Below, in pieces: positions 1 through 64,000 of a stretch of DNA of 64,000 nt (its first letter is position 1; each line of letters opens with the position of its first letter). Source of the stretch: an uncultured Flavobacteriaceae bacterium (GTDB lineage: Bacteria > Bacteroidota > Bacteroidia > Flavobacteriales > Flavobacteriaceae); NCBI GenBank assembly GCA_943789365.1, contig CALSTV010000001.1, positions 1,054,001-1,118,000 of the forward strand, read 5' to 3'. The notes under the pieces were generated by a model. It had not been told where the DNA came from. It worked only from the letters and a program-made list of their open reading frames with translations, and searched no databases. Position numbers and translations under genes: made by a program.

Positions 1-434
1 AATATATAGGTTTGGGAATCCCTACCATCGTAGAAGCATTTGAAACCCCCTTACCTTCTTATGATTTTTTCATAAAAATAGTATTGACAACATTTACTAT
101 AGGCGTAGGTTTTAAAGGTGGAGAAGTCACGCCCTTGTTTTTTATTGGCGCAACACTTGGAAACGCCTTGGCGCTATTCTTACCACTACCTATGGCATTG
201 CTCGCCGGAATGGGCTTTGTTGCTGTGTTCTCAGGAGCAACCAACACCCCAATCGCCTGTACCGTTATGGGAATAGAATTGTTTGGCATAGAGGCAGGTG
301 TCTTTATTGCAATTGCTTGTGTAACCGCTTATTTGTTTTCAGGAAATACAGGGATTTACTCTTCGCAAATCATTGGAAGTGCAAAAAGTGACAGTTTAAA
401 TTACACTAAAGGCAAATCACTTAAAGAATTGTAA
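1..434 (+). CDS. ClC-family chloride channel/antiporter, C-terminal part (5' end outside window)
   Basis: The reading frame is open from base 3 and reads [13 protein letters not shown] before any start codon, so the gene begins upstream of the window. The visible ~140 residues are the last membrane helices of a ClC protein: [20 protein letters not shown] is the anion-pathway segment that carries the family GxFxP-type motif (here GEVTP), followed by [27 protein letters not shown]. The protein ends shortly after the last helix with no CBS domains, unlike the second ClC gene at 6628. ClC proteins move Cl- or other anions across the inner membrane, often exchanging for H+; substrate and mode cannot be read here. 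Family assignment is firm. Confidence 0.88.
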
Positions 435-436
435 GC

Positions 437-469
437 AAAAAAAAAACGGCATTGCTTTCACAATACCGT
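437..469 (-). terminator. Rho-independent terminator of the DUF4254 operon
   Basis: Stem ACGGCATTG (446-454) pairs with CAATACCGT (461-469), 8 of 9 pairs with one G-T wobble, loop CTTTCA. On the minus strand it is followed by a run of ten T (437-446). It lies between two convergent genes; the T-run favours termination of the minus-strand transcript. Confidence 0.7.
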
Positions 470-486
470 ATCAAATTCTCTTCAAT

Positions 487-1089
487 TTATTTTTTGGCGT
501 ACAACATTGGATTCAAATCGTCGTCATTATACATTTTCATTTGCTTGTACACTTTCATATACTTATCTCCGTTCTCAATATCCACAACCAGATCATCAAT
601 TGCTGTAGACAAATCAATGCGTTGCTCAAGTAAGACATTTAGTTTTACTTGACAAGCTGCTTTGTGTTCAGCAGATGCCGAATTACGTGTCGCTTCTTCT
701 CGCATATGATATATTTTTAAAGCCAAGATTGACAAACGATCAATAGCCCATGCAGGACTTTCAGAATTGATTTTCGCCGAATCTTTAGTAACAACATTTT
801 CATATTTCTTTAAAAAATAACTATCAACATACTCCACCATATCCGTTCTATCCTGATTTGAGGCATCAATTTTTCGTTTCAACTCCAAAGCTTCCACAGG
901 GTCAATATCGGGAAGACGAATGATATCTTCATAATGCCATTGCACCGTATCAATCCAACTTTTTCTATACAATAAATGCTCCAACGTAGCCGAATCATGC
1001 GGATTACTAAACGGTTGATCTACCTTATCAATAACATGATAAGTCTCAATTACTTTGTCAAATATTTGGTTGAAATCTTTTGCTTTCAT
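487..1089 (-). CDS. DUF4254 domain protein
   Basis: A 200-residue soluble protein without signal peptide or membrane segment. I recognise the DUF4254 pattern from the N-terminal helical part and the segment SPAWAIDRLSILALKIYHM followed by a conserved helical region ending in DLVVDIENG. The family is widespread in Bacteroidota and often sits next to glycosyltransferase or envelope genes; no activity is established. The start at 1089 (MKAKDFNQIFDKV) is the only ATG before the conserved N-terminus. It lies 23 bp after the lysine-rich gene at 1113-1937 on the same strand, so the two are probably cotranscribed, with a terminator at 437-469. Confidence 0.75.
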   Translation of the reverse strand: MKAKDFNQIFDKVIETYHVIDKVDQPFSNPHDSATLEHLLYRKSWIDTVQWHYEDIIRLPDIDPVEALELKRKIDASNQDRTDMVEYVDSYFLKKYENVVTKDSAKINSESPAWAIDRLSILALKIYHMREEATRNSASAEHKAACQVKLNVLLEQRIDLSTAIDDLVVDIENGDKYMKVYKQMKMYNDDDLNPMLYAKK

Positions 1090-1112
1090 CTATTTAGTTC
1101 TAGGATTTATAT

Positions 1113-1937
1113 TTATGCAAACTTACGAGATATTAACGAAATAAATCGCTCTTCGTATTCTTCTTTTCCATTCCAATCATAATCTAGCTTTACCATCTTG
1201 GATACAAAGTCGACCGCTTCCTTCTCTGTTTTTAGCGAATTTAACTGAGAAACAACCCTGTTAAAATCTTCCTGACTTCCTTCAAACAAGTGTTTCACAA
1301 AAGCAATTCGATCATTCAAACCAATTTGAAGGTTTTTATGAACCAAGGTATCGTTTAACGACTTTTTGGTCGTTTCTACTCGTACGGCTTTTTCAAATAT
1401 ATCGGTTGCAACATCCAAGGGAATGGTATCTCCAAGTTCTTCTTCCAAACTGTTTTTTGAAGACGTCGTTGAACTGGTAGTAAAAAGATTCGCTACAGGT
1501 TCAACTTCTTTTGCTTCTTTTTTCTCCTCAACCTTCTTTTTTTTCGGCGTCTCATTTTGTTCATTCGTTGCCACAATGGAAGCCTCGGTCATCTTCTCTT
1601 TTTTCTCAACAGACTTCGATTTTTCTTTTTTTGCCTTCTTTTGCTTTTTTTCTTTTTTGCCTTTTGATACTTCTTTTTTAGGCAGTGGCTTTTCGGTAGT
1701 CATATCGGAAATCACCTCTTCAACAATAATAGCATCCAAAGCCTCCATCTTCTTTTCAATCTCTTCTCGTGATGCACTTGGAGTAGCTTCTAAATAGCGA
1801 TCTACAAAAGCGAGTACGGAGAGTTTTTCGTAGATGGTATGTGCTTTTTCTTTTAAGGCGAGAATATCGTCTCTATTCTTCATTTGCAATATACTATGAG
1901 CAAGACTCACTAATTCCGATTCTATTTTTTTGTGCAT
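1113..1937 (-). CDS. Lysine-rich protein of unknown function
   Basis: A 274-residue protein in three parts: an N-terminal helical region (about 1-90), a very lysine/glutamate-rich, probably disordered linker (about 90-150, runs such as KGKKEKKQKKAKKEK), and a compact C-terminal region (about 165-274) with the ordered pattern LNDRIAFVKHLFEGSQEDFN followed by YDWNGKEEYEERFISL. I know the C-terminal part only as a conserved hypothetical of Flavobacteriia. The basic linker suggests nucleic-acid, ribosome or membrane-surface contact, which is inference. It is the first gene of a two-gene operon with DUF4254 and is divergent from tdk. Confidence 0.65.
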   Translation of the reverse strand: MHKKIESELVSLAHSILQMKNRDDILALKEKAHTIYEKLSVLAFVDRYLEATPSASREEIEKKMEALDAIIVEEVISDMTTEKPLPKKEVSKGKKEKKQKKAKKEKSKSVEKKEKMTEASIVATNEQNETPKKKKVEEKKEAKEVEPVANLFTTSSTTSSKNSLEEELGDTIPLDVATDIFEKAVRVETTKKSLNDTLVHKNLQIGLNDRIAFVKHLFEGSQEDFNRVVSQLNSLKTEKEAVDFVSKMVKLDYDWNGKEEYEERFISLISRKFA

Positions 1938-2041
1938 AACTTGATGAGTTTAGACTAGGTGTCCTAAATATTATTTTGATAAATTTGTCGAGATAGACCG
2001 AAAAAATTGGCCTATATTCATTCAAGTTTTAAAATTACAAA

Positions 2042-2635
2042 ATGTTTCTTGAAAATACCGTAAATCACACAGAACAATTTGGTTGGATTGAAGTTATTTC
2101 TGGCTCCATGTTTTCTGGCAAAACAGAAGAACTGATTAGAAGGCTAAAACGGGCAAAAATCGCCAAGCAAAAGGTAGAGATCTTTAAACCAAAGATGGAA
2201 AACCGATACGACCCCGAAATGGTGGTTTCTCACGACGCAAATGAAATTCGTTCTACACCTGTACCCTCAGCTACGAACATACCTTTACTAGCAGATGATG
2301 TCGATGTAGTAGGCATTGATGAGGCACAGTTTTTTGACGATGAAATCGTAAGCGTCTGCAACGATTTAGCCAACAGAGGCGTACGTGTTATTGTCGCCGG
2401 ACTCGATATGGATTTTAAAGGTAAACCATTTGGACCTATGCCTGCTCTTATGGCAACGGCAGAATATGTTACCAAGGTGCATGCGGTATGCACAAAAACA
2501 GGAAACCTCGCGCACTATAGCCACAGAATTAACGACGACAACAAACTCGTAGTTCTAGGTGAAACTGAAGCATATGAGCCCCTTAGCAGAGCGGCGTATT
2601 TTAAAGCTATGAATGAAAAGAGCGAGGAAAAGTGA
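2042..2635 (+). CDS. tdk: Thymidine kinase
   Basis: Phosphorylates thymidine (and deoxyuridine) to the monophosphate in the cytoplasmic pyrimidine salvage pathway. The 197 residues match type II thymidine kinase: P-loop GSMFSGKT at 21-28, the Walker B-like [10 protein letters not shown] near 88-97, the lasso/substrate region [19 protein letters not shown], and the C-terminal [21 protein letters not shown]. Of the four zinc cysteines seen in many homologues only the one in VCTKTG is obvious, as is common in this phylum. The start at 2042 follows an AT-rich leader. Its stop is followed within 20 bp by the heptamer array at 2655-2714. Confidence 0.95.
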
Positions 2636-2654
2636 GAAAGTGACAGGCAGCTGG

Positions 2655-2714
2655 TAGCCGATAGCCGATAGCCGATAGCCGATAGCCGATAGCCGATAGC
2701 CGATAGCCGATAGC
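2655..2714 (+). repeat. Heptanucleotide tandem array, TAGCCGA x8
   Basis: Eight perfect copies of TAGCCGA from 2655 to 2710 plus a partial TAGC, followed by a run of A. It starts 20 bp after tdk and ends 40 bp before alr. A -7-like TAAATTTA lies at 2727-2734, so the array fills the place where the -33 element and upstream promoter region of alr would be. Confidence 0.97.
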
Positions 2715-2754
2715 AAAAAAAAACGGTAAATTTATTTCGAGAAAAATAATATAA

Positions 2755-3861
2755 ATGAATAATTCACATGTAAGTATTTTAGAGCTAGATTTAAATGCAC
2801 TTCAATACAACGTCCAATATTTTAGAAATAAACTGAGTAAGGAAACAAAACTGTTGGGGGTTGTGAAAGCGTTTTCATATGGACATGATGCCCTTGCCGT
2901 TTCTAAAACGCTGCAATCTGCAACTATAGACTACTTAGCTGTTGCTTATACTGAGGAAGGAATCTATTTAAGAGAAAATGGAATCACCCTTCCCATTCTG
3001 GTACTGCATGCACAAATTCAAAATTACGAACTTCTTATTGAGCATAATTTAGAACCAAATATTTACTCAAAAAAGACCTTAAATTCATTTCTCAAGTCGG
3101 CCAAGGAAAAGCAGTGTTCACACTACCCTATTCATCTCAAATTTAATACAGGGCTCAATCGACTTGGCTTTACCAAAACTGATGTCGAATATATCACCGA
3201 TATCCTTAAAGAAAACGAACAGGTTCATATTAATTCCATCTTTTCCCATTTGGCAGCAAGTGAAGATGCAAACGAACGTGATTTTACACATACACAAATT
3301 GACAAATTCAAAAATATTATCGAAAAAGTCACAAAAGAATTTCCTTATAAAATAGACCTTCACCTGTCAAACACTTCTGGAATCATCAACTATCCAGAAG
3401 CACATTTTGATATGGTTCGTCTAGGCATTGGCATGTATGGCTTTGGAAACGAAACGGCTGAAACGGCACAACTCAAAAACATAGGGACTTTAAAAACAAT
3501 CATTTCACAAATTCATGAAGTTCGTCCTGGAGAATCCTCAGGATACAATAGAGCTTATATCGCAAAAAAACGCACCAAAACAGCAACCATTCCAATTGGA
3601 CATGCCGATGGAATTTCAAGAAGACTTGGAAATGGCAATGGCTCTGTTAAAATCAATGGCCATATGTGCCCCATTGTTGGAAACGTATGTATGGACATGC
3701 TCATGGTAGATGTCACAAATATTAATTGTAATGAAGGAGATGAAGTAGTCCTTTTTGACAGTCAGGAAATGTTAAACGAATTGGCTCGTAAATCTGGTAC
3801 TATTTCCTATGAAATCCTTACGGGTATTTCACAACGAATTGCTAGAAAAATAGTAAGCTAA
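2755..3861 (+). CDS. alr: Alanine racemase
   Basis: PLP enzyme that interconverts L- and D-alanine for peptidoglycan synthesis in the cytoplasm. At 368 residues it has the normal stand-alone length (some Bacteroidota carry a MurF-Alr fusion instead). K38 in VVKAFSYGH is the PLP lysine; the catalytic tyrosine is in the SSGYNRAYIA segment; the C-terminal domain shows GHADGISRRLGNG and GNVCMDMLMVDVT. It uses AFSYG where many homologues have ANAYG. The start ATG at 2755 leaves a 40 bp gap after the heptamer array, with a weak -7-like TAAATTTA at 2727. It converges with rsmI. Confidence 0.95.
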   Translation: MNNSHVSILELDLNALQYNVQYFRNKLSKETKLLGVVKAFSYGHDALAVSKTLQSATIDYLAVAYTEEGIYLRENGITLPILVLHAQIQNYELLIEHNLEPNIYSKKTLNSFLKSAKEKQCSHYPIHLKFNTGLNRLGFTKTDVEYITDILKENEQVHINSIFSHLAASEDANERDFTHTQIDKFKNIIEKVTKEFPYKIDLHLSNTSGIINYPEAHFDMVRLGIGMYGFGNETAETAQLKNIGTLKTIISQIHEVRPGESSGYNRAYIAKKRTKTATIPIGHADGISRRLGNGNGSVKINGHMCPIVGNVCMDMLMVDVTNINCNEGDEVVLFDSQEMLNELARKSGTISYEILTGISQRIARKIVS

Positions 3862-3886
3862 TGCATAAGTTGTTATCTATAATAAC

Positions 3887-3898
3887 ACCTAATTAGGT
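3887..3898. other. 12-bp perfect palindrome between alr and rsmI
   Basis: ACCTAATTAGGT, preceded by GTTAT-CTATA-ATAAC. Both lie in the 55 bp between two convergent genes and could form a weak bidirectional terminator, but no T-run follows on either strand. Confidence 0.4.
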
Positions 3899-3916
3899 TA
3901 AGCTACTTATATGTCC

Positions 3917-4609
3917 TTATTTTCCTTCCACAACCACAACAATCTCTCCTTTTAAAGTGTTTGTAGTATAATAAGCAATTACCTCTTTTAAAGTTCCTCT
4001 TTTGGTTTCTTCGAACATTTTGGTTAGCTCTCTGGATACAGAAACCCTTCTATCTTCACCAAAATACTCAGCAAAATGCCTCAAAGTTTTAAGCAGTTTA
4101 TGTGGAGATTCATAAAATATCATGGTTCTTGTTTCTTCGGCTAATAAAAGTAAACGTGTTTGTCTACCCTTTTTCACCGGTAAAAAACCTTCAAATACAA
4201 ATTTATCATTGGGCAAACCACTGTTTACCAAAGCTGGGACAAATGCAGTAGCTCCGGGTAAACACTCAATAGCTATATCCGCCTGTACACAAGCACGTGA
4301 CAACAAAAAACCAGGATCAGAAATAGCAGGTGTACCCGCGTCCGAAACCAAAGCTACAGATTCACCACTCTGTATGCGTTCAACAATACGGTCAACCATT
4401 TTGTGCTCATTATGCATGTGATGACTCATCATCTGTGTACCAATCTCAAAATGCTTTAAAAGCTTACCAGTAGTGCGTGTATCTTCCGCCAATATCAAAT
4501 CGACCTCTTTCAAGGTGCGAATCGCCCTAAATGTCATGTCTTCTAAATTCCCTATAGGTGTAGGCACCAAATACAGTTTTACTTCCAAAAGTTGTGTGTT
4601 TGAGGTCAA
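3917..4609 (-). CDS. rsmI: 16S rRNA (cytidine1402-2'-O)-methyltransferase
   Basis: SAM-dependent tetrapyrrole-methylase-fold enzyme that 2'-O-methylates C1402 in the ribosomal P site. The 230-residue protein shows the family signature in order: LYLVPTPIGNLEDMTFRAI near 12-30, LAEDTRTTGKLLKHF, SDAGTPAISDPGFLL, LPGATAFVPALVNSGLP and FVFEGFLPVKKGRQ. It carries about ten residues before the usual KLYLVPTPIGN start; no nearer ATG exists, so the annotated start at 4609 is kept. Single gene, converging with alr and divergent from aspS. Confidence 0.95.
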   Translation of the reverse strand: MTSNTQLLEVKLYLVPTPIGNLEDMTFRAIRTLKEVDLILAEDTRTTGKLLKHFEIGTQMMSHHMHNEHKMVDRIVERIQSGESVALVSDAGTPAISDPGFLLSRACVQADIAIECLPGATAFVPALVNSGLPNDKFVFEGFLPVKKGRQTRLLLLAEETRTMIFYESPHKLLKTLRHFAEYFGEDRRVSVSRELTKMFEETKRGTLKEVIAYYTTNTLKGEIVVVVEGK

Positions 4610-4719
4610 AAATAAGAAATCCTTTTATGCCATACTCTATAAATTTTCCAGAAAAAGAATCTCTTTTTAAATATACACAAATAATATGCTACACCACTCC
4701 ACTTTTAACAATTTAATAG

Positions 4720-4727
4720 TAAATTTG
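4720..4727 (+). promoter_or_regulatory. Promoter -7 element of aspS
   Basis: TAAATTTG fits the Bacteroidota TAnnTTTG element exactly. The expected start of transcription near 4732 gives a leader of about 70 nt containing the hairpin at 4760-4780. No clear TTG is present at the -33 position. Confidence 0.5.
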
Positions 4728-4759
4728 CACATTGATAACAGAGAATAAAAACAATACAG

Positions 4760-4780
4760 GGTTGTCTGTTTAAGACAACC
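4760..4780 (+). other. Perfect 8-bp hairpin in the aspS leader
   Basis: GGTTGTCT (4760-4767), loop GTTTA, AGACAACC (4773-4780). It sits inside the predicted aspS 5' leader, 19 bp before the ATG. There is no T-run after it, so it is not an ordinary terminator. Confidence 0.6.
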
Positions 4781-4799
4781 TAAATAAAAGCACAAGCAA

Positions 4800-6563
4800 A
4801 TGTACAGAAGTCATAACAATGGAGCACTGAATCTATCAAATACTGGACAAGAAGTAACCCTGTCGGGATGGGTTCAGAAAATTCGTGACAAAGGTTTTAT
4901 GATTTGGGTGGATCTAAGAGATCGCTACGGAATTACACAATTAATTTTTGACGAAGAACGTACAGAAAAAGCGCTTATAGAACAAGCAAAGACTTTAGGA
5001 CGTGAGTTTGTCATCCAAGTACGAGGAACTGTGATTGAACGTCAATCTAAAAACACCAAAATTCCAACTGGAGAAATTGAAATTTTAGTTACAGATTTAA
5101 CCATTTTAAACGAGGCAAAACTACCTCCATTCACCATTGAAGACGAAACGGACGGAGGCGAAGAGCTACGTATGAAATACCGCTACCTAGACATTCGACG
5201 CAACCCAGTTAAAGACAGTTTAATTTTTCGTTCAAAGGTAACTCAAGAAGTTCGCAACTTTCTTTCTAACGAAGATTTTATCGAAGTGGAAACTCCTTAT
5301 CTTATCAAATCTACTCCTGAAGGAGCGCGTGATTTTGTAGTTCCTTCGCGAATGAACGAAGGTCAGTTTTATGCCCTACCACAATCACCACAAACCTTCA
5401 AGCAGTTATTGATGGTTGGAGGAATGGACAAGTATTTTCAAATCGTAAAATGTTTTAGAGATGAAGATTTACGAGCTGACAGACAACCCGAATTTACACA
5501 GATAGACTGTGAAATGGCGTTTGTAGAACAAGAAGACATTCTAAACATTTTTGAGGGATTGACACGTCATTTGCTAAAAAAGGTAAACAATGTAGAAATT
5601 GGTGACTTCCCAAGAATGACTTTTGACCATGCCATGAAAACGTATGGTAATGACAAGCCTGACATTCGTTTTGGAATGGAGTTTGGCGAGTTAAACGAGG
5701 TGACCAAACACCGCAATTTTAAGGTTTTTGATGACGCTGAGTTAGTTGTTGGTATTGCGGTACCAGGAGCTGCTTCTTATACTCGTAAAGAAATAGACAA
5801 ACTAATTAACTGGGTAAAACGACCACAAATTGGTGCGCTCGGAATGATCTATGTTAAGTGTAATGAAGATGGTACTTTCAAATCTTCTGTAGACAAGTTT
5901 TACAACCAAGAAGACCTAGCAAATTGGGCTGAAAAAACAGGTGCAAAACCTGGCGACCTTATTTGTGTATTGTCTGGAATCACCAATAAAGTAAGAGCTC
6001 AAATGAGTGCTTTGCGAATGGAATTAGCAGAACGATTAGGCTTGAGAAAGCCAAACGAATTTGCACCACTTTGGGTAATTGATTTTCCGCTTTTGGAATT
6101 GGATGAGGAAACTGGACACTATCACGCTATGCACCACCCGTTCACTTCTCCAAAACCTGGACAATTAGAGTTGCTAGACAGTAAACCAGGAGAAGTGAAA
6201 GCAAACGCATATGACCTGGTATTAAACGGAAATGAAATTGGCGGGGGTTCCATTAGAATTCACGACAAGGAAATACAAGCAACCATGCTTAAACATTTAG
6301 GCTTTTCGGAAGAAGAGGCAAAAGCACAGTTCGGCTTTTTAATGGATGCTTTCGAATATGGAGCGCCTCCACATGGTGGACTCGCATTTGGTCTAGACAG
6401 ATTGGTGGCTATTTTGGCAGGTAAGGAAACCATTCGCGATTTTATTGCTTTTCCAAAAAACAACGCCGGAAGAGACGTAATGATTGATGCTCCATCTGCA
6501 TTAGACGAGGCACAATTAAAAGAATTAAATTTACAATTAGACATCGTACAAGAAATAGAATAA
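4800..6563 (+). CDS. aspS: Aspartate--tRNA ligase
   Basis: Class II aminoacyl-tRNA synthetase charging tRNA-Asp. The 587 residues match the bacterial long form: N-terminal OB-fold anticodon-binding domain (about 1-110, [10 protein letters not shown]...WVDLRDRYG), class II motif 2 [18 protein letters not shown] near 218-235, the bacterial GAD insertion in the middle, and motif 3 GLAFGLDRL near 527-535. The ATG at 4800 fits the usual [10 protein letters not shown] start. It is monocistronic by layout: own promoter at 4720, leader hairpin at 4760-4780 and a strong terminator at 6569-6595. Confidence 0.97.
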
Positions 6564-6568
6564 TATGG

Positions 6569-6595
6569 AATCCCACTCACGGTGGGATTTTTTTT
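6569..6595 (+). terminator. Rho-independent terminator of aspS
   Basis: AATCCCAC (6569-6576), loop TCACG, GTGGGATT (6582-6589), then an uninterrupted T-run to 6595. Six bp after the aspS stop. Confidence 0.92.
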
Positions 6596-6627
6596 ACCTG
6601 GAATAAAAGTTGTAACGCACACAAAAA

Positions 6628-8415
6628 ATGCCACAAAAGAAAAACCTCATTACAAAATTTTTGATTTGGAAATACAAGCATATTACCAATCAACAATTTA
6701 TTTATATGGTAAGTATCCTTATCGGATTGCTCTCTGGATTGGCTGCCGTAACGATAAAAAATTTAACGCATTTAATCCAACAACTTTTAGAAGGTGAATT
6801 GATTCGAAATTACCATGAAGCTTTCTATTTTATTTTTCCTTTGATTGGTATTCTATTGACCTTATTGGTAATTAAATATGTCATCAAACGAAAAGTTTCC
6901 CATGGCATTCCTGCCACTTTACATGCCATTTCCAAAAGAAAAGGATTGATGAAACGCTACAAAATGTACAGTTCTGTCTTAACGGCACCATTAACAGTTG
7001 GTTTTGGGGGGTCTGTTGGACTGGAAGGACCTACCGTAGCGACAAGTGCTGCTATTGGATCGAATGTTTCAAGATTGTTTCATCTCAATCAAAATTCAAG
7101 AACCTTATTAATTGGTGCCGCCGCTGCGGCTGCCATGTCCTCCATATTTAAAGCCCCTATTGCAGCGATTGTATTTGCCGTTGAAATTTTCAGTTTAGAC
7201 CTGACTTTGGTATCTCTTATTCCGCTGTTACTTTCTTCGGTTTCAGCCATACTGACTTCTTATTTCTTTTTAGGTGATGATTCGGTGTTGCATTTTGAAC
7301 TCGGTGATAAGTTTACACTTGCGGATACAGCCTTCTATGCCGTATTAGGTGTTGCCTGTGGCGCAATATCTGTCTATTTCAGTAAAGTGTATTTTGCGGT
7401 TAGCAGCTTTTTTGAAAAATTTGCAAACCCTTATAAGCGCCTTTTGATAGGTGGTCTTGGACTTGGAGTCCTTGTCTATTTTATTCCTCCCTTATTCGGT
7501 GAAGGATTCGATACGATTAATGATTTATTGAACGAAAATGTTAGCGAAGTGTTTAATCAAAACATCTTTCATGTGGTAAGTGAAAACAATTGGTTGATTA
7601 TTCTCTTTTTAATAGGACTCGTTTTATTTAAAGTAGTAGCCACTTCTATTACATTTGGTGCTGGTGGTGTTGGAGGTGTTTTCGCTCCAACCTTGTTTAC
7701 TGGAAGTGTTACTGGTTTTGTTTTTGCCCTATTTTTTAACACACTGAAGTTTTCTGAAACCCCATTGTCTCTAAGTAATTTTTCACTCGTTGGAATGGCA
7801 GGTTTAATGGCAGGTGTCTTACACGCCCCACTTACTGCTATTTTCTTGATTGCAGAAATTACTAGCGGTCATGAGTTATTCATTCCCTTAATGATTACAG
7901 CATCTATCTCTTTTTTAATTACCAAAAGGTATATCCCTTTCAATATCTACGCAGCTGAATTGGCGAAAAAAGGAGAATTGATGACCCATGACAAAGACAA
8001 AAATGTATTGATGTTGATGGATATTGATAAGGTTATTGAAACGAACTTTATTTCACTTCAGCCCGAAATGAAATTAGGGTATGTAGCAAAACATGCCGTG
8101 GCAAAATCCTCGAGAAATAATTTCCCTGTGGTCAATAAAGAAAATGAGTTTTTAGGTGTATTATTACTAGATGATATCCGTGGTATTATGTTCGATCAGT
8201 CACTCTATGAAACTGTATCTGTAAGAGACCTAATGCACAATGCAGCTGAAATTCTTTTTTATGAGAAAGATAATATGAAGTTGATTATGAAAAAGTTTCA
8301 AGACAGTAGTGCTTGGAATCTCCCTGTAGTTAAGGAAGGGAAATATATAGGGTTTATTTCCAAATCTCGCCTGCTTACCGCCTATCGTAGAAAGTTAATT
8401 GAGGTAACGAACTAG
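6628..8415 (+). CDS. ClC-family anion channel/antiporter with C-terminal CBS pair
   Basis: Inner-membrane ClC protein of 595 residues. The selectivity motifs are clear: GGSVGLEGPT near 126-135, which keeps the gating glutamate (GxEGP), and GAGGVGGVFAPTLF near 344-357 (GxFxP). About ten hydrophobic helices run from residue 25 to 440, followed by two CBS domains (about 455-595), which in ClC proteins bind adenine nucleotides or regulate gating. At the place of the internal 'proton glutamate' of E. coli ClC-ec1 (FIIEEM) this protein reads FAVEIF, i.e. isoleucine. Start ATG at 6628 follows the aspS terminator. It differs from the partial ClC at 1-434, which lacks CBS domains. Confidence 0.93.
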   Translation: MPQKKNLITKFLIWKYKHITNQQFIYMVSILIGLLSGLAAVTIKNLTHLIQQLLEGELIRNYHEAFYFIFPLIGILLTLLVIKYVIKRKVSHGIPATLHAISKRKGLMKRYKMYSSVLTAPLTVGFGGSVGLEGPTVATSAAIGSNVSRLFHLNQNSRTLLIGAAAAAAMSSIFKAPIAAIVFAVEIFSLDLTLVSLIPLLLSSVSAILTSYFFLGDDSVLHFELGDKFTLADTAFYAVLGVACGAISVYFSKVYFAVSSFFEKFANPYKRLLIGGLGLGVLVYFIPPLFGEGFDTINDLLNENVSEVFNQNIFHVVSENNWLIILFLIGLVLFKVVATSITFGAGGVGGVFAPTLFTGSVTGFVFALFFNTLKFSETPLSLSNFSLVGMAGLMAGVLHAPLTAIFLIAEITSGHELFIPLMITASISFLITKRYIPFNIYAAELAKKGELMTHDKDKNVLMLMDIDKVIETNFISLQPEMKLGYVAKHAVAKSSRNNFPVVNKENEFLGVLLLDDIRGIMFDQSLYETVSVRDLMHNAAEILFYEKDNMKLIMKKFQDSSAWNLPVVKEGKYIGFISKSRLLTAYRRKLIEVTN

Positions 8416-8480
8416 TTTTAAAGAGTACAAACTATTAATTTGATTGATTTACTAATTACCAAATAACTAGAAGCAAAAAC

Positions 8481-8708
8481 ATGAAACTATTGTTAAAAAT
8501 ATTGTTGATCATTGATGTATCTATTTTAGGAACTGGAATTTACTTGAAAAGCACACAAGCTCCACAAGGTGAATTTATTATAGGTATTGGCGTACTTATC
8601 CTAGCATTTGCACTTATGCCATTGTTTGTTTACCACCGTTATAAAGGAAAAGACCTTACGAAGTATTCATTTAAAAACATGCAAGAGTCAGAACAGCCTA
8701 AGAAATAG
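8481..8708 (+). CDS. Small two-helix membrane protein
   Basis: 75 residues with two hydrophobic helices (about 3-22 and 33-52) joined by a short polar loop, and a charged lysine-rich tail (HRYKGKDLTKYSF). The small size, the ordered hairpin topology and coding-like codon use support a real gene; I know similar conserved hypotheticals in Flavobacteriaceae but no function. It lies 65 bp after the ClC gene on the same strand, so cotranscription is possible. It converges with the deaminase gene. Confidence 0.65.
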   Translation: MKLLLKILLIIDVSILGTGIYLKSTQAPQGEFIIGIGVLILAFALMPLFVYHRYKGKDLTKYSFKNMQESEQPKK

Positions 8709-8730
8709 TCATAATTGTTATGCTATGATA

Positions 8731-9180
8731 CTAGTTTAGGTTTCTTTTTTCAATAAAAAACCTCTTAAGTATTTTCGAGCATTCTTCTTTCATAACGCCC
8801 CCAGTAATCACAGTCTTAGGGTGTAATACTGTTTTACACTTTTCAAACCCTCTTAGGGTATCAGACGCCCCATATACTATTCTGCCTATTTGTGTCCAAT
8901 AACTAGCACCTGCACACATTTGACATGGTTCTAAAGTAACATATAAAGTACAATCTTTTAGATACTTTCCTCCTAGAAAATCAGCAGCAGCTGTGAATGC
9001 CTGCATTTCGGCATGTGCTGTTACATCATTTAATGCTTCAGTTAAATTATGACCTCTAGCAATGATTTTATCTCCACTTACAATTACAGCCCCAACAGGA
9101 ACTTCACCTTTGTCAAAAGCGTTTTCAGCTTCTACCAAGGCTCGTTTCATAAAATATGTATCGTCGAACGGTTGTATCAT
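8731..9180 (-). CDS. tadA: Nucleoside/tRNA adenosine deaminase, TadA-like
   Basis: Zinc deaminase of the cytidine/deoxycytidylate superfamily. The 149 residues carry HAEM with zinc ligand H56 and catalytic E58, and PCQMC with zinc ligands C86 and C89. TadA converts A34 to inosine in tRNA-Arg; the N-terminal FMKRALVEAENAFDKGEVPVGAV block and the ALNDVTAHAEMQA spacing fit TadA rather than cytidine deaminase. A free-base deaminase role cannot be fully excluded. The start at 9180 matches the family N-terminus. Divergent from dxs. Confidence 0.88.
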   Translation of the reverse strand: MIQPFDDTYFMKRALVEAENAFDKGEVPVGAVIVSGDKIIARGHNLTEALNDVTAHAEMQAFTAAADFLGGKYLKDCTLYVTLEPCQMCAGASYWTQIGRIVYGASDTLRGFEKCKTVLHPKTVITGGVMKEECSKILKRFFIEKRNLN

Positions 9181-9285
9181 TTTACAAATATATTCTAAAA
9201 AACGAAACCCTTATGAGAATTTAAATAAAAGATATAACCGGAATCCCTATTATGAAAATGCTTTAAAACAGACCTTTTTGATTTC

Positions 9286-9315
9286 TTGCTACCTCAACTT
9301 AAAATTGTAATTTTG
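9286..9315 (+). promoter_or_regulatory. dxs promoter
   Basis: TTG (9286-9288), 19-bp spacer, TAATTTTG (9308-9315): an exact match to the Bacteroidota -33/-7 pattern. The GTG start codon of dxs begins four bases after the -7 element, so the transcript probably starts at or next to the start codon. Confidence 0.72.
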
Positions 9316-9319
9316 CCGT

Positions 9320-11104
9320 GTGAAGGAAAACCTATTAAAACATATATACGAACCTCAGGACCTAAAAAAAATCCCTGTAGAAAAATTACCACAGGTAGCA
9401 GAAGAATTGAGAACATTCATTATTTCTGTACTAGCTACTAAAGCAGGCCATCTAGGCGCAAGTCTTGGTGTTGTAGAATTAACTCTCGCCATACATTATG
9501 TTTTTAACACCCCTAATGACGTTCTTATTTGGGATGTAGGCCACCAGGCTTATGCACACAAAATAATCACTGGTAGAAAAGAAAAATTCCACACCCATAG
9601 ACAGCTAAATGGAATCAGTGGTTTTCCTAAAAGAGCTGAAAGTAAGTACGATGCTTTTGGCACAGGTCATTCATCTACTTCAATTTCTGCCGCCTTAGGA
9701 ATGGCAATGGCTTCTCAAATAAATGGAGACACTCATAAACAACATATTGCTGTAATTGGCGATGCTTCTATTGCTTCTGGAATGGCTTTTGAAGGTCTCA
9801 ATCATGCAGGTGTTAGTAAAGCCAATCTGTTGGTTATCCTCAATGATAATTCCATGGGGATTGACCCAAGTGTAGGCGCCTTAAAAGACTATTTATTAAA
9901 AGCTAATATTGGACAAAAATCCAATGGAAGCAACATGATTGAAGCCTTAAACTTCAATTACGCTGGCCCCATTGATGGTCATAACCTCCCATCGCTTTTA
10001 AAAGAATTAAAGCGACTTCAACAAATTGAAGGCCCTAAGTTCTTACACATTGTTACCACAAAAGGTAAGGGACTTAAAAAAGCAGAACAAGACCAAATTA
10101 AGTACCACGCACCCGGGAAATTTGACAAAGACACCGGTGAAATTCAAATAGCATCAACTCCAAACAAAGCGCCGAAATATCAAGATGTATTTGGACATAC
10201 TTTGGTAGAACTGGCAACAACCAATAAAAAAATCGTTGGGATTACACCTGCCATGCCAACTGGAAGCTCTTTGAAATACATGATTGAGGCCTTTCCTGAA
10301 CGCGCTTTTGACGTTGGTATTGCTGAGCAACATGCGGTGACATTAGCTGCAGGAATGGCTGCTCAAGGTTTGGTTCCCTATTGCGCTATTTATTCAACCT
10401 TTCTACAGCGAGCATACGACCAAATCATACACGACGTAGCTATTCAAAACTTACCGGTTGTGTTTTGCTTAGACAGGGCTGGTTTGGTAGGCGAAGATGG
10501 CGCCACACATCACGGTGTATTTGACATCAGCTATTTGAGATGTATTCCCAATTTAATTGTCTGTGCACCTATGAACGAAATTGAATTGAGAAACTTACTA
10601 TATACTGCTCAGTTAAAAGGCCTGGAACATCCTATTGCCATTCGCTACCCTAGAGGACAAAGTACACGAGAAGATTGGAAACTTCCTTTTGAAAAAATAC
10701 AAATTGGCAAAGGAAATACTTTGAAAAAGGGAAGTAAAATTGCCGTGCTAACTATAGGTACAATAGGTAACAGTGTAAAAGCTGCAATCAATTCGCTTGA
10801 CCTTATAGAGCAGGAAATGATAGCACATTACAACATGTTATTTATCAAACCTTTAGACGCCGTATTATTAGCCCATATTTTCGATAATTATGACACGATA
10901 CTTACTTTCGAAGACCACGCTGTAACCGGAGGTTTTGGGAGTACTATTCTAGAATTTGCAGCTGATAAAAATTATCAAAACAAGCACATTGATATTGTTG
11001 GTATCCCAGATAATTTCATCGACCATGGAACTGTTTCTGAATTGAATAAAAGCATCTCATTAGATATAGCATCCATAAAAAAAAGATTACAGTCAAAATT
11101 ATGA
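9320..11104 (+). CDS. dxs: 1-deoxy-D-xylulose-5-phosphate synthase
   Basis: TPP enzyme that condenses pyruvate and glyceraldehyde 3-phosphate, the first step of the MEP isoprenoid pathway. 594 residues, somewhat shorter than the ~620 typical of proteobacteria. Visible signatures: GHQAYAHKIITGR, GTGHSSTSISAALGMA, the TPP/Mg region GDASIASGMAFEGLNHAG with NDNSMGI, and the transketolase pyrimidine-binding part GIAEQHAVTLAAGMA and DRAGLVGEDGATHHGVFD. The start is GTG at 9320; the -7 element ends at 9315, which rules out any start further upstream. It is followed 43 bp later by the DUF3078 gene. Confidence 0.95.
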   Translation: MKENLLKHIYEPQDLKKIPVEKLPQVAEELRTFIISVLATKAGHLGASLGVVELTLAIHYVFNTPNDVLIWDVGHQAYAHKIITGRKEKFHTHRQLNGISGFPKRAESKYDAFGTGHSSTSISAALGMAMASQINGDTHKQHIAVIGDASIASGMAFEGLNHAGVSKANLLVILNDNSMGIDPSVGALKDYLLKANIGQKSNGSNMIEALNFNYAGPIDGHNLPSLLKELKRLQQIEGPKFLHIVTTKGKGLKKAEQDQIKYHAPGKFDKDTGEIQIASTPNKAPKYQDVFGHTLVELATTNKKIVGITPAMPTGSSLKYMIEAFPERAFDVGIAEQHAVTLAAGMAAQGLVPYCAIYSTFLQRAYDQIIHDVAIQNLPVVFCLDRAGLVGEDGATHHGVFDISYLRCIPNLIVCAPMNEIELRNLLYTAQLKGLEHPIAIRYPRGQSTREDWKLPFEKIQIGKGNTLKKGSKIAVLTIGTIGNSVKAAINSLDLIEQEMIAHYNMLFIKPLDAVLLAHIFDNYDTILTFEDHAVTGGFGSTILEFAADKNYQNKHIDIVGIPDNFIDHGTVSELNKSISLDIASIKKRLQSKL

Positions 11105-11147
11105 ACGATTTTGGCACTTTTTTTGATGACTAGTATTTTTTTAAATT

Positions 11148-12083
11148 ATGAAACTACGATATCTTTCTTTCTTATTTTTTTCCATTAGCTCCCTAGGCTA
11201 TGGAAATATCAGCAAAGACTCAATTACAATTGCAAAAGATTCGGTAAACACTCCACTTTGGTCTCATAAACGAACTGCAGGAATATTACTCACCCAAACT
11301 TCCTTTGTGAACTGGAGTGCAGGAGGGGCAAATTCGGTAGCAGGAACCGCTCTTTTGGACGTTGAATACAACTATAAAAAGAATCGTCTTTTTTGGAATA
11401 ATAAGTTTAAAGGGCGATTTGGAATCAATAGTGAAGAAGGTGAAAAGCCGAGAAAAACGGATGATGTTATAGAAATCAATTCTAACTTTGGATATCGAAA
11501 GACAGAAGATTCTAATTGGTACAACTCGGCCCGTTTTAATTTTAGATCTCAATTTGCACATGGTTATAAATATCCAGACAGGGAAACTACCATTTCTGAA
11601 TTTTTTGCTCCTGCTTATGTGTTTTTAGGAGTAGGATCTCAATATACATCGAAGAAAAAGGACTATAAGTTTTACATCTCTCCTTTGACTAACAAAACTA
11701 CGATCGTCCTAAATCAAAGATTGGCTAACGACGGCGATTTTGGTGTAAAAAAAGCAGAATACGATGAAGATGGCAATATAATAACCGAGGGAGAAAATTC
11801 AAAAATTGAATTTGGCACCCTACTAACTGGAGAATGGGAACATCAACTCATGGAAAATATCATGATGAACAATAAGTTGATTTTATATTCTGATTTTCTA
11901 AATTCTTTTGGGAATATTGATTTTGACTGGGAACTGAAATTACAACTAAAAGTAAATAAACATGTAAAAGCGAATATTGGCACACATATCATCTATGACG
12001 ATGATGTTGTCGATAAGGAAACAAACACTCCTAAAATCCAGTTAAAACAACTTCTAGGTGTTGGTATGTTTTATGACTTTTAG
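11148..12083 (+). CDS. DUF3078 outer-membrane beta-barrel protein
   Basis: 311 residues with a Sec signal peptide (about 1-19, cleavage near GYG), then a beta-rich sequence of alternating aromatic/polar strands ending in phenylalanine (GVGMFYDF), as expected for an outer-membrane barrel. The segments TQTSFVNWSAGGANSVAGTA and YRKTEDSNWYNSARFNFRSQ match DUF3078, a Bacteroidota family with no assigned function. Its stop overlaps the convergent PorP/SprF gene by four bases (12080-12083). Confidence 0.8.
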   Translation: MKLRYLSFLFFSISSLGYGNISKDSITIAKDSVNTPLWSHKRTAGILLTQTSFVNWSAGGANSVAGTALLDVEYNYKKNRLFWNNKFKGRFGINSEEGEKPRKTDDVIEINSNFGYRKTEDSNWYNSARFNFRSQFAHGYKYPDRETTISEFFAPAYVFLGVGSQYTSKKKDYKFYISPLTNKTTIVLNQRLANDGDFGVKKAEYDEDGNIITEGENSKIEFGTLLTGEWEHQLMENIMMNNKLILYSDFLNSFGNIDFDWELKLQLKVNKHVKANIGTHIIYDDDVVDKETNTPKIQLKQLLGVGMFYDF

Positions 12084-12970
12084 AATTTAAACCGCACCAT
12101 GAATTCATGTGTTCCTACCGCAATAGCGCTATAGTCTGAGGATGGCGCTTCATAACCATACCCAAAATAAGTAGTATCGATTAGTTTCAACATTACCGAT
12201 GCAATTATTGAAGTATCTAATCTATAGGTGAGCGAAGCTTCTACTTTGTTTGAAAAATCGGCCATTGCACTCACATCAAGTAGCATTTGTTCATCGGTTA
12301 CCACCCTAGAGAAAACAGATGGTGTAAGATCGATCGATTCATTAATTGAGAAACGATAACCACCGCCAAAGTATAGATGTAACTTTTCAACTACACTTTC
12401 TGAATAAATATCATTTGTCCCTAACCTAGGTTTTTGCACCTCACTTAACAATAAATTTGGTACTGACACATTTAAAAAATAACGCTCTCCTTTCAAATAA
12501 GCACCAACACCAAGCAGGGGATTGAAAGTATTTTCATTCCCACTAAACAAAGGGTCATCGACTCCTAATGAATTAAAATCAATTTCATAAATCGCACCAC
12601 CAGCTTTTAACCCAAAATACAAATGAGAATTTCGTGCTATTTGTAGTTTATACGAAACATCGATAGCGACATCTGTTTGCCGAGATATAAATATTTTATC
12701 ATTGATCAGTGATATTCCTATTCCGATGTTATTTTTTAATGCTTTAGAATACGATAGGAACTGCGTAACAGGATCATCTTGTAATTCCAATGATTGTCTT
12801 CGAAATCCAATATTTAATTCACTCTTTTCTGTGGTACCCGCGTAGGCAGGATTGAGCATATTCATGTTATAGGAATACAACAAAAAACTCGGGGACGTTT
12901 CTTGAGCTTTTGAGACAAAAGAAAAAAACAGAAGTATTGAAAACAGAGTACTAATTTTCATATGATTCAT
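12080..12970 (-). CDS. PorP/SprF family type IX secretion membrane protein
   Basis: 296 residues: signal peptide (about 1-22, FFSFVSKAQ), then the family opening SFLLYSYNMNMLNPAYAGTT and barrel strands to the C-terminal FMVRFKF. PorP/SprF proteins sit in the outer membrane; in gliding Flavobacteria SprF is needed for secretion of the type B sorting-domain protein SprB. Here the start is only four bases after the stop of the type B protein gene at 12975-16517, so the two are almost certainly one transcript and this copy is probably dedicated to that cargo. The MKIST methionine at residue 4 is an alternative start. Confidence 0.92.
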   Translation of the reverse strand: MNHMKISTLFSILLFFSFVSKAQETSPSFLLYSYNMNMLNPAYAGTTEKSELNIGFRRQSLELQDDPVTQFLSYSKALKNNIGIGISLINDKIFISRQTDVAIDVSYKLQIARNSHLYFGLKAGGAIYEIDFNSLGVDDPLFSGNENTFNPLLGVGAYLKGERYFLNVSVPNLLLSEVQKPRLGTNDIYSESVVEKLHLYFGGGYRFSINESIDLTPSVFSRVVTDEQMLLDVSAMADFSNKVEASLTYRLDTSIIASVMLKLIDTTYFGYGYEAPSSDYSAIAVGTHEFMVRFKF

Positions 12971-12974
12971 TTTT

Positions 12975-15900
12975 TTAATATTTTATATAAATCCATCCTT
13001 TTTTCACATAGGACGCTGGATAATAGGACGCACTTCGAGGTCCTGATATGATTATATAGGAATACGCTCCTACAGGTAATTTTTGACTTGAACCCACATT
13101 TGACACCCCATTAAATTCATTTAAATAAGGACTTTGTTCAAAGACCAATTCCCCCGATCTATTGTAAATTTTCACGCTATTGTTAGGAAACATTACATCT
13201 ATATCTTCAAGTATCCAAAATTCATTCAAACCATCACCATTTGGCGAAAAGCCTTTTGGCACATCAGAATTAATGACAATATTCTCATCACAAATATCCC
13301 CTATATCGTCATCATCCACATCGTATTGCAGCGGATTTTCTATAAGTGGACAATTGTCGTCTTCATCAAGAACACCGTCGTTGTCATCGTCTAAATCGGA
13401 TACATCACCTTCCCCATCATTATCAGTATCAAGTTGACCTGGATTGTAGTCAAAAGGAGCATTGTCTAAAAAATCGAGAACACCATCATTATCGTCATCA
13501 ATATCGCAAACATCACCTTCTCCGTCTCCGTCGTTATCATCTTGATTTTCACTGGCAAGATAAGGACAATTATCGTTTTCATCAAGAATACCATCATTGT
13601 CGTCGTCAGTATCACATGCATCTCCATCCCCATCATTATCAAAATCCTCTTGTCCTGGATTTGAGACTGTAGGACAGTTATCATCTTGATCTAAAACTCC
13701 GTCGTTATCGGCGTCCTGAACTATTTGCACCTGAAAACTCAGAGATTTGGTTTCGAGAGGAGCAGATGCCATTAATGCTACTTGATAATTTCCTAGAGCA
13801 ATATCAACTGGAAAGCTCAAGGTTATATCGAAACTTCCATTTGCATTGACCTGAATTGGTGACAATGGGTCAAAGGTTGCTGTTGCTCCAGTTGGCATAT
13901 GTAACATACTTAAGGAGACCTCTTCATCAAAGCCCAGTAGCACTTCGTAATCCACAGAAAACACAACATTAGAACCAGGAGAAGTTTCAACTACACTGTT
14001 CTCAGATGACAACACAAAAGTAGGGGTTTCAGAACTAAATACACCTGTAAAAACACCTCTTCCATAAGTCGCTGCCAATACAGCATGTCCTTCTTTTCTA
14101 TATTGTAAATCAGTTACTTTCACATCGCTCATCCCATTGTAAGTTTGTGTCCAATTAGGAGCAGCATCCTGCCAATTTCCAGTCTTCCAAACCCCCAATT
14201 CTGTTCCAATTATCACCTCATTTTTGGCTATTGGATTCTGAAGAATTGCTTTCACGGGAATATCAGGAAAATCACCTTCTTTCTCAGACCATGAAAGACC
14301 TGCATCATCTGAGTACCAAATGTTTTCCACTCCATAATTATGAAAAGTAACCATAATTTCATTTTCACTAGCACCAAATTCAATATCTGATATACTACCT
14401 AAAAAATTAGTCCCTGTAATATCTGTCCATACTGCGTCTGTATCAGCATTTTGAACGCGTAGCAGGGTTCCATTTTCAGTACCTACCAACAAGGTCGTAC
14501 TCGCCATTGTATGTGGTGATACTTTAATTGACGTTGGTGAACTCGACAATAGATTATCTGAGATAGAATTCATCGTAGCCGTTCCGGAAGCCGGAATAGA
14601 AGTCAAATCAGAAAATCGATGCAATCGGTAACTACTAGTACTTCTATCGGTACCATTGGTATATAAAATATCTAAATTACTATCCAAATCAGCCTGATTG
14701 ATAAAATCACCATCTCCATTATCATCTATTATTTTTCGCCAACCGTTTGCATTGAAATCGAACAAATAAACTGCTTCATGATAGACATAATTTACAATCA
14801 AATAATCCTCTCCCTTTTGATCGATAAAACATGCGGCACCATCTCCTCCAAAGATTTCTATACTTTCATCTGGCCCACTAGGATTTGGATTATTTAATAA
14901 CTGTGTTCCATTATCTTGAGAGCCCGCTATAAGATATTCATCTGAAGCTGTAGGTGCAATGGCTGCATGGTAAAATTGTGTTACGTTAAAACTTGAATTT
15001 ACAGCAGCGATTGTTGCGGTATTTGTTGCTGTACTCAAAGAACTAGCATAGTACACACCGCCATCATTCCCAAAAACTGCCTGATTTGAGTTTCCTGGAC
15101 GGAATGTCATAGCATGCTGATCTGCATGTACAAGAGAACATGACAAGTTATTAAGATTGTTATTATTAGACCATTTCGAAATTTGGCTCCATGTATCGCC
15201 TCCATTGGAGGAACGGAACAAATCAATACCTCCAACATACAGGATTGCATCGTTGGTCGGATCTATTTCAATCATTAAATCGTAATAAGCCTGTCCTCTT
15301 GTAAAATCATTCGCATCAATATCAGTATCGGCATCATTAGGCAGCGGAACTTCTTCAAAATTAGAAACGAATGCATCTGTAGTTTTGTATATTTTTGGTA
15401 GCCCTGAACTATTTCTCGTCAAAGCATATACCAAATTCGGGTCTGTAGTAGATAGCTCAATTTCTGTCCTTAAGGTATTAGGAATCACCTTTTGGCTAAC
15501 AAATGTATTTCCATCTGTAGATTTTAGAATGGCGCCACCTAAATCGCCATAATAATTTCCAGTTGTTGACATCCAAAGACTATTATCTGATGCTATTTCG
15601 AAATCATTGGGCTGTTGTGTATGCCCATTGATAGTAGGTACTATAGGCTTTGACCAATTCACACCGCCATCAACCGATTTAAAAACTCCATAATCTGATC
15701 CTGCTCCTAAAAAGGTTGTCAATTCACCACCATATCTCCAGTAACTAGCACCCACAGCAACAAATACTTCAGTAGATCCACTATGATCCCAAGCAATAAT
15801 ATCTTGCACAAAGTACTCACCTGGCACTACTCGTTGACTTCCAATAAAAGTAGGACCGTCATTTCCTCCAAAAATTAATTGCCAACTGATACCGCCATCG

Positions 15901-16517
15901 GAAGATTTATATACACCGTTTCCAGTGACTGCTCCAGCAGTATACAATTCGCCAGTACCTAAATACATAATATTTGAATTGTTAGGATCATAAGTCATAC
16001 AGTTTACAGCCATGTTTCCAGGTACATTTGTGACTCTACTCCAAGGTGAACTGCTATTTGTAATATCGTCATTTACCCACAAACCACCACTTACACCACC
16101 GGCAAACACACGTTTGTTGGTAAGGTCATTTGGTTCGAACATTACAACACGTGTTCTTCCACCTACATTGTTCGGCCCCCTTTCTACCCAAGGATTGTCT
16201 AAGCCATCTCCCGGCGTTTTATTCTGAATAGTATTCGATAATAAGCGATTTTGAAGTGCTAAAACTTTTTGAGGTTCGGGCCTCCCAGTTGCGGGATTCA
16301 TAGTTAACTCCCATTCGCGTTCAAAATATTTATTTGGAGGCAACCCTTTGGATTTTCGCTCTTTTTTAGAAATTTTTAAGGTTTTTTGAAAAGGGCTGTT
16401 ATCTAAAAACATTTGATGACTTTTCTTAAGTTCATTAATAGAACTCGTACCCATATTGATCCATGTTAAAAATAGAACAACGGTAAAAACAACGACAACA
16501 CCTATAGTTTTTTTCAT
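12975..16517 (-). CDS. Giant secreted beta-propeller protein with TSP3 repeats and T9SS type B sorting domain
   Basis: 1180 residues from the ATG at 16517. The open frame extends to 16577, but that would begin upstream of the promoter at 16533-16561. Order: N-terminal signal anchor/signal peptide (MKKTIGVVVVFTVVLFL); a conserved pre-region ending PPNKYFEREWELTMNP; sortilin/BNR-like propeller repeats (YKSSDGGISW, FKSVDGGVNW, YSDDAGLSWSEKEGD) to about residue 830; an immunoglobulin-like stretch; acidic thrombospondin type 3 calcium repeats (about 932-1077); and a gliding-motility-type (type B) C-terminal domain with PKGFSPNGDGLNEFWILED and VKIYNRSGELVFEQSPYLNEF. It is exported by T9SS to the cell surface or medium. 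Paralogue of 16617-20051; PorP/SprF follows at once. Ligand or enzymatic role unknown. Confidence 0.9.
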   Translation of the reverse strand: MKKTIGVVVVFTVVLFLTWINMGTSSINELKKSHQMFLDNSPFQKTLKISKKERKSKGLPPNKYFEREWELTMNPATGRPEPQKVLALQNRLLSNTIQNKTPGDGLDNPWVERGPNNVGGRTRVVMFEPNDLTNKRVFAGGVSGGLWVNDDITNSSSPWSRVTNVPGNMAVNCMTYDPNNSNIMYLGTGELYTAGAVTGNGVYKSSDGGISWQLIFGGNDGPTFIGSQRVVPGEYFVQDIIAWDHSGSTEVFVAVGASYWRYGGELTTFLGAGSDYGVFKSVDGGVNWSKPIVPTINGHTQQPNDFEIASDNSLWMSTTGNYYGDLGGAILKSTDGNTFVSQKVIPNTLRTEIELSTTDPNLVYALTRNSSGLPKIYKTTDAFVSNFEEVPLPNDADTDIDANDFTRGQAYYDLMIEIDPTNDAILYVGGIDLFRSSNGGDTWSQISKWSNNNNLNNLSCSLVHADQHAMTFRPGNSNQAVFGNDGGVYYASSLSTATNTATIAAVNSSFNVTQFYHAAIAPTASDEYLIAGSQDNGTQLLNNPNPSGPDESIEIFGGDGAACFIDQKGEDYLIVNYVYHEAVYLFDFNANGWRKIIDDNGDGDFINQADLDSNLDILYTNGTDRSTSSYRLHRFSDLTSIPASGTATMNSISDNLLSSSPTSIKVSPHTMASTTLLVGTENGTLLRVQNADTDAVWTDITGTNFLGSISDIEFGASENEIMVTFHNYGVENIWYSDDAGLSWSEKEGDFPDIPVKAILQNPIAKNEVIIGTELGVWKTGNWQDAAPNWTQTYNGMSDVKVTDLQYRKEGHAVLAATYGRGVFTGVFSSETPTFVLSSENSVVETSPGSNVVFSVDYEVLLGFDEEVSLSMLHMPTGATATFDPLSPIQVNANGSFDITLSFPVDIALGNYQVALMASAPLETKSLSFQVQIVQDADNDGVLDQDDNCPTVSNPGQEDFDNDGDGDACDTDDDNDGILDENDNCPYLASENQDDNDGDGEGDVCDIDDDNDGVLDFLDNAPFDYNPGQLDTDNDGEGDVSDLDDDNDGVLDEDDNCPLIENPLQYDVDDDDIGDICDENIVINSDVPKGFSPNGDGLNEFWILEDIDVMFPNNSVKIYNRSGELVFEQSPYLNEFNGVSNVGSSQKLPVGAYSYIIISGPRSASYYPASYVKKGWIYIKY
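13285..13720 (-). repeat. Thrombospondin type 3 calcium-binding repeat tract
   Basis: Inside the type B protein: several units of DxDxDG...DNCP type (DADNDGVLDQDDNCP, DTDDDNDGILDENDNCP, DIDDDNDGVLDFLDNAP, DLDDDNDGVLDEDDNCP). One unit has DNAP in place of DNCP. Such repeats bind Ca2+ and form a stiff spacer before the sorting domain. Confidence 0.9.
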
Positions 16518-16532
16518 ATAAATAGCTAAACT

Positions 16533-16561
16533 CAAATATACAATATCAGTGGCAATTCCAA
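16533..16561 (-). promoter_or_regulatory. Promoter of the type B propeller gene
   Basis: Read on the minus strand: TTG (16561-16559), 18-bp spacer, TATATTTG (16540-16533), 15 bp before the ATG at 16517. It lies between the two paralogues, so the type B/PorP pair can be transcribed without the type A gene. Confidence 0.6.
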
Positions 16562-16616
16562 TAACCTGTATAGACAATTATTTATCTAAATATAAACTAT
16601 TTTATAGGTATGCTTA

Positions 16617-19600
16617 CTATTTTATTATTACTTCAATAATCTCTGTTCCTGAATTACTTCTACATTTCATTCGGTAAAGTCCCGTCGATAAATGACTTAG
16701 ATCAATAAACAATTTAGTTGTTCCGTTTAAAAAAACCGTATCTTGATAAACGCTATTACCTGAAGAAGTAAAGACTTCAATATGGGTGTTTCCGAAATTG
16801 GCTGTTGCACTAATATAAAACACCCCTGAAGAAATGGTAGGATAAACAACCATTTTTCCATTGATATCATTGAGTTGTTCGCTCCCTAAAAGACTTGAGG
16901 TTCTAAATGTTTTAGTTGGACAATAGGTTGCATCGCAATGATTCTCAGCTAGAACTCTCCAATAATATTGGGTATCAACTACAAAGTCATTCTCATTGGT
17001 ATAGAAGTTATTGAATGTAGTGGCAGTATCAAACAACGTTGAAAATTGAGCTGATTCGGAAATTTCAATGGTATAAGAGGTAGCACCTTCCACGATGTCC
17101 CATTCGAATGAGAAAACACCAGGAGGTGTAATCTCATTGTCTGCAGGCTCCAATGAACTGAACATCCCAACCGGTTCCTGAACTTGTATAACAAAGTCTG
17201 TATACATTCTTTCTGTGGATTGTTCATAGGCATATATCCGAAAAAAATGTGCTCCGAGTGCTACGGAGTTATCTTGAATTCCTGAAATAGTTAATGAACA
17301 ATCGGGAAACGCCGAAAAATTAAAGGAACCACTAACCTTACCCGATAAACTTTCTGGAAAACCAATAAATAAATTTGTTAAGTTGCTATAATCTCCGATG
17401 ACTGAAAAATTGAAGACTGCTTCATTACCACATGTTGAGACTATACTATTATTGAGCACTATAAAATAGGCATTCGATTCGGTCTCAGCTCTAAAATCAC
17501 CTGTAAACAAACCTCTTCCAAAGGTAGTTGCCAAAACACTATTGTCTGTTTCCCTTCTATCTAAATCAACCACTTTAACATCACGCATTCCATTATGGGA
17601 ACGTGTCCAGTTTGGATTCGGCTCCTGAAAATTCGAAGTTGTCCACACACCCAGATCGGTACCTATGATAGCTTCATTTTCCGCCAATGGATTTGGCAGA
17701 ATGCATTTGACCGGAAAGTCGGGCAAATCTCCTTCTTTAGAGCTCCATGAAACCCCAGCGTTTGTAGTCATCCAAATATTGGTGACGTTATAATTATGAA
17801 GTGTTACAATAATTTCATCTTCAGAGTTTCCAAATTCGATATCTGAGATACTTCCAATAAAAAAACCATCATCACCAAAAGTAAAAGGTCCGTTCATATC
17901 TTCCCAACAAATAAGGCTTGTATTGAGTTCATTTGCCTTAGAAATTTTTAACAATTTACCATTTTCAGTTCCGACCAACAATGTGGTACTTTTTGTAGTA
18001 AAAGGTGACACTTTAAAAGCAGTTGGCCATCCCGTTAACAATTCGTTTGTAAGTACTTTCTTTTCAGCTGTGTCGGTTCCAAGCATATATCTGTTAATTC
18101 GTATAGCCTCATCATATATCGAGCCATTGGCAAATAAAATATCTTTATTAGAATCTAGCGCAGCCTGATTGATAAAATCACCTTCTTCATTATGTTCATC
18201 TTCATTTATATGGTACCCATATCCCGTGTAAGGTATTTCTAGATAGGCATAGTTATTATGAACATAAGAAACTACCATATATTCCCCTTCTTTATCAATA
18301 GCACAAAAAGCGCCATCTCCACCTAAAGCAATTGTCCCTGGATTGACAGTAGACGAGTTGAATTCAATGAATTGTGTCCCATTATCTTGCGCCCCAGCAA
18401 CGGCGATTTCGTAAGCTAAATCTTGCCCATAGCCTCCATAGTAGAATTGAGTGACGTTATAATTGACGTTTCTAGCGCCGAATACATCTGAAGTCGCTGC
18501 CGTCGATAGACTTGTAGTAAAATACACCCCACCGTCATTTCCAAATACTGCCTGATTGGAATCTCCAGGTCTGAATACCATCGCATGCTGGTCTGCATGT
18601 ACAAGAGAACAGGTCAAATCATCTAGAAGGTTGTTATTTGACCATTTCGAAATCTGTTGCCAATCTGAACTCTCATCCGCATCGGTACCTTGGGTGGTTC
18701 GAAATAAGTCAATACCACCAACATATAAAATTGCATCATCGGTTGGATCTACTTCAATCATTAAATTGTAAAAATCTTGATATCTGGCAAAATCATCTTC
18801 AGGAATCCCTTCATCAACATCAATAGGTTTTGCCAGTTCTAAAACAGAAGTAAAGGCATTTGTAGTTGCATAAATATGAGGCACGTTATCAGTTCCTTCT
18901 GTCAAGGCATATAGTTTGTCTTTATTTGAAGAAGAAACTGCCAACTCTACACGATTGGAGTTAGCCAAAAGTGTTTTTTGCGTCCAGGAAATTCCATCTG
19001 TAGAATGAAAGATTCTACCTCCTCCTTCATAACTTACACCAAAAGTAGAGATAGTACCCATCCAAAGGGAATTGTCTGCACCGATTTTAAAATCATTTGG
19101 AATATAATACAATGGGTATGAAGTTTCACCAAGCTCTAAATAATACGCCATATTGGCAGCTTCATCACGCGTCCACGAAGCGCCTCCATCAGTAGATTTA
19201 TATAAACCTGCTGTGTCTAAGCCCAACCAATTTAAGGGACCAGCGTCTGCATAACCACCGGCTCCTACCCCAAGAAAAATTTCGGTACTCCCATTAGTAT
19301 CCCATGCAATGATATCATTGATATAGAACACACCCGCAAGAACTGAAATAATATCTTTACTTAAATCTCCTACAATATAATCCACAGAAATAGATGTCCA
19401 GTTAAGCCCACCATCAATTGTTTTATATACACCATTTCCAACGGCCGCACCAGAGGTATATTGTTCTCCTGTTCCCAAATACCAAATATTAGCGTTATTC
19501 GGATCAACTGTGATGCAAGAAATATTCATATTACTAGGCACACCAGATACTTCGGTCCATGAACTGCTAGGATCGGTGATATCGTCATTCTTCCAGAGAC

Positions 19601-20051
19601 CACCACTCACTCCGCCCGCAAAAACTCTTTTATGCGTTGTGTCATTTGGATCAAACAGGACGACTCTTGTGCGTCCTCCCACATTATTTGGACCACGTTC
19701 TACCCAACTATTATTTACTCCATTCCCTGGTGTTTTCTGTCTGAGATTTCCGTTATTCAATTCTGACTGTAATTCGAGCGTCTTTCCGGGCTCCGGCATT
19801 CCTGTTTCAGGATTCATGGTTAACTCCCATTCTCTTTCGTAGTACTTGTTGGGAGGAATTCCCAATACTTGCCTTTCTGACTTTGATAGTTGTAAGGTTT
19901 TTTTAAATGGACTGTTGGCTAAAAAATAGTTGTGTTTATTTTTTTTCCTCTTAATTGAGTTGCTATTAGAATTGTCTAAAAAAATAAAACTAATGAAAAT
20001 TGCTACGATAACGCACCCCAGCACATTTGGTTTAGTCGAAAAATACTTCAT
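16617..20051 (-). CDS. Giant secreted beta-propeller protein with T9SS type A sorting domain
   Basis: 1144 residues. Signal peptide/anchor (about 10-26), pre-region NSPFKKTLQLSKSER with PPNKYYEREWELTMNP, then BNR/sortilin-like propeller repeats (YKTIDGGLNW, YKSTDGGASW, TTNAGVSWSSKEGD) aligning end to end with the neighbouring paralogue, including GPNNVGGRTRVV and CSLVHADQHAM. After residue ~830 the two diverge: this one has an Ig-like segment, a fibronectin III-like domain (SFEWDIVEGATSYTIEISES) and a type A Por-secretion sorting domain (about 1065-1144: INGKMVVYPTISSGVFYISA, LSTGLYRMKCRS). It should be exported through T9SS and anchored or released. Long stretches remain near-identical at DNA level, showing a duplication. 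Function of the propeller is unknown. Confidence 0.9.
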   Translation of the reverse strand: MKYFSTKPNVLGCVIVAIFISFIFLDNSNSNSIKRKKNKHNYFLANSPFKKTLQLSKSERQVLGIPPNKYYEREWELTMNPETGMPEPGKTLELQSELNNGNLRQKTPGNGVNNSWVERGPNNVGGRTRVVLFDPNDTTHKRVFAGGVSGGLWKNDDITDPSSSWTEVSGVPSNMNISCITVDPNNANIWYLGTGEQYTSGAAVGNGVYKTIDGGLNWTSISVDYIVGDLSKDIISVLAGVFYINDIIAWDTNGSTEIFLGVGAGGYADAGPLNWLGLDTAGLYKSTDGGASWTRDEAANMAYYLELGETSYPLYYIPNDFKIGADNSLWMGTISTFGVSYEGGGRIFHSTDGISWTQKTLLANSNRVELAVSSSNKDKLYALTEGTDNVPHIYATTNAFTSVLELAKPIDVDEGIPEDDFARYQDFYNLMIEVDPTDDAILYVGGIDLFRTTQGTDADESSDWQQISKWSNNNLLDDLTCSLVHADQHAMVFRPGDSNQAVFGNDGGVYFTTSLSTAATSDVFGARNVNYNVTQFYYGGYGQDLAYEIAVAGAQDNGTQFIEFNSSTVNPGTIALGGDGAFCAIDKEGEYMVVSYVHNNYAYLEIPYTGYGYHINEDEHNEEGDFINQAALDSNKDILFANGSIYDEAIRINRYMLGTDTAEKKVLTNELLTGWPTAFKVSPFTTKSTTLLVGTENGKLLKISKANELNTSLICWEDMNGPFTFGDDGFFIGSISDIEFGNSEDEIIVTLHNYNVTNIWMTTNAGVSWSSKEGDLPDFPVKCILPNPLAENEAIIGTDLGVWTTSNFQEPNPNWTRSHNGMRDVKVVDLDRRETDNSVLATTFGRGLFTGDFRAETESNAYFIVLNNSIVSTCGNEAVFNFSVIGDYSNLTNLFIGFPESLSGKVSGSFNFSAFPDCSLTISGIQDNSVALGAHFFRIYAYEQSTERMYTDFVIQVQEPVGMFSSLEPADNEITPPGVFSFEWDIVEGATSYTIEISESAQFSTLFDTATTFNNFYTNENDFVVDTQYYWRVLAENHCDATYCPTKTFRTSSLLGSEQLNDINGKMVVYPTISSGVFYISATANFGNTHIEVFTSSGNSVYQDTVFLNGTTKLFIDLSHLSTGLYRMKCRSNSGTEIIEVIIK

Positions 20052-20155
20052 CCCCTTTTGTAAATTTAGTCAGGGAGCAATATACTTCACACACGCACAG
20101 CTACAAAAGATTTTAAGACATATAAACCTGTATACACAAATGATATCTAGTTAAA

Positions 20156-21496
20156 TTAAATCAATCCACCACTAATTTTTTTATGGATAAGTATGGCATA
20201 TCCATCAGACATTCCTGCGATAAAGCTGCATACATTCATTATTCGATCGGAAAGATTATCAGACACATGTCGCAAGTCTTCCGGCAGTAACTTAATGACC
20301 AGTTTATCGTAGTTCGATTCTTTACCATCAAAAGTATTGTTGACCGCGTTGATAAAGACATGCAACAGATCTGCAATAATTTTATAACCTGCTACTTCTT
20401 TTTCTATTACGTTATGACTGTTGTATATTTTGTCAATACTGATCTTCAATATATCGTTTATCTGAGCCTCATAAGCACATTTATCGAGCAATGAAATTCC
20501 AAAATCACCACTGAGAATGGCTTCTTCATTTTCAAAAAACACTTTTGCCGCCTCTTGAATAAGTGTATTGATAGCCAGAGCTCTCAAATAGCTCAAGCGT
20601 TCTTTCTTGTATTTGAGGGAATGGTATTTCTTAGTATCTATGGTGTTTTTTACCAATTTAATCAAGTACTCTAGTGCAAACTCCTCTTCAATCAGTCCTA
20701 AATTGATACCGTCCTCAAAATCAATAATTGTGTAACAGATATCGTCAGCTGCTTCAACTAGGTATGCCAAAGGATGTCTATAATAAGCTGTCTTGTCACC
20801 TGTTCTCATAGCTTTTAAGCCAAGTTCATCAGCTACATCAATAAACGCGGACTTTTGAGCCTGAAAAAAACCATATTTCTTATCTACAATATGTGCTGTT
20901 GCTTTTTTAGGCAAAGATTCTTTTGGATACTTCATAAACGCACCAAGCGTGGCATATGACAATCGTAATCCAGTTGCTGCACCATCACTGCCTTCGGTCA
21001 ATATTCTAAATCCATTAGCGTTCCCCTCAAAATCAATCAAATCTTGCCATTGTCCTTCAGTCAGTTGATTTTTATATTGCTGTCCCTTTCCAGATATAAA
21101 ATACTCTCCTATGGCCTTTTCACCACTATGTCCAAATGGAGGGTTTCCAATGTCATGTGATAAGGCTGCTGCCGCAACTATAGCTCCAAAATCGTTAAAA
21201 GTATACCCTAACGATTTTAAATTCGGATATTTTTCAATAAGTTGTTTCCCAACAATTCTTCCTAATGACCTCCCCACTACAGAAACTTCCATACTATGGG
21301 TAAGACGTGTATGAACAAAATCTGTTTTGGAAACCGGTATGACTTGTGTTTTGTCTTGTAAACTTCGAAAAGATGAAGAAAAAATGATTCGATCAAAATC
21401 TACATCGAATCCCAATCGTGTTTCATCTTGATCTATTCGCAATCTTTTCGCTACATCTCCTACTCTTTTCAATGAAAGTAATTGTTCCCAATTCAT
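20156..21496 (-). CDS. dgt: Deoxyguanosinetriphosphate triphosphohydrolase-like HD protein
   Basis: HD-domain dNTP triphosphohydrolase that releases triphosphate from dGTP or other dNTPs. 446 residues with the ordered metal motif: H67 in RLTHSMEV, H114-D115 in SHDIGNPPFGHSGE, and a later aspartate in EAADDICYTIIDFEDG. The N-terminal WEQLLS and RSLQDKTQV segments are typical of Dgt. Start ATG at 21496 matches the family N-terminus. Divergent from the porin pseudogene; no operon partner. Substrate preference cannot be predicted from sequence. Confidence 0.9.
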   Translation of the reverse strand: MNWEQLLSLKRVGDVAKRLRIDQDETRLGFDVDFDRIIFSSSFRSLQDKTQVIPVSKTDFVHTRLTHSMEVSVVGRSLGRIVGKQLIEKYPNLKSLGYTFNDFGAIVAAAALSHDIGNPPFGHSGEKAIGEYFISGKGQQYKNQLTEGQWQDLIDFEGNANGFRILTEGSDGAATGLRLSYATLGAFMKYPKESLPKKATAHIVDKKYGFFQAQKSAFIDVADELGLKAMRTGDKTAYYRHPLAYLVEAADDICYTIIDFEDGINLGLIEEEFALEYLIKLVKNTIDTKKYHSLKYKKERLSYLRALAINTLIQEAAKVFFENEEAILSGDFGISLLDKCAYEAQINDILKISIDKIYNSHNVIEKEVAGYKIIADLLHVFINAVNNTFDGKESNYDKLVIKLLPEDLRHVSDNLSDRIMNVCSFIAGMSDGYAILIHKKISGGLI

Positions 21497-21653
21497 ACTT
21501 TTCTCGCTAGTTTAAATTTATTGTAAAGTGATTGCAATATACAATTATGAATATTATTTTTACATACAAATTACACCAAATATCGTACTAAAACGATTTC
21601 TTAAGTTCTTACAAAACATGACAAGTATCAAGTTCTCAAAAACGGTTATAAAA

Positions 21654-21661
21654 TACCTTTG
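21654..21661 (+). promoter_or_regulatory. -7 element upstream of the porin pseudogene
   Basis: TACCTTTG fits TAnnTTTG, 19 bp before the ATG at 21681. It places the transcription start downstream of the earlier in-frame ATG codons, supporting 21681 as the original start. Confidence 0.45.
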
Positions 21662-21680
21662 TCATATAAATATTCATCAT

Positions 21681-22853
21681 ATGACACGTAAAAACACGCT
21701 TCTCACAGTATTATTATTTGTAGGTCTTATCAATACAAGTTTTTCTCAATTTAAAAGCATTACAGAAAACAGAAACATAAAACTTGGTGGTTTTTTGTGT
21801 TTGGATGCGGCAAATTTCAATCAAGATGAAGGTCTGGACACTCAATTCGGAACTTTGCAAAACTCTGGTGGATATGAGGTAAGACTCGCTGCTTTTCACA
21901 TGTCCGGTAATTTATATGAAAATATTGATTTTAAGCTGTTCACAGGTTTCTACACAGACAAAGCCAATGTCATTGAAGCCTATGTAACACTTAAAGAACT
22001 TCCTGTTATTGGGAATTTTAGAATTGGAAAGATTCGCGAGCCTATGCGTATTGAGGCATTGACTTCTAGAAAACACCTGACTTTTTTGGAACGTTCTTTA
22101 CCTATAAGTTTCTTTCCTATTTTTAATGAAGGTGCAATGGTATTCAATTCTTTCTTCAATAACAGGTTACATGTACAAACAAGTTATTTCAAAGGAAATT
22201 CAAGCTATGACAATGTGGTCACAAATGAATCTTCTATAACCTCAAGAATGACTGGACATGTTATTTCAAAGCTCGAAAACAATCATGTATGGCACATTGG
22301 TGTTTCACATCGATACAGAACTGACACGGAGCACATATACAAAATCTCTTCAGACCCTGAAGCACACTTAAGTCCTGTAAAATATTTAAACACCGGGTTA
22401 ATTACCGACGTGTCGCATATCAATTATTTCGCAGGTGAAACCGCATATAACTATAGAAACTGGCAATTACAAGCCGAATATTTGAGTTCACAGCTCAACA
22501 GAAATCTGAGCGAAAACCTACAATTCTCAAGTTATTATGCACAAGTGAGCTGTTTTGTAACTGGTGAAGAAAAACGTTTTAATAAAAACATGTATTTCTA
22601 CGGAGCTATTTCTCCTAAAGAAAATTTCTCTTAAAAAAACAAACAATATGGCGCTTGGGAGGTCGCATTAAAATACTCGAATGCAGATTTGAATGATAAA
22701 GACATATAAGGTGGAGAAGAAACGAATATTACGGCGGCAGTGAATTGGTATTTAAACCCTGCTACTAGAATTATGTTTGATCATATTTGGGCAGACATTG
22801 CAGATTATGGCAAAGCCCGTATTTTTCAAGTGCGTTTTCAAGTTGCTTTTTAA
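21681..22853 (+). pseudogene. Phosphate-selective porin O/P-like protein, broken by two in-frame stops
   Basis: From the ATG at 21681 (signal peptide TRKNTLLTVLLFVGLINTSFSQ) the frame encodes an outer-membrane porin of the OprO/OprP type: KLGGFLCLDAANFN, NFRIGKIREPMRIEALTSRKHLTFLERSLP, YFAGETAYNYRNWQLQAEYL. It stops at TAA 22632-22634, but the same frame continues with QYGAWEVALKYSNADLNDKD, a second TAA at 22707-22709, then GGEETNITAAVNWYLNPATR and MFDHIWADIADYGKARIFQV, ending RFQVAF and TAA at 22851-22853. That tail is the normal porin C-terminus, so two nonsense changes (for example TTA to TAA and CAA to TAA) explain it with no frameshift. A barrel missing its last strands should not fold. 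Confidence 0.85.
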
Positions 22854-22991
22854 GTGGCGTGGGTTTAGGAATCAGGAGTTTGGTGTTTTTCCTTATACTG
22901 ATGCTCGAGCTATAGCGTAAGTACTTGTGACAGGAGAGATGTGAGGAGTTTCCGTATTTTTTTGTAGATTAAAGAGTTCATAGTAATAACT

Positions 22992-23028
22992 AAAAAAGCT
23001 GTCCCAAATACATTAGGACAGCTTTTTT
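22992..23028. terminator. Bidirectional rho-independent terminator
   Basis: AAAAAAGCTGTCC (22992-23004) pairs perfectly with GGACAGCTTTTTT (23016-23028), 13 bp with an 11-nt loop. T-runs on both strands; it ends nrdA on the minus strand and any read-through from the porin locus on the plus strand. Confidence 0.92.
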
Positions 23029-23048
23029 CATGTTCAATTTCTTAAGAA

Positions 23049-25448
23049 TTAAGAACCGCACATTTCACAATCATCAGGATTGTTCTGAGACTGTAATATC
23101 ATTTGTTTCAATTCATCGGCGGTTAAAGGAGCGTCTTCAACTTTGTCTTTATCCGCTTGTTTTTTGTTGTCTGTAAGTGAGAATTTAATCGCATTTACTG
23201 CAGATTTTGTTCTCAAATAGTACATTCCTGTTTTCAAACCTGATTTCCAAGCATAGAAGTGCATAGATGTCAGTTTAGAATAATCAGGATCTTCCATAAA
23301 CAAGTTCAATGATTGTGATTGATCGATAAAGTAACCTCTTTGTCGAGACATGTCGATGATATCTTTCATACTCAATTCCCATACCGTTTTATACAAGTCT
23401 TTGATTTCTTGTGGAATGACTTCTATGTGCTGAATAGAACCATTGGCTCTCATGATGTCTTCTTTCATGGCGTTATCCCAAAGTCCAAGTCCAACCAGGT
23501 CTTCTAGTAAATGCTTGTTTACAACAATAAATTCACCTGAAAGTACTCTTCTCGTATAGATGTTTGAAGTATACGGCTCAAAAGCCTCATTGTTTCCAAG
23601 AATTTGAGAAGTTGAAGCTGTTGGCATTGGCGCCATCAATAATGAATTACGGACTCCATGTTTCATTACATCTTTACGTAATTTTACCCAATCCCAATTA
23701 CCACTTAACTCTTCTTCTTTTACGCCCCACATATTAAATTGGAATTCTCCTTCAGAAATTGGAGATCCTTTAAAGGTAGAGTAGGGTTCATGTGCTTTTG
23801 CAATTTCCATAGAGGATGTTACAGAAGCAAAATACAATGTTTCAAAGATGTCTTGATTCAATTTTTTAGCTTCATCTGAAGTAAACGGCATACGCAACAT
23901 GATAAACGCATCTGCCAAACCTTGAATTCCAAGCCCCACTGGTCTATGGCGCATATTTGAATTTTCTGCTTCTTTTACAGGGTAATAGTTTCTATCGATT
24001 ACAGTATCTAGGTTACGAATTACCTTTTTGGTGACATCGTATAATTTTTTATGGTTAAAATATTTTTTACCATCTGCACCTTCGGAAACAAACATAGGGA
24101 TCGAAATAGACGCTAAATTACAAACAGCTACTTCATCTTTTGCCGTATACTCCATGATTTCTGTACACAGATTCGAAGAGCGAATGGTTCCTAGATTTTT
24201 TTGATTCGATTTTCTATTTGCCGCATCTTTGTACAACATATAAGGGTTTCCTGTTTCGATTTGAGATTCTAATATTTTCTCCCAAAGTTCACGTGCTCTA
24301 ACCGTTTTACGTCCCTTATTTGCTTTTTCATACCCTTCATACAATCTTTCAAATTCTTCTCCATATGAGTCGTACAAATGAGGGCATTCGTTAGGACACA
24401 TTAAGGTCCACTCTCCATCTTCCTCAACGCGTTTCATAAACAAGTCTGGAATCCAAAGTGCCAAGAACAAATCACGAGCACGTTTTTCTTCGGCTCCTGT
24501 ATTTTTTCTCAAGTCTAAGAAATCTACCACATCTGCATGCCATGGCTCTAAGTAAATAGCAAAAGAACCTTTACGTTTCCCTCCTCCTTGATCTACGTAA
24601 CGTGCAGTGTCATTGTATACTTTCAACATAGGAATAATCCCATTTGATGTACCATTTGTTCCACGAATATACGAACCAGTAGCACGAATATTGTGAGCAG
24701 ACAATCCAATTCCACCAGCCGACTGCGATATTTTAGCTGTTTGTTTTAATGTATCGTAGATTCCATCAATACTATCGTCTTGCATCTGTAAAAGGAAACA
24801 AGAAGACATTTGTGGTTTTGGGGTTCCTGAGTTAAACAGAGTTGGTGTTGCATGGGTAAAGTATTTTTTACTCATCAACTCATAAGTTTCTATTGCTTCC
24901 TTAATATCATCTTTATGAATACCAATAGCTACACGCATCAACATGTGCTGAGGACGTTCTGCTATTTCTCCATTTAACTTTAGTAAATAAGAACGTTCTA
25001 AGGTTTTAAACCCAAAATAGTCATAATTAAAATCTCTACTATAAATCAATGTAGAATCTAAAAGATCTGCATTGTCTTTAATTATTTTATATACTTCATC
25101 TGACAACAAAGGTGCTTTTTTTCCTGTTCTTGGATTTACATAGGTATACAAATCTTCCATTACGTCTGAGAAGGTTTTCTTTGTATTCTTATGTAGGTTA
25201 GACACAGAAATACGTGCTGCAAGACGCGCATAATCTGGATGCGCTGTAGTCATTGTAGCTGCAATTTCAGAAGCCAAGTTATCCAATTCCGATGTAGTAA
25301 CTCCATCATACAAGCCTTCAATGACACGCATTGCAACTTTTACAGGGTCTACTAAAGGATTTAATCCATAACAGATTTTTCTTACCCTGGCAGTAATCTT
25401 GTCGAACATCACAGGCTCTTTCTTTCCATCTCTTTTTACTACAAACAT
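23049..25448 (-). CDS. nrdA: Ribonucleoside-diphosphate reductase, alpha subunit (class I)
   Basis: Reduces ribonucleotides to deoxyribonucleotides together with NrdB. 799 residues: an N-terminal ATP-cone (about 1-90, [18 protein letters not shown]) for dATP/ATP control, then the ten-stranded barrel with active-site cysteines in [10 protein letters not shown] and SNLCTEIME, the finger-loop region, [17 protein letters not shown], and a C-terminal redox pair DDCEMCGS that accepts electrons from thioredoxin/glutaredoxin. Start at 25448. It lies 128 bp after nrdB on the same strand, in the order nrdB-nrdA, with a strong terminator at 22992-23028. Confidence 0.97.
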
Positions 25449-25576
25449 ATGCTATCTGATTTTGTGGTTATATATTAATTTAGGCGGTCGAGCAAACACC
25501 TTCGACTTTTAAAGTGAACGTGTATTCTTGACTATTTTAAAATAACTTTAGTTAACACTAAAGCGGTTTGGTATTC

Positions 25577-26548
25577 TTAAAAATCAGCATCGAAACTGAT
25601 TGCTCCTGTACCTCCAGATTTCACTCCGGCTTTTTGGTACTCAGAAACTCTTTTCTCAAAGAAGTTTGTTTTTCCTTCTAGAGAAATCATGTCCATGAAA
25701 TCAAATGGATTGGAAGCGTTGTAAACTTTCTCACATCCAAATTCGGACAACAATCTATCGGTAACGAATTCCAAATATTGAGTCATCAATTTTGCATTCA
25801 TACCTATCAAACTCACAGGTAAAGATTCTGTGATAAATACGCGTTCTATATCCAATGCGTCTACAATAATCTCTGTAATACGTTCTTTTGGAACTTTATT
25901 TACTATATGGTTGTTATGCAAATGCACAGCAAAGTCACAGTGCAAACCTTCATCTCTAGAAATCAATTCATTTGAAAAGGCCAATCCTGGTAACAACCCT
26001 CTTTTTTTCAACCAAAAGATAGAACAGAAACTTCCAGAGAAAAAGATTCCTTCGACCGCTGCAAAAGCAATCAATCGTTCTGCAAAAGAATCGGATTCAA
26101 TCCATTTCAAAGCCCATTCTGCTTTTAGTTTAATCGCAGGAAATACTTCAATAGCTCTAAACAACTTATCTTTTTCTGCTTCATTCTTTACATACGTATC
26201 AATCAATAAAGAATATACTTCTGAATGGATATTCTCCATCATTATTTGAAAGCCATAGAAAAACTTCGCCTCTGAATACTGTACTTCAGTTACAAAATTC
26301 TCAGCTAAATTTTCATTAACAATTCCATCAGAAGCTGCAAAAAATGCTAAAATGTGTTTTATAAAATAACGTTCGTCGTCACTCAACTTCGTCTCCCAGT
26401 CAATAACATCCTGATGTAGGTCAATTTCTTCCGCTGTCCAGATACTTGCTTCCTGTTTTTTATACCACTCCCAAATATCTTGGTGTTGGATAGGAAAAAT
26501 CACAAATCTGTTCTCATTTGGTTCTAAAATTGGCTCTATTTTTGACAT
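25577..26548 (-). CDS. nrdB: Ribonucleoside-diphosphate reductase, beta subunit (class I)
   Basis: Di-iron radical subunit partnering NrdA. 323 residues. The metal and radical residues follow the class Ia spacing: D74, E105, H108 and tyrosine Y112 (ENIHSEVY), then the second half with EGIFFSGSF and [11 protein letters not shown]. The radical tyrosine is present, so this is a tyrosyl-radical type by sequence rather than a Mn/Fe type lacking it. The C-terminal tail should dock to NrdA. Start ATG at 26548; a long 412-bp leader region precedes it with a 7-bp inverted repeat at 26594-26610. Confidence 0.96.
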
Positions 26549-26593
26549 TCTAAGGATGTATTTTTAAGTGGGTTCTCTATTCGTATTATTTGC

Positions 26594-26610
26594 TTTACAA
26601 AGATTGTAAA
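26594..26610. promoter_or_regulatory. 7-bp inverted repeat upstream of nrdB
   Basis: TTTACAA-AGA-TTGTAAA, perfect, 46 bp before the nrdB start. It could be an operator for the nrd genes or a leader stem. It does not look like a typical NrdR box pair. Confidence 0.45.
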
Positions 26611-26890
26611 AATTGCTGCTAAATGAAAGTCATACTTATTCACAAAAGGGCGAAGTTCTTAACAATAGACCTGCATTTTGCAAGTTTTTAAAAAATCCAC
26701 CAATCCTCAAATCCTTGAAAAACAACCTTCTAAGACTCCATATTTTTCTAAAACACTGATTCTACAGGTGATTAGATAAAAATTCCTAAAACAGACTTTC
26801 TGTTTTATTTTTCACATTCACTCAACTATTTAAATGCTTATAAAATACGAAATTTCACTCAAAAAAACACCTAATTAACAAAGAAATTCT
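26611..26890. other. Non-coding stretch upstream of nrdB
   Basis: AT-rich, no convincing reading frame on either strand and no clear TAnnTTTG element facing nrdB. Together with the dyads at 26594-26610 and 26891-26927 it makes up the 412-bp gap 26549-26960. I see no RNA gene in it. Confidence 0.5.
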
Positions 26891-26927
26891 ACTGTTTTTT
26901 AACAGTGAAAAACAAGGCGCTGCGCCT
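26891..26927 (-). terminator. Probable terminator of the DUF3109 gene (two hairpins)
   Basis: On the minus strand, AGGCG-CAG-CGCCT (26927-26915) is followed by TGTTTTT, then by a second hairpin ACTGTT-AAAA-AACAGT (26906-26891). The GC-rich first stem with its T-run lies about 34 bp after the DUF3109 stop. Confidence 0.55.
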
Positions 26928-26960
26928 GGAAAGTTAAAACAGAGAAAAATAAAAAGAAAT

Positions 26961-27542
26961 CTAACTATTTTGATTTTTCTGATAATCTTCGGCTACTTTT
27001 TCGAGCTCCATATACCAGTCTTCACCAAATTTACGTATCAAAGCTTGCTTCACAAATTTATACACAGGAACAGCCAATTCTTTTCCCAGCGAACAGGCAT
27101 CATCACAGATTTCCCATTTATCATAATTCACGCCAGAGAATTCAGAATATTCGCGAATACGAATCGGATACAAATGACAAGAAACCGGTTTCTTCCACGA
27201 AATCAACCCACTGTTATAAGCTTCTTCTATTGCACACAACGCAGTATTCTTTTCATCAAAAATCACATAAGCACAGTCTGCATTGTCGATAAGCGGTGTT
27301 TCATGCTCTCCAAATTCATTGGTAGTATAAATCCCTTGCTGCTCAATAGCTTCTATTCCTTCTTTGCGTAAAAACGGTTTTACCTCAGGGTACACATCCT
27401 TCATTAGTTGCAATTCGCTTTCTTCAAGCGGCGCACCAGCATCACCTGCAATACAGCAAGCTCCTTTACATGCCGATAAATTACATACAAAATCTTTTTC
27501 GAGTATCTCTTCTGAGACTATGGTTTTTCCAAGTTGAAACAT
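26961..27542 (-). CDS. DUF3109 (cysteine-rich) family protein
   Basis: 193 residues from the ATG at 27542. The frame is open to 27617, but a promoter lies at 27547-27575, inside that extension. The start MFQLGKTIVSEEILEKDFVC is the normal family N-terminus. Cysteine clusters NLSACKGACC, DNADCAY, ALCAIEEAY, VSCHLYPIR and CDDACSLG match DUF3109, which resembles the zinc/iron-binding YkgJ-type CxxxCxxC proteins; a bound metal or iron-sulfur cluster is likely but the role is unknown. The start codon is four bases after the -7 element, suggesting a leaderless mRNA. Divergent from marC. Confidence 0.82.
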   Translation of the reverse strand: MFQLGKTIVSEEILEKDFVCNLSACKGACCIAGDAGAPLEESELQLMKDVYPEVKPFLRKEGIEAIEQQGIYTTNEFGEHETPLIDNADCAYVIFDEKNTALCAIEEAYNSGLISWKKPVSCHLYPIRIREYSEFSGVNYDKWEICDDACSLGKELAVPVYKFVKQALIRKFGEDWYMELEKVAEDYQKNQNS

Positions 27543-27546
27543 GCTG

Positions 27547-27575
27547 CAAAAATACATATTTTTTAAAGCCTGCAA
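27547..27575 (-). promoter_or_regulatory. Promoter of the DUF3109 gene
   Basis: Minus strand: TTG (27575-27573), 18-bp spacer, TATTTTTG (27554-27547), then CAGC and the ATG. Exact -33/-7 match, and it overrules the longer open frame. Confidence 0.7.
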
Positions 27576-27688
27576 GTCGATTTTAAGAAATAAACACATT
27601 TCCCAATCATACGACACATGACTAAATGCTTAAACTCTTATTATTCAAATTTCTTTCTTATTTTTACAGAACAACCAACTTACACGAC

Positions 27689-28267
27689 ATGAATTTAAAC
27701 TTAAAGGAGATTGTTACAGCATTTATGGTCTTATTTGCTGTAATTGATGTTATTGGCAACATTCCTGTAATCATTGACTTACGTAAAAAAGCAGGCAAGA
27801 TTCAATCGGAAAAAGCAGCAATTATCGCAGGTCTGATTATGATCGTTTTCTTGTTTTTAGGAAAAAACTTACTGACATTTATTGGGATTGATGTGAATTC
27901 TTTCGCCGTAGCAGGGTCTTTTATTCTGTTCTTTATCGCTTTGGAAATGATCTTAGGTATTACCCTTTATAAGGACGATGATGAAGCAGCAATTACCGCT
28001 TCTGTTTTCCCATTGGCATTCCCTCTTATTGCTGGACCTGGTAGTTTGACAACATTACTATCACTCCGAGCGGAATTCAGTTTAGAAAACATAATAATTG
28101 CGGTATTATTGAATGTAATCCTTATCTATATAGTACTCAAATCCTCATCCAAAATTGAAAAACTGATTGGTCCCAACGGAATCAAGATTATTCGAAAAAT
28201 ATTTGGGGTTATCTTGCTCGCCATAGCTATTAAACTGTTTACAGCAAATATTAAGCAGCTCTTTTGA
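27689..28267 (+). CDS. MarC family integral membrane protein
   Basis: 192 residues from ATG 27689 (MNLNLKEIVTAFMVLFAVID); the longer frame from 27626 adds a non-conserved leader. About six hydrophobic helices and the family segments DVIGNIPVIIDLRKK, GSFILFFIALEMILGI and PLAFPLIAGPGSLTTL identify MarC/SNARE-like transporters (UPF0056). Despite the name, a role in multiple antibiotic resistance is not supported for the family, and the substrate is unknown. A -7-like TATTTTTA lies at 27659-27666. Convergent with glmS. Confidence 0.88.
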   Translation: MNLNLKEIVTAFMVLFAVIDVIGNIPVIIDLRKKAGKIQSEKAAIIAGLIMIVFLFLGKNLLTFIGIDVNSFAVAGSFILFFIALEMILGITLYKDDDEAAITASVFPLAFPLIAGPGSLTTLLSLRAEFSLENIIIAVLLNVILIYIVLKSSSKIEKLIGPNGIKIIRKIFGVILLAIAIKLFTANIKQLF

Positions 28268-28276
28268 CTGTTGAGC

Positions 28277-28315
28277 CTTAAGTTTGTCCGCCTCTAGCCG
28301 ACCGACAAGCTTAAG
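28277..28315. terminator. Inverted repeat between marC and glmS
   Basis: CTTAAGTTTGTC (28277-28288) pairs with GACAAGCTTAAG (28304-28315), 12 positions with one G-T wobble. No T-run follows on either strand, so it may be a transcription-end stem processed by other means. Confidence 0.5.
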
Positions 28316-28325
28316 ACTACATAAC

Positions 28326-30176
28326 TTACTCAACGGTAACTGACTTCGCCAAATTCCTTGGCTGATCAACGTTACAACCTCTTGCTACCGCTACATGATA
28401 AGACAACAATTGTAATGGAATGGTTGTAAGCAATGGACTCAAAGCTTCTTCTACTTCCGGTATTTCGATGACATGATCTGCCATTTCTTTGACAGTGACA
28501 TCTCCTTCGGTTACAACAGCAATGATTTTTCCTTTACGCGATTTAATTTCTTGAATATTGCTCACCACCTTTTCATAATGTCCTTTATTTATTGCAATCA
28601 CAATAACCGGATAACCATCTTCAATAAGTGCAATTGGGCCGTGTTTCATTTCGGCAGCAGGATACCCTTCAGCGTGGATGTAAGAAATTTCCTTCAATTT
28701 CAAAGCCCCTTCTAAAGCCACTGGAAAATTATAACCTCGTCCTAAATACAGACAACTCGGCGTTTCTAAAAACTCGCTTGCTATTTCCTTGATAGCAGCA
28801 TCTTGTTTTAATATCTTTTCAACTTTAGACGGAATTAACTCCATATTTTGCAAATGCGCATGAAAATCGGAGTTAGCTAAGTTTCCTTTTTCTTTTCCTA
28901 ATTTCAACGCAATAAGTGTCAACAAAGTGATTTGTGTTGTAAATGCTTTTGTTGAAGCCACTCCAATTTCTGGTCCAGCATGAGTATAAGCTCCTGAATG
29001 AGATTCTCGTGCAATAGACGAGCCTACTACATTACAGACACCAAAAACATAAGCCCCTTGGGCCTTGGCCATTTTAATGGCTGCTAAGGAGTCTGCAGTT
29101 TCTCCAGACTGAGAAATCGCAATGACTACATCTTTTTCTGTTATAATAGGATTTCTATATCTAAACTCTGAAGCATATTCTACCTCCACAGGAATACGTG
29201 CAATTTCTTCAAACAAATATTCCGCCACCAAACCTGCATGCCAAGAAGTTCCGCACGCAATGATAATGATTCTATCTGCACTTTTAAAGCGCTCTATATA
29301 TTCTTCTACACCCGCCATTCGTATAATTCCTTCGTTTGGAAGCAATCGACCTCGATAGGTGTCTTTTATGGCTTTGGGCTGTTCGTAAATTTCTTTCAAC
29401 ATGAAGTGATCGAAACCTTCTTTTTCAATTTGAGACAAGTTCAATTGCAAAGCTTGTACTTCAGGTGACACTTGTGAGTCATCGTGTATCTTACGAATAC
29501 GGATATCTCTACCAACCTTTATAATTGCCAATTCTTCATCATCTAAATACACTGCGTTTTTAGTGTATTCTATAAAAGGTGAAGCGTCTGAGGCTACAAA
29601 AAACTCAGAATTATTTTCACCAATCCCAATCGCTAGTGGAGAACCTAATTTGGCAACCACCAACTCATCCGGTTTTTTTTGATCAAAAACTGCTATCGCA
29701 TAGGCACCAATCACTTCGTTTAAAGCCAATTGCACAGCCTTTCCTAGTTTACATTGGTTCACTTTTTGAACTTCTTCAATTAAATTCACCAATACCTCTG
29801 TGTCGGTATCACTTTTAAAGGTATAACCTCTTTGCGTCAACTCCGCTTTTATGGTGTCATAATTTTCAATAATTCCATTATGAACAATTGCTAAATCACC
29901 AGAGTTGGATACATGTGGATGTGAATTTACATCATTTGGAACACCATGTGTTGCCCATCGTGTATGTCCTATACATATAGTTCCTTTTTGTTGCAAATCA
30001 GGCACTACCGCCTGTAAATCAGCAACTTTTCCTTTTGTTTTATATACTTGAGCATTACTACCATCGTACAATAGTACGCCGGCACTGTCATAGCCTCTAT
30101 ACTCTAAACGTTGTAAACCTTTGATAACTATAGGATATGCATCTCTGCTTCCTATATAGCCAGTAATTCCACACAT
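28326..30176 (-). CDS. glmS: Glutamine--fructose-6-phosphate aminotransferase
   Basis: Makes glucosamine 6-phosphate from fructose 6-phosphate and glutamine, the entry step to UDP-GlcNAc for peptidoglycan and lipid A. 616 residues: N-terminal class II glutaminase with nucleophile C2 (MCGITGYIGS) and HTRWATHG, then two SIS sugar-isomerase domains (AISQSGETADSLAA, LGRGYNFPVALEGALKLKEI) and the C-terminal PRNLAKSVTVE. The ATG is four bases after the DUF4270 stop, so it is the last gene of a glgA-like/DUF4270/glmS operon. I see no glmS ribozyme-like leader. Confidence 0.97.
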   Translation of the reverse strand: MCGITGYIGSRDAYPIVIKGLQRLEYRGYDSAGVLLYDGSNAQVYKTKGKVADLQAVVPDLQQKGTICIGHTRWATHGVPNDVNSHPHVSNSGDLAIVHNGIIENYDTIKAELTQRGYTFKSDTDTEVLVNLIEEVQKVNQCKLGKAVQLALNEVIGAYAIAVFDQKKPDELVVAKLGSPLAIGIGENNSEFFVASDASPFIEYTKNAVYLDDEELAIIKVGRDIRIRKIHDDSQVSPEVQALQLNLSQIEKEGFDHFMLKEIYEQPKAIKDTYRGRLLPNEGIIRMAGVEEYIERFKSADRIIIIACGTSWHAGLVAEYLFEEIARIPVEVEYASEFRYRNPIITEKDVVIAISQSGETADSLAAIKMAKAQGAYVFGVCNVVGSSIARESHSGAYTHAGPEIGVASTKAFTTQITLLTLIALKLGKEKGNLANSDFHAHLQNMELIPSKVEKILKQDAAIKEIASEFLETPSCLYLGRGYNFPVALEGALKLKEISYIHAEGYPAAEMKHGPIALIEDGYPVIVIAINKGHYEKVVSNIQEIKSRKGKIIAVVTEGDVTVKEMADHVIEIPEVEEALSPLLTTIPLQLLSYHVAVARGCNVDQPRNLAKSVTVE

Positions 30177-30180
30177 ATTT

Positions 30181-31833
30181 TTATTCTTCTTCTAGGTTAT
30201 TTTTATCTTGAACCGAATAGTTAATTTTTAAAACGGCTCTATTTTCAATTGGTGTTGCGTTAGTTCCACTATACAAGACAACTCCTCTAGGATCCCAATT
30301 CATACTATTGACAATCGTATCCGTAGCACTCGTCACAAAGTCACTTGAATTGAATAGTTTTAAGCCAAGATTATCGACATTCTTCGTATTCCTACCATCA
30401 AGCAGCTCGGTAACATAGTCTGTAATTCTAAAATTGTAATATACCCCATCACTATCGCTCGTCAAATTCCCTTCAGAAACAACTGCAGTAGACGAAGCTA
30501 AATAATCTAATAATTGAGAATTATAAGCTGGGTACCCATCAATCTCGGGCACTTTTTTATACAAAAATAATTTGTGGACTTTATCTGTGACCGACGTCAA
30601 GCTTTCATCTACATAAAAACGAATACTTGCCTCATTGATTAACCAAATAGGCACGTTGTTTTGATTATTTGACTGCTCTCTTAAATCCAATAAATCATCA
30701 GTAACGATCTCTGGATTTGCTTCATCATAGCCAAACAACTTGATATTCCCAATAGATCCGGCTGCCCCTTGAATATACAATTTGTCTCCTGTTTTTACAG
30801 TTCGTTCAGGGTATAGGTATTGACTTGCTTTAACCCCTCCAAAGGAAAAACGTTTCGTTTTTGCTTCCACATCAACTGTTTCACCATTAGATACAAGCTC
30901 TATTTTATTTGTATAGTATATTTCCAAATAGGCATCTGACAACAACAATGATGCAATGGCAGCAGGCTCAGTAGAAGTTGCTTTTACGTACAAACCTTTA
31001 AAATAGCGAATAAAGTCCTCATAAGAAGAAAAATCATCCGTAGGAGGTGTCTCTCCAGGTATCAGAAATTTTTCTAAGAACTCGGTCGTAAAAAAAGTTT
31101 TATCCAAGTGAATGGCTATTCGAGGTGCCTGATTGGGTAAAGAGATTTCGTCATCGTCTTGATAAGGAGCACCGTCAATTTCACGAGAAATATAGGTTAC
31201 TTGGTCATTTGCTGAAAAAGCATACGTTCCAGAAGCCAACAATGCACCTTCAGAAGGCAAATTATAGTCTTCATCTGTATAGTACATTTTGGCAGTAGAT
31301 GGATCTTGAGGATCGAGCGTATTTAAAAACTTCTCAAGTTCACGTACCTCAAAATCGAAATCACCATAAACGATGGGATCTGCCTCAATATCTTTTACTC
31401 CAAATATAGAATCTAAAGTATAGGTATAGTCTCCTTCACTACTGATATCTTTTACTGTAGCTTGATAGGGAATATACAACACCACATCATCTAAGGTACT
31501 TGTAATAATCGAATCTGGCTCCTTTTCAAAATCATACAAGTAAACATTACTTGGCAACGCTATTTGACTCACAAAAGAGCCCTGTAACGTCCCAAATTCC
31601 GAATCGTTGAATACACCGAATAAATATTGCCCATTAGCAGTAGATGCCACGCGCAAGACCTCTTCATTACTCACCTCGATAAATCTGGTGATTTCGTCCG
31701 TAATAAAAGCCTCCTTGTCTATGATAACAACATTAACACTATTTAAATCGTCATCACTACAGCTTACAATTAACAATAACAGCCATAAAAAAAGGCCTCC
31801 CTTTTTCATAGCATTCATAACTTTTATTGTCAT
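30181..31833 (-). CDS. DUF4270 lipoprotein
   Basis: 550 residues with a lipoprotein signal (LWLLLLIVSCSDDD; lipobox cysteine near residue 25). The rest is beta-rich and matches the DUF4270 family by the pattern FGVFNDSEFGTLQGSFVSQI, DSIITSTLDDVVLYI and the C-terminal NWDPRGVVLYSGTNATPIEN. It is probably an outer-membrane-associated lipoprotein of unknown role. Three methionines (residues 1, 6, 9) can start it; the third gives the most compact signal peptide. Family members are regularly found between the glgA-like gene and glmS in Flavobacteriaceae. Confidence 0.85.
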   Translation of the reverse strand: MTIKVMNAMKKGGLFLWLLLLIVSCSDDDLNSVNVVIIDKEAFITDEITRFIEVSNEEVLRVASTANGQYLFGVFNDSEFGTLQGSFVSQIALPSNVYLYDFEKEPDSIITSTLDDVVLYIPYQATVKDISSEGDYTYTLDSIFGVKDIEADPIVYGDFDFEVRELEKFLNTLDPQDPSTAKMYYTDEDYNLPSEGALLASGTYAFSANDQVTYISREIDGAPYQDDDEISLPNQAPRIAIHLDKTFFTTEFLEKFLIPGETPPTDDFSSYEDFIRYFKGLYVKATSTEPAAIASLLLSDAYLEIYYTNKIELVSNGETVDVEAKTKRFSFGGVKASQYLYPERTVKTGDKLYIQGAAGSIGNIKLFGYDEANPEIVTDDLLDLREQSNNQNNVPIWLINEASIRFYVDESLTSVTDKVHKLFLYKKVPEIDGYPAYNSQLLDYLASSTAVVSEGNLTSDSDGVYYNFRITDYVTELLDGRNTKNVDNLGLKLFNSSDFVTSATDTIVNSMNWDPRGVVLYSGTNATPIENRAVLKINYSVQDKNNLEEE

Positions 31834-31852
31834 AATCTTCTAAAGAAAAATA

Positions 31853-32668
31853 TTAGTTAAGTACTTCGTTTGAGTAGAAATCCAAGTATGCATCTGCGAA
31901 CGTATCTTCAGATAAGAAATCTAAAGAAGGCTTATCTTGGGCATCGATAAACTCAGTCAATTCATTCGACAAATCTTCACTTGCTTTAATTACACCATCA
32001 GAATTCTCGATAGCACTTTTCATGATATTCACATGGCTTGGATCTTTCAATATTTCAGCTTTCTCTTCTGAAATATTATCAAATTTAACTTTGTCTATTA
32101 AATTAGAATTCAATGCTCCTTCAAAATCAGAGCTATATAAGGAAGTTACTATTTTACTTTCACTAAATAACGGATCGTCTTTATAGTATTCTTTTAGATA
32201 TAATGGCAATAAAGAAGCCATCCATCCATGTACATGTATAATATCAGGTGCCCAATTTAATTTCTTAACCGTTTCAACAACTCCTTTTGCAAAGAAAATA
32301 GCACGTTCATCATTATCAGAAAACAATTCACTATTTTCATCTTTAAAGGTAGCCTTTCTTTTAAAGTACTCTTCATTATCTATAAAATAAACCTGCATTC
32401 TCTCTTTTGGAATAGAAGCTACTTTGATAATTAGAGGCATATCCATGTCATTGACAATTAAATTCATTCCAGACAAACGAATTACCTCGTGCAATTGATA
32501 TCTTCTTTCGTTAATCAGACCATAGCGTGGCATGAAAATTCTCGTTTGAACCCCTTTGTGATGGGCTTTTCGTGCTGCTTCAAACGACATTGATGACATT
32601 TCTGTCTCGGGTAAATAGGGTAATACTTCAGACGAAACGTACAGAACTCTCTTATCTTTCATGGTCAA
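31853..32668 (-). CDS. Glycogen/starch synthase-like protein, single GT5 catalytic domain
   Basis: 271 residues aligning only with the N-terminal (ADP-glucose synthase, GT5) half of glycogen synthase: LYVSSEVLPYLPETEMSSMS, FMPRYGLINERRY, IIHVHGWMASLLPLYLKEYY. The C-terminal glucosyltransferase half of the usual ~480-residue enzyme is absent. This short form is standard in Flavobacteriaceae, so it is not a fresh truncation; whether it is catalytic is doubtful. Two in-frame ATGs (residues 1 and 3) are possible. First gene of the operon; -7 element TACTTTTG at 32700-32693. Confidence 0.82.
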   Translation of the reverse strand: MTMKDKRVLYVSSEVLPYLPETEMSSMSFEAARKAHHKGVQTRIFMPRYGLINERRYQLHEVIRLSGMNLIVNDMDMPLIIKVASIPKERMQVYFIDNEEYFKRKATFKDENSELFSDNDERAIFFAKGVVETVKKLNWAPDIIHVHGWMASLLPLYLKEYYKDDPLFSESKIVTSLYSSDFEGALNSNLIDKVKFDNISEEKAEILKDPSHVNIMKSAIENSDGVIKASEDLSNELTEFIDAQDKPSLDFLSEDTFADAYLDFYSNEVLN

Positions 32669-32692
32669 AACACTTAAATTTATTTATTCTTG

Positions 32693-32700
32693 CAAAAGTA
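32693..32700 (-). promoter_or_regulatory. -7 element of the glgA-like/DUF4270/glmS operon
   Basis: Minus strand TACTTTTG, 24 bp before the first ATG. No TTG at the usual distance. Confidence 0.5.
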
Positions 32701-32732
32701 CAACTTTTTATGCAAAATTCATGTTAAAATAC

Positions 32733-32740
32733 TAAGTTTG
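32733..32740 (+). promoter_or_regulatory. -7 element of panC
   Basis: TAAGTTTG, 23 bp before the panC ATG; back-to-back with the minus-strand element at 32693-32700. No clear -33 TTG. Confidence 0.5.
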
Positions 32741-32763
32741 CACACATTTAAGCTCAACTTCAT

Positions 32764-33627
32764 ATGAAAGTAGTTAGAAACATTGCTGAAATCAGATCGA
32801 TTACAAGCGCCTTAAAATCATCTCATAAAAGTATTGGATTGGTTCCAACTATGGGAGCGCTACACCAAGGCCATATTTCTTTAGTGGAGAAATCTGGTCA
32901 AGAAAATGACGTATGTATTGTTAGTATATTTGTAAACCCAACACAATTCGACAAGAAAGAAGACCTGATTAATTACCCCAACACCCTCACTAATGATCTT
33001 GAGGTCTTGAAAAAAACAACTTGTCAAATAGTATTTATTCCAGACGCCGAAGCAATTTACAACAACGCTATTATTTCAGAAGAGTTTTCATTTGATGGAC
33101 TCGAAAATGAAATGGAAGGAAAGCACAGAAGCGGTCATTTTGATGGCGTCGGAACCATTGTAAAAAAACTATTCGAACTCGCCCAACCCACGCGGGCATA
33201 TTTTGGAGAAAAAGACTTCCAACAGCTACAAATTGTAAAAAAACTGAACAGCAATGAGAATCTTGGTATTGAAATTATAGGATGCCCCATTTTTAGAGAA
33301 TCTGATGGTCTTGCCATGAGTTCGAGAAACATAAGATTAACTAAGACACAAAGAGCAGAAGCTCCTTTCATTTACCAAACCCTAAAAACGGCTGTCAAGA
33401 AATTTGAAACCGAAGACATTGCTAGCATTTCGCAATGGGTAAGTTCTGTCTTTGCAAAAAACACGAGTCTTGACCTAGAGTATTTCGAAATAGCAAACGA
33501 AAACACTTTAAAACCTAACACATCAAAGAATACAAATACAAAATACCGAGCTTTTATAGCTGTTTTCGCAGGTTCCGTGAGGCTTATAGACAATATTTCA
33601 CTTCAACAACAACCAAACAAACCGTGA
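32764..33627 (+). CDS. panC: Pantothenate synthetase
   Basis: ATP-dependent ligase joining pantoate and beta-alanine. 287 residues; nucleotide-binding H34-QG-H37 in PTMGALHQGHISLV, then SIFVNPTQFDKKED, HRSGHFDGVGTIVKKLF, YFGEKDFQQLQIVK and the SDGLAMSSRNIRL motif (KMSKS-like). It works with PanD downstream, which supplies beta-alanine, so the pair completes the last part of vitamin B5 synthesis. Start ATG at 32764. Confidence 0.96.
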   Translation: MKVVRNIAEIRSITSALKSSHKSIGLVPTMGALHQGHISLVEKSGQENDVCIVSIFVNPTQFDKKEDLINYPNTLTNDLEVLKKTTCQIVFIPDAEAIYNNAIISEEFSFDGLENEMEGKHRSGHFDGVGTIVKKLFELAQPTRAYFGEKDFQQLQIVKKLNSNENLGIEIIGCPIFRESDGLAMSSRNIRLTKTQRAEAPFIYQTLKTAVKKFETEDIASISQWVSSVFAKNTSLDLEYFEIANENTLKPNTSKNTNTKYRAFIAVFAGSVRLIDNISLQQQPNKP

Positions 33628-33684
33628 AAAACTGAAAAATATCATTTTTTCAATTATCGGTATTTATATTCAAGTCAAATTGAT

Positions 33685-33692
33685 TAATTTTG
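33685..33692 (+). promoter_or_regulatory. -7 element of panD
   Basis: TAATTTTG followed by CAGC and then the ATG at 33697. The four-base gap to the start codon points to a leaderless transcript. The -33 position reads TTT, a partial match. Confidence 0.6.
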
Positions 33693-33696
33693 CAGC

Positions 33697-34047
33697 ATGA
33701 ATATAGAAGTAGTAAAATCTAAAATACATAGAGTTACAGTAACCGGGGCTGACCTACAGTACATCGGGAGTGTAACTATTGACAAAGACCTCATGGATGC
33801 ATCGAATCTTATTGAAGGAGAAAAGGTTCAAATTGTCAATATAAATAACGGCGAAAGACTAGAAACATATGTTATTCCAGGACCTCGAAAGAGTGGTGAA
33901 ATCACTTTAAACGGTCCCGCTGCGCGAAAGGTAGCAAAAGGAGACATCGTTATCATAATTTCCTATGCAACGCTCGATTTTGAAGCCGCAAAAAATTTCA
34001 AGCCAGCACTTGTATTCCCTAACAAAAAAGACAACTCACTCTCCTAA
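33697..34047 (+). CDS. panD: Aspartate 1-decarboxylase precursor
   Basis: Pyruvoyl enzyme that decarboxylates aspartate to beta-alanine. 116 residues, the full family length. Self-cleavage occurs between G24 and S25 (QYIGSVTID), giving the pyruvoyl-bearing alpha chain; the region [20 protein letters not shown] is also conserved. It has its own promoter although it lies 69 bp after panC, and its stop is two bases before the TTG start of the next gene. Confidence 0.97.
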
Positions 34048-34049
34048 TC

Positions 34050-35033
34050 TTGGCTATCAACGTAAAGAAAATTCTTAAAAATACACTACCCTTAGGCTTG
34101 GGTATTTTTCTTATTTGGATTTCGCTGTCAAGAATGACAGATACCGAGATCGACAAGATAAAAATCGCTTTCCAAACTGCAAATTATTGGTGGGTAGCCT
34201 TATCCCTTTTGCTGGGTGTTATCAGCCATTTTTCAAGAGCATATCGTTGGCAGTTTATGCTAGAACCTCTAGGTTACAAACCTAAATTCCTAAATAGCGC
34301 CATGGCGGTTATTATTGCCTATCTTGTAAACCTTGGAATTCCTCGAGCAGGAGAATTTTCAAGAGCCGCTGCTCTTACAGAATACGAAGACGTACCTTTT
34401 GAAAAAGGTTTTGGCACCATTGTAGCAGAACGTGTTGCCGATGTTCTTATGTTGATTCTTTTTGTAGCCCTTGCATTTTTTGCACAGTACGACCTTATCA
34501 AAATGACGCTAGCAGACAAACTCCCCGAAAACCCTATTTATTCCGTTTTCGCTGTTGGAATAATGGTTTTACTTGGTTATTTGTTTATTAAATTGATAAA
34601 AAAATCGGAGAAACCGTTTTTCATAAAACTCAAAACGTTTATTTCTGGCCTTATCACTGGAGTAAAAAGTATTTTGACCATGAAGAAAAAATGGCCTTTT
34701 ATTTTCCACACACTTTTTATTTGGGTGATGTATATAATGATGTTGTATGTTGCAAAGTTTGCTATCCCAGAAACTGCATCACTCTCGATGAATGCGGTAC
34801 TGATAAGCTTTGTGATTGGAACGTTTAGCTATGCTGCCACCAATGGCGGTATTGGAGCCTACCCAATTGCAATTCAACAAGCGTTACTATTATATGGTAT
34901 TTCTGAAAGTGGAGGTGCTAGTTTTGGATGGATTATGTGGACCTCTCAAACCTTAATGGTCTTGGTTTTTGGTGGCCTTTCATTTCTATTCCTGCCTTTG
35001 TACAACAGAAAGATTTCAAAAAAAAGCAGGTAG
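34050..35033 (+). CDS. Flippase-like / lysylphosphatidylglycerol synthase transmembrane-domain protein (UPF0104)
   Basis: 327 residues, about eight hydrophobic helices, with the family segments LLGVISHFSRAYRWQFMLEP, AYLVNLGIPRAGEFSRAAAL and NGGIGAYPIAIQQALLLYGI. The family is the membrane half of MprF-like proteins without the synthase domain, and is thought to move lipids or glycolipids across the membrane; the substrate is unknown. Start is TTG at 34050, two bases after panD, implying translational coupling. The last codons and stop (AGG TAG) already read like a degenerate unit of the heptamer array that follows. Confidence 0.82.
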   Translation: MAINVKKILKNTLPLGLGIFLIWISLSRMTDTEIDKIKIAFQTANYWWVALSLLLGVISHFSRAYRWQFMLEPLGYKPKFLNSAMAVIIAYLVNLGIPRAGEFSRAAALTEYEDVPFEKGFGTIVAERVADVLMLILFVALAFFAQYDLIKMTLADKLPENPIYSVFAVGIMVLLGYLFIKLIKKSEKPFFIKLKTFISGLITGVKSILTMKKKWPFIFHTLFIWVMYIMMLYVAKFAIPETASLSMNAVLISFVIGTFSYAATNGGIGAYPIAIQQALLLYGISESGGASFGWIMWTSQTLMVLVFGGLSFLFLPLYNRKISKKSR

Positions 35034-35040
35034 TAAGTAA

Positions 35041-35130
35041 CAGGTAGCAGGTAGCAGGTAGCAGGTAGCAGGTAGCAGTAGCAGGTAGCAGGTAGCAGGT
35101 AGCAGGTAGCAGGTAGCAGGTAGCAGGTAG
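35041..35130 (+). repeat. Heptanucleotide tandem array, CAGGTAG x12 with one 6-nt unit
   Basis: Five perfect CAGGTAG units (35041-35075), one CAGTAG unit missing a G (35076-35081), then seven perfect units (35082-35130), followed by an A-run. It begins seven bases after the stop of the flippase-like gene and ends 22 bp before radA. An AGCAGGTAG at 35025-35033 overlapping that stop looks like an older unit. Confidence 0.97.
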
Positions 35131-35152
35131 CAAAAAAACAAAACTAAAACCA

Positions 35153-36509
35153 ATGGCAAAAGTAAAAACATCTTTTTTCTGTCAAAACTGCGGAGCCCAA
35201 CACGCGAAATGGATGGGACAGTGTACGACTTGCAACGAATGGAATACTATTGTTGAAGAACTTATTCAAAAAGAAGAAAAGCGCAGTTGGAAACAAGACA
35301 CTTCTGATCGGAAAACAAACAAAGCCTTAGCCATTTCAGCGATTGAAATCAACAAGGAAATTCGTATTAGACACACACAACAACGAACTAAACACAGTTC
35401 TTGGTGGTGGCTTGGTCCCTGGCTCAGTTATTTTACTGGGTGGCGAACCAGGTATTGGAAAGTCAACCTTATTGCTTCAGGTTGCATTAGAAATGAAACA
35501 CAAAGTCTTATATGTTTCTGGAGAAGAAAGTCAATCCCAAATAAAAATGCGAGCTGAACGATTGAGTAATAGTCATTCAAATTGTTTAATTCTCACAGAA
35601 ACGAACACTCAAAACATTTTTAAAACCATTCAAGAATCGGAGCCCGATATTTTGGTCATCGATTCGATTCAAACGCTCTACACAAGCCATATTGAAGCTT
35701 CCCCAGGAACCGTTTCTCAAATAAAAGAGACAACCGCTGAATTGATAAAATATGCTAAAGAAACCGCTACTCCCGTCTTAGTAATTGGACACATCAACAA
35801 AGAGGGAAGTATCGCTGGCCCAAAAATATTAGAACACATGGTAGACGTGGTGCTTCAATTTGAAGGAGACAGAAATCACACCTATAGAATTCTACGTTCA
35901 CAAAAAAACAGATTTGGATCAACAGCAGAATTAGGAATATACGAAATGCTAAGTAACGGCTTACGAGAAGTTACAAATCCTTCAGAAATCTTAATCAGCG
36001 AAAAAGACAGCGACCTCAGCGGAACTGCCATTGCAGCCACTCAAGAAGGCATGCGCCCACTAATGATTGAAATACAAGCACTGGTAAGCACCGCTGTATA
36101 CGGTACTCCACAACGTTCTGCCACGGGGTATAATTTAAAACGTCTCAACATGATTCTTGCCGTGCTTGAAAAAAGAGCCGGTTTCCACCTAGGATCTAAA
36201 GATGTATTCTTAAATATTACCGGAGGTATTCATGTAGACGACCCTGCTATTGATTTAGCCGTAGTTTGTGCTATACTTTCTTCTAACAATGATGAAGCCA
36301 TTCCGCAAAACTATTGCTTCGCTGCAGAAATAGGGCTTGCTGGAGAAGTACGCCCCGTAAGCAGAATAGAACAGCGTATTTCTGAAGCCGAAAAACTTGG
36401 TTTCGATAAAGTATTTATTTCAAAATTTAACAAATTCACGAATAAAGATTTTGGCATCGAAATTATTGCTGTTTCTAAAATTGAAGAAATATATCAATTG
36501 CTTTTTTAA
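35153..36509 (+). pseudogene. radA: DNA repair protein RadA, frameshifted by one base near 35369
   Basis: RadA is a RecA-like helicase that helps branch migration in recombination. The first 72 codons (35153-35368) give the zinc finger (C10, C13, C24, C27) and run to NKEIRI; the continuation DTHNNELNTVLGGGLVPGSV is in the next frame from 35370, followed by Walker A GGEPGIGKST, the RadA motif KNRFGS and the Lon-like C-terminal domain to 36509. Dropping one A at about 35369 restores a 451-residue protein of normal length, with no other damage. So this is either a very recent mutation, a sequencing or assembly error, or (less likely) a +1 recoding site. The context is not a homopolymer. Confidence 0.85.
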
Positions 36510-36538
36510 CTTGTTTCAACGTTTTCAAAACAAATAAA

Positions 36539-36564
36539 ATGCCCATCAGAAATCTGACAGGCAT
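36539..36564. terminator. Hairpin after radA
   Basis: Outer stem ATGCC (36539-36543)/GGCAT (36560-36564) and inner stem TCAGA (36546-36550)/TCTGA (36553-36557), separated by a 2x2 internal loop. About 30 bp after radA; no good T-run. It may still end radA transcription. The rest of the gap up to 36728 holds nothing I recognise. Confidence 0.45.
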
Positions 36565-36728
36565 CTAACCAACTCAAAAGAACAACAGTTCCATCATATT
36601 TTAACTAAAACGTTAATTGTTAAAATACCTCTGTAAAATTAAAAGAGAAATAAACTACACACAATACTCATTTTAAGTATTTTTTGATTTTTTTGCCCTT
36701 TTCTCAAAATATAGTATACTATACAAAT

Positions 36729-36762
36729 AAAAAAATCGGCTTATACAACGTACAAACCGATT
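36729..36762 (-). terminator. Rho-independent terminator of hemD
   Basis: Minus strand: AATCGG (36762-36757) pairs with CCGATT (36739-36734) around an inner GTAC/GTAT stretch, followed by a T-run (36735-36729). 27 bp after the hemD stop. Confidence 0.75.
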
Positions 36763-36788
36763 CCTATTATTTAAAAGCAAAAAAGCTA

Positions 36789-37532
36789 CTATTTCTTATT
36801 CACTTCTTTAATATATTTTTCCAGCGCCATAGTCATAGATGGTGTTTCCGGTGTTGGTGCCAAAATATTTATTTTCAAACCAGCTTCAGTAGCGGCTTTT
36901 ACAGTAGTGTTTCCAAAAACAGCTATTCTAGTTTCATTCTGTTTAAAATTTGGAAAGTTCTTAAATAAAGAATCAATTCCAGAAGGACTAAAGAATACCA
37001 GTACATCATAAAACACATTCTCTAAATTTGACAAATCACTTACAACGGTTCTGTACAAATTCACACGCGTCCATTTTACTTTTAATTCGTCGAGCGTAGC
37101 AGGTACCAAATCTTTCAATTTATCAGAAGAAGGCAATAAAAAAGATTCTGTCTTGTGTTTCTTAATCAATTTACCCAATTCAGGAAAAGTTCGCTGACCT
37201 ACATAAATTTTACGCTTTCTGTATACTACATACTTCTGCAAATAATAAGCAACTGCTTCAGACTGACAGAAATACTTCAAGTCAGGAGAAACTGTATAAC
37301 GCATTTCTTCAGCAATTCTAAAAAAATGATCAACCGCATTTCTACTTGTCAAAATAACTGCAGTGTAGTCATTTAAGTCAATTTTTTGCGTTCTCACTTC
37401 CTTAACTGACACACCTTCAACATGAATAAAGGATCTAAAATCTATTTTCACCTTTTGCTTTTCAGACAAATCAAAATATGGAGAGTTCTCTTTAGGCTCA
37501 GGCTGGGATACCAAAATAGTTTTCACTTTCAT
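36789..37532 (-). CDS. hemD: Uroporphyrinogen-III synthase
   Basis: Closes and inverts ring D of hydroxymethylbilane in haem synthesis. The family is poorly conserved, but this 247-residue protein shows its bilobed pattern: VKTILVSQPEPKENSPYFDL, DYTAVILTSRNAVDHFFRIA, FLLPSSDKLKDLVPATL, VLVFFSPSGIDSLFKNFPNF and AVFGNTTVKAATEAGLKINI. The SRNAV and SPSGID segments sit in the expected places. It lies 14 bp after the DUF4271 gene on the same strand, a pairing known in Flavobacteria. Confidence 0.85.
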   Translation of the reverse strand: MKVKTILVSQPEPKENSPYFDLSEKQKVKIDFRSFIHVEGVSVKEVRTQKIDLNDYTAVILTSRNAVDHFFRIAEEMRYTVSPDLKYFCQSEAVAYYLQKYVVYRKRKIYVGQRTFPELGKLIKKHKTESFLLPSSDKLKDLVPATLDELKVKWTRVNLYRTVVSDLSNLENVFYDVLVFFSPSGIDSLFKNFPNFKQNETRIAVFGNTTVKAATEAGLKINILAPTPETPSMTMALEKYIKEVNKK

Positions 37533-37546
37533 AATGGATTCTTTTT

Positions 37547-38224
37547 TTAATTAACTGTTGTTAATTTATAAATAATCAACAACGGAGCTATTTCAAGTGT
37601 GCAAAGGTACAAAATAAAATAAAACAACCTGTCAATAATCAACTTATTATTCTTCACCACAATTAAAACTACTCTAAGAAACAACACACTAACAAAAACG
37701 AATGCCGTCCAAACCACCATGATATCTTTAGATTCGTGAAAGGTGAAATTTTGAAGTAACAATATTGGCAACAAAGCAAACGCTGCAATTTTCAAATAGC
37801 TAAACTTATACACGCGAATGGCCGCATACATTTCTTCAAACCGAAATAGAATGGAAACACTTTTCCCAAAGGCTAATTGAAAAATAAAATACAAAGACAG
37901 TCCAGCAAATACCCTAAGAATCCCCATGAAATCTGAAGAAAACCAATTACCAACACCTTGTAAATGAAAATAATTATAAAATAAAAGTGTAAATATCAAA
38001 TTCTGAATAATGAATAGAAGCACATGAAATATACTAAAGGATTCAGACAACACATTAGCATAATCTAGAAAATAATTTTTTGAAAACAAACAGTTTGAAA
38101 GTGATATAAACCGTTTCGGATATAAAAACTTCACTAAAGTCAATAAACCAAAAATCAACACATACACACCTATAATGATATCCTGATTTTGAAATACCCG
38201 TTCAATTCCAATATTCATATACAA
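37547..38224 (-). CDS. DUF4271 membrane protein
   Basis: 225 residues with about five to six hydrophobic helices and few charged loops. FLYPKRFISLSNCLFSKNYF near the N-terminus and the helix-rich remainder match DUF4271, a Bacteroidota family of unknown function commonly linked to hemD. The second ATG (residue 3) is an equally good start. It is divergent from the mannose synthase gene. Confidence 0.78.
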   Translation of the reverse strand: MYMNIGIERVFQNQDIIIGVYVLIFGLLTLVKFLYPKRFISLSNCLFSKNYFLDYANVLSESFSIFHVLLFIIQNLIFTLLFYNYFHLQGVGNWFSSDFMGILRVFAGLSLYFIFQLAFGKSVSILFRFEEMYAAIRVYKFSYLKIAAFALLPILLLQNFTFHESKDIMVVWTAFVFVSVLFLRVVLIVVKNNKLIIDRLFYFILYLCTLEIAPLLIIYKLTTVN

Positions 38225-38287
38225 GGTCTTTGAAAATAAAAGTTTGGTTCAATTTTATTTTAACGCAAAATTAGTAATAAAAAATCA

Positions 38288-38295
38288 TACATTTG
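38288..38295 (+). promoter_or_regulatory. -7 element of the mannose synthase/pyrC/DUF4296 operon
   Basis: TACATTTG, 16 bp before the ATG at 38312. No clear TTG at -33. Confidence 0.5.
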
Positions 38296-38311
38296 TATTC
38301 AATTTGCTACT

Positions 38312-39031
38312 ATGTCGGATACACTTGTCATCATACCAACACTCAATGAAATTGAAAACATCGAAGCCATTATTGCGGCTGTTTTTAAAGAGAAAAAAAA
38401 GTTTCATATTCTTGTGGTTGATGACAATTCGCAAGACGGGACACCTGCAGCGGTTACGAATTTAATGGATCAATATCCCGACCGACTTTTCTTAGAAAAA
38501 AGAATTGGAAAAAAAGGATTGGGAAGTGCTTATATCCACGGATTTAAATGGGCTTTACAACGGGAATACGAATACATCATTGAAATGGATGCTGATTTTT
38601 CGCACAACCCAAAAGACCTTATCAAACTGTATAATGCTTGCAGCAAAGAGGGCGCAAAACTATCTGTAGGCTCTCGATACATCAATAACAATGTTAATGT
38701 AGTGAACTGGAATATTAAGAGACTACTGCTCTCCTACTTCGCTTCGAAATATGTTCAAATTATAACTGGAATTCGTTTATATGACACCACTGCAGGTTTT
38801 GTATGTTATCATAGAACTGTTCTTGAAACGATTGAATTGGACAAGATTCAATTTGTTGGATATGCTTTTCAAATTGAAATGAAATTCAAAACCTGGAAAC
38901 ATAAATTTCCTATCAAGGAAGTTGGCATTGTTTTCACCGATAGAACAAAAGGAACTTCAAAAATGAGTGGCTCTATTGTAACCGAAGCCATTTTTGGAGT
39001 GATAAAATTAAGATTAAAAGGACTTTCCTAA
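38312..39031 (+). CDS. Polyprenol monophosphomannose synthase (GT2)
   Basis: Transfers mannose (or a related sugar) from a nucleotide sugar to polyprenyl phosphate at the inner membrane. 239 residues, a soluble GT-A fold: IIPTLNEIENIEAII, VVDDNSQDGT, the metal motif EMDADFSHNP and KGTSKMSGSIVTEAI. It lacks the C-terminal membrane domains of some dolichol-phosphate-mannose synthases, as is usual for this bacterial group. It is followed 10 bp later by pyrC. Confidence 0.88.
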   Translation: MSDTLVIIPTLNEIENIEAIIAAVFKEKKKFHILVVDDNSQDGTPAAVTNLMDQYPDRLFLEKRIGKKGLGSAYIHGFKWALQREYEYIIEMDADFSHNPKDLIKLYNACSKEGAKLSVGSRYINNNVNVVNWNIKRLLLSYFASKYVQIITGIRLYDTTAGFVCYHRTVLETIELDKIQFVGYAFQIEMKFKTWKHKFPIKEVGIVFTDRTKGTSKMSGSIVTEAIFGVIKLRLKGLS

Positions 39032-39041
39032 ATACAGAATC

Positions 39042-40379
39042 ATGAATATTACTTTAGTAAAAAACGCATATATCGTCAACGAAGGAACAACAATTTTAGG
39101 AGATGTTCTTATTGAAGGCAATTATATTAAAACAATTGGCACTGGGCTAGAAGCTCCTAAAGATGCCACTATCATAGACGCAAATGGAGCGCATTTATTA
39201 CCAGGAGCAATTGATGACCAGGTACATTTTAGAGAGCCAGGTTTAACACATAAGGCGAATATCGCCACAGAAAGCAGAGCCGCTATTGCCGGTGGAATCA
39301 CTTCCTTTATCGAAATGCCAAATACGGTTCCGCAAGCGACCACACAGGAAGAACTGGAAAAAAAGTTTGAAACGGCAAGAAAAACTTCTTTTGCCAATTA
39401 TTCTTTTATGTTTGGTGGAACGAACGACAATTTAGAAGAATTATTGAAAACGGATCCAAATACGGTAGCCGGAATTAAGTTGTTTCTAGGTTCATCTACA
39501 GGAAATATGCTGGTAGACAACGAAGAGGTACTTAAAAAAATATTCTCATCAACAGATATGTTGATTTCTGTGCACTGTGAAGACGAAGCTACCATTCGTA
39601 AAAACTTCCAAGAACACCTGGATCAATACGGCGAGGATATCCCTATCAAATTGCATCCAATCATAAGAAGTGAAGAGGCTTGTTACCTATCCTCTTCAAA
39701 AGCAATTGAACTTGCCAAGGAAACAGGTGCGAGATTACATATTTTTCACCTTTCAACCGCGAAAGAGACCAATTTATTCCGAAATGACATTCCTTTAAAA
39801 GATAAAAAAATCACGGCTGAAGTTTGCGTACATCACCTAAACTTTAATGACAGTGATTACGAGACCAAAGGAACCTTCATCAAATGGAATCCTGCTGTAA
39901 AAACCAAAACGGATCAAGACGGCTTATGGGAAGCACTTCTCGATGATAGAATCGACGTGATCGCAACAGACCATGCACCCCATACACTTGAGGAAAAACA
40001 ACAGGTATACACCAAAGCTCCTAGTGGCGGCCCCTTGGTACAACATGCCTTACCTGCAATGATAAACGCATCTAAAGAAGGCAAAATCTCACTTGAAAAG
40101 ATTGTAGAAAAAATGTGCCATAATCCGGCCATCCTGTTTGAAGTTAAGAAAAGAGGTTACATTCGAGAAGGGTATTATGCCGACCTTGTTTTGGTAGACA
40201 CGAACAAATCGTGGGTTGCTACTAAAGAAAATACTTTGTACAAATGTGGATGGACTCCTTTTGAAGGTACTGAATTTAAATCGACAATTACGCATACTTT
40301 TGTCAATGGCGAATTGGTATACAACCAAGGAACTTTTAAAGAAACACTTCACGGGAAACGACTGGAATTTAATCGTTAA
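39042..40379 (+). CDS. pyrC: Dihydroorotase
   Basis: Zinc amidohydrolase that closes carbamoyl-aspartate to dihydroorotate in pyrimidine synthesis. 445 residues (class I length). Metal-site residues: H62 in DDQVHFREPG, the carbamylated lysine in GIKLFLGSSTG, histidines in LISVHCED and RLHIFHLST, and the aspartate of ATDHAPHT. Where most amidohydrolases have HxH, this one reads Q60-V-H62; to my knowledge this DDQVH form is shared by dihydroorotases of the phylum. Gap of 10 bp before and 3 bp after, inside a three-gene operon. Confidence 0.94.
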   Translation: MNITLVKNAYIVNEGTTILGDVLIEGNYIKTIGTGLEAPKDATIIDANGAHLLPGAIDDQVHFREPGLTHKANIATESRAAIAGGITSFIEMPNTVPQATTQEELEKKFETARKTSFANYSFMFGGTNDNLEELLKTDPNTVAGIKLFLGSSTGNMLVDNEEVLKKIFSSTDMLISVHCEDEATIRKNFQEHLDQYGEDIPIKLHPIIRSEEACYLSSSKAIELAKETGARLHIFHLSTAKETNLFRNDIPLKDKKITAEVCVHHLNFNDSDYETKGTFIKWNPAVKTKTDQDGLWEALLDDRIDVIATDHAPHTLEEKQQVYTKAPSGGPLVQHALPAMINASKEGKISLEKIVEKMCHNPAILFEVKKRGYIREGYYADLVLVDTNKSWVATKENTLYKCGWTPFEGTEFKSTITHTFVNGELVYNQGTFKETLHGKRLEFNR

Positions 40380-40382
40380 TTT

Positions 40383-40877
40383 ATGAAAAAGGGACTTTTA
40401 TTTCTTATCGTTATCCTCATTGGTGCTTGTACGAGTAATACCATTTTTAAAAAGCCAGACGACTTAATTCCCAAAGAAGAAATGGTAGCCCTACTCACAG
40501 ATTTGTACATTGCTACGGCTGCCAAATCCTCTAGAAACCTCGACAAAAAACGAAATGAGGATTACACCTTTATTGTATTTGAAAAATACGGAATAGACAG
40601 TGCACAGTTCAGAAGAAGCAATTACTACTACACCACTAAAATTGACGAATACGAAAAGATTTATAAAAAAGTTCAGGAGAACATAAGTGCCATAAACGAG
40701 AGGTATAAAGGCTTAAAAAAAATAAAGGATTCCATTCGAAAAGACAGTGTTACCCGAATCAGAAAACATTTTGATTCTATTAAAAAATTTAAAAAGGACT
40801 CTTTGGAATTGGCAAAAAAAGACAAAGCAAATCTAGACAGCCTTTTAGGTAAAGACGACCTCAAACCAATACGTTAA
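40383..40877 (+). CDS. DUF4296 lipoprotein
   Basis: 164 residues with a lipoprotein signal (LLFLIVILIGAC, cysteine 16), a DUF4296 segment (LIPKEEMVALLTDLYIATAA) and a long charged, coiled-coil-like tail rich in Lys, Asp and Ser. Probably a periplasm-facing lipoprotein; no known function. It follows pyrC by three bases, and its stop overlaps the convergent epimerase gene by four bases through a shared TTAA. Confidence 0.8.
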   Translation: MKKGLLFLIVILIGACTSNTIFKKPDDLIPKEEMVALLTDLYIATAAKSSRNLDKKRNEDYTFIVFEKYGIDSAQFRRSNYYYTTKIDEYEKIYKKVQENISAINERYKGLKKIKDSIRKDSVTRIRKHFDSIKKFKKDSLELAKKDKANLDSLLGKDDLKPIR

Positions 40878-41875
40878 TCAAGAAATTTTTGACAAATTTT
40901 AGTGATGACACTTTCTATGCTTTCAAAACAATAATCAAAGGTGTTTTTAACTTTTCCTGAAGAATAATAACTGTTTTTATTTGCTGATTTTGCAGTGTGT
41001 TTTGAAAATGTATTTGGCAGCCCGGTGAGTTTAGATTTCAACCAAGACAAGCGCCACCCAACTTCAGCCATAAATAAGCTCACTTTAAATGACGGTCCTT
41101 TAATTCCAAAGTTTTTGGCAATCATATCCATTACTACTTTAAAATTTAGGTTTTCAGAAACCAATACAAAACGCTCATTTACCACAGAATGCTTCATGGA
41201 AGTAAGCATTATATCAACCACATCATCTACACCAACAAACCCTGTTACTCCAAGCGTGTAAAAAGAAAAACCTCGATGCACCATTGAAAACAAGGTTCCG
41301 GAATTTTCATTCCAAAAGCCAGGACCAAGGATTATACCCGGATTTACAACTACAACTGGAAGTCCTTCTTGAGAGCCCCTCCACACTTCCATTTCGGCTC
41401 CGTGTTTGGTGATGGCATACCCATAGTTACTCAATTCTAAATTAAACTCATCTTCTTCATCTACATATGATTTACCAACCGTTTTTGAAAGCGTCGCTAT
41501 AGAACTTACAAAGCATAGCTTCTCTATCGAAAAATCAAGACATAAATTCACAATATTGGCGGTCCCCTTGATATTAACGGACCTCATTTCTTTATAGTTT
41601 CGATCGTCAAAAGAAACTAAAGCAGCCACATGAAATACTTTTTGAACACCCACAAAAGCCACTTCAAGCGAAGGCACATCTGTTATATCAGCTTTTACCC
41701 AGTCAATCTTCGAAAACTGCTCTGAAACTTCTTGGGTATAGTATGCAAAAACCGTTTTTACCTTTTCAAGAGATTTCTCAGAACGATAGGTAGCACGTAC
41801 CTGTTCATTTGCTTTAACCAATTTAAAAAGCAAATGTGCTCCGAGCATTCCAGTACCTCCGGTAACTAATATCAT
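40874..41875 (-). CDS. NAD-dependent epimerase/dehydratase family protein
   Basis: 333 residues of the extended short-chain dehydrogenase type: Rossmann motif VTGGTGMLGAHLL at the N-terminus, the catalytic YAITKHGAE (YxxxK) in the middle, and VNPGIILGPGFW. It resembles dihydroflavonol-4-reductase-like and ladderane-type SDRs more than nucleotide-sugar epimerases; the substrate is not predictable. A -7-like TACTTTCG followed by TAGC lies just before the ATG, so a leaderless start is likely. Last four bases shared with DUF4296. Confidence 0.85.
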   Translation of the reverse strand: MILVTGGTGMLGAHLLFKLVKANEQVRATYRSEKSLEKVKTVFAYYTQEVSEQFSKIDWVKADITDVPSLEVAFVGVQKVFHVAALVSFDDRNYKEMRSVNIKGTANIVNLCLDFSIEKLCFVSSIATLSKTVGKSYVDEEDEFNLELSNYGYAITKHGAEMEVWRGSQEGLPVVVVNPGIILGPGFWNENSGTLFSMVHRGFSFYTLGVTGFVGVDDVVDIMLTSMKHSVVNERFVLVSENLNFKVVMDMIAKNFGIKGPSFKVSLFMAEVGWRLSWLKSKLTGLPNTFSKHTAKSANKNSYYSSGKVKNTFDYCFESIESVITKICQKFLD

Positions 41876-41957
41876 GCTACGAAAGTAATTAAAATAATCA
41901 TGCTATAAAATGTTTCTTGGAAAGGCTAAAACGAAGACGAAAACCCAGACATAAACT

Positions 41958-42012
41958 TTTACACAGACAATGATGCAGACTTTGACATAGATAAACATGG
42001 AGTCTGTGTAAA
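41958..42012. other. 11-bp perfect inverted repeat between the epimerase and tyrS genes
   Basis: TTTACACAGAC (41958-41968) and GTCTGTGTAAA (42002-42012) enclose a 33-nt loop. CAGAC recurs at about 41946 and 41986 in the same region. The 277-bp gap has no reading frame, so this may be an RNA structure or an operator pair. Confidence 0.6.
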
Positions 42013-42072
42013 TATTTATTACTCTTACATTCTAAAACCTATCAAATACCCGTACGCTTTAGCAACAGCTTG

Positions 42073-42121
42073 AAACAAAAAACCAAAAACAAGAAACAAG
42101 AAACAAGAAACAAAAAACCTA
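42073..42121 (+). repeat. Heptanucleotide tandem array, AAACAAG-type x7
   Basis: Seven units with strict 7-bp phase: AAACAAA, AAACCAA, AAACAAG three times, AAACAAA, AAACCTA. It ends five bases before the -7 element of tyrS (42127), so it occupies the whole -33 and upstream region. It is more degenerate than the arrays at 2655 and 35041. Confidence 0.85.
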
Positions 42122-42126
42122 ATTAC

Positions 42127-42134
42127 TATATTTG
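42127..42134 (+). promoter_or_regulatory. -7 element of tyrS
   Basis: TATATTTG, 18 bp before the ATG at 42153, directly after the heptamer array. The array leaves no TTG at -33. Confidence 0.55.
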
Positions 42135-42152
42135 CAAAAAAAACAGAATACC

Positions 42153-43442
42153 ATGACAACAAATTTCGTCGAAGAATTGAAATGGAGAGGGATGTTGCAC
42201 GACATTATGCCCGGCACGGAAGAACAATTAAACAAGGAAGTTACTGCTGGTTATATTGGTTTTGACCCTACTGCAGATTCTTTACATATTGGAAGTTTAA
42301 TCCCTATCATCATATTAATGCATTTTCAGAAAGCTGGACACAAGCCTATTGCATTGGTGGGTGGAGCAACTGGAATGATTGGAGATCCATCGGGAAAATC
42401 TGCTGAAAGAAATTTGCTAGACGAGGCTTCTTTAAACAAAAATATCGCAGGTGTAAAAGCGCAACTAGAACGCTTTTTAGATTTCAACAGCAATGCTGCC
42501 AATGCTGCCGAATTGGTTAATAATTACGACTGGATGAAATCTTTTTCTTTGATCGATTTTGTCAGAGATATCGGAAAGCATTTGACCGTTAATTATATGA
42601 TGGCTAAAGAATCCGTAAAAAAACGTGTAAGTGGCGAAGGTGACGGTATGTCTTTCACTGAGTTTACCTACCAATTATTTCAAGGGTATGACTTCCTACA
42701 TTTGTATGAAAACAAAAATTGCAAATTGCAAATGGGTGGATCCGATCAATGGGGAAACATCACTACGGGTACTGAATTGGTGCGTAGAAAAGCACAAGGT
42801 AAAGCTTACGCAATGACCTGCCCATTAATTACAAAGGCAGATGGGAGTAAATTTGGAAAGTCAGAAGGAGGTAATATCTGGCTAGACAAAGATAGAACTT
42901 CTGTATACAAATTCTACCAGTATTGGTTGAACTCGTCAGATGAGGATTCGGTAGATTTTATTAAGAAGTTCACCTTTTTAGACAAAGCAACCATCGATCA
43001 ACTTATCGCAGAACACCAGGAAGCCCCACATACACGTTTGTTACAAAAAACAATCGCCAAAGAGGTAACCATTTTGGTACATTCCGAAGAGGATTATGAA
43101 AATGCCCTCAAAGCTTCCAATATTCTATTTGGAAAGTCAACGGCCGACGATTTAAAGTCTTTGGACGAACAAACCTTTTTAGATGTATTTTCGGGAGTTC
43201 CTCAGGCCGAGGTTGAAAAATCTCAAATTGATGAAGGTCTTGATATTGTTGCTGCTTTTGCTGAAACCGGGTTTCTAAAATCGAATGGTGAAGTAAGAAG
43301 AGCTTTAAAAGAAAACTCAATCTCTGTAAACAAAGAAAAAGTGCAAGACGATTATGCGATTGGTTCGAATGATTTAATTGCAGACAAGTACGTATTGTTA
43401 CAAAGAGGAAAAAAGCGTTATTTCTTGCTGAAAGTAAAATAG
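42153..43442 (+). CDS. tyrS: Tyrosine--tRNA ligase
   Basis: Class I synthetase charging tRNA-Tyr, 429 residues from the ATG at 42153 ([13 protein letters not shown]). An upstream in-frame TTG at 42132 overlaps the -7 element and is rejected. HIGH-type motif in [32 protein letters not shown], tyrosine-binding [17 protein letters not shown]-type [13 protein letters not shown], and a C-terminal S4 RNA-binding domain. The gene has its own promoter and a strong bidirectional terminator. Confidence 0.96.
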
Positions 43443-43460
43443 AACGTATAAATTCTAATC

Positions 43461-43495
43461 AAAAAAGCGGCAATAGAAAATATTGCCGCTTTTTT
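43461..43495. terminator. Bidirectional terminator between tyrS and the YHS gene
   Basis: AAAAAAGCGGCAATA (43461-43475), loop GAAAA, TATTGCCGCTTTTTT (43481-43495): 15 bp, perfect, T-run on both strands. Its last base is part of the stop codon of the minus-strand YHS gene. Confidence 0.95.
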
Positions 43496-43932
43496 TATCT
43501 GTTATTCCAATTTGAATCTGCCTTACTTTTCAGCCCCTCAGCGCCTTCTTCAATCCACAAATCCAAGGTATTGATTCCCCATGAATTGTAAAACAGATAC
43601 AGTTTGTCGTTTCGAATTTCAAAGGTTTTAGGATCTATGGCAACCAATTCGTTTTTGGACCCCATGGCATAGGCACACCAACCTCCGTATTGAGGGATAT
43701 ACTTCTCTGAGTTCTTTTCAAATTTCTCAAGATTCTCCTTTGCAGAAAAAAGATAATGAACACCATCAATCGTAAATTTTAACTCCGATTTTCCTTTTAC
43801 AGCCAAATTGTCAAAATAGGCCACCACATCATAACCTTCTGCAGCCACTCCTTTTCTATCGGTATTGATTTTTTGCTGGGCCATGCCCATTGTACCGGTA
43901 AGTACCACAAATAATAATAGTAAGTTTCTCAT
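43495..43932 (-). CDS. Secreted YHS-domain protein
   Basis: 145 residues: signal peptide (about 1-18, LLLLFVVLTGTMGMAQ), then a YHS-like domain (GYDVVAYFDNLAVKGKSELK, HYLFSAKENLEKFEKNSEKY, PQYGGWCAYAMG). YHS domains are small metal-binding modules, sometimes for copper or iron. The protein is probably periplasmic; no partner gene is adjacent. Its stop codon is embedded in the terminator shared with tyrS. Confidence 0.82.
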   Translation of the reverse strand: MRNLLLLFVVLTGTMGMAQQKINTDRKGVAAEGYDVVAYFDNLAVKGKSELKFTIDGVHYLFSAKENLEKFEKNSEKYIPQYGGWCAYAMGSKNELVAIDPKTFEIRNDKLYLFYNSWGINTLDLWIEEGAEGLKSKADSNWNNR

Positions 43933-44006
43933 CTGATTTTATTTTGATTTTATAGTCGAAAAATTCAAAAAGTATTACAAGACCACATGACTAAAACTCA
44001 AGAAAT

Positions 44007-44990
44007 CTAAGAAATCATCAAATTGCAGCCTCGAATATCTGAATTATCAAACCTTCCCAATATTTCAAAATCACCATTCGTTTGGATTTTCCCCAAATCT
44101 TGTGTGGCAATAAATGAACAGGAATTTATATTGGCGAGATCAATTACGTTGATCCCTCCTACTTTACCTTTAGGAAGCAACGTCAACGGGTCTTCAGTAT
44201 CTCTAACCAGTACCTTCATCCATGGCGGTGTACTAAAAGTACCCTGACCTTTAGAATAGGCCTGACTCAACAACTCCGTCATACCGTATTCTGAATGTAT
44301 TTCTGAAAGACCAAAACCTTTTTTTAATTCTTCGTGTAATTCTTCACGAATCATTTCTTTGCGTCTACCTTTCATACCACCTGTCTCCATTACCATCGTA
44401 TGCTCGAGTTGAAATTGGTGTTTTTCGACCAAATCCAACAACGCAAAAGACACCCCAATCAACAAAACTTTCTTCCCTTCGCTATCAAGTTGAAGCAACG
44501 TAGCTTTCAATGCATCCAAATCATTCAGGTAAAACCCACTATCCTGATGGTTCGATTTCCTAATCAAATCGTCCACCATATAAATCAGAGAAGACCCCTC
44601 TCGCTCCAGATAAGAAGGAAGCAATGCCAAAACCACATAATCTTCAATAGCACCGTAGAAATGAGTAAAACCTTGCAAATAGCTTTTCTCATACAAAGAC
44701 AGATCCGTTACAAGATGTTTACTTTGCGCCATTCCCGTGGTTCCACTACTCAAAAAAGTTTGCACAATCTCATTGGTATTGGAAAGAATCTTGTGTGATT
44801 TAAAAAACTGAATGGGTAAGAAAGGAATATCCTCAATTCGTAAGATCTCTTCTGGCTTCACCTTTAAATAAGCAATAAATTCTTTATACACATCACAATG
44901 CTGCGCTTGAAACCGAAAAACTTCCAAGGCCTTTACCACGAACGCATCATGGTTCTTAATTGCAAAAATACTGCGGTCTGTCTGTTTCAT
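44007..44990 (-). CDS. LuxE-like acyl-protein synthetase / acyl transferase
   Basis: 327 residues from ATG 44990; the open frame to 45020 runs into the -7 element at 45000-45007. It belongs to the adenylating superfamily: FLSSGTTGMAQSKHLVTD is the phosphate-binding loop and SEYGMTELLSQAYSKGQG the A5-type motif; the LuxE-like MVMETGGMKGRRKEMIREEL segment is clear. It lacks the C-terminal lid domain of acyl-CoA synthetases. Known in Bacteroidota as a lone 'acyl transferase'; substrate unknown, not a light-producing lux cluster. Confidence 0.82.
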   Translation of the reverse strand: MKQTDRSIFAIKNHDAFVVKALEVFRFQAQHCDVYKEFIAYLKVKPEEILRIEDIPFLPIQFFKSHKILSNTNEIVQTFLSSGTTGMAQSKHLVTDLSLYEKSYLQGFTHFYGAIEDYVVLALLPSYLEREGSSLIYMVDDLIRKSNHQDSGFYLNDLDALKATLLQLDSEGKKVLLIGVSFALLDLVEKHQFQLEHTMVMETGGMKGRRKEMIREELHEELKKGFGLSEIHSEYGMTELLSQAYSKGQGTFSTPPWMKVLVRDTEDPLTLLPKGKVGGINVIDLANINSCSFIATQDLGKIQTNGDFEILGRFDNSDIRGCNLMIS

Positions 44991-44999
44991 AAGTTGCGT

Positions 45000-45030
45000 C
45001 AAAAATACAGCTATTTTCAAAATATGACAA
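45000..45030 (-). promoter_or_regulatory. Promoter of the LuxE-like gene
   Basis: Minus strand: TTG (45030-45028), 20-bp spacer, TATTTTTG (45007-45000), nine bases before the ATG at 44990. Confidence 0.65.
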
Positions 45031-45043
45031 ACGCTATAAAAAC

Positions 45044-45083
45044 AAAAACCAGTAAAAGAAGTACGTCTCCTTTACTGGTTTTT
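45044..45083 (-). terminator. Terminator of the sulfatase gene
   Basis: AAAAACCAGTAAA (45044-45056) pairs perfectly with TTTACTGGTTTTT (45071-45083), 13 bp, 14-nt loop, T-runs on both strands; 20 bp after the sulfatase stop. Confidence 0.85.
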
Positions 45084-45103
45084 CTGTACAAACTAGAGTT
45101 AGT

Positions 45104-46588
45104 CTACAAGGTTTCGTACACCTTTTTCAAGTCCAGTGTATCCTCCAAATCAGCTTGCAACTCCATCAAGTCTCTAAAAAGGCTTTTAATTTTTTCTTTA
45201 TTTTCGGGCAAATCAGCCAAATCATTCATTTCTTCTGGGTCTTCATTCAAATTGTACAAACGCACTTTATTGATTTCAGGATACACCAACAATTTAAATC
45301 CATCCTTACGAATCATTCGTTGTACCTGAAGGTAAGCTCCATAGATAGCATCGTAATGACTTTCTTTTTGAGCTCCTTTAGCTAAACTCAAGAAACTGTT
45401 GAATTCAACATAAGCAGGTTTACCCACCCCTCCTAATTCCAAAGCCGTTGCCATAACATCTTGCAAATAAACATCCGCATCTACTTTTTTGTTTTTAGGA
45501 ATATCCGGGCCTAAAATTAGCATTGGTGGACGAATACTGTGATCGTACAAGTTTTGTTTCCCCATAAAACCATGACGTCCCATAGCCAAACCGTGATCCG
45601 AAGTCATCAAAATATAGGTGTTATCCATTTTCCCTGACTTCTTTAAGGCGTCTACAATCATTCCTATTTGCGCATCTACATGAGAGATTGCGGCATAATA
45701 TTCTTGTCTGTGTACCTTCACTGCATATTCAGTACGTGGCATTGGCGCCAACATTTCGTCACGCAAATAATTTCCGTTTCTGATATCATGTCTGTATGGA
45801 TACTCGGTAGCATAGCTTTTAGGAATAGAAATATTTTCCAAAGGATACATGTCTACATATTCCTGAGGTGCCTGTCTTGGATCGTGCGGTGCATTAAATG
45901 CTAAGTACATAAAGAACGGTGTTTCTTTTGTTTTTGCTTGATTGATAAATCCAATGGCGTCGTCTCTTACAACTTCACTCCAATGCGTTCCACCTTCCCA
46001 AAAACCACCAAATTTCTTATCTGTTGGCGACCATGATTTGTCGTTCTCGTCGACGGGACGACCATAACCAACAGGCAGGGGTGCGCCTTCTTTTAATTTT
46101 GTTTTCTTCTTATGACCTCCCCAGGCATCGTGCGGCATTCCCGGACGTACATGCACCACATTATTAAACAAATCTTCAGCTTTCGCATCTACATGCCATT
46201 TACCGGTCATATAGGTTTCATAGCCTGCAGACTCCATCAATTTCGCCCAAGACATATCTAAAGAATCTTTTTTGGTCCAATTCTTACGGAATTTATTCAC
46301 CCTCCAAACCGTTCTTCCGGAATTCATCATGGCTCTTGAAGCAGCACATACAGCCCCATTCCATGCCCCCATATTATAGGCATGTGTAAAGGTGGTTCCT
46401 TCTTCAACAAAAGAATTCAACGCAGGGGTACTTATTTCATTATTCCCTAATGCATGAATGGAAGTGTAGGTTTGATCGTCTGTAAAAATAAAAACGATAT
46501 TGGGTTTTGTTTTTGTCTGCTCTTTTGATTTTGTTCCGCTACATCCAAGTGCAATGAGCGAAAGCAATCCTAATGTTATATTTTTCAT
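45104..46588 (-). CDS. Sulfatase (type I, formylglycine) lipoprotein
   Basis: 494 residues. Lipoprotein signal (LLSLIALGCSG, cysteine 16) puts it in the periplasm or on the surface. Metal ligands D37-D38 in FIFTDDQTY; the residue to be oxidised to formylglycine is C81 in C-A-A-S-R (CxAxR rather than the commoner CxPxR); further metal-site MTSDHGLAMGRHGFMGKQNL. It should remove sulfate esters from polysaccharides, as is common in marine Flavobacteria; substrate unknown. It is not part of the PUL, which begins 2.3 kb further on and is plus-strand. A formylglycine-generating enzyme must be encoded elsewhere. Confidence 0.92.
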   Translation of the reverse strand: MKNITLGLLSLIALGCSGTKSKEQTKTKPNIVFIFTDDQTYTSIHALGNNEISTPALNSFVEEGTTFTHAYNMGAWNGAVCAASRAMMNSGRTVWRVNKFRKNWTKKDSLDMSWAKLMESAGYETYMTGKWHVDAKAEDLFNNVVHVRPGMPHDAWGGHKKKTKLKEGAPLPVGYGRPVDENDKSWSPTDKKFGGFWEGGTHWSEVVRDDAIGFINQAKTKETPFFMYLAFNAPHDPRQAPQEYVDMYPLENISIPKSYATEYPYRHDIRNGNYLRDEMLAPMPRTEYAVKVHRQEYYAAISHVDAQIGMIVDALKKSGKMDNTYILMTSDHGLAMGRHGFMGKQNLYDHSIRPPMLILGPDIPKNKKVDADVYLQDVMATALELGGVGKPAYVEFNSFLSLAKGAQKESHYDAIYGAYLQVQRMIRKDGFKLLVYPEINKVRLYNLNEDPEEMNDLADLPENKEKIKSLFRDLMELQADLEDTLDLKKVYETL

Positions 46589-46724
46589 CTATCTTTTAAA
46601 TTATAGACACAAAAATAACACAACAGTACTCAATCTACTTACTCAATTTATTCAAATACTAACGCTAATGTTTCAAAAACGGTCTTTTTTCACTAAAACA
46701 ACTGAACAAACAGAAAAACACCTA

Positions 46725-47084
46725 TTATTTCTCTACACCCAATACTTCTTTAATAACACGTTCTAATTCTTGCTTTGGCAATGCTCCTTGCGCCATTTGA
46801 GGCTGACCTTCTCTTGGGCAAAACAACATAGAAGGAATGCTTCGAATTCCAAAAGCACCGGACAGTTCTTGTTCTGCTTCCGTATCCACTTTATAAATAT
46901 TAATCTTGCCTTTGTATTCTTCATTTAGCGTTTCCAAAACCGGCGCCAGGGACTTACACGGGCCACACCAATCAGCATAAAAATCGATAATACAAGGCAA
47001 CTCTCCTTCAAACTTCCAATCTTTATTTTCTTCGTAATTAAACACTTTTTTAAAAAACGTTTCTTTCGTCAATAACTCTGTCAT
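46725..47084 (-). CDS. Thioredoxin
   Basis: 119 residues, no signal peptide. Active-site WCGPC at 39-43 (C40, C43), followed by VDTEAEQELSGAFGIRSIPS with the cis-proline. A cytoplasmic disulfide reductase; a candidate electron donor for the ribonucleotide reductase in this window, but many thioredoxins per genome make that only a possibility. The N-terminal ~25 residues are an extension typical of this Bacteroidota type. Confidence 0.92.
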   Translation of the reverse strand: MTELLTKETFFKKVFNYEENKDWKFEGELPCIIDFYADWCGPCKSLAPVLETLNEEYKGKINIYKVDTEAEQELSGAFGIRSIPSMLFCPREGQPQMAQGALPKQELERVIKEVLGVEK

Positions 47085-47157
47085 AATTTCAATAATTTAC
47101 ATTCTTTGTTTTGGACGGCAATTTACAAAAGCCTTACAGTTGGTATTATAACCCAAG

Positions 47158-47616
47158 TTACAATACTTCTTTTATTTGAATTTCTTTCCCATGTAACAAA
47201 ATAGATTGCTGCGCTATTTTCCCTAACAACAACTTTCCAATGGGTGAACTCGGAGAAATTGCAAAATAGGATTCCCCTGCTACGGAAATAACTCCTGCGC
47301 TAACCGCAATAAAATAAGAACCCATAGACGTTGCTACCAAACTTCCCAAACGCACAAATTCAGACACACCTTCTATGGTTACCTTGGATAGTAAAACATG
47401 CATTTCATTGGCGTCTTTCCACTGTTGCCCAGCTTTCTCCATTTCCAACTGCAACATAGCTCTCCCTGTTTCATGTTTGTCACCTGCTGAACTCTTAGTT
47501 TCCGAATGCAATGCCTGTTGATTTGACCTGATAGTAGCTTCAATAGTTTGCAGTTTTTGATTTACAAAATTATTACATTGCTGTAACAATTCCCTTTTTA
47601 TTTCTTCTACTTTCAT
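47158..47616 (-). CDS. GreA/GreB C-terminal-like protein
   Basis: 152 residues: N-terminal helical part (about 1-75) and a C-terminal FKBP-like domain of Gre factors (VRLGSLVATSMGSYFIAVSA, AISPSSPIGKLLLGK). The N-terminal part is shorter than the Gre coiled coil and lacks its acidic tip, so it may bind RNA polymerase without stimulating cleavage, like Rnk. Homologues are sometimes mislabelled as 3-oxoacyl-ACP synthase. Its ATG directly abuts the dinB stop, so the two are cotranscribed. Confidence 0.7.
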   Translation of the reverse strand: MKVEEIKRELLQQCNNFVNQKLQTIEATIRSNQQALHSETKSSAGDKHETGRAMLQLEMEKAGQQWKDANEMHVLLSKVTIEGVSEFVRLGSLVATSMGSYFIAVSAGVISVAGESYFAISPSSPIGKLLLGKIAQQSILLHGKEIQIKEVL

Positions 47617-48711
47617 TTAAAACTCCAATTTTAATTGTATATCGAGCACCGCTTCTTTCTCCTTTGTATTTACATTTAAGTTAGATACTGAAATTCCTAA
47701 CAAACGTACAGAGTCCTTCATTTTTTCTTGAAACAACAAATCTTTTACCGTCGCTAACAAAACTGACTTGTCTTTTATAAAATAAGGCAGTGTCTTACTT
47801 CTGGTCTGTTGTGAAAAGTCGCTATACTTTATTTTTAAAGTTACCGTTTTTCCAGAAACCTCCGACTTCAATAAACGTTTCTCCAATTCCTCAGATATCT
47901 TTTCAAGTTTTTGCAGCATAAAAACCTCTGACGTAAGGTTTTTACTAAAAGTGTGCTCTGCCGCTATCGACTTTCTAATACGATTGGTTTTTACTTCACT
48001 GTTATGAATACCTCTTACAATGTGATAGTAATATGTACCTGATTTACGAAAATGTTCTATTAAAAATTCTTCCGTTTTACTTTTTAAATCTTTCCCCGTA
48101 AAAATACCCAATTTATACATTTTTTGTTGGGTTACTTCCCCTATTCCATAAAAATTTTCTATGGGAAGTGCCTCTAAAAAAGGCAATACCTCATCCTGAG
48201 CGATGGTTTTTTGTCCGTTGGGTTTATTGATATCTGAGGCAACTTTCGCTATAAATTTGTTTACAGATATTCCTGCAGAAGCCCGCAACCCTGTCTCCTT
48301 AAAAATACGTTCACGAATTTCAGTGGCGATTAGCGTAGCAGAAGGATTTCCTTTTTTATTCTGAGTAACATCTAAATAGGCTTCATCCAAGGACAACGGC
48401 TCTACCAAATCGGTATAATCGAAAAAAACACGTCTTATTTCTTGAGATATTTCTTTGTAACGTTCAAAACGCGCAGGTACAAACACCAATTCTGGGCATA
48501 ACTTCTTGGCTAAGACACCAGACATCGCCGAACGCACACCAAATTTACGTGCCTCGTAACTTGCTGCTGATACTACCCCACGAATTTCACCTCCACTTAC
48601 CGCAACGGGTCTCCCTCTCAATTCTGGGTTGTCATATTGCTCCACAGATGCAAAAAAAGCATCCATGTCAATGTGAATAATTTTTCGTGAAACGGTGTTT
48701 ATTAGGTCCAT
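47617..48711 (-). CDS. dinB: DNA polymerase IV
   Basis: Y-family error-prone translesion polymerase, 364 residues from ATG 48711 (MDLINTVSRKIIHIDMDAFF); the earlier ATG at 48732 adds a non-conserved MVVLFVI. Catalytic carboxylates in DMDAFFASVEQ and SLDEAYLD; GIGEVTQQKM helix-hairpin-helix region; little-finger domain to the end. No clamp-binding peptide is obvious at the C-terminus. I see no LexA-type operator upstream. Confidence 0.93.
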   Translation of the reverse strand: MDLINTVSRKIIHIDMDAFFASVEQYDNPELRGRPVAVSGGEIRGVVSAASYEARKFGVRSAMSGVLAKKLCPELVFVPARFERYKEISQEIRRVFFDYTDLVEPLSLDEAYLDVTQNKKGNPSATLIATEIRERIFKETGLRASAGISVNKFIAKVASDINKPNGQKTIAQDEVLPFLEALPIENFYGIGEVTQQKMYKLGIFTGKDLKSKTEEFLIEHFRKSGTYYYHIVRGIHNSEVKTNRIRKSIAAEHTFSKNLTSEVFMLQKLEKISEELEKRLLKSEVSGKTVTLKIKYSDFSQQTRSKTLPYFIKDKSVLLATVKDLLFQEKMKDSVRLLGISVSNLNVNTKEKEAVLDIQLKLEF

Positions 48712-48798
48712 TATAACAAATAAAACAACCACAAAGCTATGATAAAAAGCCTCTTCTTAGAACAATTATCGCAAGATTATTCCTAAAACAAAATAAAT

Positions 48799-48813
48799 TG
48801 TCTACTTTAGACA
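48799..48813. promoter_or_regulatory. Inverted repeat upstream of the PUL regulator
   Basis: TGTCTA-CTT-TAGACA, perfect 6-bp arms, 43 bp before the TTG start of the regulator and in the 144-bp divergent gap with dinB. Candidate operator or promoter part. Confidence 0.4.
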
Positions 48814-48855
48814 TACTAGTACCAAATACATACGCTATAACTTAACCCCTACCAA

Positions 48856-51663
48856 TTGAAGAAACTAATTTATACGCTTATCACGGTTATTTCCATTTCT
48901 CTAAGTCAAATTATTGGACAAGAAATACCTCCTTTAAAAAATTACACTCCTAATTCCTACAAAGGAGGAAATCAGAACTGGAAACTCTCACAAAACAACA
49001 GCAAGCATATATATAGTGCCAATAACGAAGGACTTTTGGAATTTAGAGGCGCAAAATGGAAGTTATATCCTTCACCCAACAACACTATATTAAGATCGGT
49101 AACTACCATAGGTGACCTTGTATACACGGGTGCTCATATGGAATTTGGTGTATGGAAGAGAAGCGTTTACGGAGATTTGACGTACACGTCTATTAGCAAT
49201 CAGCTAAAAGTGCCTTTGGTGGAAGATGAAGACATCTGGAATATTATAGAATATGACAAATGGGTACTGTTCCAATCATTGCATAGAATTTACATATACA
49301 ATACAGAGGATACTTCTTTCAAAATCATCAAATCTGAAACGGTTTTGCAAAAAATATTTAAAATAAATAAAAGTATCTTTTTCCAAAAAACGAACGACGG
49401 ACTTTATAAAATTGAAAACGGTGAAGAAATTGCAATCTCTAAAGACCTGGTACTCAAAAAAAACATTTTAGTCAATATATATAGTGACAAAGAGGGACTC
49501 TTATTGTTAACGCAAGAAAAAGGATTCTTTCATCTCTCAAAAAACGGAACGCTAAACAAATGGAAGACAAAAAACGAATCTTTATTAGAGGAAATAAGTG
49601 TTTACAGCAGCTGTAAAATGTTTGACGGTTCTTATATATTGGGTACCATTTCAAATGGAATTTACATACTAAATAAGGACGGAGCAATTGTTTCAAACAT
49701 AAATCAAAAGAAAGGGCTTAACAATAATACAGTATTGGATGTATTCGAAGATCGCGATCATAACATATGGTTAGCATTAGACAACGGTATTAGTGTATTG
49801 AATTACAACGATGTCTATAAGGTATACAGTGATATCAATACCAATTTTGGAGCCGTATACACTGCTACTATTTTCGAGGACTATTTATATCTCGGAACCA
49901 ATCAGGGATTATTTTACAAGAAATCAAACAGTTCAAGCCCATTTCAACTTATTCAAGGTACAAAAGGACAGGTATGGTGTTTATCCATAATTGACAATGA
50001 AATTTTTTGCGGACATAATAAAGGGGCCTATCTTATAAAAAAGAACAAAGCGATAAAAATCACAGATACACCAGGTACTTGGGAAATCAAAAAAATTCCA
50101 ACTAATAAAAACTTATTACTGCAGGGTAATTACAATGGCTTATACGTATTACATCGTACAAATGGGAAATGGCAATTGCGAAACAAAATTGAAGGATTTG
50201 ACAACTCCAGTAGATTTTTTGAAATCTACACAAATAATGAAATTTTTGTAAACCATGAATACAAAGGAATCTTTAGGTTACAAACCAACGAAGATTTTAC
50301 AAAAATTACGAATGTAAACATAGACATTTCTAAAAAGGGAAATAAGTCAGGACTAACAAAGTACAAAGGAGAAATCATATACGGTTACAATGAAGGGATA
50401 TACATCTATGATTCCATTCAAAAAAACTTTGTGAAGTCTATTTTTTCTGACGAAGTATTTACGCCTTTAGAAAAATACATCTCAGGTAAAATTATCCACA
50501 CTACCAATGATAAACTTTGGGGATTTACCCAAAACAATATTGTCTATTTTTCATCTGACAAAATAAACAACACACCGAAAATCACAAAAATTGCATTACC
50601 GTCCGACATCCGTAGAGACATTTCAGGCTACGAAAACGTAACACATATTAAAGATGAAACATATTTAATTGGAAATGCACATGGCTACATCCTTTTAGAT
50701 TTAGATAAAATTGACACAAAAGCGCATACTTTACAATTACAGCAAATTACAAAAGGCTCCTTAAACGGCAGTAAATCAAAAGTACCCCTAAACACAGTAA
50801 GTACAATACCCTATATTGAAAACAATATAGACATTAGATATACCGTTCCTAACTATGATCGATTCACAGAAGTGAAATATCAGCATAAATTAATTGGACT
50901 GTACGACGAGTGGAGCACATGGACATTAAACCCAAGAACCGCTTTTAAAAACCTCCCTTTTGGAGACTATACATTTATTGTAAGGGCAAAAACAGGCAAC
51001 ACAATTTCGTCTAATGAAGTTAGGTATAGTTTTAGCATTGACAGGCCTTGGTATTTATCTAATCAAATGATAGGTACGTATATCTGTATCCTAATCTTGT
51101 TGTTTTTCAGCATCCATACCGTCTACAAACAATACTACAAAAGACAAAAGCAAAAATTACTGTATAAGAAGCAACGCGAATTTGAAAGAAGTCAGTTAGA
51201 AAAAGAAAAAGAAATTATGAAGCTTAGAAACGATAAGCTTAGAAGCGACATTGAAAACAAAAACAGAGAACTGGCGGCCTCTACTATGAGCATTATTAAA
51301 AAGAATGAATTTTTAAACACCATTAAAAAAGAATTACAAGACACCAAAGGAACGAACGCGGTTAACCCAGTAATTAAAATTATAGATAAAAACCTTAACA
51401 ACCATAGTGACTGGGAACTCTTCCAGGAGGCTTTTAACAATGCCGATAAAGACTTCTTGAAAAAAGTAAAAGATAAACATCCAAACTTAACACCAAACGA
51501 TTTGCGATTGTGTGCTTATTTACGTCTTAATTTATCCTCAAAAGAAATAGCTCCATTATTAAATATCAGCTACAAAAGTGTTGAAATAAAGCGTTACCGA
51601 CTTAGAAAAAAGATGGGATTGACCACCAAAGACAATTTAACCCACCATATTCTAGAAATTTAA
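48856..51663 (+). CDS. Membrane-spanning PUL regulator: periplasmic propeller, Y_Y_Y, TM, LuxR-type HTH
   Basis: 935 residues from the TTG at 48856 (MKKLIYTLITVISISLSQII is a clear signal peptide). Order: two-component-regulator-type propeller repeats (about 25-640, e.g. NNTVLDVFEDRDHNIWLALD), a triple-tyrosine (Y_Y_Y) domain ending near 730, one membrane helix (about 736-757), a cytoplasmic coiled coil, and a C-terminal LuxR-type helix-turn-helix (LTPNDLRLCAYLRLNLSSKE, YKSVEIKRYRLRKKMGL). There is no histidine kinase or receiver, so binding of glycan outside probably acts directly on DNA-binding inside, as proposed for SusR-like proteins. It is immediately upstream of susC, same strand. Confidence 0.9.
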   Translation: MKKLIYTLITVISISLSQIIGQEIPPLKNYTPNSYKGGNQNWKLSQNNSKHIYSANNEGLLEFRGAKWKLYPSPNNTILRSVTTIGDLVYTGAHMEFGVWKRSVYGDLTYTSISNQLKVPLVEDEDIWNIIEYDKWVLFQSLHRIYIYNTEDTSFKIIKSETVLQKIFKINKSIFFQKTNDGLYKIENGEEIAISKDLVLKKNILVNIYSDKEGLLLLTQEKGFFHLSKNGTLNKWKTKNESLLEEISVYSSCKMFDGSYILGTISNGIYILNKDGAIVSNINQKKGLNNNTVLDVFEDRDHNIWLALDNGISVLNYNDVYKVYSDINTNFGAVYTATIFEDYLYLGTNQGLFYKKSNSSSPFQLIQGTKGQVWCLSIIDNEIFCGHNKGAYLIKKNKAIKITDTPGTWEIKKIPTNKNLLLQGNYNGLYVLHRTNGKWQLRNKIEGFDNSSRFFEIYTNNEIFVNHEYKGIFRLQTNEDFTKITNVNIDISKKGNKSGLTKYKGEIIYGYNEGIYIYDSIQKNFVKSIFSDEVFTPLEKYISGKIIHTTNDKLWGFTQNNIVYFSSDKINNTPKITKIALPSDIRRDISGYENVTHIKDETYLIGNAHGYILLDLDKIDTKAHTLQLQQITKGSLNGSKSKVPLNTVSTIPYIENNIDIRYTVPNYDRFTEVKYQHKLIGLYDEWSTWTLNPRTAFKNLPFGDYTFIVRAKTGNTISSNEVRYSFSIDRPWYLSNQMIGTYICILILLFFSIHTVYKQYYKRQKQKLLYKKQREFERSQLEKEKEIMKLRNDKLRSDIENKNRELAASTMSIIKKNEFLNTIKKELQDTKGTNAVNPVIKIIDKNLNNHSDWELFQEAFNNADKDFLKKVKDKHPNLTPNDLRLCAYLRLNLSSKEIAPLLNISYKSVEIKRYRLRKKMGLTTKDNLTHHILEI

Positions 51664-51820
51664 GAACTACATTCTACATACATCACCTCTACATAACACA
51701 AAACTGCACCTTTTTTCTTTTTCTTCATACGACTATAAACATTTGTACACACCTATCCAAACCCCGCTAAAAACCACAAAGAAACATCTCTAATCACAGG
51801 TTTTAAAAGCAAAATCACAT

Positions 51821-51843
51821 TTGTGTAGTGCTCTTGTATAGGT
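51821..51843 (+). promoter_or_regulatory. PUL motif, copy 1
   Basis: Starts TTGTGTAG and ends TGTATAGGT; 18 of 23 bases are identical, without gaps, to 63053-63075 upstream of the GH16 gene. Candidate binding site of the regulator at 48856. Confidence 0.5.
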
Positions 51844-51969
51844 GCTTTTGCAAGAAATAAAAACAATCATTTGTAATTTACAGTAGAATTCAAACCCGAA
51901 TTTCCATCAGGCACTTAACTACATTTATAATTGTCGTTATAGACAAGTTACACTTGAAGGTATTCGACA

Positions 51970-51999
51970 TTAAATCGAAAACTCGAGACTTCGATTTAA
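51970..51999. promoter_or_regulatory. 30-bp palindrome before susC
   Basis: Arms TTAAATCGAA (51970-51979) and TTCGATTTAA (51990-51999) are perfect, and CTCGAG sits at the centre; 13 of 15 half-positions are symmetric. It ends 58 bp before the ATG. No T-run follows, so it is an operator or a leader stem rather than a terminator. Confidence 0.65.
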
Positions 52000-52057
52000 A
52001 AAACCAAATTAACAAAGGATACTTATTAAGTATTCAAACAATCAAAAACCAAAACCA

Positions 52058-55000
52058 ATGAAAATTAGACTATTACTAATTTTGTTTGTCTGTACGGCTT
52101 CAGCTCTGTACTCGCAACAAACGCAAGTGACGGGAACAGTCATCTCCTCTGAGGATGATTTCCCTATTGTAGGAGCCAACGTACTCATTCAAGGAAAGAA
52201 CACAGGTACAACCACAGATTTCGATGGAAACTTTTCACTTTCTGTCAACAAGGGAGACATATTGTCTTTCAGCTATGTGGGATTCGAAACCCAAACCGTC
52301 ACCATAGGCGACCAACAAACAATTAACATTACCTTAGGCGCCGATACAGCTGCCCTAGATGAAGTCGTTGTCGTAGGATACGGTACTCAAAAGAAAAAAG
52401 AGGTAACAGGTGCAGTGGCTGTAGTAGATGCAAAATCAATTGCAAAACTAAACCCACAACGTGTAGAACAAGCATTACAAGGTCAAATCTCTGGTGTGAG
52501 CGTTACCTCATCATCAGGTTCTCCTGGTAGCAGTTCTAACATTCGAATTCGTGGTATTTCTACAAATGGAGACAACAATCCATTGATTTTAGTAGATGGA
52601 AACGTTATTGAAGACTTATCAGTAATCAACCCAAATGACATAAAAAGCATCAATGTTTTAAAAGATGCAACCGCCGGTATTTACGGTGTACGTGCTGCCA
52701 ATGGAGTTATCTTAATCGTAACAAAAACGGGTAGAAAAAACAGTGATTTAAAATTCTCATTAGACTCTTACACAGGATTTCAACAAACCACAAGAGAAAT
52801 TAACGTATTGAATGCCACTGAATATGGATTAATCACAAACGAAGCTGCTGTTGCTGGGGGAAACGGCCCAATATATACAGATATTCCTTCCTTAGGTTAT
52901 GGAACCAATTGGCAAGATCAAGTATTTACAGTAGCTCCTATTTCGAACATCGACTTCACCGCCAACGGAGGTACTGAAAAAGCAGCTTATTCTTTTGGAA
53001 TTGGGTATTTAGACCAAGATGGAATTGTAGGAGGTTCTGCTGCTAATTTTAACAGGTTAACTGCACGTGCCAATTTTCAATACGACATTTTGGAAAATTT
53101 AAAATTGAACTCAACAGCAATTTACACTCACTCCAACAATAATAATTTTAAAGAAAACGAATTAGGTTCTGTTTTATTTAACGCCTTAAACATGAACCCT
53201 ACACAACCTGTAAAAGAAGACGATGGCACCTATTCTTTGGCAGAAGGTCTAGGAGGTGAAGTAATCAATCCAGTAGCACAAATTGCCAATACATACAACG
53301 AAACTCAAATTGACAAAATCAGTGCAACTTTAGGATTAAAATATTCATTTTTATCTGATTTCACCATAGACTCTAAATTTCAATACAACCACTCAGATGT
53401 AGCGCTCGATATATTCAGTCCTGAAGTATATTACGGAAGTGGTAAAGTATTTAACATTGACAGAAACGCTGTAAACGATGACGATACAAACTACCAAGAT
53501 TATACTTGGGATAACTTTATCACCTATAACAAAACTATCAATGACGATCACAATTTAAAAGTGTTATTAGGGATGTCTGTCTTCAAAACGATAGGTACCT
53601 TTGAAAGCTATACTGGATACGAACTTTTAGATGAAAACGGAAATCCAACGAACTCTCCTGACTATGCAAACTTAGCAAATGCAACAGAGGTAATAGACAA
53701 CAAAGAACAAGAGAAAATATTGGGTGCCAACACCTTTGATGTACGTCTATTGTCTTACTTTACTAGAATTCAGTATGACTACAAAGGAAAGTATTTATTT
53801 TCTGGTTTGATTCGTAGAGATGGTTCTACGCGATTTGGGCCAAACAACCGTTTTGGATACTTCCCATCTGCCTCTTTAGGGTGGAACATTTCTGAAGAAG
53901 ACTTTTTAGTCGACAGTTCTTGGTTAAACTTTTTAAAACTAAGATTGAGTTACGGTATCATTGGTAGTGATAAGATTGGAGATTATAGATATATATCTAC
54001 TCTTTCGGGACAAGCACGATATGTATCTGAAGGAGAACTTCTCTACGGAAAAGCAGAAGGTGACCTCTCCAATCCAGACATCAAATGGGAAGAGCAAGTA
54101 ACATCCAACATTGGTATTGATGCCAAATTCTTGGACAATTCTTTGAGCATCTCTATGGATGCCTTCTCTAAGAAAACAGAAGACTTACTTTTAAGCGCTC
54201 AAGTATCTGGAATTTTAGGTGCCGCAGCTCCTGGTTCTTCTGCTCCAACCGTCAACGCGGGTACGGTAGAAAACAGAGGATTTGAATTTGCCGTGAGCTA
54301 CAACAAAGCAGTAAGCGAAGACTTTAGATTTAATGTAAGTTATAATTTTACCACCTTAGAAAATGAAGTATTGTTTGTAGCCAGTGAAAACGGATTCGAA
54401 CAAGGAGGAAACTTTGGTGTAGGTCTTGAGCCCCCATCACGAATGGAAGCTGGAAAACCTATTGGATATTTCTACGGATACCAAACCGATGGCATCTTCC
54501 AAAACCAAGCTGAAATAGATGCCAGTGCCATAACAAGCACTTCTACAGCTCCAGGAGATCTAAAATTCGTAGATCAAAATAACGACGGAGTGATCGATCT
54601 CGATGATCGTGTAGATATTGGAGACCCAATTGCAGACCTTACTATGGGATTAAATATTGGAATGAATTATAAAAACTTTGATTTCAATGCCTCTGCATTT
54701 GCCTCCATAGGAAACGACATCGTTCGTAACTATGAAAGAAATCAACCACAAGTAAACCGTACCAACCAAAATTTGGGTAGATGGACAGGAGAAGGCTCTA
54801 CCAACGAAATTCCAAGAGTTACGGCAGGAACCTCTCCCAATGCCTTTTTCTCTGACTATTTTGTTGAAGACGGTTCATATCTGCGCATACAAAACGTGCA
54901 ATTAGGGTATACGCTTCCGGAAAACATTGTTACAACAGCGGGATTAGACAAACTGCGTATCTACTTTTCTGTAAACAATTTGTACACTTTTACAGACTAT

Positions 55001-55111
55001 AAAGGTTACGACCCGTCTGCTTCGGTAGGAGAGCCTATTGGCGCCGGAATTGACCAAGGGTTTTACCCAGTACCGAGAACTTATATGTTGGGTCTAAATG
55101 TTAAATTTTAA
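52058..55111 (+). CDS. SusC/RagA-like TonB-dependent outer-membrane transporter
   Basis: 1017 residues: signal peptide (about 1-19, ALYSQQ), carboxypeptidase-D regulatory-like domain (about 23-95, VTGTVISSEDDFPIVGANVL), TonB-box-like DEVVVVGYGTQ, plug domain (LQGQISGVSVTSSSGSPGSS, NPLILVDGNVIEDLS) and a 22-strand barrel ending YMLGLNVKF. It forms a lidded pair with the SusD protein 11 bp downstream to import oligosaccharides using TonB energy. First gene of the susC-susD-lipoprotein-lipoprotein operon. Substrate inferred from neighbours as beta-1,3-glucan. Confidence 0.96.
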   Translation: MKIRLLLILFVCTASALYSQQTQVTGTVISSEDDFPIVGANVLIQGKNTGTTTDFDGNFSLSVNKGDILSFSYVGFETQTVTIGDQQTINITLGADTAALDEVVVVGYGTQKKKEVTGAVAVVDAKSIAKLNPQRVEQALQGQISGVSVTSSSGSPGSSSNIRIRGISTNGDNNPLILVDGNVIEDLSVINPNDIKSINVLKDATAGIYGVRAANGVILIVTKTGRKNSDLKFSLDSYTGFQQTTREINVLNATEYGLITNEAAVAGGNGPIYTDIPSLGYGTNWQDQVFTVAPISNIDFTANGGTEKAAYSFGIGYLDQDGIVGGSAANFNRLTARANFQYDILENLKLNSTAIYTHSNNNNFKENELGSVLFNALNMNPTQPVKEDDGTYSLAEGLGGEVINPVAQIANTYNETQIDKISATLGLKYSFLSDFTIDSKFQYNHSDVALDIFSPEVYYGSGKVFNIDRNAVNDDDTNYQDYTWDNFITYNKTINDDHNLKVLLGMSVFKTIGTFESYTGYELLDENGNPTNSPDYANLANATEVIDNKEQEKILGANTFDVRLLSYFTRIQYDYKGKYLFSGLIRRDGSTRFGPNNRFGYFPSASLGWNISEEDFLVDSSWLNFLKLRLSYGIIGSDKIGDYRYISTLSGQARYVSEGELLYGKAEGDLSNPDIKWEEQVTSNIGIDAKFLDNSLSISMDAFSKKTEDLLLSAQVSGILGAAAPGSSAPTVNAGTVENRGFEFAVSYNKAVSEDFRFNVSYNFTTLENEVLFVASENGFEQGGNFGVGLEPPSRMEAGKPIGYFYGYQTDGIFQNQAEIDASAITSTSTAPGDLKFVDQNNDGVIDLDDRVDIGDPIADLTMGLNIGMNYKNFDFNASAFASIGNDIVRNYERNQPQVNRTNQNLGRWTGEGSTNEIPRVTAGTSPNAFFSDYFVEDGSYLRIQNVQLGYTLPENIVTTAGLDKLRIYFSVNNLYTFTDYKGYDPSASVGEPIGAGIDQGFYPVPRTYMLGLNVKF

Positions 55112-55122
55112 TATAGCGAATC

Positions 55123-56592
55123 ATGAAAATATTTAGTTTAAAAAACATCGCACTAGTAGGAATATTCGCTGTAACCATTGCATGCAGCGACGATTTTATC
55201 GACGTTCCTTCAAAAAATGAAAACTCAGAAGATTTTTTCAACAGTCAAGAAGACTATGAAGACGCGCTCATTGGAGCCTATGATCTTTTGCAATCCTCAT
55301 ATCTCAATGTAATGGTTGGAGAAATTGCCTCTGACAATACCCTGGCAGGTGGTGAAAGTGCTACCGACACACCAGGTATTCAGGAAATCGACGACATGAT
55401 ACACACACCTTCAAACGCTATCTTAAGAGATATCTGGAGCTGGATGTATGCTGGAGCAAACAGAGCCAATTACATTCTAGAATTCCAAAACAAAACAGAG
55501 TTTACAGGTAAAGCAAATATTATCGCTCAAGCTAAGTTTTTAAGAGCTTACTATTATTTCGAATTAGTAAAATGGTTTGGAGATGTACCGATGTCTGTGG
55601 ATAAGCGCTTGCAGTTTGGAGATCAATTTACAGTAGACAGAACCCCCAAAGCGGAAGTATATGCACAGCTCGAAAAAGACCTTACGGAAGCCATCCCAGA
55701 TTTACTGGCAACCCAAGAAATTGTTGGTTATGCTACGAAAGGTGCTGCACAAGCCCTATTAGGTAAAATCTATTTATACCAAGACAAATTCGACGAAGCC
55801 GCTACTGTTTTAGAAAATATTGTTACAGGTCCATACAGTTTAGTAACTGATTACAGTACCATTTTCGAACCAGCAGGTGAAAACAATAGTGAAGCTGTTT
55901 TTGAAATTCAGTACACAGACAAAGAAGGTGCTGATTACGAATGTCTTCAATGTAGTGAAGGAAATGTACTGGTAGGTTTTAGCGGAATTAGAGCGTACAA
56001 AGGTCCAACTTTTGACACAGGACATAGTTTTAACGTACCGACTCAAGAAGCCTACGAAGCTTTTGAAGCTAATGACTTAAGAAGAGATATCGCGATTCTA
56101 GATATTGAAGCTTGGAACACTGCAAACGGATCCACTTCAGGTGAAGGACATGAACACACTGGGTATTTTAACCGTAAATACCTCCCAAGAAAGGGAGACC
56201 TCAACACAGGAGATGCCAACCTTACAAACCCAAACAACTACAGAGCAATTCGCCTTGCTGATGTATTATTGATGGCGGCAGAAGCAAACAACAGAAAGAC
56301 AACACCTGATGATGCCAAAGCAAGAGGTTATTTGAATCAAGTAATTGAAAGAGCCTTTGGAAATGCAGATCACAACAGCTCGGCTAGCGGAAGCACATTG
56401 ACAACGGCTATCTTAAACGAAAGAAGATTGGAACTCGTAGGAGAAGGACACCGTTTCTTTGACTTAGTCCGAACTGGAAACGCTGAAGGAACTATTCCTG
56501 GATTTGAAGCTGGTAAACACGAAGTATTTCCAATCCCTTCTATTGAAATTGAATTGGCAGGAAGCCGATGGGAACAAAACCCACAATACTAA
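55123..56592 (+). CDS. SusD/RagB-like surface glycan-binding lipoprotein
   Basis: 489 residues with a lipoprotein signal (FAVTIACSDDF, cysteine 21) and the SusD fold: NSEDFFNSQEDYEDALIGAY, ANIIAQAKFLRAYYYFELVK, TKGAAQALLGKIYLYQDKFD TPR-like helices, and the C-terminal LNERRLELVGEGHRFFDLVR. It closes the SusC barrel as a lid and holds the glycan. Gaps of 11 bp to susC and 18 bp to the next gene indicate one operon. Confidence 0.96.
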   Translation: MKIFSLKNIALVGIFAVTIACSDDFIDVPSKNENSEDFFNSQEDYEDALIGAYDLLQSSYLNVMVGEIASDNTLAGGESATDTPGIQEIDDMIHTPSNAILRDIWSWMYAGANRANYILEFQNKTEFTGKANIIAQAKFLRAYYYFELVKWFGDVPMSVDKRLQFGDQFTVDRTPKAEVYAQLEKDLTEAIPDLLATQEIVGYATKGAAQALLGKIYLYQDKFDEAATVLENIVTGPYSLVTDYSTIFEPAGENNSEAVFEIQYTDKEGADYECLQCSEGNVLVGFSGIRAYKGPTFDTGHSFNVPTQEAYEAFEANDLRRDIAILDIEAWNTANGSTSGEGHEHTGYFNRKYLPRKGDLNTGDANLTNPNNYRAIRLADVLLMAAEANNRKTTPDDAKARGYLNQVIERAFGNADHNSSASGSTLTTAILNERRLELVGEGHRFFDLVRTGNAEGTIPGFEAGKHEVFPIPSIEIELAGSRWEQNPQY

Positions 56593-56610
56593 TCTTAAAT
56601 ACCTAACAAG

Positions 56611-58641
56611 ATGAAAAAAATAAATTATATATACAGCGCCATTTGCATGCTTCTTTTGAGCATTGGTTGCTCCGACGATGTGGTAGACCTTAGCTATGCA
56701 GATGCAGACAATCTTCCTGCTCCAGCAAATGTCTCAGCAACACTAAACGTGTCTCAAGACAATTCAGGGACCGTTTCCATTACACCCTCGGGAGAAAACG
56801 CTTCTGAATTCGAAATTAACTATGGAGATGGCACCGAAGAAACAGTTACTTTAACCACAGGACAAAGTACAGAACACATCTATACGGAAGGGAATTACGA
56901 CATTCAAGTAATGGCTTCAGGTATCGGTAATCAAAAAACAACCGCCATTATTCCTTTGATGCTTTCCTTTAGAGCACCAGAAAATATAGAGATCACTGCC
57001 GAAGTTGACGGTTCAAACCCTTTCCAAATAAACGTATCTGCAACGGCGGACTACGCCGCTTCTTTTCAAGTGTATTTTGGTGATGGTGACAATGAAGCAC
57101 CCACAGCACTAGCGCTAGAAGGAATGGTTTCACATGAATATCCGATGGTTGGAGACTATACCGTTAGAGTGGTTGCCTTAAGTGGAGGAACACAAACTTC
57201 GGAAGAAACAAAGGAAGTTAAGGTTTCTAAACCAACAAATTTACCTATCGATTTCGAAATTTTCGACACCACAGTTATTACTGATTTCGATGGTGGAGAG
57301 CTGACCGTAACTGACAACCCAGATGTTTCCGATGGAAACGGTTCTTCAAAAGTAGGACAAATGGTAAAAAAGGCAGGACAAACTTGGGGAGGAAGCCTCA
57401 TTACCTTATCCGCACCGATTGACTTTTCTGAGAAAAAAGTAATAAAAATGAAAGTTTGGTCGCCAAGAGTAGGTGCAAATGTATTGTTTAAGGTCGAAAA
57501 TTTAACTGAAAGCTCTATCAACTACGAACAAGAAGTAGCGACAACAACAGCAAATGCTTGGGAAGAAATTGCATTTGATTATTCAGGAATCAACGATACC
57601 AACGAATACCAAAAAATAATATTGATTTTTGACAATGGTACGATGGGAGATGGTTCAAGTGATTTTACCTTCTATGTTGACGACATCAAACAAGCAACCT
57701 CTATTAGTTCTGACCCAGAAGTATTCCCAATGGACTTTGAATTGCCTTTTAATTTGAGTTCATTTGATGGAGGAGAAATTAAAGTTATTGCAAATCCGGA
57801 AACTACAGGAAATAGTTCTGCCAATGTAATTGAATTGGTAAAAGGAGCTGGTGCCGTATGGGCAGGTTCTAAAATAACTGTTGACACTCCCTATGAAATG
57901 GCAACAAGCACTACGGTTACTGCAAAAATTTGGTCGCCTAGAGCAGGGTTGAATCTTTTGATGAAATTTGAAGATGCAACACCTTGGCCTAATACGGTGG
58001 CTACAGCAGACGCCATTGCAACAACAACAACAGGAAATGCCTGGGAGGAAATTACCTTTTCTTTTGCTGGTATAGATACGGCCATAGACTACCACAACTT
58101 GGTATTGATTATGGACAACGGAACAGCAGGAGACGGCTCTGCCAATTATACCGTTTACTTAGATGACTTCTCAATTGCCTCCTTCCTAGATTCAGAACCA
58201 GCCGAAACATTGAGCAGTTTTGACGGTGGGGAAATAAGCATCATTTCAAATCCACAAACGACAGGAAACAGTTCTTCCAATGTGGTCAAGCTTGTAAAAG
58301 GTGCAGGTGCTGTATGGGCAGGTTCTAAAATCACCTATGACACCCCCTATCCTGTAAAGAACGGCGATCAAATTACCATGAAGGTATGGTCACCACGAGC
58401 AGGGTTAGTATTATTGATGAAATTCGAGGATGCGACACCTTGGCCAAACAATAAAGAAACAGGAGAAGCAATTGCCACTACTTCTAGTGCAAACGAGTGG
58501 GAAGAATTAACCTTTACCCTTTCTGGTGTAGACCCTACGGTTTCATATACCAATATAGTATTGATTATGGACAACGGAACACAAGGTGACGGAACTGACA
58601 ATTACACCTTGTATATAGATGATATTAACAACGCCAACTAA
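56611..58641 (+). CDS. SusE-like surface lipoprotein: two PKD-like domains and three tandem carbohydrate-binding-type modules
   Basis: 676 residues. Lipobox LLLSIGCSDD (cysteine 20). Two PKD-like domains (about 35-120, with NYGDGTEETV, and 122-210, with VYFGDGDNEA), then three ~150-residue beta-sandwich modules beginning DFDGGELTV (~223), SFDGGEIKV (~382) and SFDGGEISI (~534). Modules 2 and 3 are nearly identical over AGSKITxDTPY, KxWSPRAGL and LLMKFEDATPWPN; module 1 is more divergent. By position it is a SusE/F-type surface glycan-binding protein, giving multivalent capture. No catalytic motif is apparent. Confidence 0.85.
   Translation: MKKINYIYSAICMLLLSIGCSDDVVDLSYADADNLPAPANVSATLNVSQDNSGTVSITPSGENASEFEINYGDGTEETVTLTTGQSTEHIYTEGNYDIQVMASGIGNQKTTAIIPLMLSFRAPENIEITAEVDGSNPFQINVSATADYAASFQVYFGDGDNEAPTALALEGMVSHEYPMVGDYTVRVVALSGGTQTSEETKEVKVSKPTNLPIDFEIFDTTVITDFDGGELTVTDNPDVSDGNGSSKVGQMVKKAGQTWGGSLITLSAPIDFSEKKVIKMKVWSPRVGANVLFKVENLTESSINYEQEVATTTANAWEEIAFDYSGINDTNEYQKIILIFDNGTMGDGSSDFTFYVDDIKQATSISSDPEVFPMDFELPFNLSSFDGGEIKVIANPETTGNSSANVIELVKGAGAVWAGSKITVDTPYEMATSTTVTAKIWSPRAGLNLLMKFEDATPWPNTVATADAIATTTTGNAWEEITFSFAGIDTAIDYHNLVLIMDNGTAGDGSANYTVYLDDFSIASFLDSEPAETLSSFDGGEISIISNPQTTGNSSSNVVKLVKGAGAVWAGSKITYDTPYPVKNGDQITMKVWSPRAGLVLLMKFEDATPWPNNKETGEAIATTSSANEWEELTFTLSGVDPTVSYTNIVLIMDNGTQGDGTDNYTLYIDDINNAN
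57281..58630 (+). repeat. Three in-frame modules of about 455-475 bp
   Basis: Module starts near 57281, 57756 and 58212. Copies 2 and 3 share long DNA stretches such as GTATGGGCAGGTTCTAAAAT and GATGAAATT(T/C)GA, which suggests a duplication more recent than the split from module 1. Confidence 0.8.
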
Positions 58642-58652
58642 AAACTAAAAAG

Positions 58653-59579
58653 ATGAAAAATAGTCTAAATATATTTAAAACACTATTTGTAGCAATCGCC
58701 TTTTTGGTGGTTGGCTGCGAAGAAGAAACTTATGAATTTGGAGAAATAACACCTCCTTCAGACATCGCCGTTACTGCGGTAATTCAGGGAGCAGATGAAG
58801 CAAATCCTTATGGAGATGGTAGTGGTATTGTTAGCTATACCGCTTCAGGAGAAGACGCCATTTCTTACAAATTTATTTTTAACGAAAGTGAAACAGTAGC
58901 ACCATCAGGGGAACACACCTATTTGTTCTCCAATACTGGAGTAGATACATATACGGTAACTGCTGTCGCTATTGGAACCGGAGGTGTTACCTCTAGTGTT
59001 GCTATCAATACAGAAGTACTCGTTACCTACGAACCACCAGCAGATCTCCTAGAAAAGTTATTTGGTAACGGAGAAAAAACATGGAGAGTTAAGTCAGAAG
59101 CGCAAAGTCATTTCGGACTGGGTGAAGTTAATGGCAACGACTTCGACAATATTTGGTGGAGGGCTGCACCTGGTGAAAAATCGGAAACAGGAATGTATGA
59201 CGATCGCTATATCTTTAATATCGATGGAACCTTTACACATATTACAAACAGTGTAAACGGCGATAACACAGGTACTATTTTCGGTAGAGAGCGTCCTTTA
59301 GAAGCCGATCTTGGTCCAACCGACGAAGCACCGAACGGAGCAGACATTGAAAATTACCCATATAATGATTATACGGAAACCATGACCATATCAGCACCAG
59401 GAGGTATTGAAACCATCAGTTTAACTGGCTACGGATTTATCGGATACTATAGCGGTGGAAATCACCAATATATGATTATGGACAGAGGAACTCCAGGCGA
59501 ATTAGTGATAAAAACAACCGATGATATTGCAGAATTCGATTGGTGGTTTATTATCACCGACGAAGAACCAATCGAATAA
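58653..59579 (+). CDS. PKD-containing surface lipoprotein of the PUL
   Basis: 308 residues with lipobox LVVGCEEE (cysteine 22), a PKD-like domain (about 35-130, with GSGIVSYTASGEDAISYKFI) and a C-terminal beta-rich domain of ~170 residues (LLEKLFGNGEKTWRVKSEAQ, WWRAAPGEKSETGMYDDRYI, YGFIGYYSGGNHQYMI). The PKD domain resembles the one on the GH16 protein at 63143. It is probably a second surface glycan-binding protein; I see no catalytic pair. It ends the susC operon, 12 bp after the preceding gene and before the terminator at 59701. Confidence 0.78.
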   Translation: MKNSLNIFKTLFVAIAFLVVGCEEETYEFGEITPPSDIAVTAVIQGADEANPYGDGSGIVSYTASGEDAISYKFIFNESETVAPSGEHTYLFSNTGVDTYTVTAVAIGTGGVTSSVAINTEVLVTYEPPADLLEKLFGNGEKTWRVKSEAQSHFGLGEVNGNDFDNIWWRAAPGEKSETGMYDDRYIFNIDGTFTHITNSVNGDNTGTIFGRERPLEADLGPTDEAPNGADIENYPYNDYTETMTISAPGGIETISLTGYGFIGYYSGGNHQYMIMDRGTPGELVIKTTDDIAEFDWWFIITDEEPIE

Positions 59580-59700
59580 TTCGTTTTTAGGAAACATAAA
59601 AAACGAGAATTGTTCTACAATTCCAAAGCTATCTCAAGAGATAGTCATAAGACAGTTAGTAGTTAGGTTTTTAGACCTGAAAATTGGTTAGTAGGAAGAA

Positions 59701-59728
59701 AAGGGGGAGGCGCCACCTCCCCTTTTTT
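59701..59728 (+). terminator. Terminator of the susC operon
   Basis: GGGGAGG (59704-59710), loop CGCCA, CCTCCCC (59716-59722), then TTTTTT. A second dyad CTATCTC-AA-GAGATAG lies just upstream near 59629. It separates the four-gene binding/import operon from the MFS and hydrolase genes. Confidence 0.88.
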
Positions 59729-59858
59729 AATAAAAAAACGGGTATGAGTCTCAAAAAATAACACAAGTATTGACATAAAGTTTCTTTCACTATTCTTGTT
59801 GTTCTCAAAAGACTGTATATCTATTAAATTTTGAACAAAACAATTAAGCAACAAACCT

Positions 59859-61394
59859 ATGTCAAAAAAACTTACCCTCATAGCATTTGTCGTCTCCTTA
59901 GGAGGATTTCTATTCGGTTTTGATGCCGGAATTATTTCGGGTGTCATGTCCTACGCAGGTCCCGAATTTGATTTAAACGATATGCAATCTGGATGGGTTG
60001 TAAGCTCTCCCTCCTTTGCCGCAATGATTGCCATGCTATTCTCTGGTAGGTTGAGCGACCTTATTGGGCGAAAAAAAATATTAATTGTCGTTGCCTTTTT
60101 ATATGCTTTGTCCGCATTACTTTCCGCAGATGCCAATTCCTACGAAATGCTCTACATCGCAAGAATGATTGGTGGGCTGGCTTTTGGTGCAGCACTCATA
60201 CTTGCACCTACATATATTGCTGAAATATCAACTGCTGAAAACAGAGGAAAACTCGTATCCATTCAGCAATTAAATATTGTACTTGGTTTCTTTGCTGCCT
60301 TCTTAAGCAATTACTACCTAAACAAATATAACAGTGATGGAGCTTCTTTTTTTACCGACGAAAATGTTTGGAGATGGATGCTCGGATTGGAATTGATTCC
60401 CGCTGTCCTCTATTTCAGTTTACTGTTCTTCGTACCTAAAAGTCCGCGATGGCTATATGCTCAAAACAAAATAACAGAAGCCAAAAGGGTTTTGAACCAA
60501 ATTCACGGAAATGAAATAGCAGCGCAAGAACTCCAAAGTATAGAACAAAACCTCAAAGAAAAGTCAGTGACTTCCAAGGTACACCTGAAAGAATTACTAC
60601 AACCGGCATTGCGTTATATAATGATGATTGGTTTAACGATTGGCGTCTTACAACAAGTTACAGGAATCAATGCCGTATACTTTTACGCAACTTCTATTTT
60701 TAAACAAACAGGAATTGGTACCGATGCTTCCTTTTCCTCCGGAGTGTTGTTGAGTTCGGTAACTGTAGTATTTACTTTTGTAGCTATTTTCCTTATTGAC
60801 AGAATGGGAAGAAGGCCATTGTTGCTTGTTGGTATCTCAGGAATTGCCCTAAGTTTATTGCTATGTGCCTATGGGTTTAACCAAGCTAGCTATGAACTAA
60901 CCTCAGCCGAAATTGCTGCTTTCGAAAACATCGAATCAGATCAGTTGACTCCTTTTGAAAACAAACTGTACGACAACGATCTAGATTTTAAAAATGACAT
61001 GAAAACAGCCTTAGGCACCCAAGTTTATGCAAAAAACGAAGGCGCTATATTAGAAGCTGCAACAAATATAAACGCAACATTAGTACTCATTGGTATTCTG
61101 GGGTTTATTGCCTGTTTTGCCTTTTCGTTAGGCCCTGTAATGTGGGTATTACTCTCAGAATTGTATCCACTAAAATACAGAGGATTAGCTATTGGTGTTA
61201 TTGGTTTTGTAAACTCTTTCGCCAGCTGGTGTGTACAGCAAGTATTCCCATGGGAACTTTCAAACTTAGGAAACGCGATGAGTTTTCTAATATTTGGAAC
61301 CATTGCCTTGCTTGGATTCTTTATCCTATTAAAAATATTACCTGAAACCAAGGGAAAATCATTAGAACAAATAGAAAGTGAATTCGTAAAGTAG
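59859..61394 (+). CDS. MFS sugar porter (sugar:H+ symporter type)
   Basis: 511 residues, twelve predicted helices. Sugar-porter signatures: GGFLFGFDAGIISGVM, SGRLSDLIGRKKILI (RxGRK loop), AEISTAENRGKLVSIQQLN, LQQVTGINAVYFYATSIFK, DRMGRRPLLLVGI and PETKGKSLEQIE. A soluble insertion of about 60 residues lies in a late loop (near residues 345-400). It should take glucose or short glucans into the cytoplasm after periplasmic cleavage. 21 bp before the GH gene, so the two form a second transcription unit. Confidence 0.92.
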   Translation: MSKKLTLIAFVVSLGGFLFGFDAGIISGVMSYAGPEFDLNDMQSGWVVSSPSFAAMIAMLFSGRLSDLIGRKKILIVVAFLYALSALLSADANSYEMLYIARMIGGLAFGAALILAPTYIAEISTAENRGKLVSIQQLNIVLGFFAAFLSNYYLNKYNSDGASFFTDENVWRWMLGLELIPAVLYFSLLFFVPKSPRWLYAQNKITEAKRVLNQIHGNEIAAQELQSIEQNLKEKSVTSKVHLKELLQPALRYIMMIGLTIGVLQQVTGINAVYFYATSIFKQTGIGTDASFSSGVLLSSVTVVFTFVAIFLIDRMGRRPLLLVGISGIALSLLLCAYGFNQASYELTSAEIAAFENIESDQLTPFENKLYDNDLDFKNDMKTALGTQVYAKNEGAILEAATNINATLVLIGILGFIACFAFSLGPVMWVLLSELYPLKYRGLAIGVIGFVNSFASWCVQQVFPWELSNLGNAMSFLIFGTIALLGFFILLKILPETKGKSLEQIESEFVK

Positions 61395-61415
61395 CCAACC
61401 ATAAAACGCAATCAA

Positions 61416-62729
61416 ATGAAAACATTTCTCACATTACTTCTTGGGTTTGTCATTGCACTTGGTACTATACTGAACATAAAGAAAAAATCTGTCATGCCTA
61501 TCGAAAGCCCTGTCAAAGTAACACTCAACAACCTACAAGGAAAATACCAATTGTTGGTCAACGGAAAGCCCTTCTACATAAAAGGAGCTGGCTTAGAATT
61601 TGGAGAAATAGCAAGTTTGGCTAAGCACAATGGAAACTCATTTAGAACCTGGAGAACATCCAATGGAAAACAAAGCGGAAAACAAATATTAGATGAAGCT
61701 AAAAAATACGGATTAATGGTCACCATGGGAATTGAAGTTGGAAGAGAACGCCATGGATTTGACTATGACAATCCTGAAGTAGTTCAAAAACAATTGGAAA
61801 ACATAAAAAAAGAGGTACTAGCACTAAAAGACCATCCTTCTTTAATGATTTGGGCTATTGGTAATGAATTGAATTTGCACTATAGCAACCCTAAGGTGTG
61901 GAATGCCGTCAATGAAATCTCGAAAATGATACATGAAATAGACCCGAATCATCTCACCACCACAACCCTAGCAGGCATCTCTCAAAAAGAAATCAATTAT
62001 ATCAAAGAACGCTGTACAGATCTCGATTTGTTATCCATTCAGATGTACGGAGAACTACCCGAGCTACCAAAGCTTCTCAAAAAGTACAATTGGAGAGGCC
62101 CTTATATGGTTACAGAATGGGGAGCGACCGGACATTGGGAAGTTCCAAAAACTTCATGGGGTGCTCCCATTGAAGAGCACTCAAGTTTAAAAGCGGCAAA
62201 CTATCTTCAACGATACAAAACAGGAATTGCCATTGACACCAAACAATGCCTAGGGTCCTATGTCTTTTTATGGGGACAGAAACAAGAAAGAACACCTACC
62301 TGGTACGGACTGTTTTTGGAAAACGGGAAAGAAACAGAATCTGTAGATGTTATGCATTATATATGGAATGATGCATGGCCCGAAAACAAAACACCACAAA
62401 TCACTTCCTTTACACTCAATAACAAAACGGCCTACGACAATGTGGTAGTAAAAGAAGGAAGTATCGTTTCTGCAGCATTAGAAATCACAGATCTTGAAAA
62501 GGATGACATTCATTACAGATGGGAACTTTTAAAAGAAAGCACAAGTGTACAAGAAGGTGGGGATTATGAAGAACGACCTAAAAACTTAAAGATAAAAACC
62601 ATCAAAATATCAAAAGGAACACTCGAATTCAAGGCACCGAAAAAAGGAAATTACAGACTGTTTGGCTATGCTAATGATGGACATTCACACGAAGCTACTG
62701 CAAACATCCCGTTTCGAGTAACAGAATAA
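61416..62729 (+). CDS. Clan GH-A glycoside hydrolase with C-terminal Ig-like domain (GH2-TIM/GH158-like)
   Basis: 437 residues: N-terminal signal sequence without lipobox (about 1-20); a substrate-facing N-terminal strand pair (YQLLVNGKPFYIKGAGLEFG); a (beta/alpha)8 barrel to about 315 with probable acid/base E151 (IWAIGNELN) and nucleophile E234 (YMVTEWGATGHW); and an Ig-like domain (about 330-437, ITSFTLNNKTAYDNVVVKEG). It is far shorter than true GH2 enzymes, having only the barrel. The barrel-plus-Ig layout and the beta-glucan setting make GH158 (endo-beta-1,3-glucanase) a good candidate, but the family cannot be fixed from sequence reading. Confidence 0.78.
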   Translation: MKTFLTLLLGFVIALGTILNIKKKSVMPIESPVKVTLNNLQGKYQLLVNGKPFYIKGAGLEFGEIASLAKHNGNSFRTWRTSNGKQSGKQILDEAKKYGLMVTMGIEVGRERHGFDYDNPEVVQKQLENIKKEVLALKDHPSLMIWAIGNELNLHYSNPKVWNAVNEISKMIHEIDPNHLTTTTLAGISQKEINYIKERCTDLDLLSIQMYGELPELPKLLKKYNWRGPYMVTEWGATGHWEVPKTSWGAPIEEHSSLKAANYLQRYKTGIAIDTKQCLGSYVFLWGQKQERTPTWYGLFLENGKETESVDVMHYIWNDAWPENKTPQITSFTLNNKTAYDNVVVKEGSIVSAALEITDLEKDDIHYRWELLKESTSVQEGGDYEERPKNLKIKTIKISKGTLEFKAPKKGNYRLFGYANDGHSHEATANIPFRVTE

Positions 62730-63142
62730 AAACATAATTCTTGTTTCAATGATTTCATGTTACATAATGATGCCAATACATTTATCAGATGCAATGAGAT
62801 AAAAGGTGATTATCACCAAAAAAAACTAATAGTTTAATCGAAAAAAAACAAGAATCATTGAAATTGCCGTTTCAAATGAAAAAAGAAGTGCCTCCTGTTT
62901 TCCATCCTAACAACTTATGAGCGATTTTATCACTACAACAACTATACATCGCTCTCATGTTATTGAATAGAAACTTGCAGAAAACATTTCAAAAAACACC
63001 TCTAAACAGCAGTAATAACAAGGGAAATCATCAACCTAATACAATTTAACAATTGTGTAGCGGTTGTGTACAGGTCATAAATTTCTTCAATCTTTTCAAC
63101 TGTATTAATTTTAAAAAACAATTAAACCAAAAACCAATTTCA
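62730..63142 (+). promoter_or_regulatory. Control region upstream of the GH16 gene
   Basis: 413 bp without a gene but rich in symmetric sequences: TTTCAATGATT (62744-62754) and its inverse AATCATTGAAA (62853-62863); the dyad GGTGAT-T-ATCACC (62805-62817); GAGCGAT/ATCGCTC (62919-62925, 62948-62954); and the 23-bp PUL motif at 63053. A weak -7-like TAATTTTA lies near 63104. Confidence 0.55.
63053..63075 (+). promoter_or_regulatory. PUL motif, copy 2
   Basis: Starts TTGTGTAG and ends TGTACAGGT, and contains TTGTGTA twice with an 11-bp period, about one helix turn. 68 bp before the GH16 ATG. See 51821-51843. Confidence 0.5.
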
Positions 63143-64000
63143 ATGCATACAGCGAACCGATATTTATTTTTATTGACTACTTTTTCATTCTTATTAATAG
63201 CATGTGCTTCAGATGACGACGATACTGTTGAGGGAACTCAAAATGAAATCGTTCCTTCTAACCTAATTATCGATATCAATATTGCAGGACAAGGAGTCTT
63301 ATATCCAAATGGTGATGGATCTGGAAATGTAAACATTACGGCCTCGGCAACAAATGCAAGTTCTTATATATTTGAATTTGACGAAAATGTAAGTATAGAA
63401 AACACAACAGGAATTGCTTCCTACCAATATACAGCGATAGGAAAAAACAGTTATACCGTAACGGTGACTGCCCTTTCTGAAACTGGAAATTCAGTAAGTC
63501 ATTTTAGACAAATAACGGTCTACAAAGGCGACTCAAATGAGGCTGGTCCAGGAACCCAATTAATCTGGTCTGATGAGTTCGATTCACCGGGAGCTCCAGA
63601 TACTAGTAAATGGACGTATGATCTTGGAGATGGCTGCCCGAACGTTTGTAATTGGGGAAATGGCGAAGCTCAATACTACACTGATAGAACAGAAAATGTA
63701 GAAGTAAAAGATGGTATTTTAAGAATCACAGCCAAAAGAGAAAATTACCAAGGCTATGATTTCACATCAACACGTCTAAAAACACAAGGGAAATTTAGTT
63801 TTACCTATGGACGAATCGAGGTACGCGCCAAATTACCTTCAGGAATTGGAACATGGCCTGCCATTTGGATGCTTGGAGATAATATTACTACTGTAGGATG
63901 GCCAGCTTGTGGCGAAATAGACATTATGGAACACGTTGGTAAAAACCTAGGCAGCGTACAAAGTGCTATGCATACGCCTTCGAGTCATGGAGCAACCGTA
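63143..64000 (+). CDS. GH16 laminarinase-like lipoprotein (3' end outside window)
   Basis: First 286 residues, open at the window edge. Lipobox FLLIACASDDD (cysteine 21); PKD-like domain (about 35-128, GDGSGNVNITASATNASSYI); then the GH16 catalytic domain (from ~136: LIWSDEFDSPGAPDTSKWTY, NWGNGEAQYYT, GTWPAIWMLG). The catalytic motif GEIDIMEHVG places nucleophile E258, D260 and acid/base E263. This form is typical of endo-beta-1,3-glucanases; the lipid anchor puts it on the surface, where it would cut laminarin for the SusCD pair. It has its own upstream control region. Confidence 0.92.
   Translation, partial: MHTANRYLFLLTTFSFLLIACASDDDDTVEGTQNEIVPSNLIIDINIAGQGVLYPNGDGSGNVNITASATNASSYIFEFDENVSIENTTGIASYQYTAIGKNSYTVTVTALSETGNSVSHFRQITVYKGDSNEAGPGTQLIWSDEFDSPGAPDTSKWTYDLGDGCPNVCNWGNGEAQYYTDRTENVEVKDGILRITAKRENYQGYDFTSTRLKTQGKFSFTYGRIEVRAKLPSGIGTWPAIWMLGDNITTVGWPACGEIDIMEHVGKNLGSVQSAMHTPSSHGATV

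Follow-up and report, generated by a model that had tools for sequence, protein, structure and literature searches.

Laminarin is among the largest carbon pools used in algal blooms, and Flavobacteriaceae are major consumers of it. The window analysed here (the whole 64-kb stretch of DNA) holds a PUL with two long gene-free regions, one before susC and one before a GH16 gene, and each contains a similar 23-bp stretch. We asked whether these two copies are control sites and, if so, which protein reads them. The genes and copies concerned are as follows.

48856..51663, plus strand: predicted sensor/activator with Reg_prop and Y_Y_Y, one transmembrane helix near residue 740, a coiled region and a C-terminal LuxR/GerE-type HTH
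52058..55111, plus strand: susC (Pfam Plug/CarbopepD_reg_2), heading the operon susC-susD-PKD-308aa-MFS-GH437
63143..64000, on past the window to about 64267, plus strand: GH16 lipoprotein gene (Pfam GH16), start ATG at 63143
51821-51843, plus strand: copy 1, TTGTGTAGTGCTCTTGTATAGGT, within the long gene-free region before susC
63053-63075, plus strand: copy 2, TTGTGTAGCGGTTGTGTACAGGT, within the long gene-free region before GH16

Beside susC and susD, the enzymes of the cluster are GH16 (two), GH149 (NF058639, 1800 bits) and GH3; since the PUL carries these families, its predicted substrate is beta-1,3-glucan, with laminarin most likely. The GerE domain of the sensor scores just below the Pfam cut-off (22.6 against 23.5 bits) and that of a paralog above it (26.2 bits); the HTH of the sensor is conserved in the alignment with orthologs and paralogs.

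The repeat unit and its sites at the locus

An earlier note on this DNA had described the copies as an ungapped match at 18 of 23 positions, lying in the two long gene-free regions, and had pointed to TTGTGTA occurring twice in copy 2 with a period of 11 bp; re-reading the sequence bears out each of these statements and places both copies on the plus strand. The 18/23 agreement is by itself not significant in such AT-rich regions, the best ungapped 23-bp match reaching at least 18/23 in 76 of 300 dinucleotide-shuffled pairs of both control regions (25%). Comparative genomics defines the core of the element as TGTnnnGGT-NN-TGTnnnGGT, a tandem 9-mer with an 11-bp period, so that copy 1 reads TTG plus TGTAGTGCT-CT-TGTATAGGT and copy 2 reads TTG plus TGTAGCGGT-TG-TGTACAGGT. 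TTGTGTA repeats were almost absent from relatives in a simple string search, so what is conserved is not that literal string. The unit boundaries proposed earlier, which were slightly off, shift to those of the tandem 9-mer.

The window was scanned with a matrix whose training set consisted solely of the regulator-susC gaps of other genera, this genome being left out. It ranks the two copies first and second of ~128,000 positions on both strands. Inverted sites (A) accompany the promoter-side sites (B), and the features of the two control regions, with a further pair, are listed below.

51824..51843, plus strand: site B of susC (copy 1, promoter-side), TGTAGTGCT-CT-TGTATAGGT; 23.3 bits, best in the window
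51674..51693, minus strand: site A of susC (inverted, distal), TGTAGAGGT-GA-TGTATGTAG; 12.8 bits, joint third in the window
51874..51881, plus strand: susC promoter -7 box, TAATTTAC, placed at +51 relative to the site B start, the conserved position
63056..63075, plus strand: site B of GH16 (copy 2, promoter-side), TGTAGCGGT-TG-TGTACAGGT; 16.6 bits, second in the window
62929..62948, minus strand: site A of GH16 (inverted, distal), TGTATAGTT-GT-TGTAGTGAT; 12.4 bits, fifth in the window
63106..63113, plus strand: GH16 promoter -7 box, TAATTTTA, matching TAnnTTTA fully at +51 from the start of site B
64303-64322, minus strand (A), and 64453-64472, plus strand (B): third pair, 150 bp apart, shortly beyond the end of the window and ahead of a 1044-aa GH-like gene

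Site A of susC lies 150 bp upstream of site B and 10 bp past the regulator stop; the GH16 pair is separated by 127 bp. The -7 box of susC contains the TA..TT core, and a congeneric genome (G002) has a nearly identical counterpart of the susC site B, TGTAGTGCTTATGTATAGGT. The inverted partners are weak in this genome, at 9-13 bits. They (51674-51693 and 62929-62948), the third pair and the phasing described below were absent from the earlier note. Autoregulation of the regulator in this genome was rejected, the best score upstream of 48856 being -2.7 bits, which is no site.

Counts across the genome come from pattern searches, and the matrix scan covers the window. A genome search for TGTAGAGGTNNTGTATAGGY returned 18 matches against 5 for the reversed-pattern control. 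With at most two mismatches the pattern occurs at five sites, before susC, GH16, the 1044-aa gene, a distal GH16 gene whose product bears a type IX secretion tail, and GH17; with three mismatches it also precedes the gene of a 1587-aa GH81 protein. Within a GH17/GH30 cluster, an A-type site lies before the gene of a 683-aa T9SS protein. The motif thus also stands before unlinked beta-1,3-glucanase genes (GH16, GH17 and GH81). At these distal GH16, GH17 and GH81 genes the inverted partner is absent and the sites are single, so that it is chiefly PUL promoters that have the inverted pair, and a loop cannot be essential at every target. The degenerate pattern of both copies, at up to three mismatches, matches only one further place in the 3.73 Mb genome, at C1:2621657, which was rejected for want of a proper first unit and for its low matrix score. 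Strong matches are few and lie before beta-glucan genes, rather than at many unrelated places.

Conservation and the putative reader

Sensor orthologs occur in ~80 of 149 sampled family genomes. At most of the loci examined the next gene is susC or a PUL glycosidase gene, in the same direction and usually 220-300 bp downstream. An unsupervised search of 29 regulator-target gaps of relatives, the window being left out, returned TGTTGTGGTaaTGTATAGGT, a tandem TGTnnnGGT with an 11-bp period. Site A of the relatives is reversed and lies ~22 bp past the regulator stop in most genomes; site B is forward, near the target gene, with the variant TGTATRTTT-TT-TGTWGNGGT. Among held-out ortholog loci, A was found in 36 of 40 and B in 35 of 40 at a 1% shuffled threshold; the same matrix test on regions of paralog regulators with 30-33% identity gave A in 1/20 and B in 4/20. 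Both sites are carried by 66 of 74 further non-duplicate loci, many of them from named species of Lutibacter, Gelidibacter, Maribacter, Winogradskyella, Polaribacter, Aquimarina, Flavobacterium and others. The same paired-site design recurs in dozens of related genera. In 14 relatives the first target is a homolog of the 1044-aa gene, and in 5 this homolog has a further site of its own. The element is kept in related PULs and strong matches in the genome are few, so that neither of the two outcomes which the earlier note had named as counter-evidence came about; this supports the regulatory motif that it had proposed.

In Bacteroidota families beyond this one, the distant homologs (25-34%) for the most part lack a susC-like gene directly downstream. 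Those distant-homolog loci of f3 that have such a gene carry an inverted pair of similar kind with a different box; in the two loci that were measured, its sites are 150-151 bp apart.

The distribution of the sites points to the sensor. Strict sites were found in 41 of 81 genomes with a sensor ortholog versus 1 of 68 without (149 genomes, p = 7e-13), and they total 52, against 9 for the reversed pattern in the same 149 genomes. One genome, G121, has a strong site and no full-length sensor ortholog. Moreover, loci of the paralog clade have the same inverted layout, with sites 99-104 or 114 bp apart, and a different box, TGACGTAGT. Between the sensor clade and the paralogs the HTH region changes from (R/K)SVE(V/I)KRYR to RG(V/L)E(T/I)(N/H)RYR; the box letters and their putative HTH reader co-vary between the two clades. 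Co-occurrence and the different box of the paralogs both back the proposal, made at the outset, that the upstream LuxR-HTH sensor is the candidate reader, and this sensor, with its Reg_prop and Y_Y_Y domains and LuxR-HTH, is very likely the protein that binds the sites.

Spacing, promoter offset and proposed mechanism

The distance between A and B across 119 loci ranges from 101 to 175 bp and falls into classes of 101-105, 114-116, 121-128, 135-140 and 146-151 bp, with few beyond; with spacings of 127, 150 and 150 bp, all pairs found in this genome are within them. The spacing is quantised, with a vector strength of 0.65 near 11.5 bp (119 loci). This phasing beats all jitter-null trials in each of two sets (p <= 2e-4, a value that is too small since the loci are related). 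In 27 pairs of mutually nearest regulators, a comparison that controls the kinship of the loci only in part, the two A-B distances are 0-3 bp apart in 22, and the others show differences of 8, 11, 11, 11 and 22 bp; none differs by about half a turn.

The promoter stands at a fixed distance from site B. In 105 of the 119 loci TAnnTT occurs exactly at +51, counted from where site B starts; in 11 more it is 1 bp off, other offsets being rare. All six matched sites that precede beta-glucan genes in this genome have it exactly at +51, whereas ten unrelated matches of the same genome search have it there in 0/10 and at +50 in one (C1:1491449). In flavobacteria the sigma-A -7 box, TAnnTTTG, occupies -12 to -5 (PMC9723704), which with the fixed 51-bp offset places site B at approximately -62 to -43.

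From these computed sites, with their layout, phasing, promoter offset, conservation, co-occurrence and target genes, we infer a binder, activation, a ligand and a loop. With a probability of about 85%, the two copies are activator operators (site B) of a laminarin PUL, which the sensor encoded upstream very likely binds, probably with a phased loop. Each operator consists of two 9-bp half-sites (consensus TGTWGTGGT / TGTATAGGT) arranged head-to-tail, and the 11-bp period means that two HTH domains could occupy one helix face. The sensor would act as a membrane-anchored one-component regulator that reads beta-glucan oligosaccharides in the periplasm. Site B, just upstream of the -33 region and at a fixed distance from the -7 box TAnnTTTA, would have the geometry of an activator site. 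Since A and B are kept a whole number of helical turns apart, dimers bound to A and B probably meet, either across a short DNA loop or within one activator complex.

The same observations bear on other explanations. Chance likeness between two AT-rich intergenic regions would account for an agreement that a quarter of shuffled pairs attain, but a matrix built without this genome places both copies ahead of all other positions in the window, and neither conservation nor phasing nor the -7 offset depends on the pairwise match; this explanation is scarcely credible. Nor is it at all probable that the shared stretch reflects core-promoter resemblance in the -33 region of Bacteroidota promoters, with no regulator site. 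A T-rich -33 region and then a -7 box do follow the promoter-side sites at constant distance, as such resemblance would have it, but the -33 region lies downstream of the end of site B, the distal sites carry that sequence in reverse orientation at a distance of 101-175 bp from the promoter-side one, and other genome matches are few. We rejected both accounts on the matrix ranking, the few genome matches, and the -7 offset and co-occurrence. Somewhat less remote, yet still unlikely, is that the operators are genuine and are bound by another transcription factor of beta-glucan genes, the sensor merely co-occurring with them. The distal genes without an inverted partner and the strong site in G121 would fit such a factor; the position of site A just past the regulator stop in most genomes, the way sites track the sensor ortholog across the 149 genomes, and the paralogous regulators with the same layout and a different box speak against it.

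A variant, less likely than not, keeps the operators and dispenses with the bridged loop: the spacing would be phased since both dimer sites face RNA polymerase from one side. Same-face placement alone would quantise the spacing too, and the distal genes work with one site. Against this, the inverted sites are 9-15 helical turns apart, which is unusual for simple side-by-side contact, and the step fitted here (~11.5 bp) is the same as for loops in vivo, E. coli lac loops having a helical repeat of 11.0-11.6 bp (PMC1762422, PMC8501960). Extending the loop reading beyond this locus, one-component membrane activators of Bacteroidota would join inverted tandem-box operators into a phased loop, evolution having changed the loops almost only by whole turns (~120 loci) and the box varying with the HTH clade (TGTWGTGGT versus TGACGTAGT); we regard the balance on this generalization as even.

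The element lets the control of many related PULs be predicted, and at this locus it defines a testable regulon, namely the PUL and the unlinked GH16, GH17 and GH81 genes. If the proposal is true, the operators and regulons of many PULs that have no assigned control could be deduced from sequence, and the spacing changes across ~120 loci would record the helical repeat in vivo (~11.5 bp).

Comparison with known systems

We found no published operator or motif for flavobacterial laminarin PULs in the open-access literature. Laminarin PULs with a LuxR-annotated first gene, such as that of Muricauda lutaonensis, have gene content in common with this locus according to the available part of the source (LuxR-type regulator first, PKD, GH2-like, GH16, GH149 and GH17; PMC13188888), a part in which operator, motif or promoter analysis is not reported.

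HTCS share the Reg_prop/Y_Y_Y periplasmic sensor, and by profile the sensor half matches the HTCS sensor structures 3V9F, 4A2L and 3OTT (E 1e-42 to 3e-25). Here, however, the sensor has a LuxR/GerE-type HTH after the membrane and coiled part, and Pfam and NCBIfam find no kinase, receiver or AraC-type HTH in it, which excludes HTCS membership. Predicted HTCS motifs are direct repeats with about 21-bp spacing (PMC3878776).

Closer in apparent working are the SusR-like regulons of Bacteroides (Ravcheev et al. 2013), whose published motif (PMC3878776) is a direct repeat at a centre-to-centre distance of 67 or 77 bp. Common to both are a membrane-anchored one-component regulator with a periplasmic sensor, a cytoplasmic C-terminal HTH and no kinase, a regulator gene adjoining susC/susD, and two long-separated conserved sites, the SusR spacings being one turn apart. 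Whereas the repeat there is direct, the sites here are inverted, 101-175 bp apart in several phased classes, and built of tandem boxes with an 11-bp period. We liken the systems by architecture and gene context and would not file this one as a SusR regulon, because the 67/77-bp direct repeat is not found here.

The looping operators of lac likewise are paired sites that work best at whole-turn spacing (PMC1762422, PMC8501960). They differ in having a soluble repressor and spacings varied by the experimenter; here the series is evolution's own and the regulator a membrane-anchored, presumed activator. This natural spacing series makes loop control by a membrane-bound activator directly testable.

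Sites at the regulator and GH16 genes

In the congeneric genome G002, a strong inverted site (24 bits; C12:1024785-1024804; L014, L154) lies 5' of the gene for the regulator, the Reg_prop/Y_Y_Y/LuxR-HTH sensor predicted to read the boxes. Its position suggests that the G002 regulator may control its own expression. The window's regulator gene, unlike that of G002, is without such an upstream site. Across 63053-63142 of the window, the GH16 reading frame, if started at a TTG, passes through copy 2 of the motif (63053-63075); the ATG at 63143, with a lipoprotein signal after it, is the plausible start.

Candidate additional targets

In the window's own genome, a site with three mismatches at C1:1491449 (L138, L254), with TAACTTTG at +50, lies 5' of a gene for a 252-aa secreted protein, possibly an additional regulon member. 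Within a GH17/GH30/transporter cluster, a gene with an A-type (distal) site and a weak B (promoter-side) site encodes a 683-aa protein (L252:4823-6874) with a T9SS tail, beyond which Pfam gave no domain. This protein is a candidate beta-glucan surface protein; its N-terminus resembles that of the first target gene product in G109.

Box variation in copies, paralogues and distant relatives

The boxes of the three regulator copies in genome G125 (L052, L066, L068) differ slightly (TGTAGTGGT, TGTAGTAGT/TGTCGTAGT and TGTCGTGGT), as if to insulate the specificities of the copies from one another. Paralogous regulators (L105-L124) have tandem boxes TGACGTAGT or TGATGTAGT in the same inverted layout, and in several cases the two sites flank a third half-site, TACGTCAA; those of their PULs that were examined encode PF10091, GH3 and GH97.

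Outside Flavobacteriaceae, a family of the same class (L259, L260, L262, L264; 33-34% identity) has inverted CTACATCATTACCTCTCA together with TGATGTA(N4)TGTAGAG, the inverted boxes being 150-151 bp apart at the two loci measured. An ortholog in family f5 (L276, genome G301; 44-46%) has both sites and the -7 box at +51, with a spacing of ~241 bp, far above that of every other locus.
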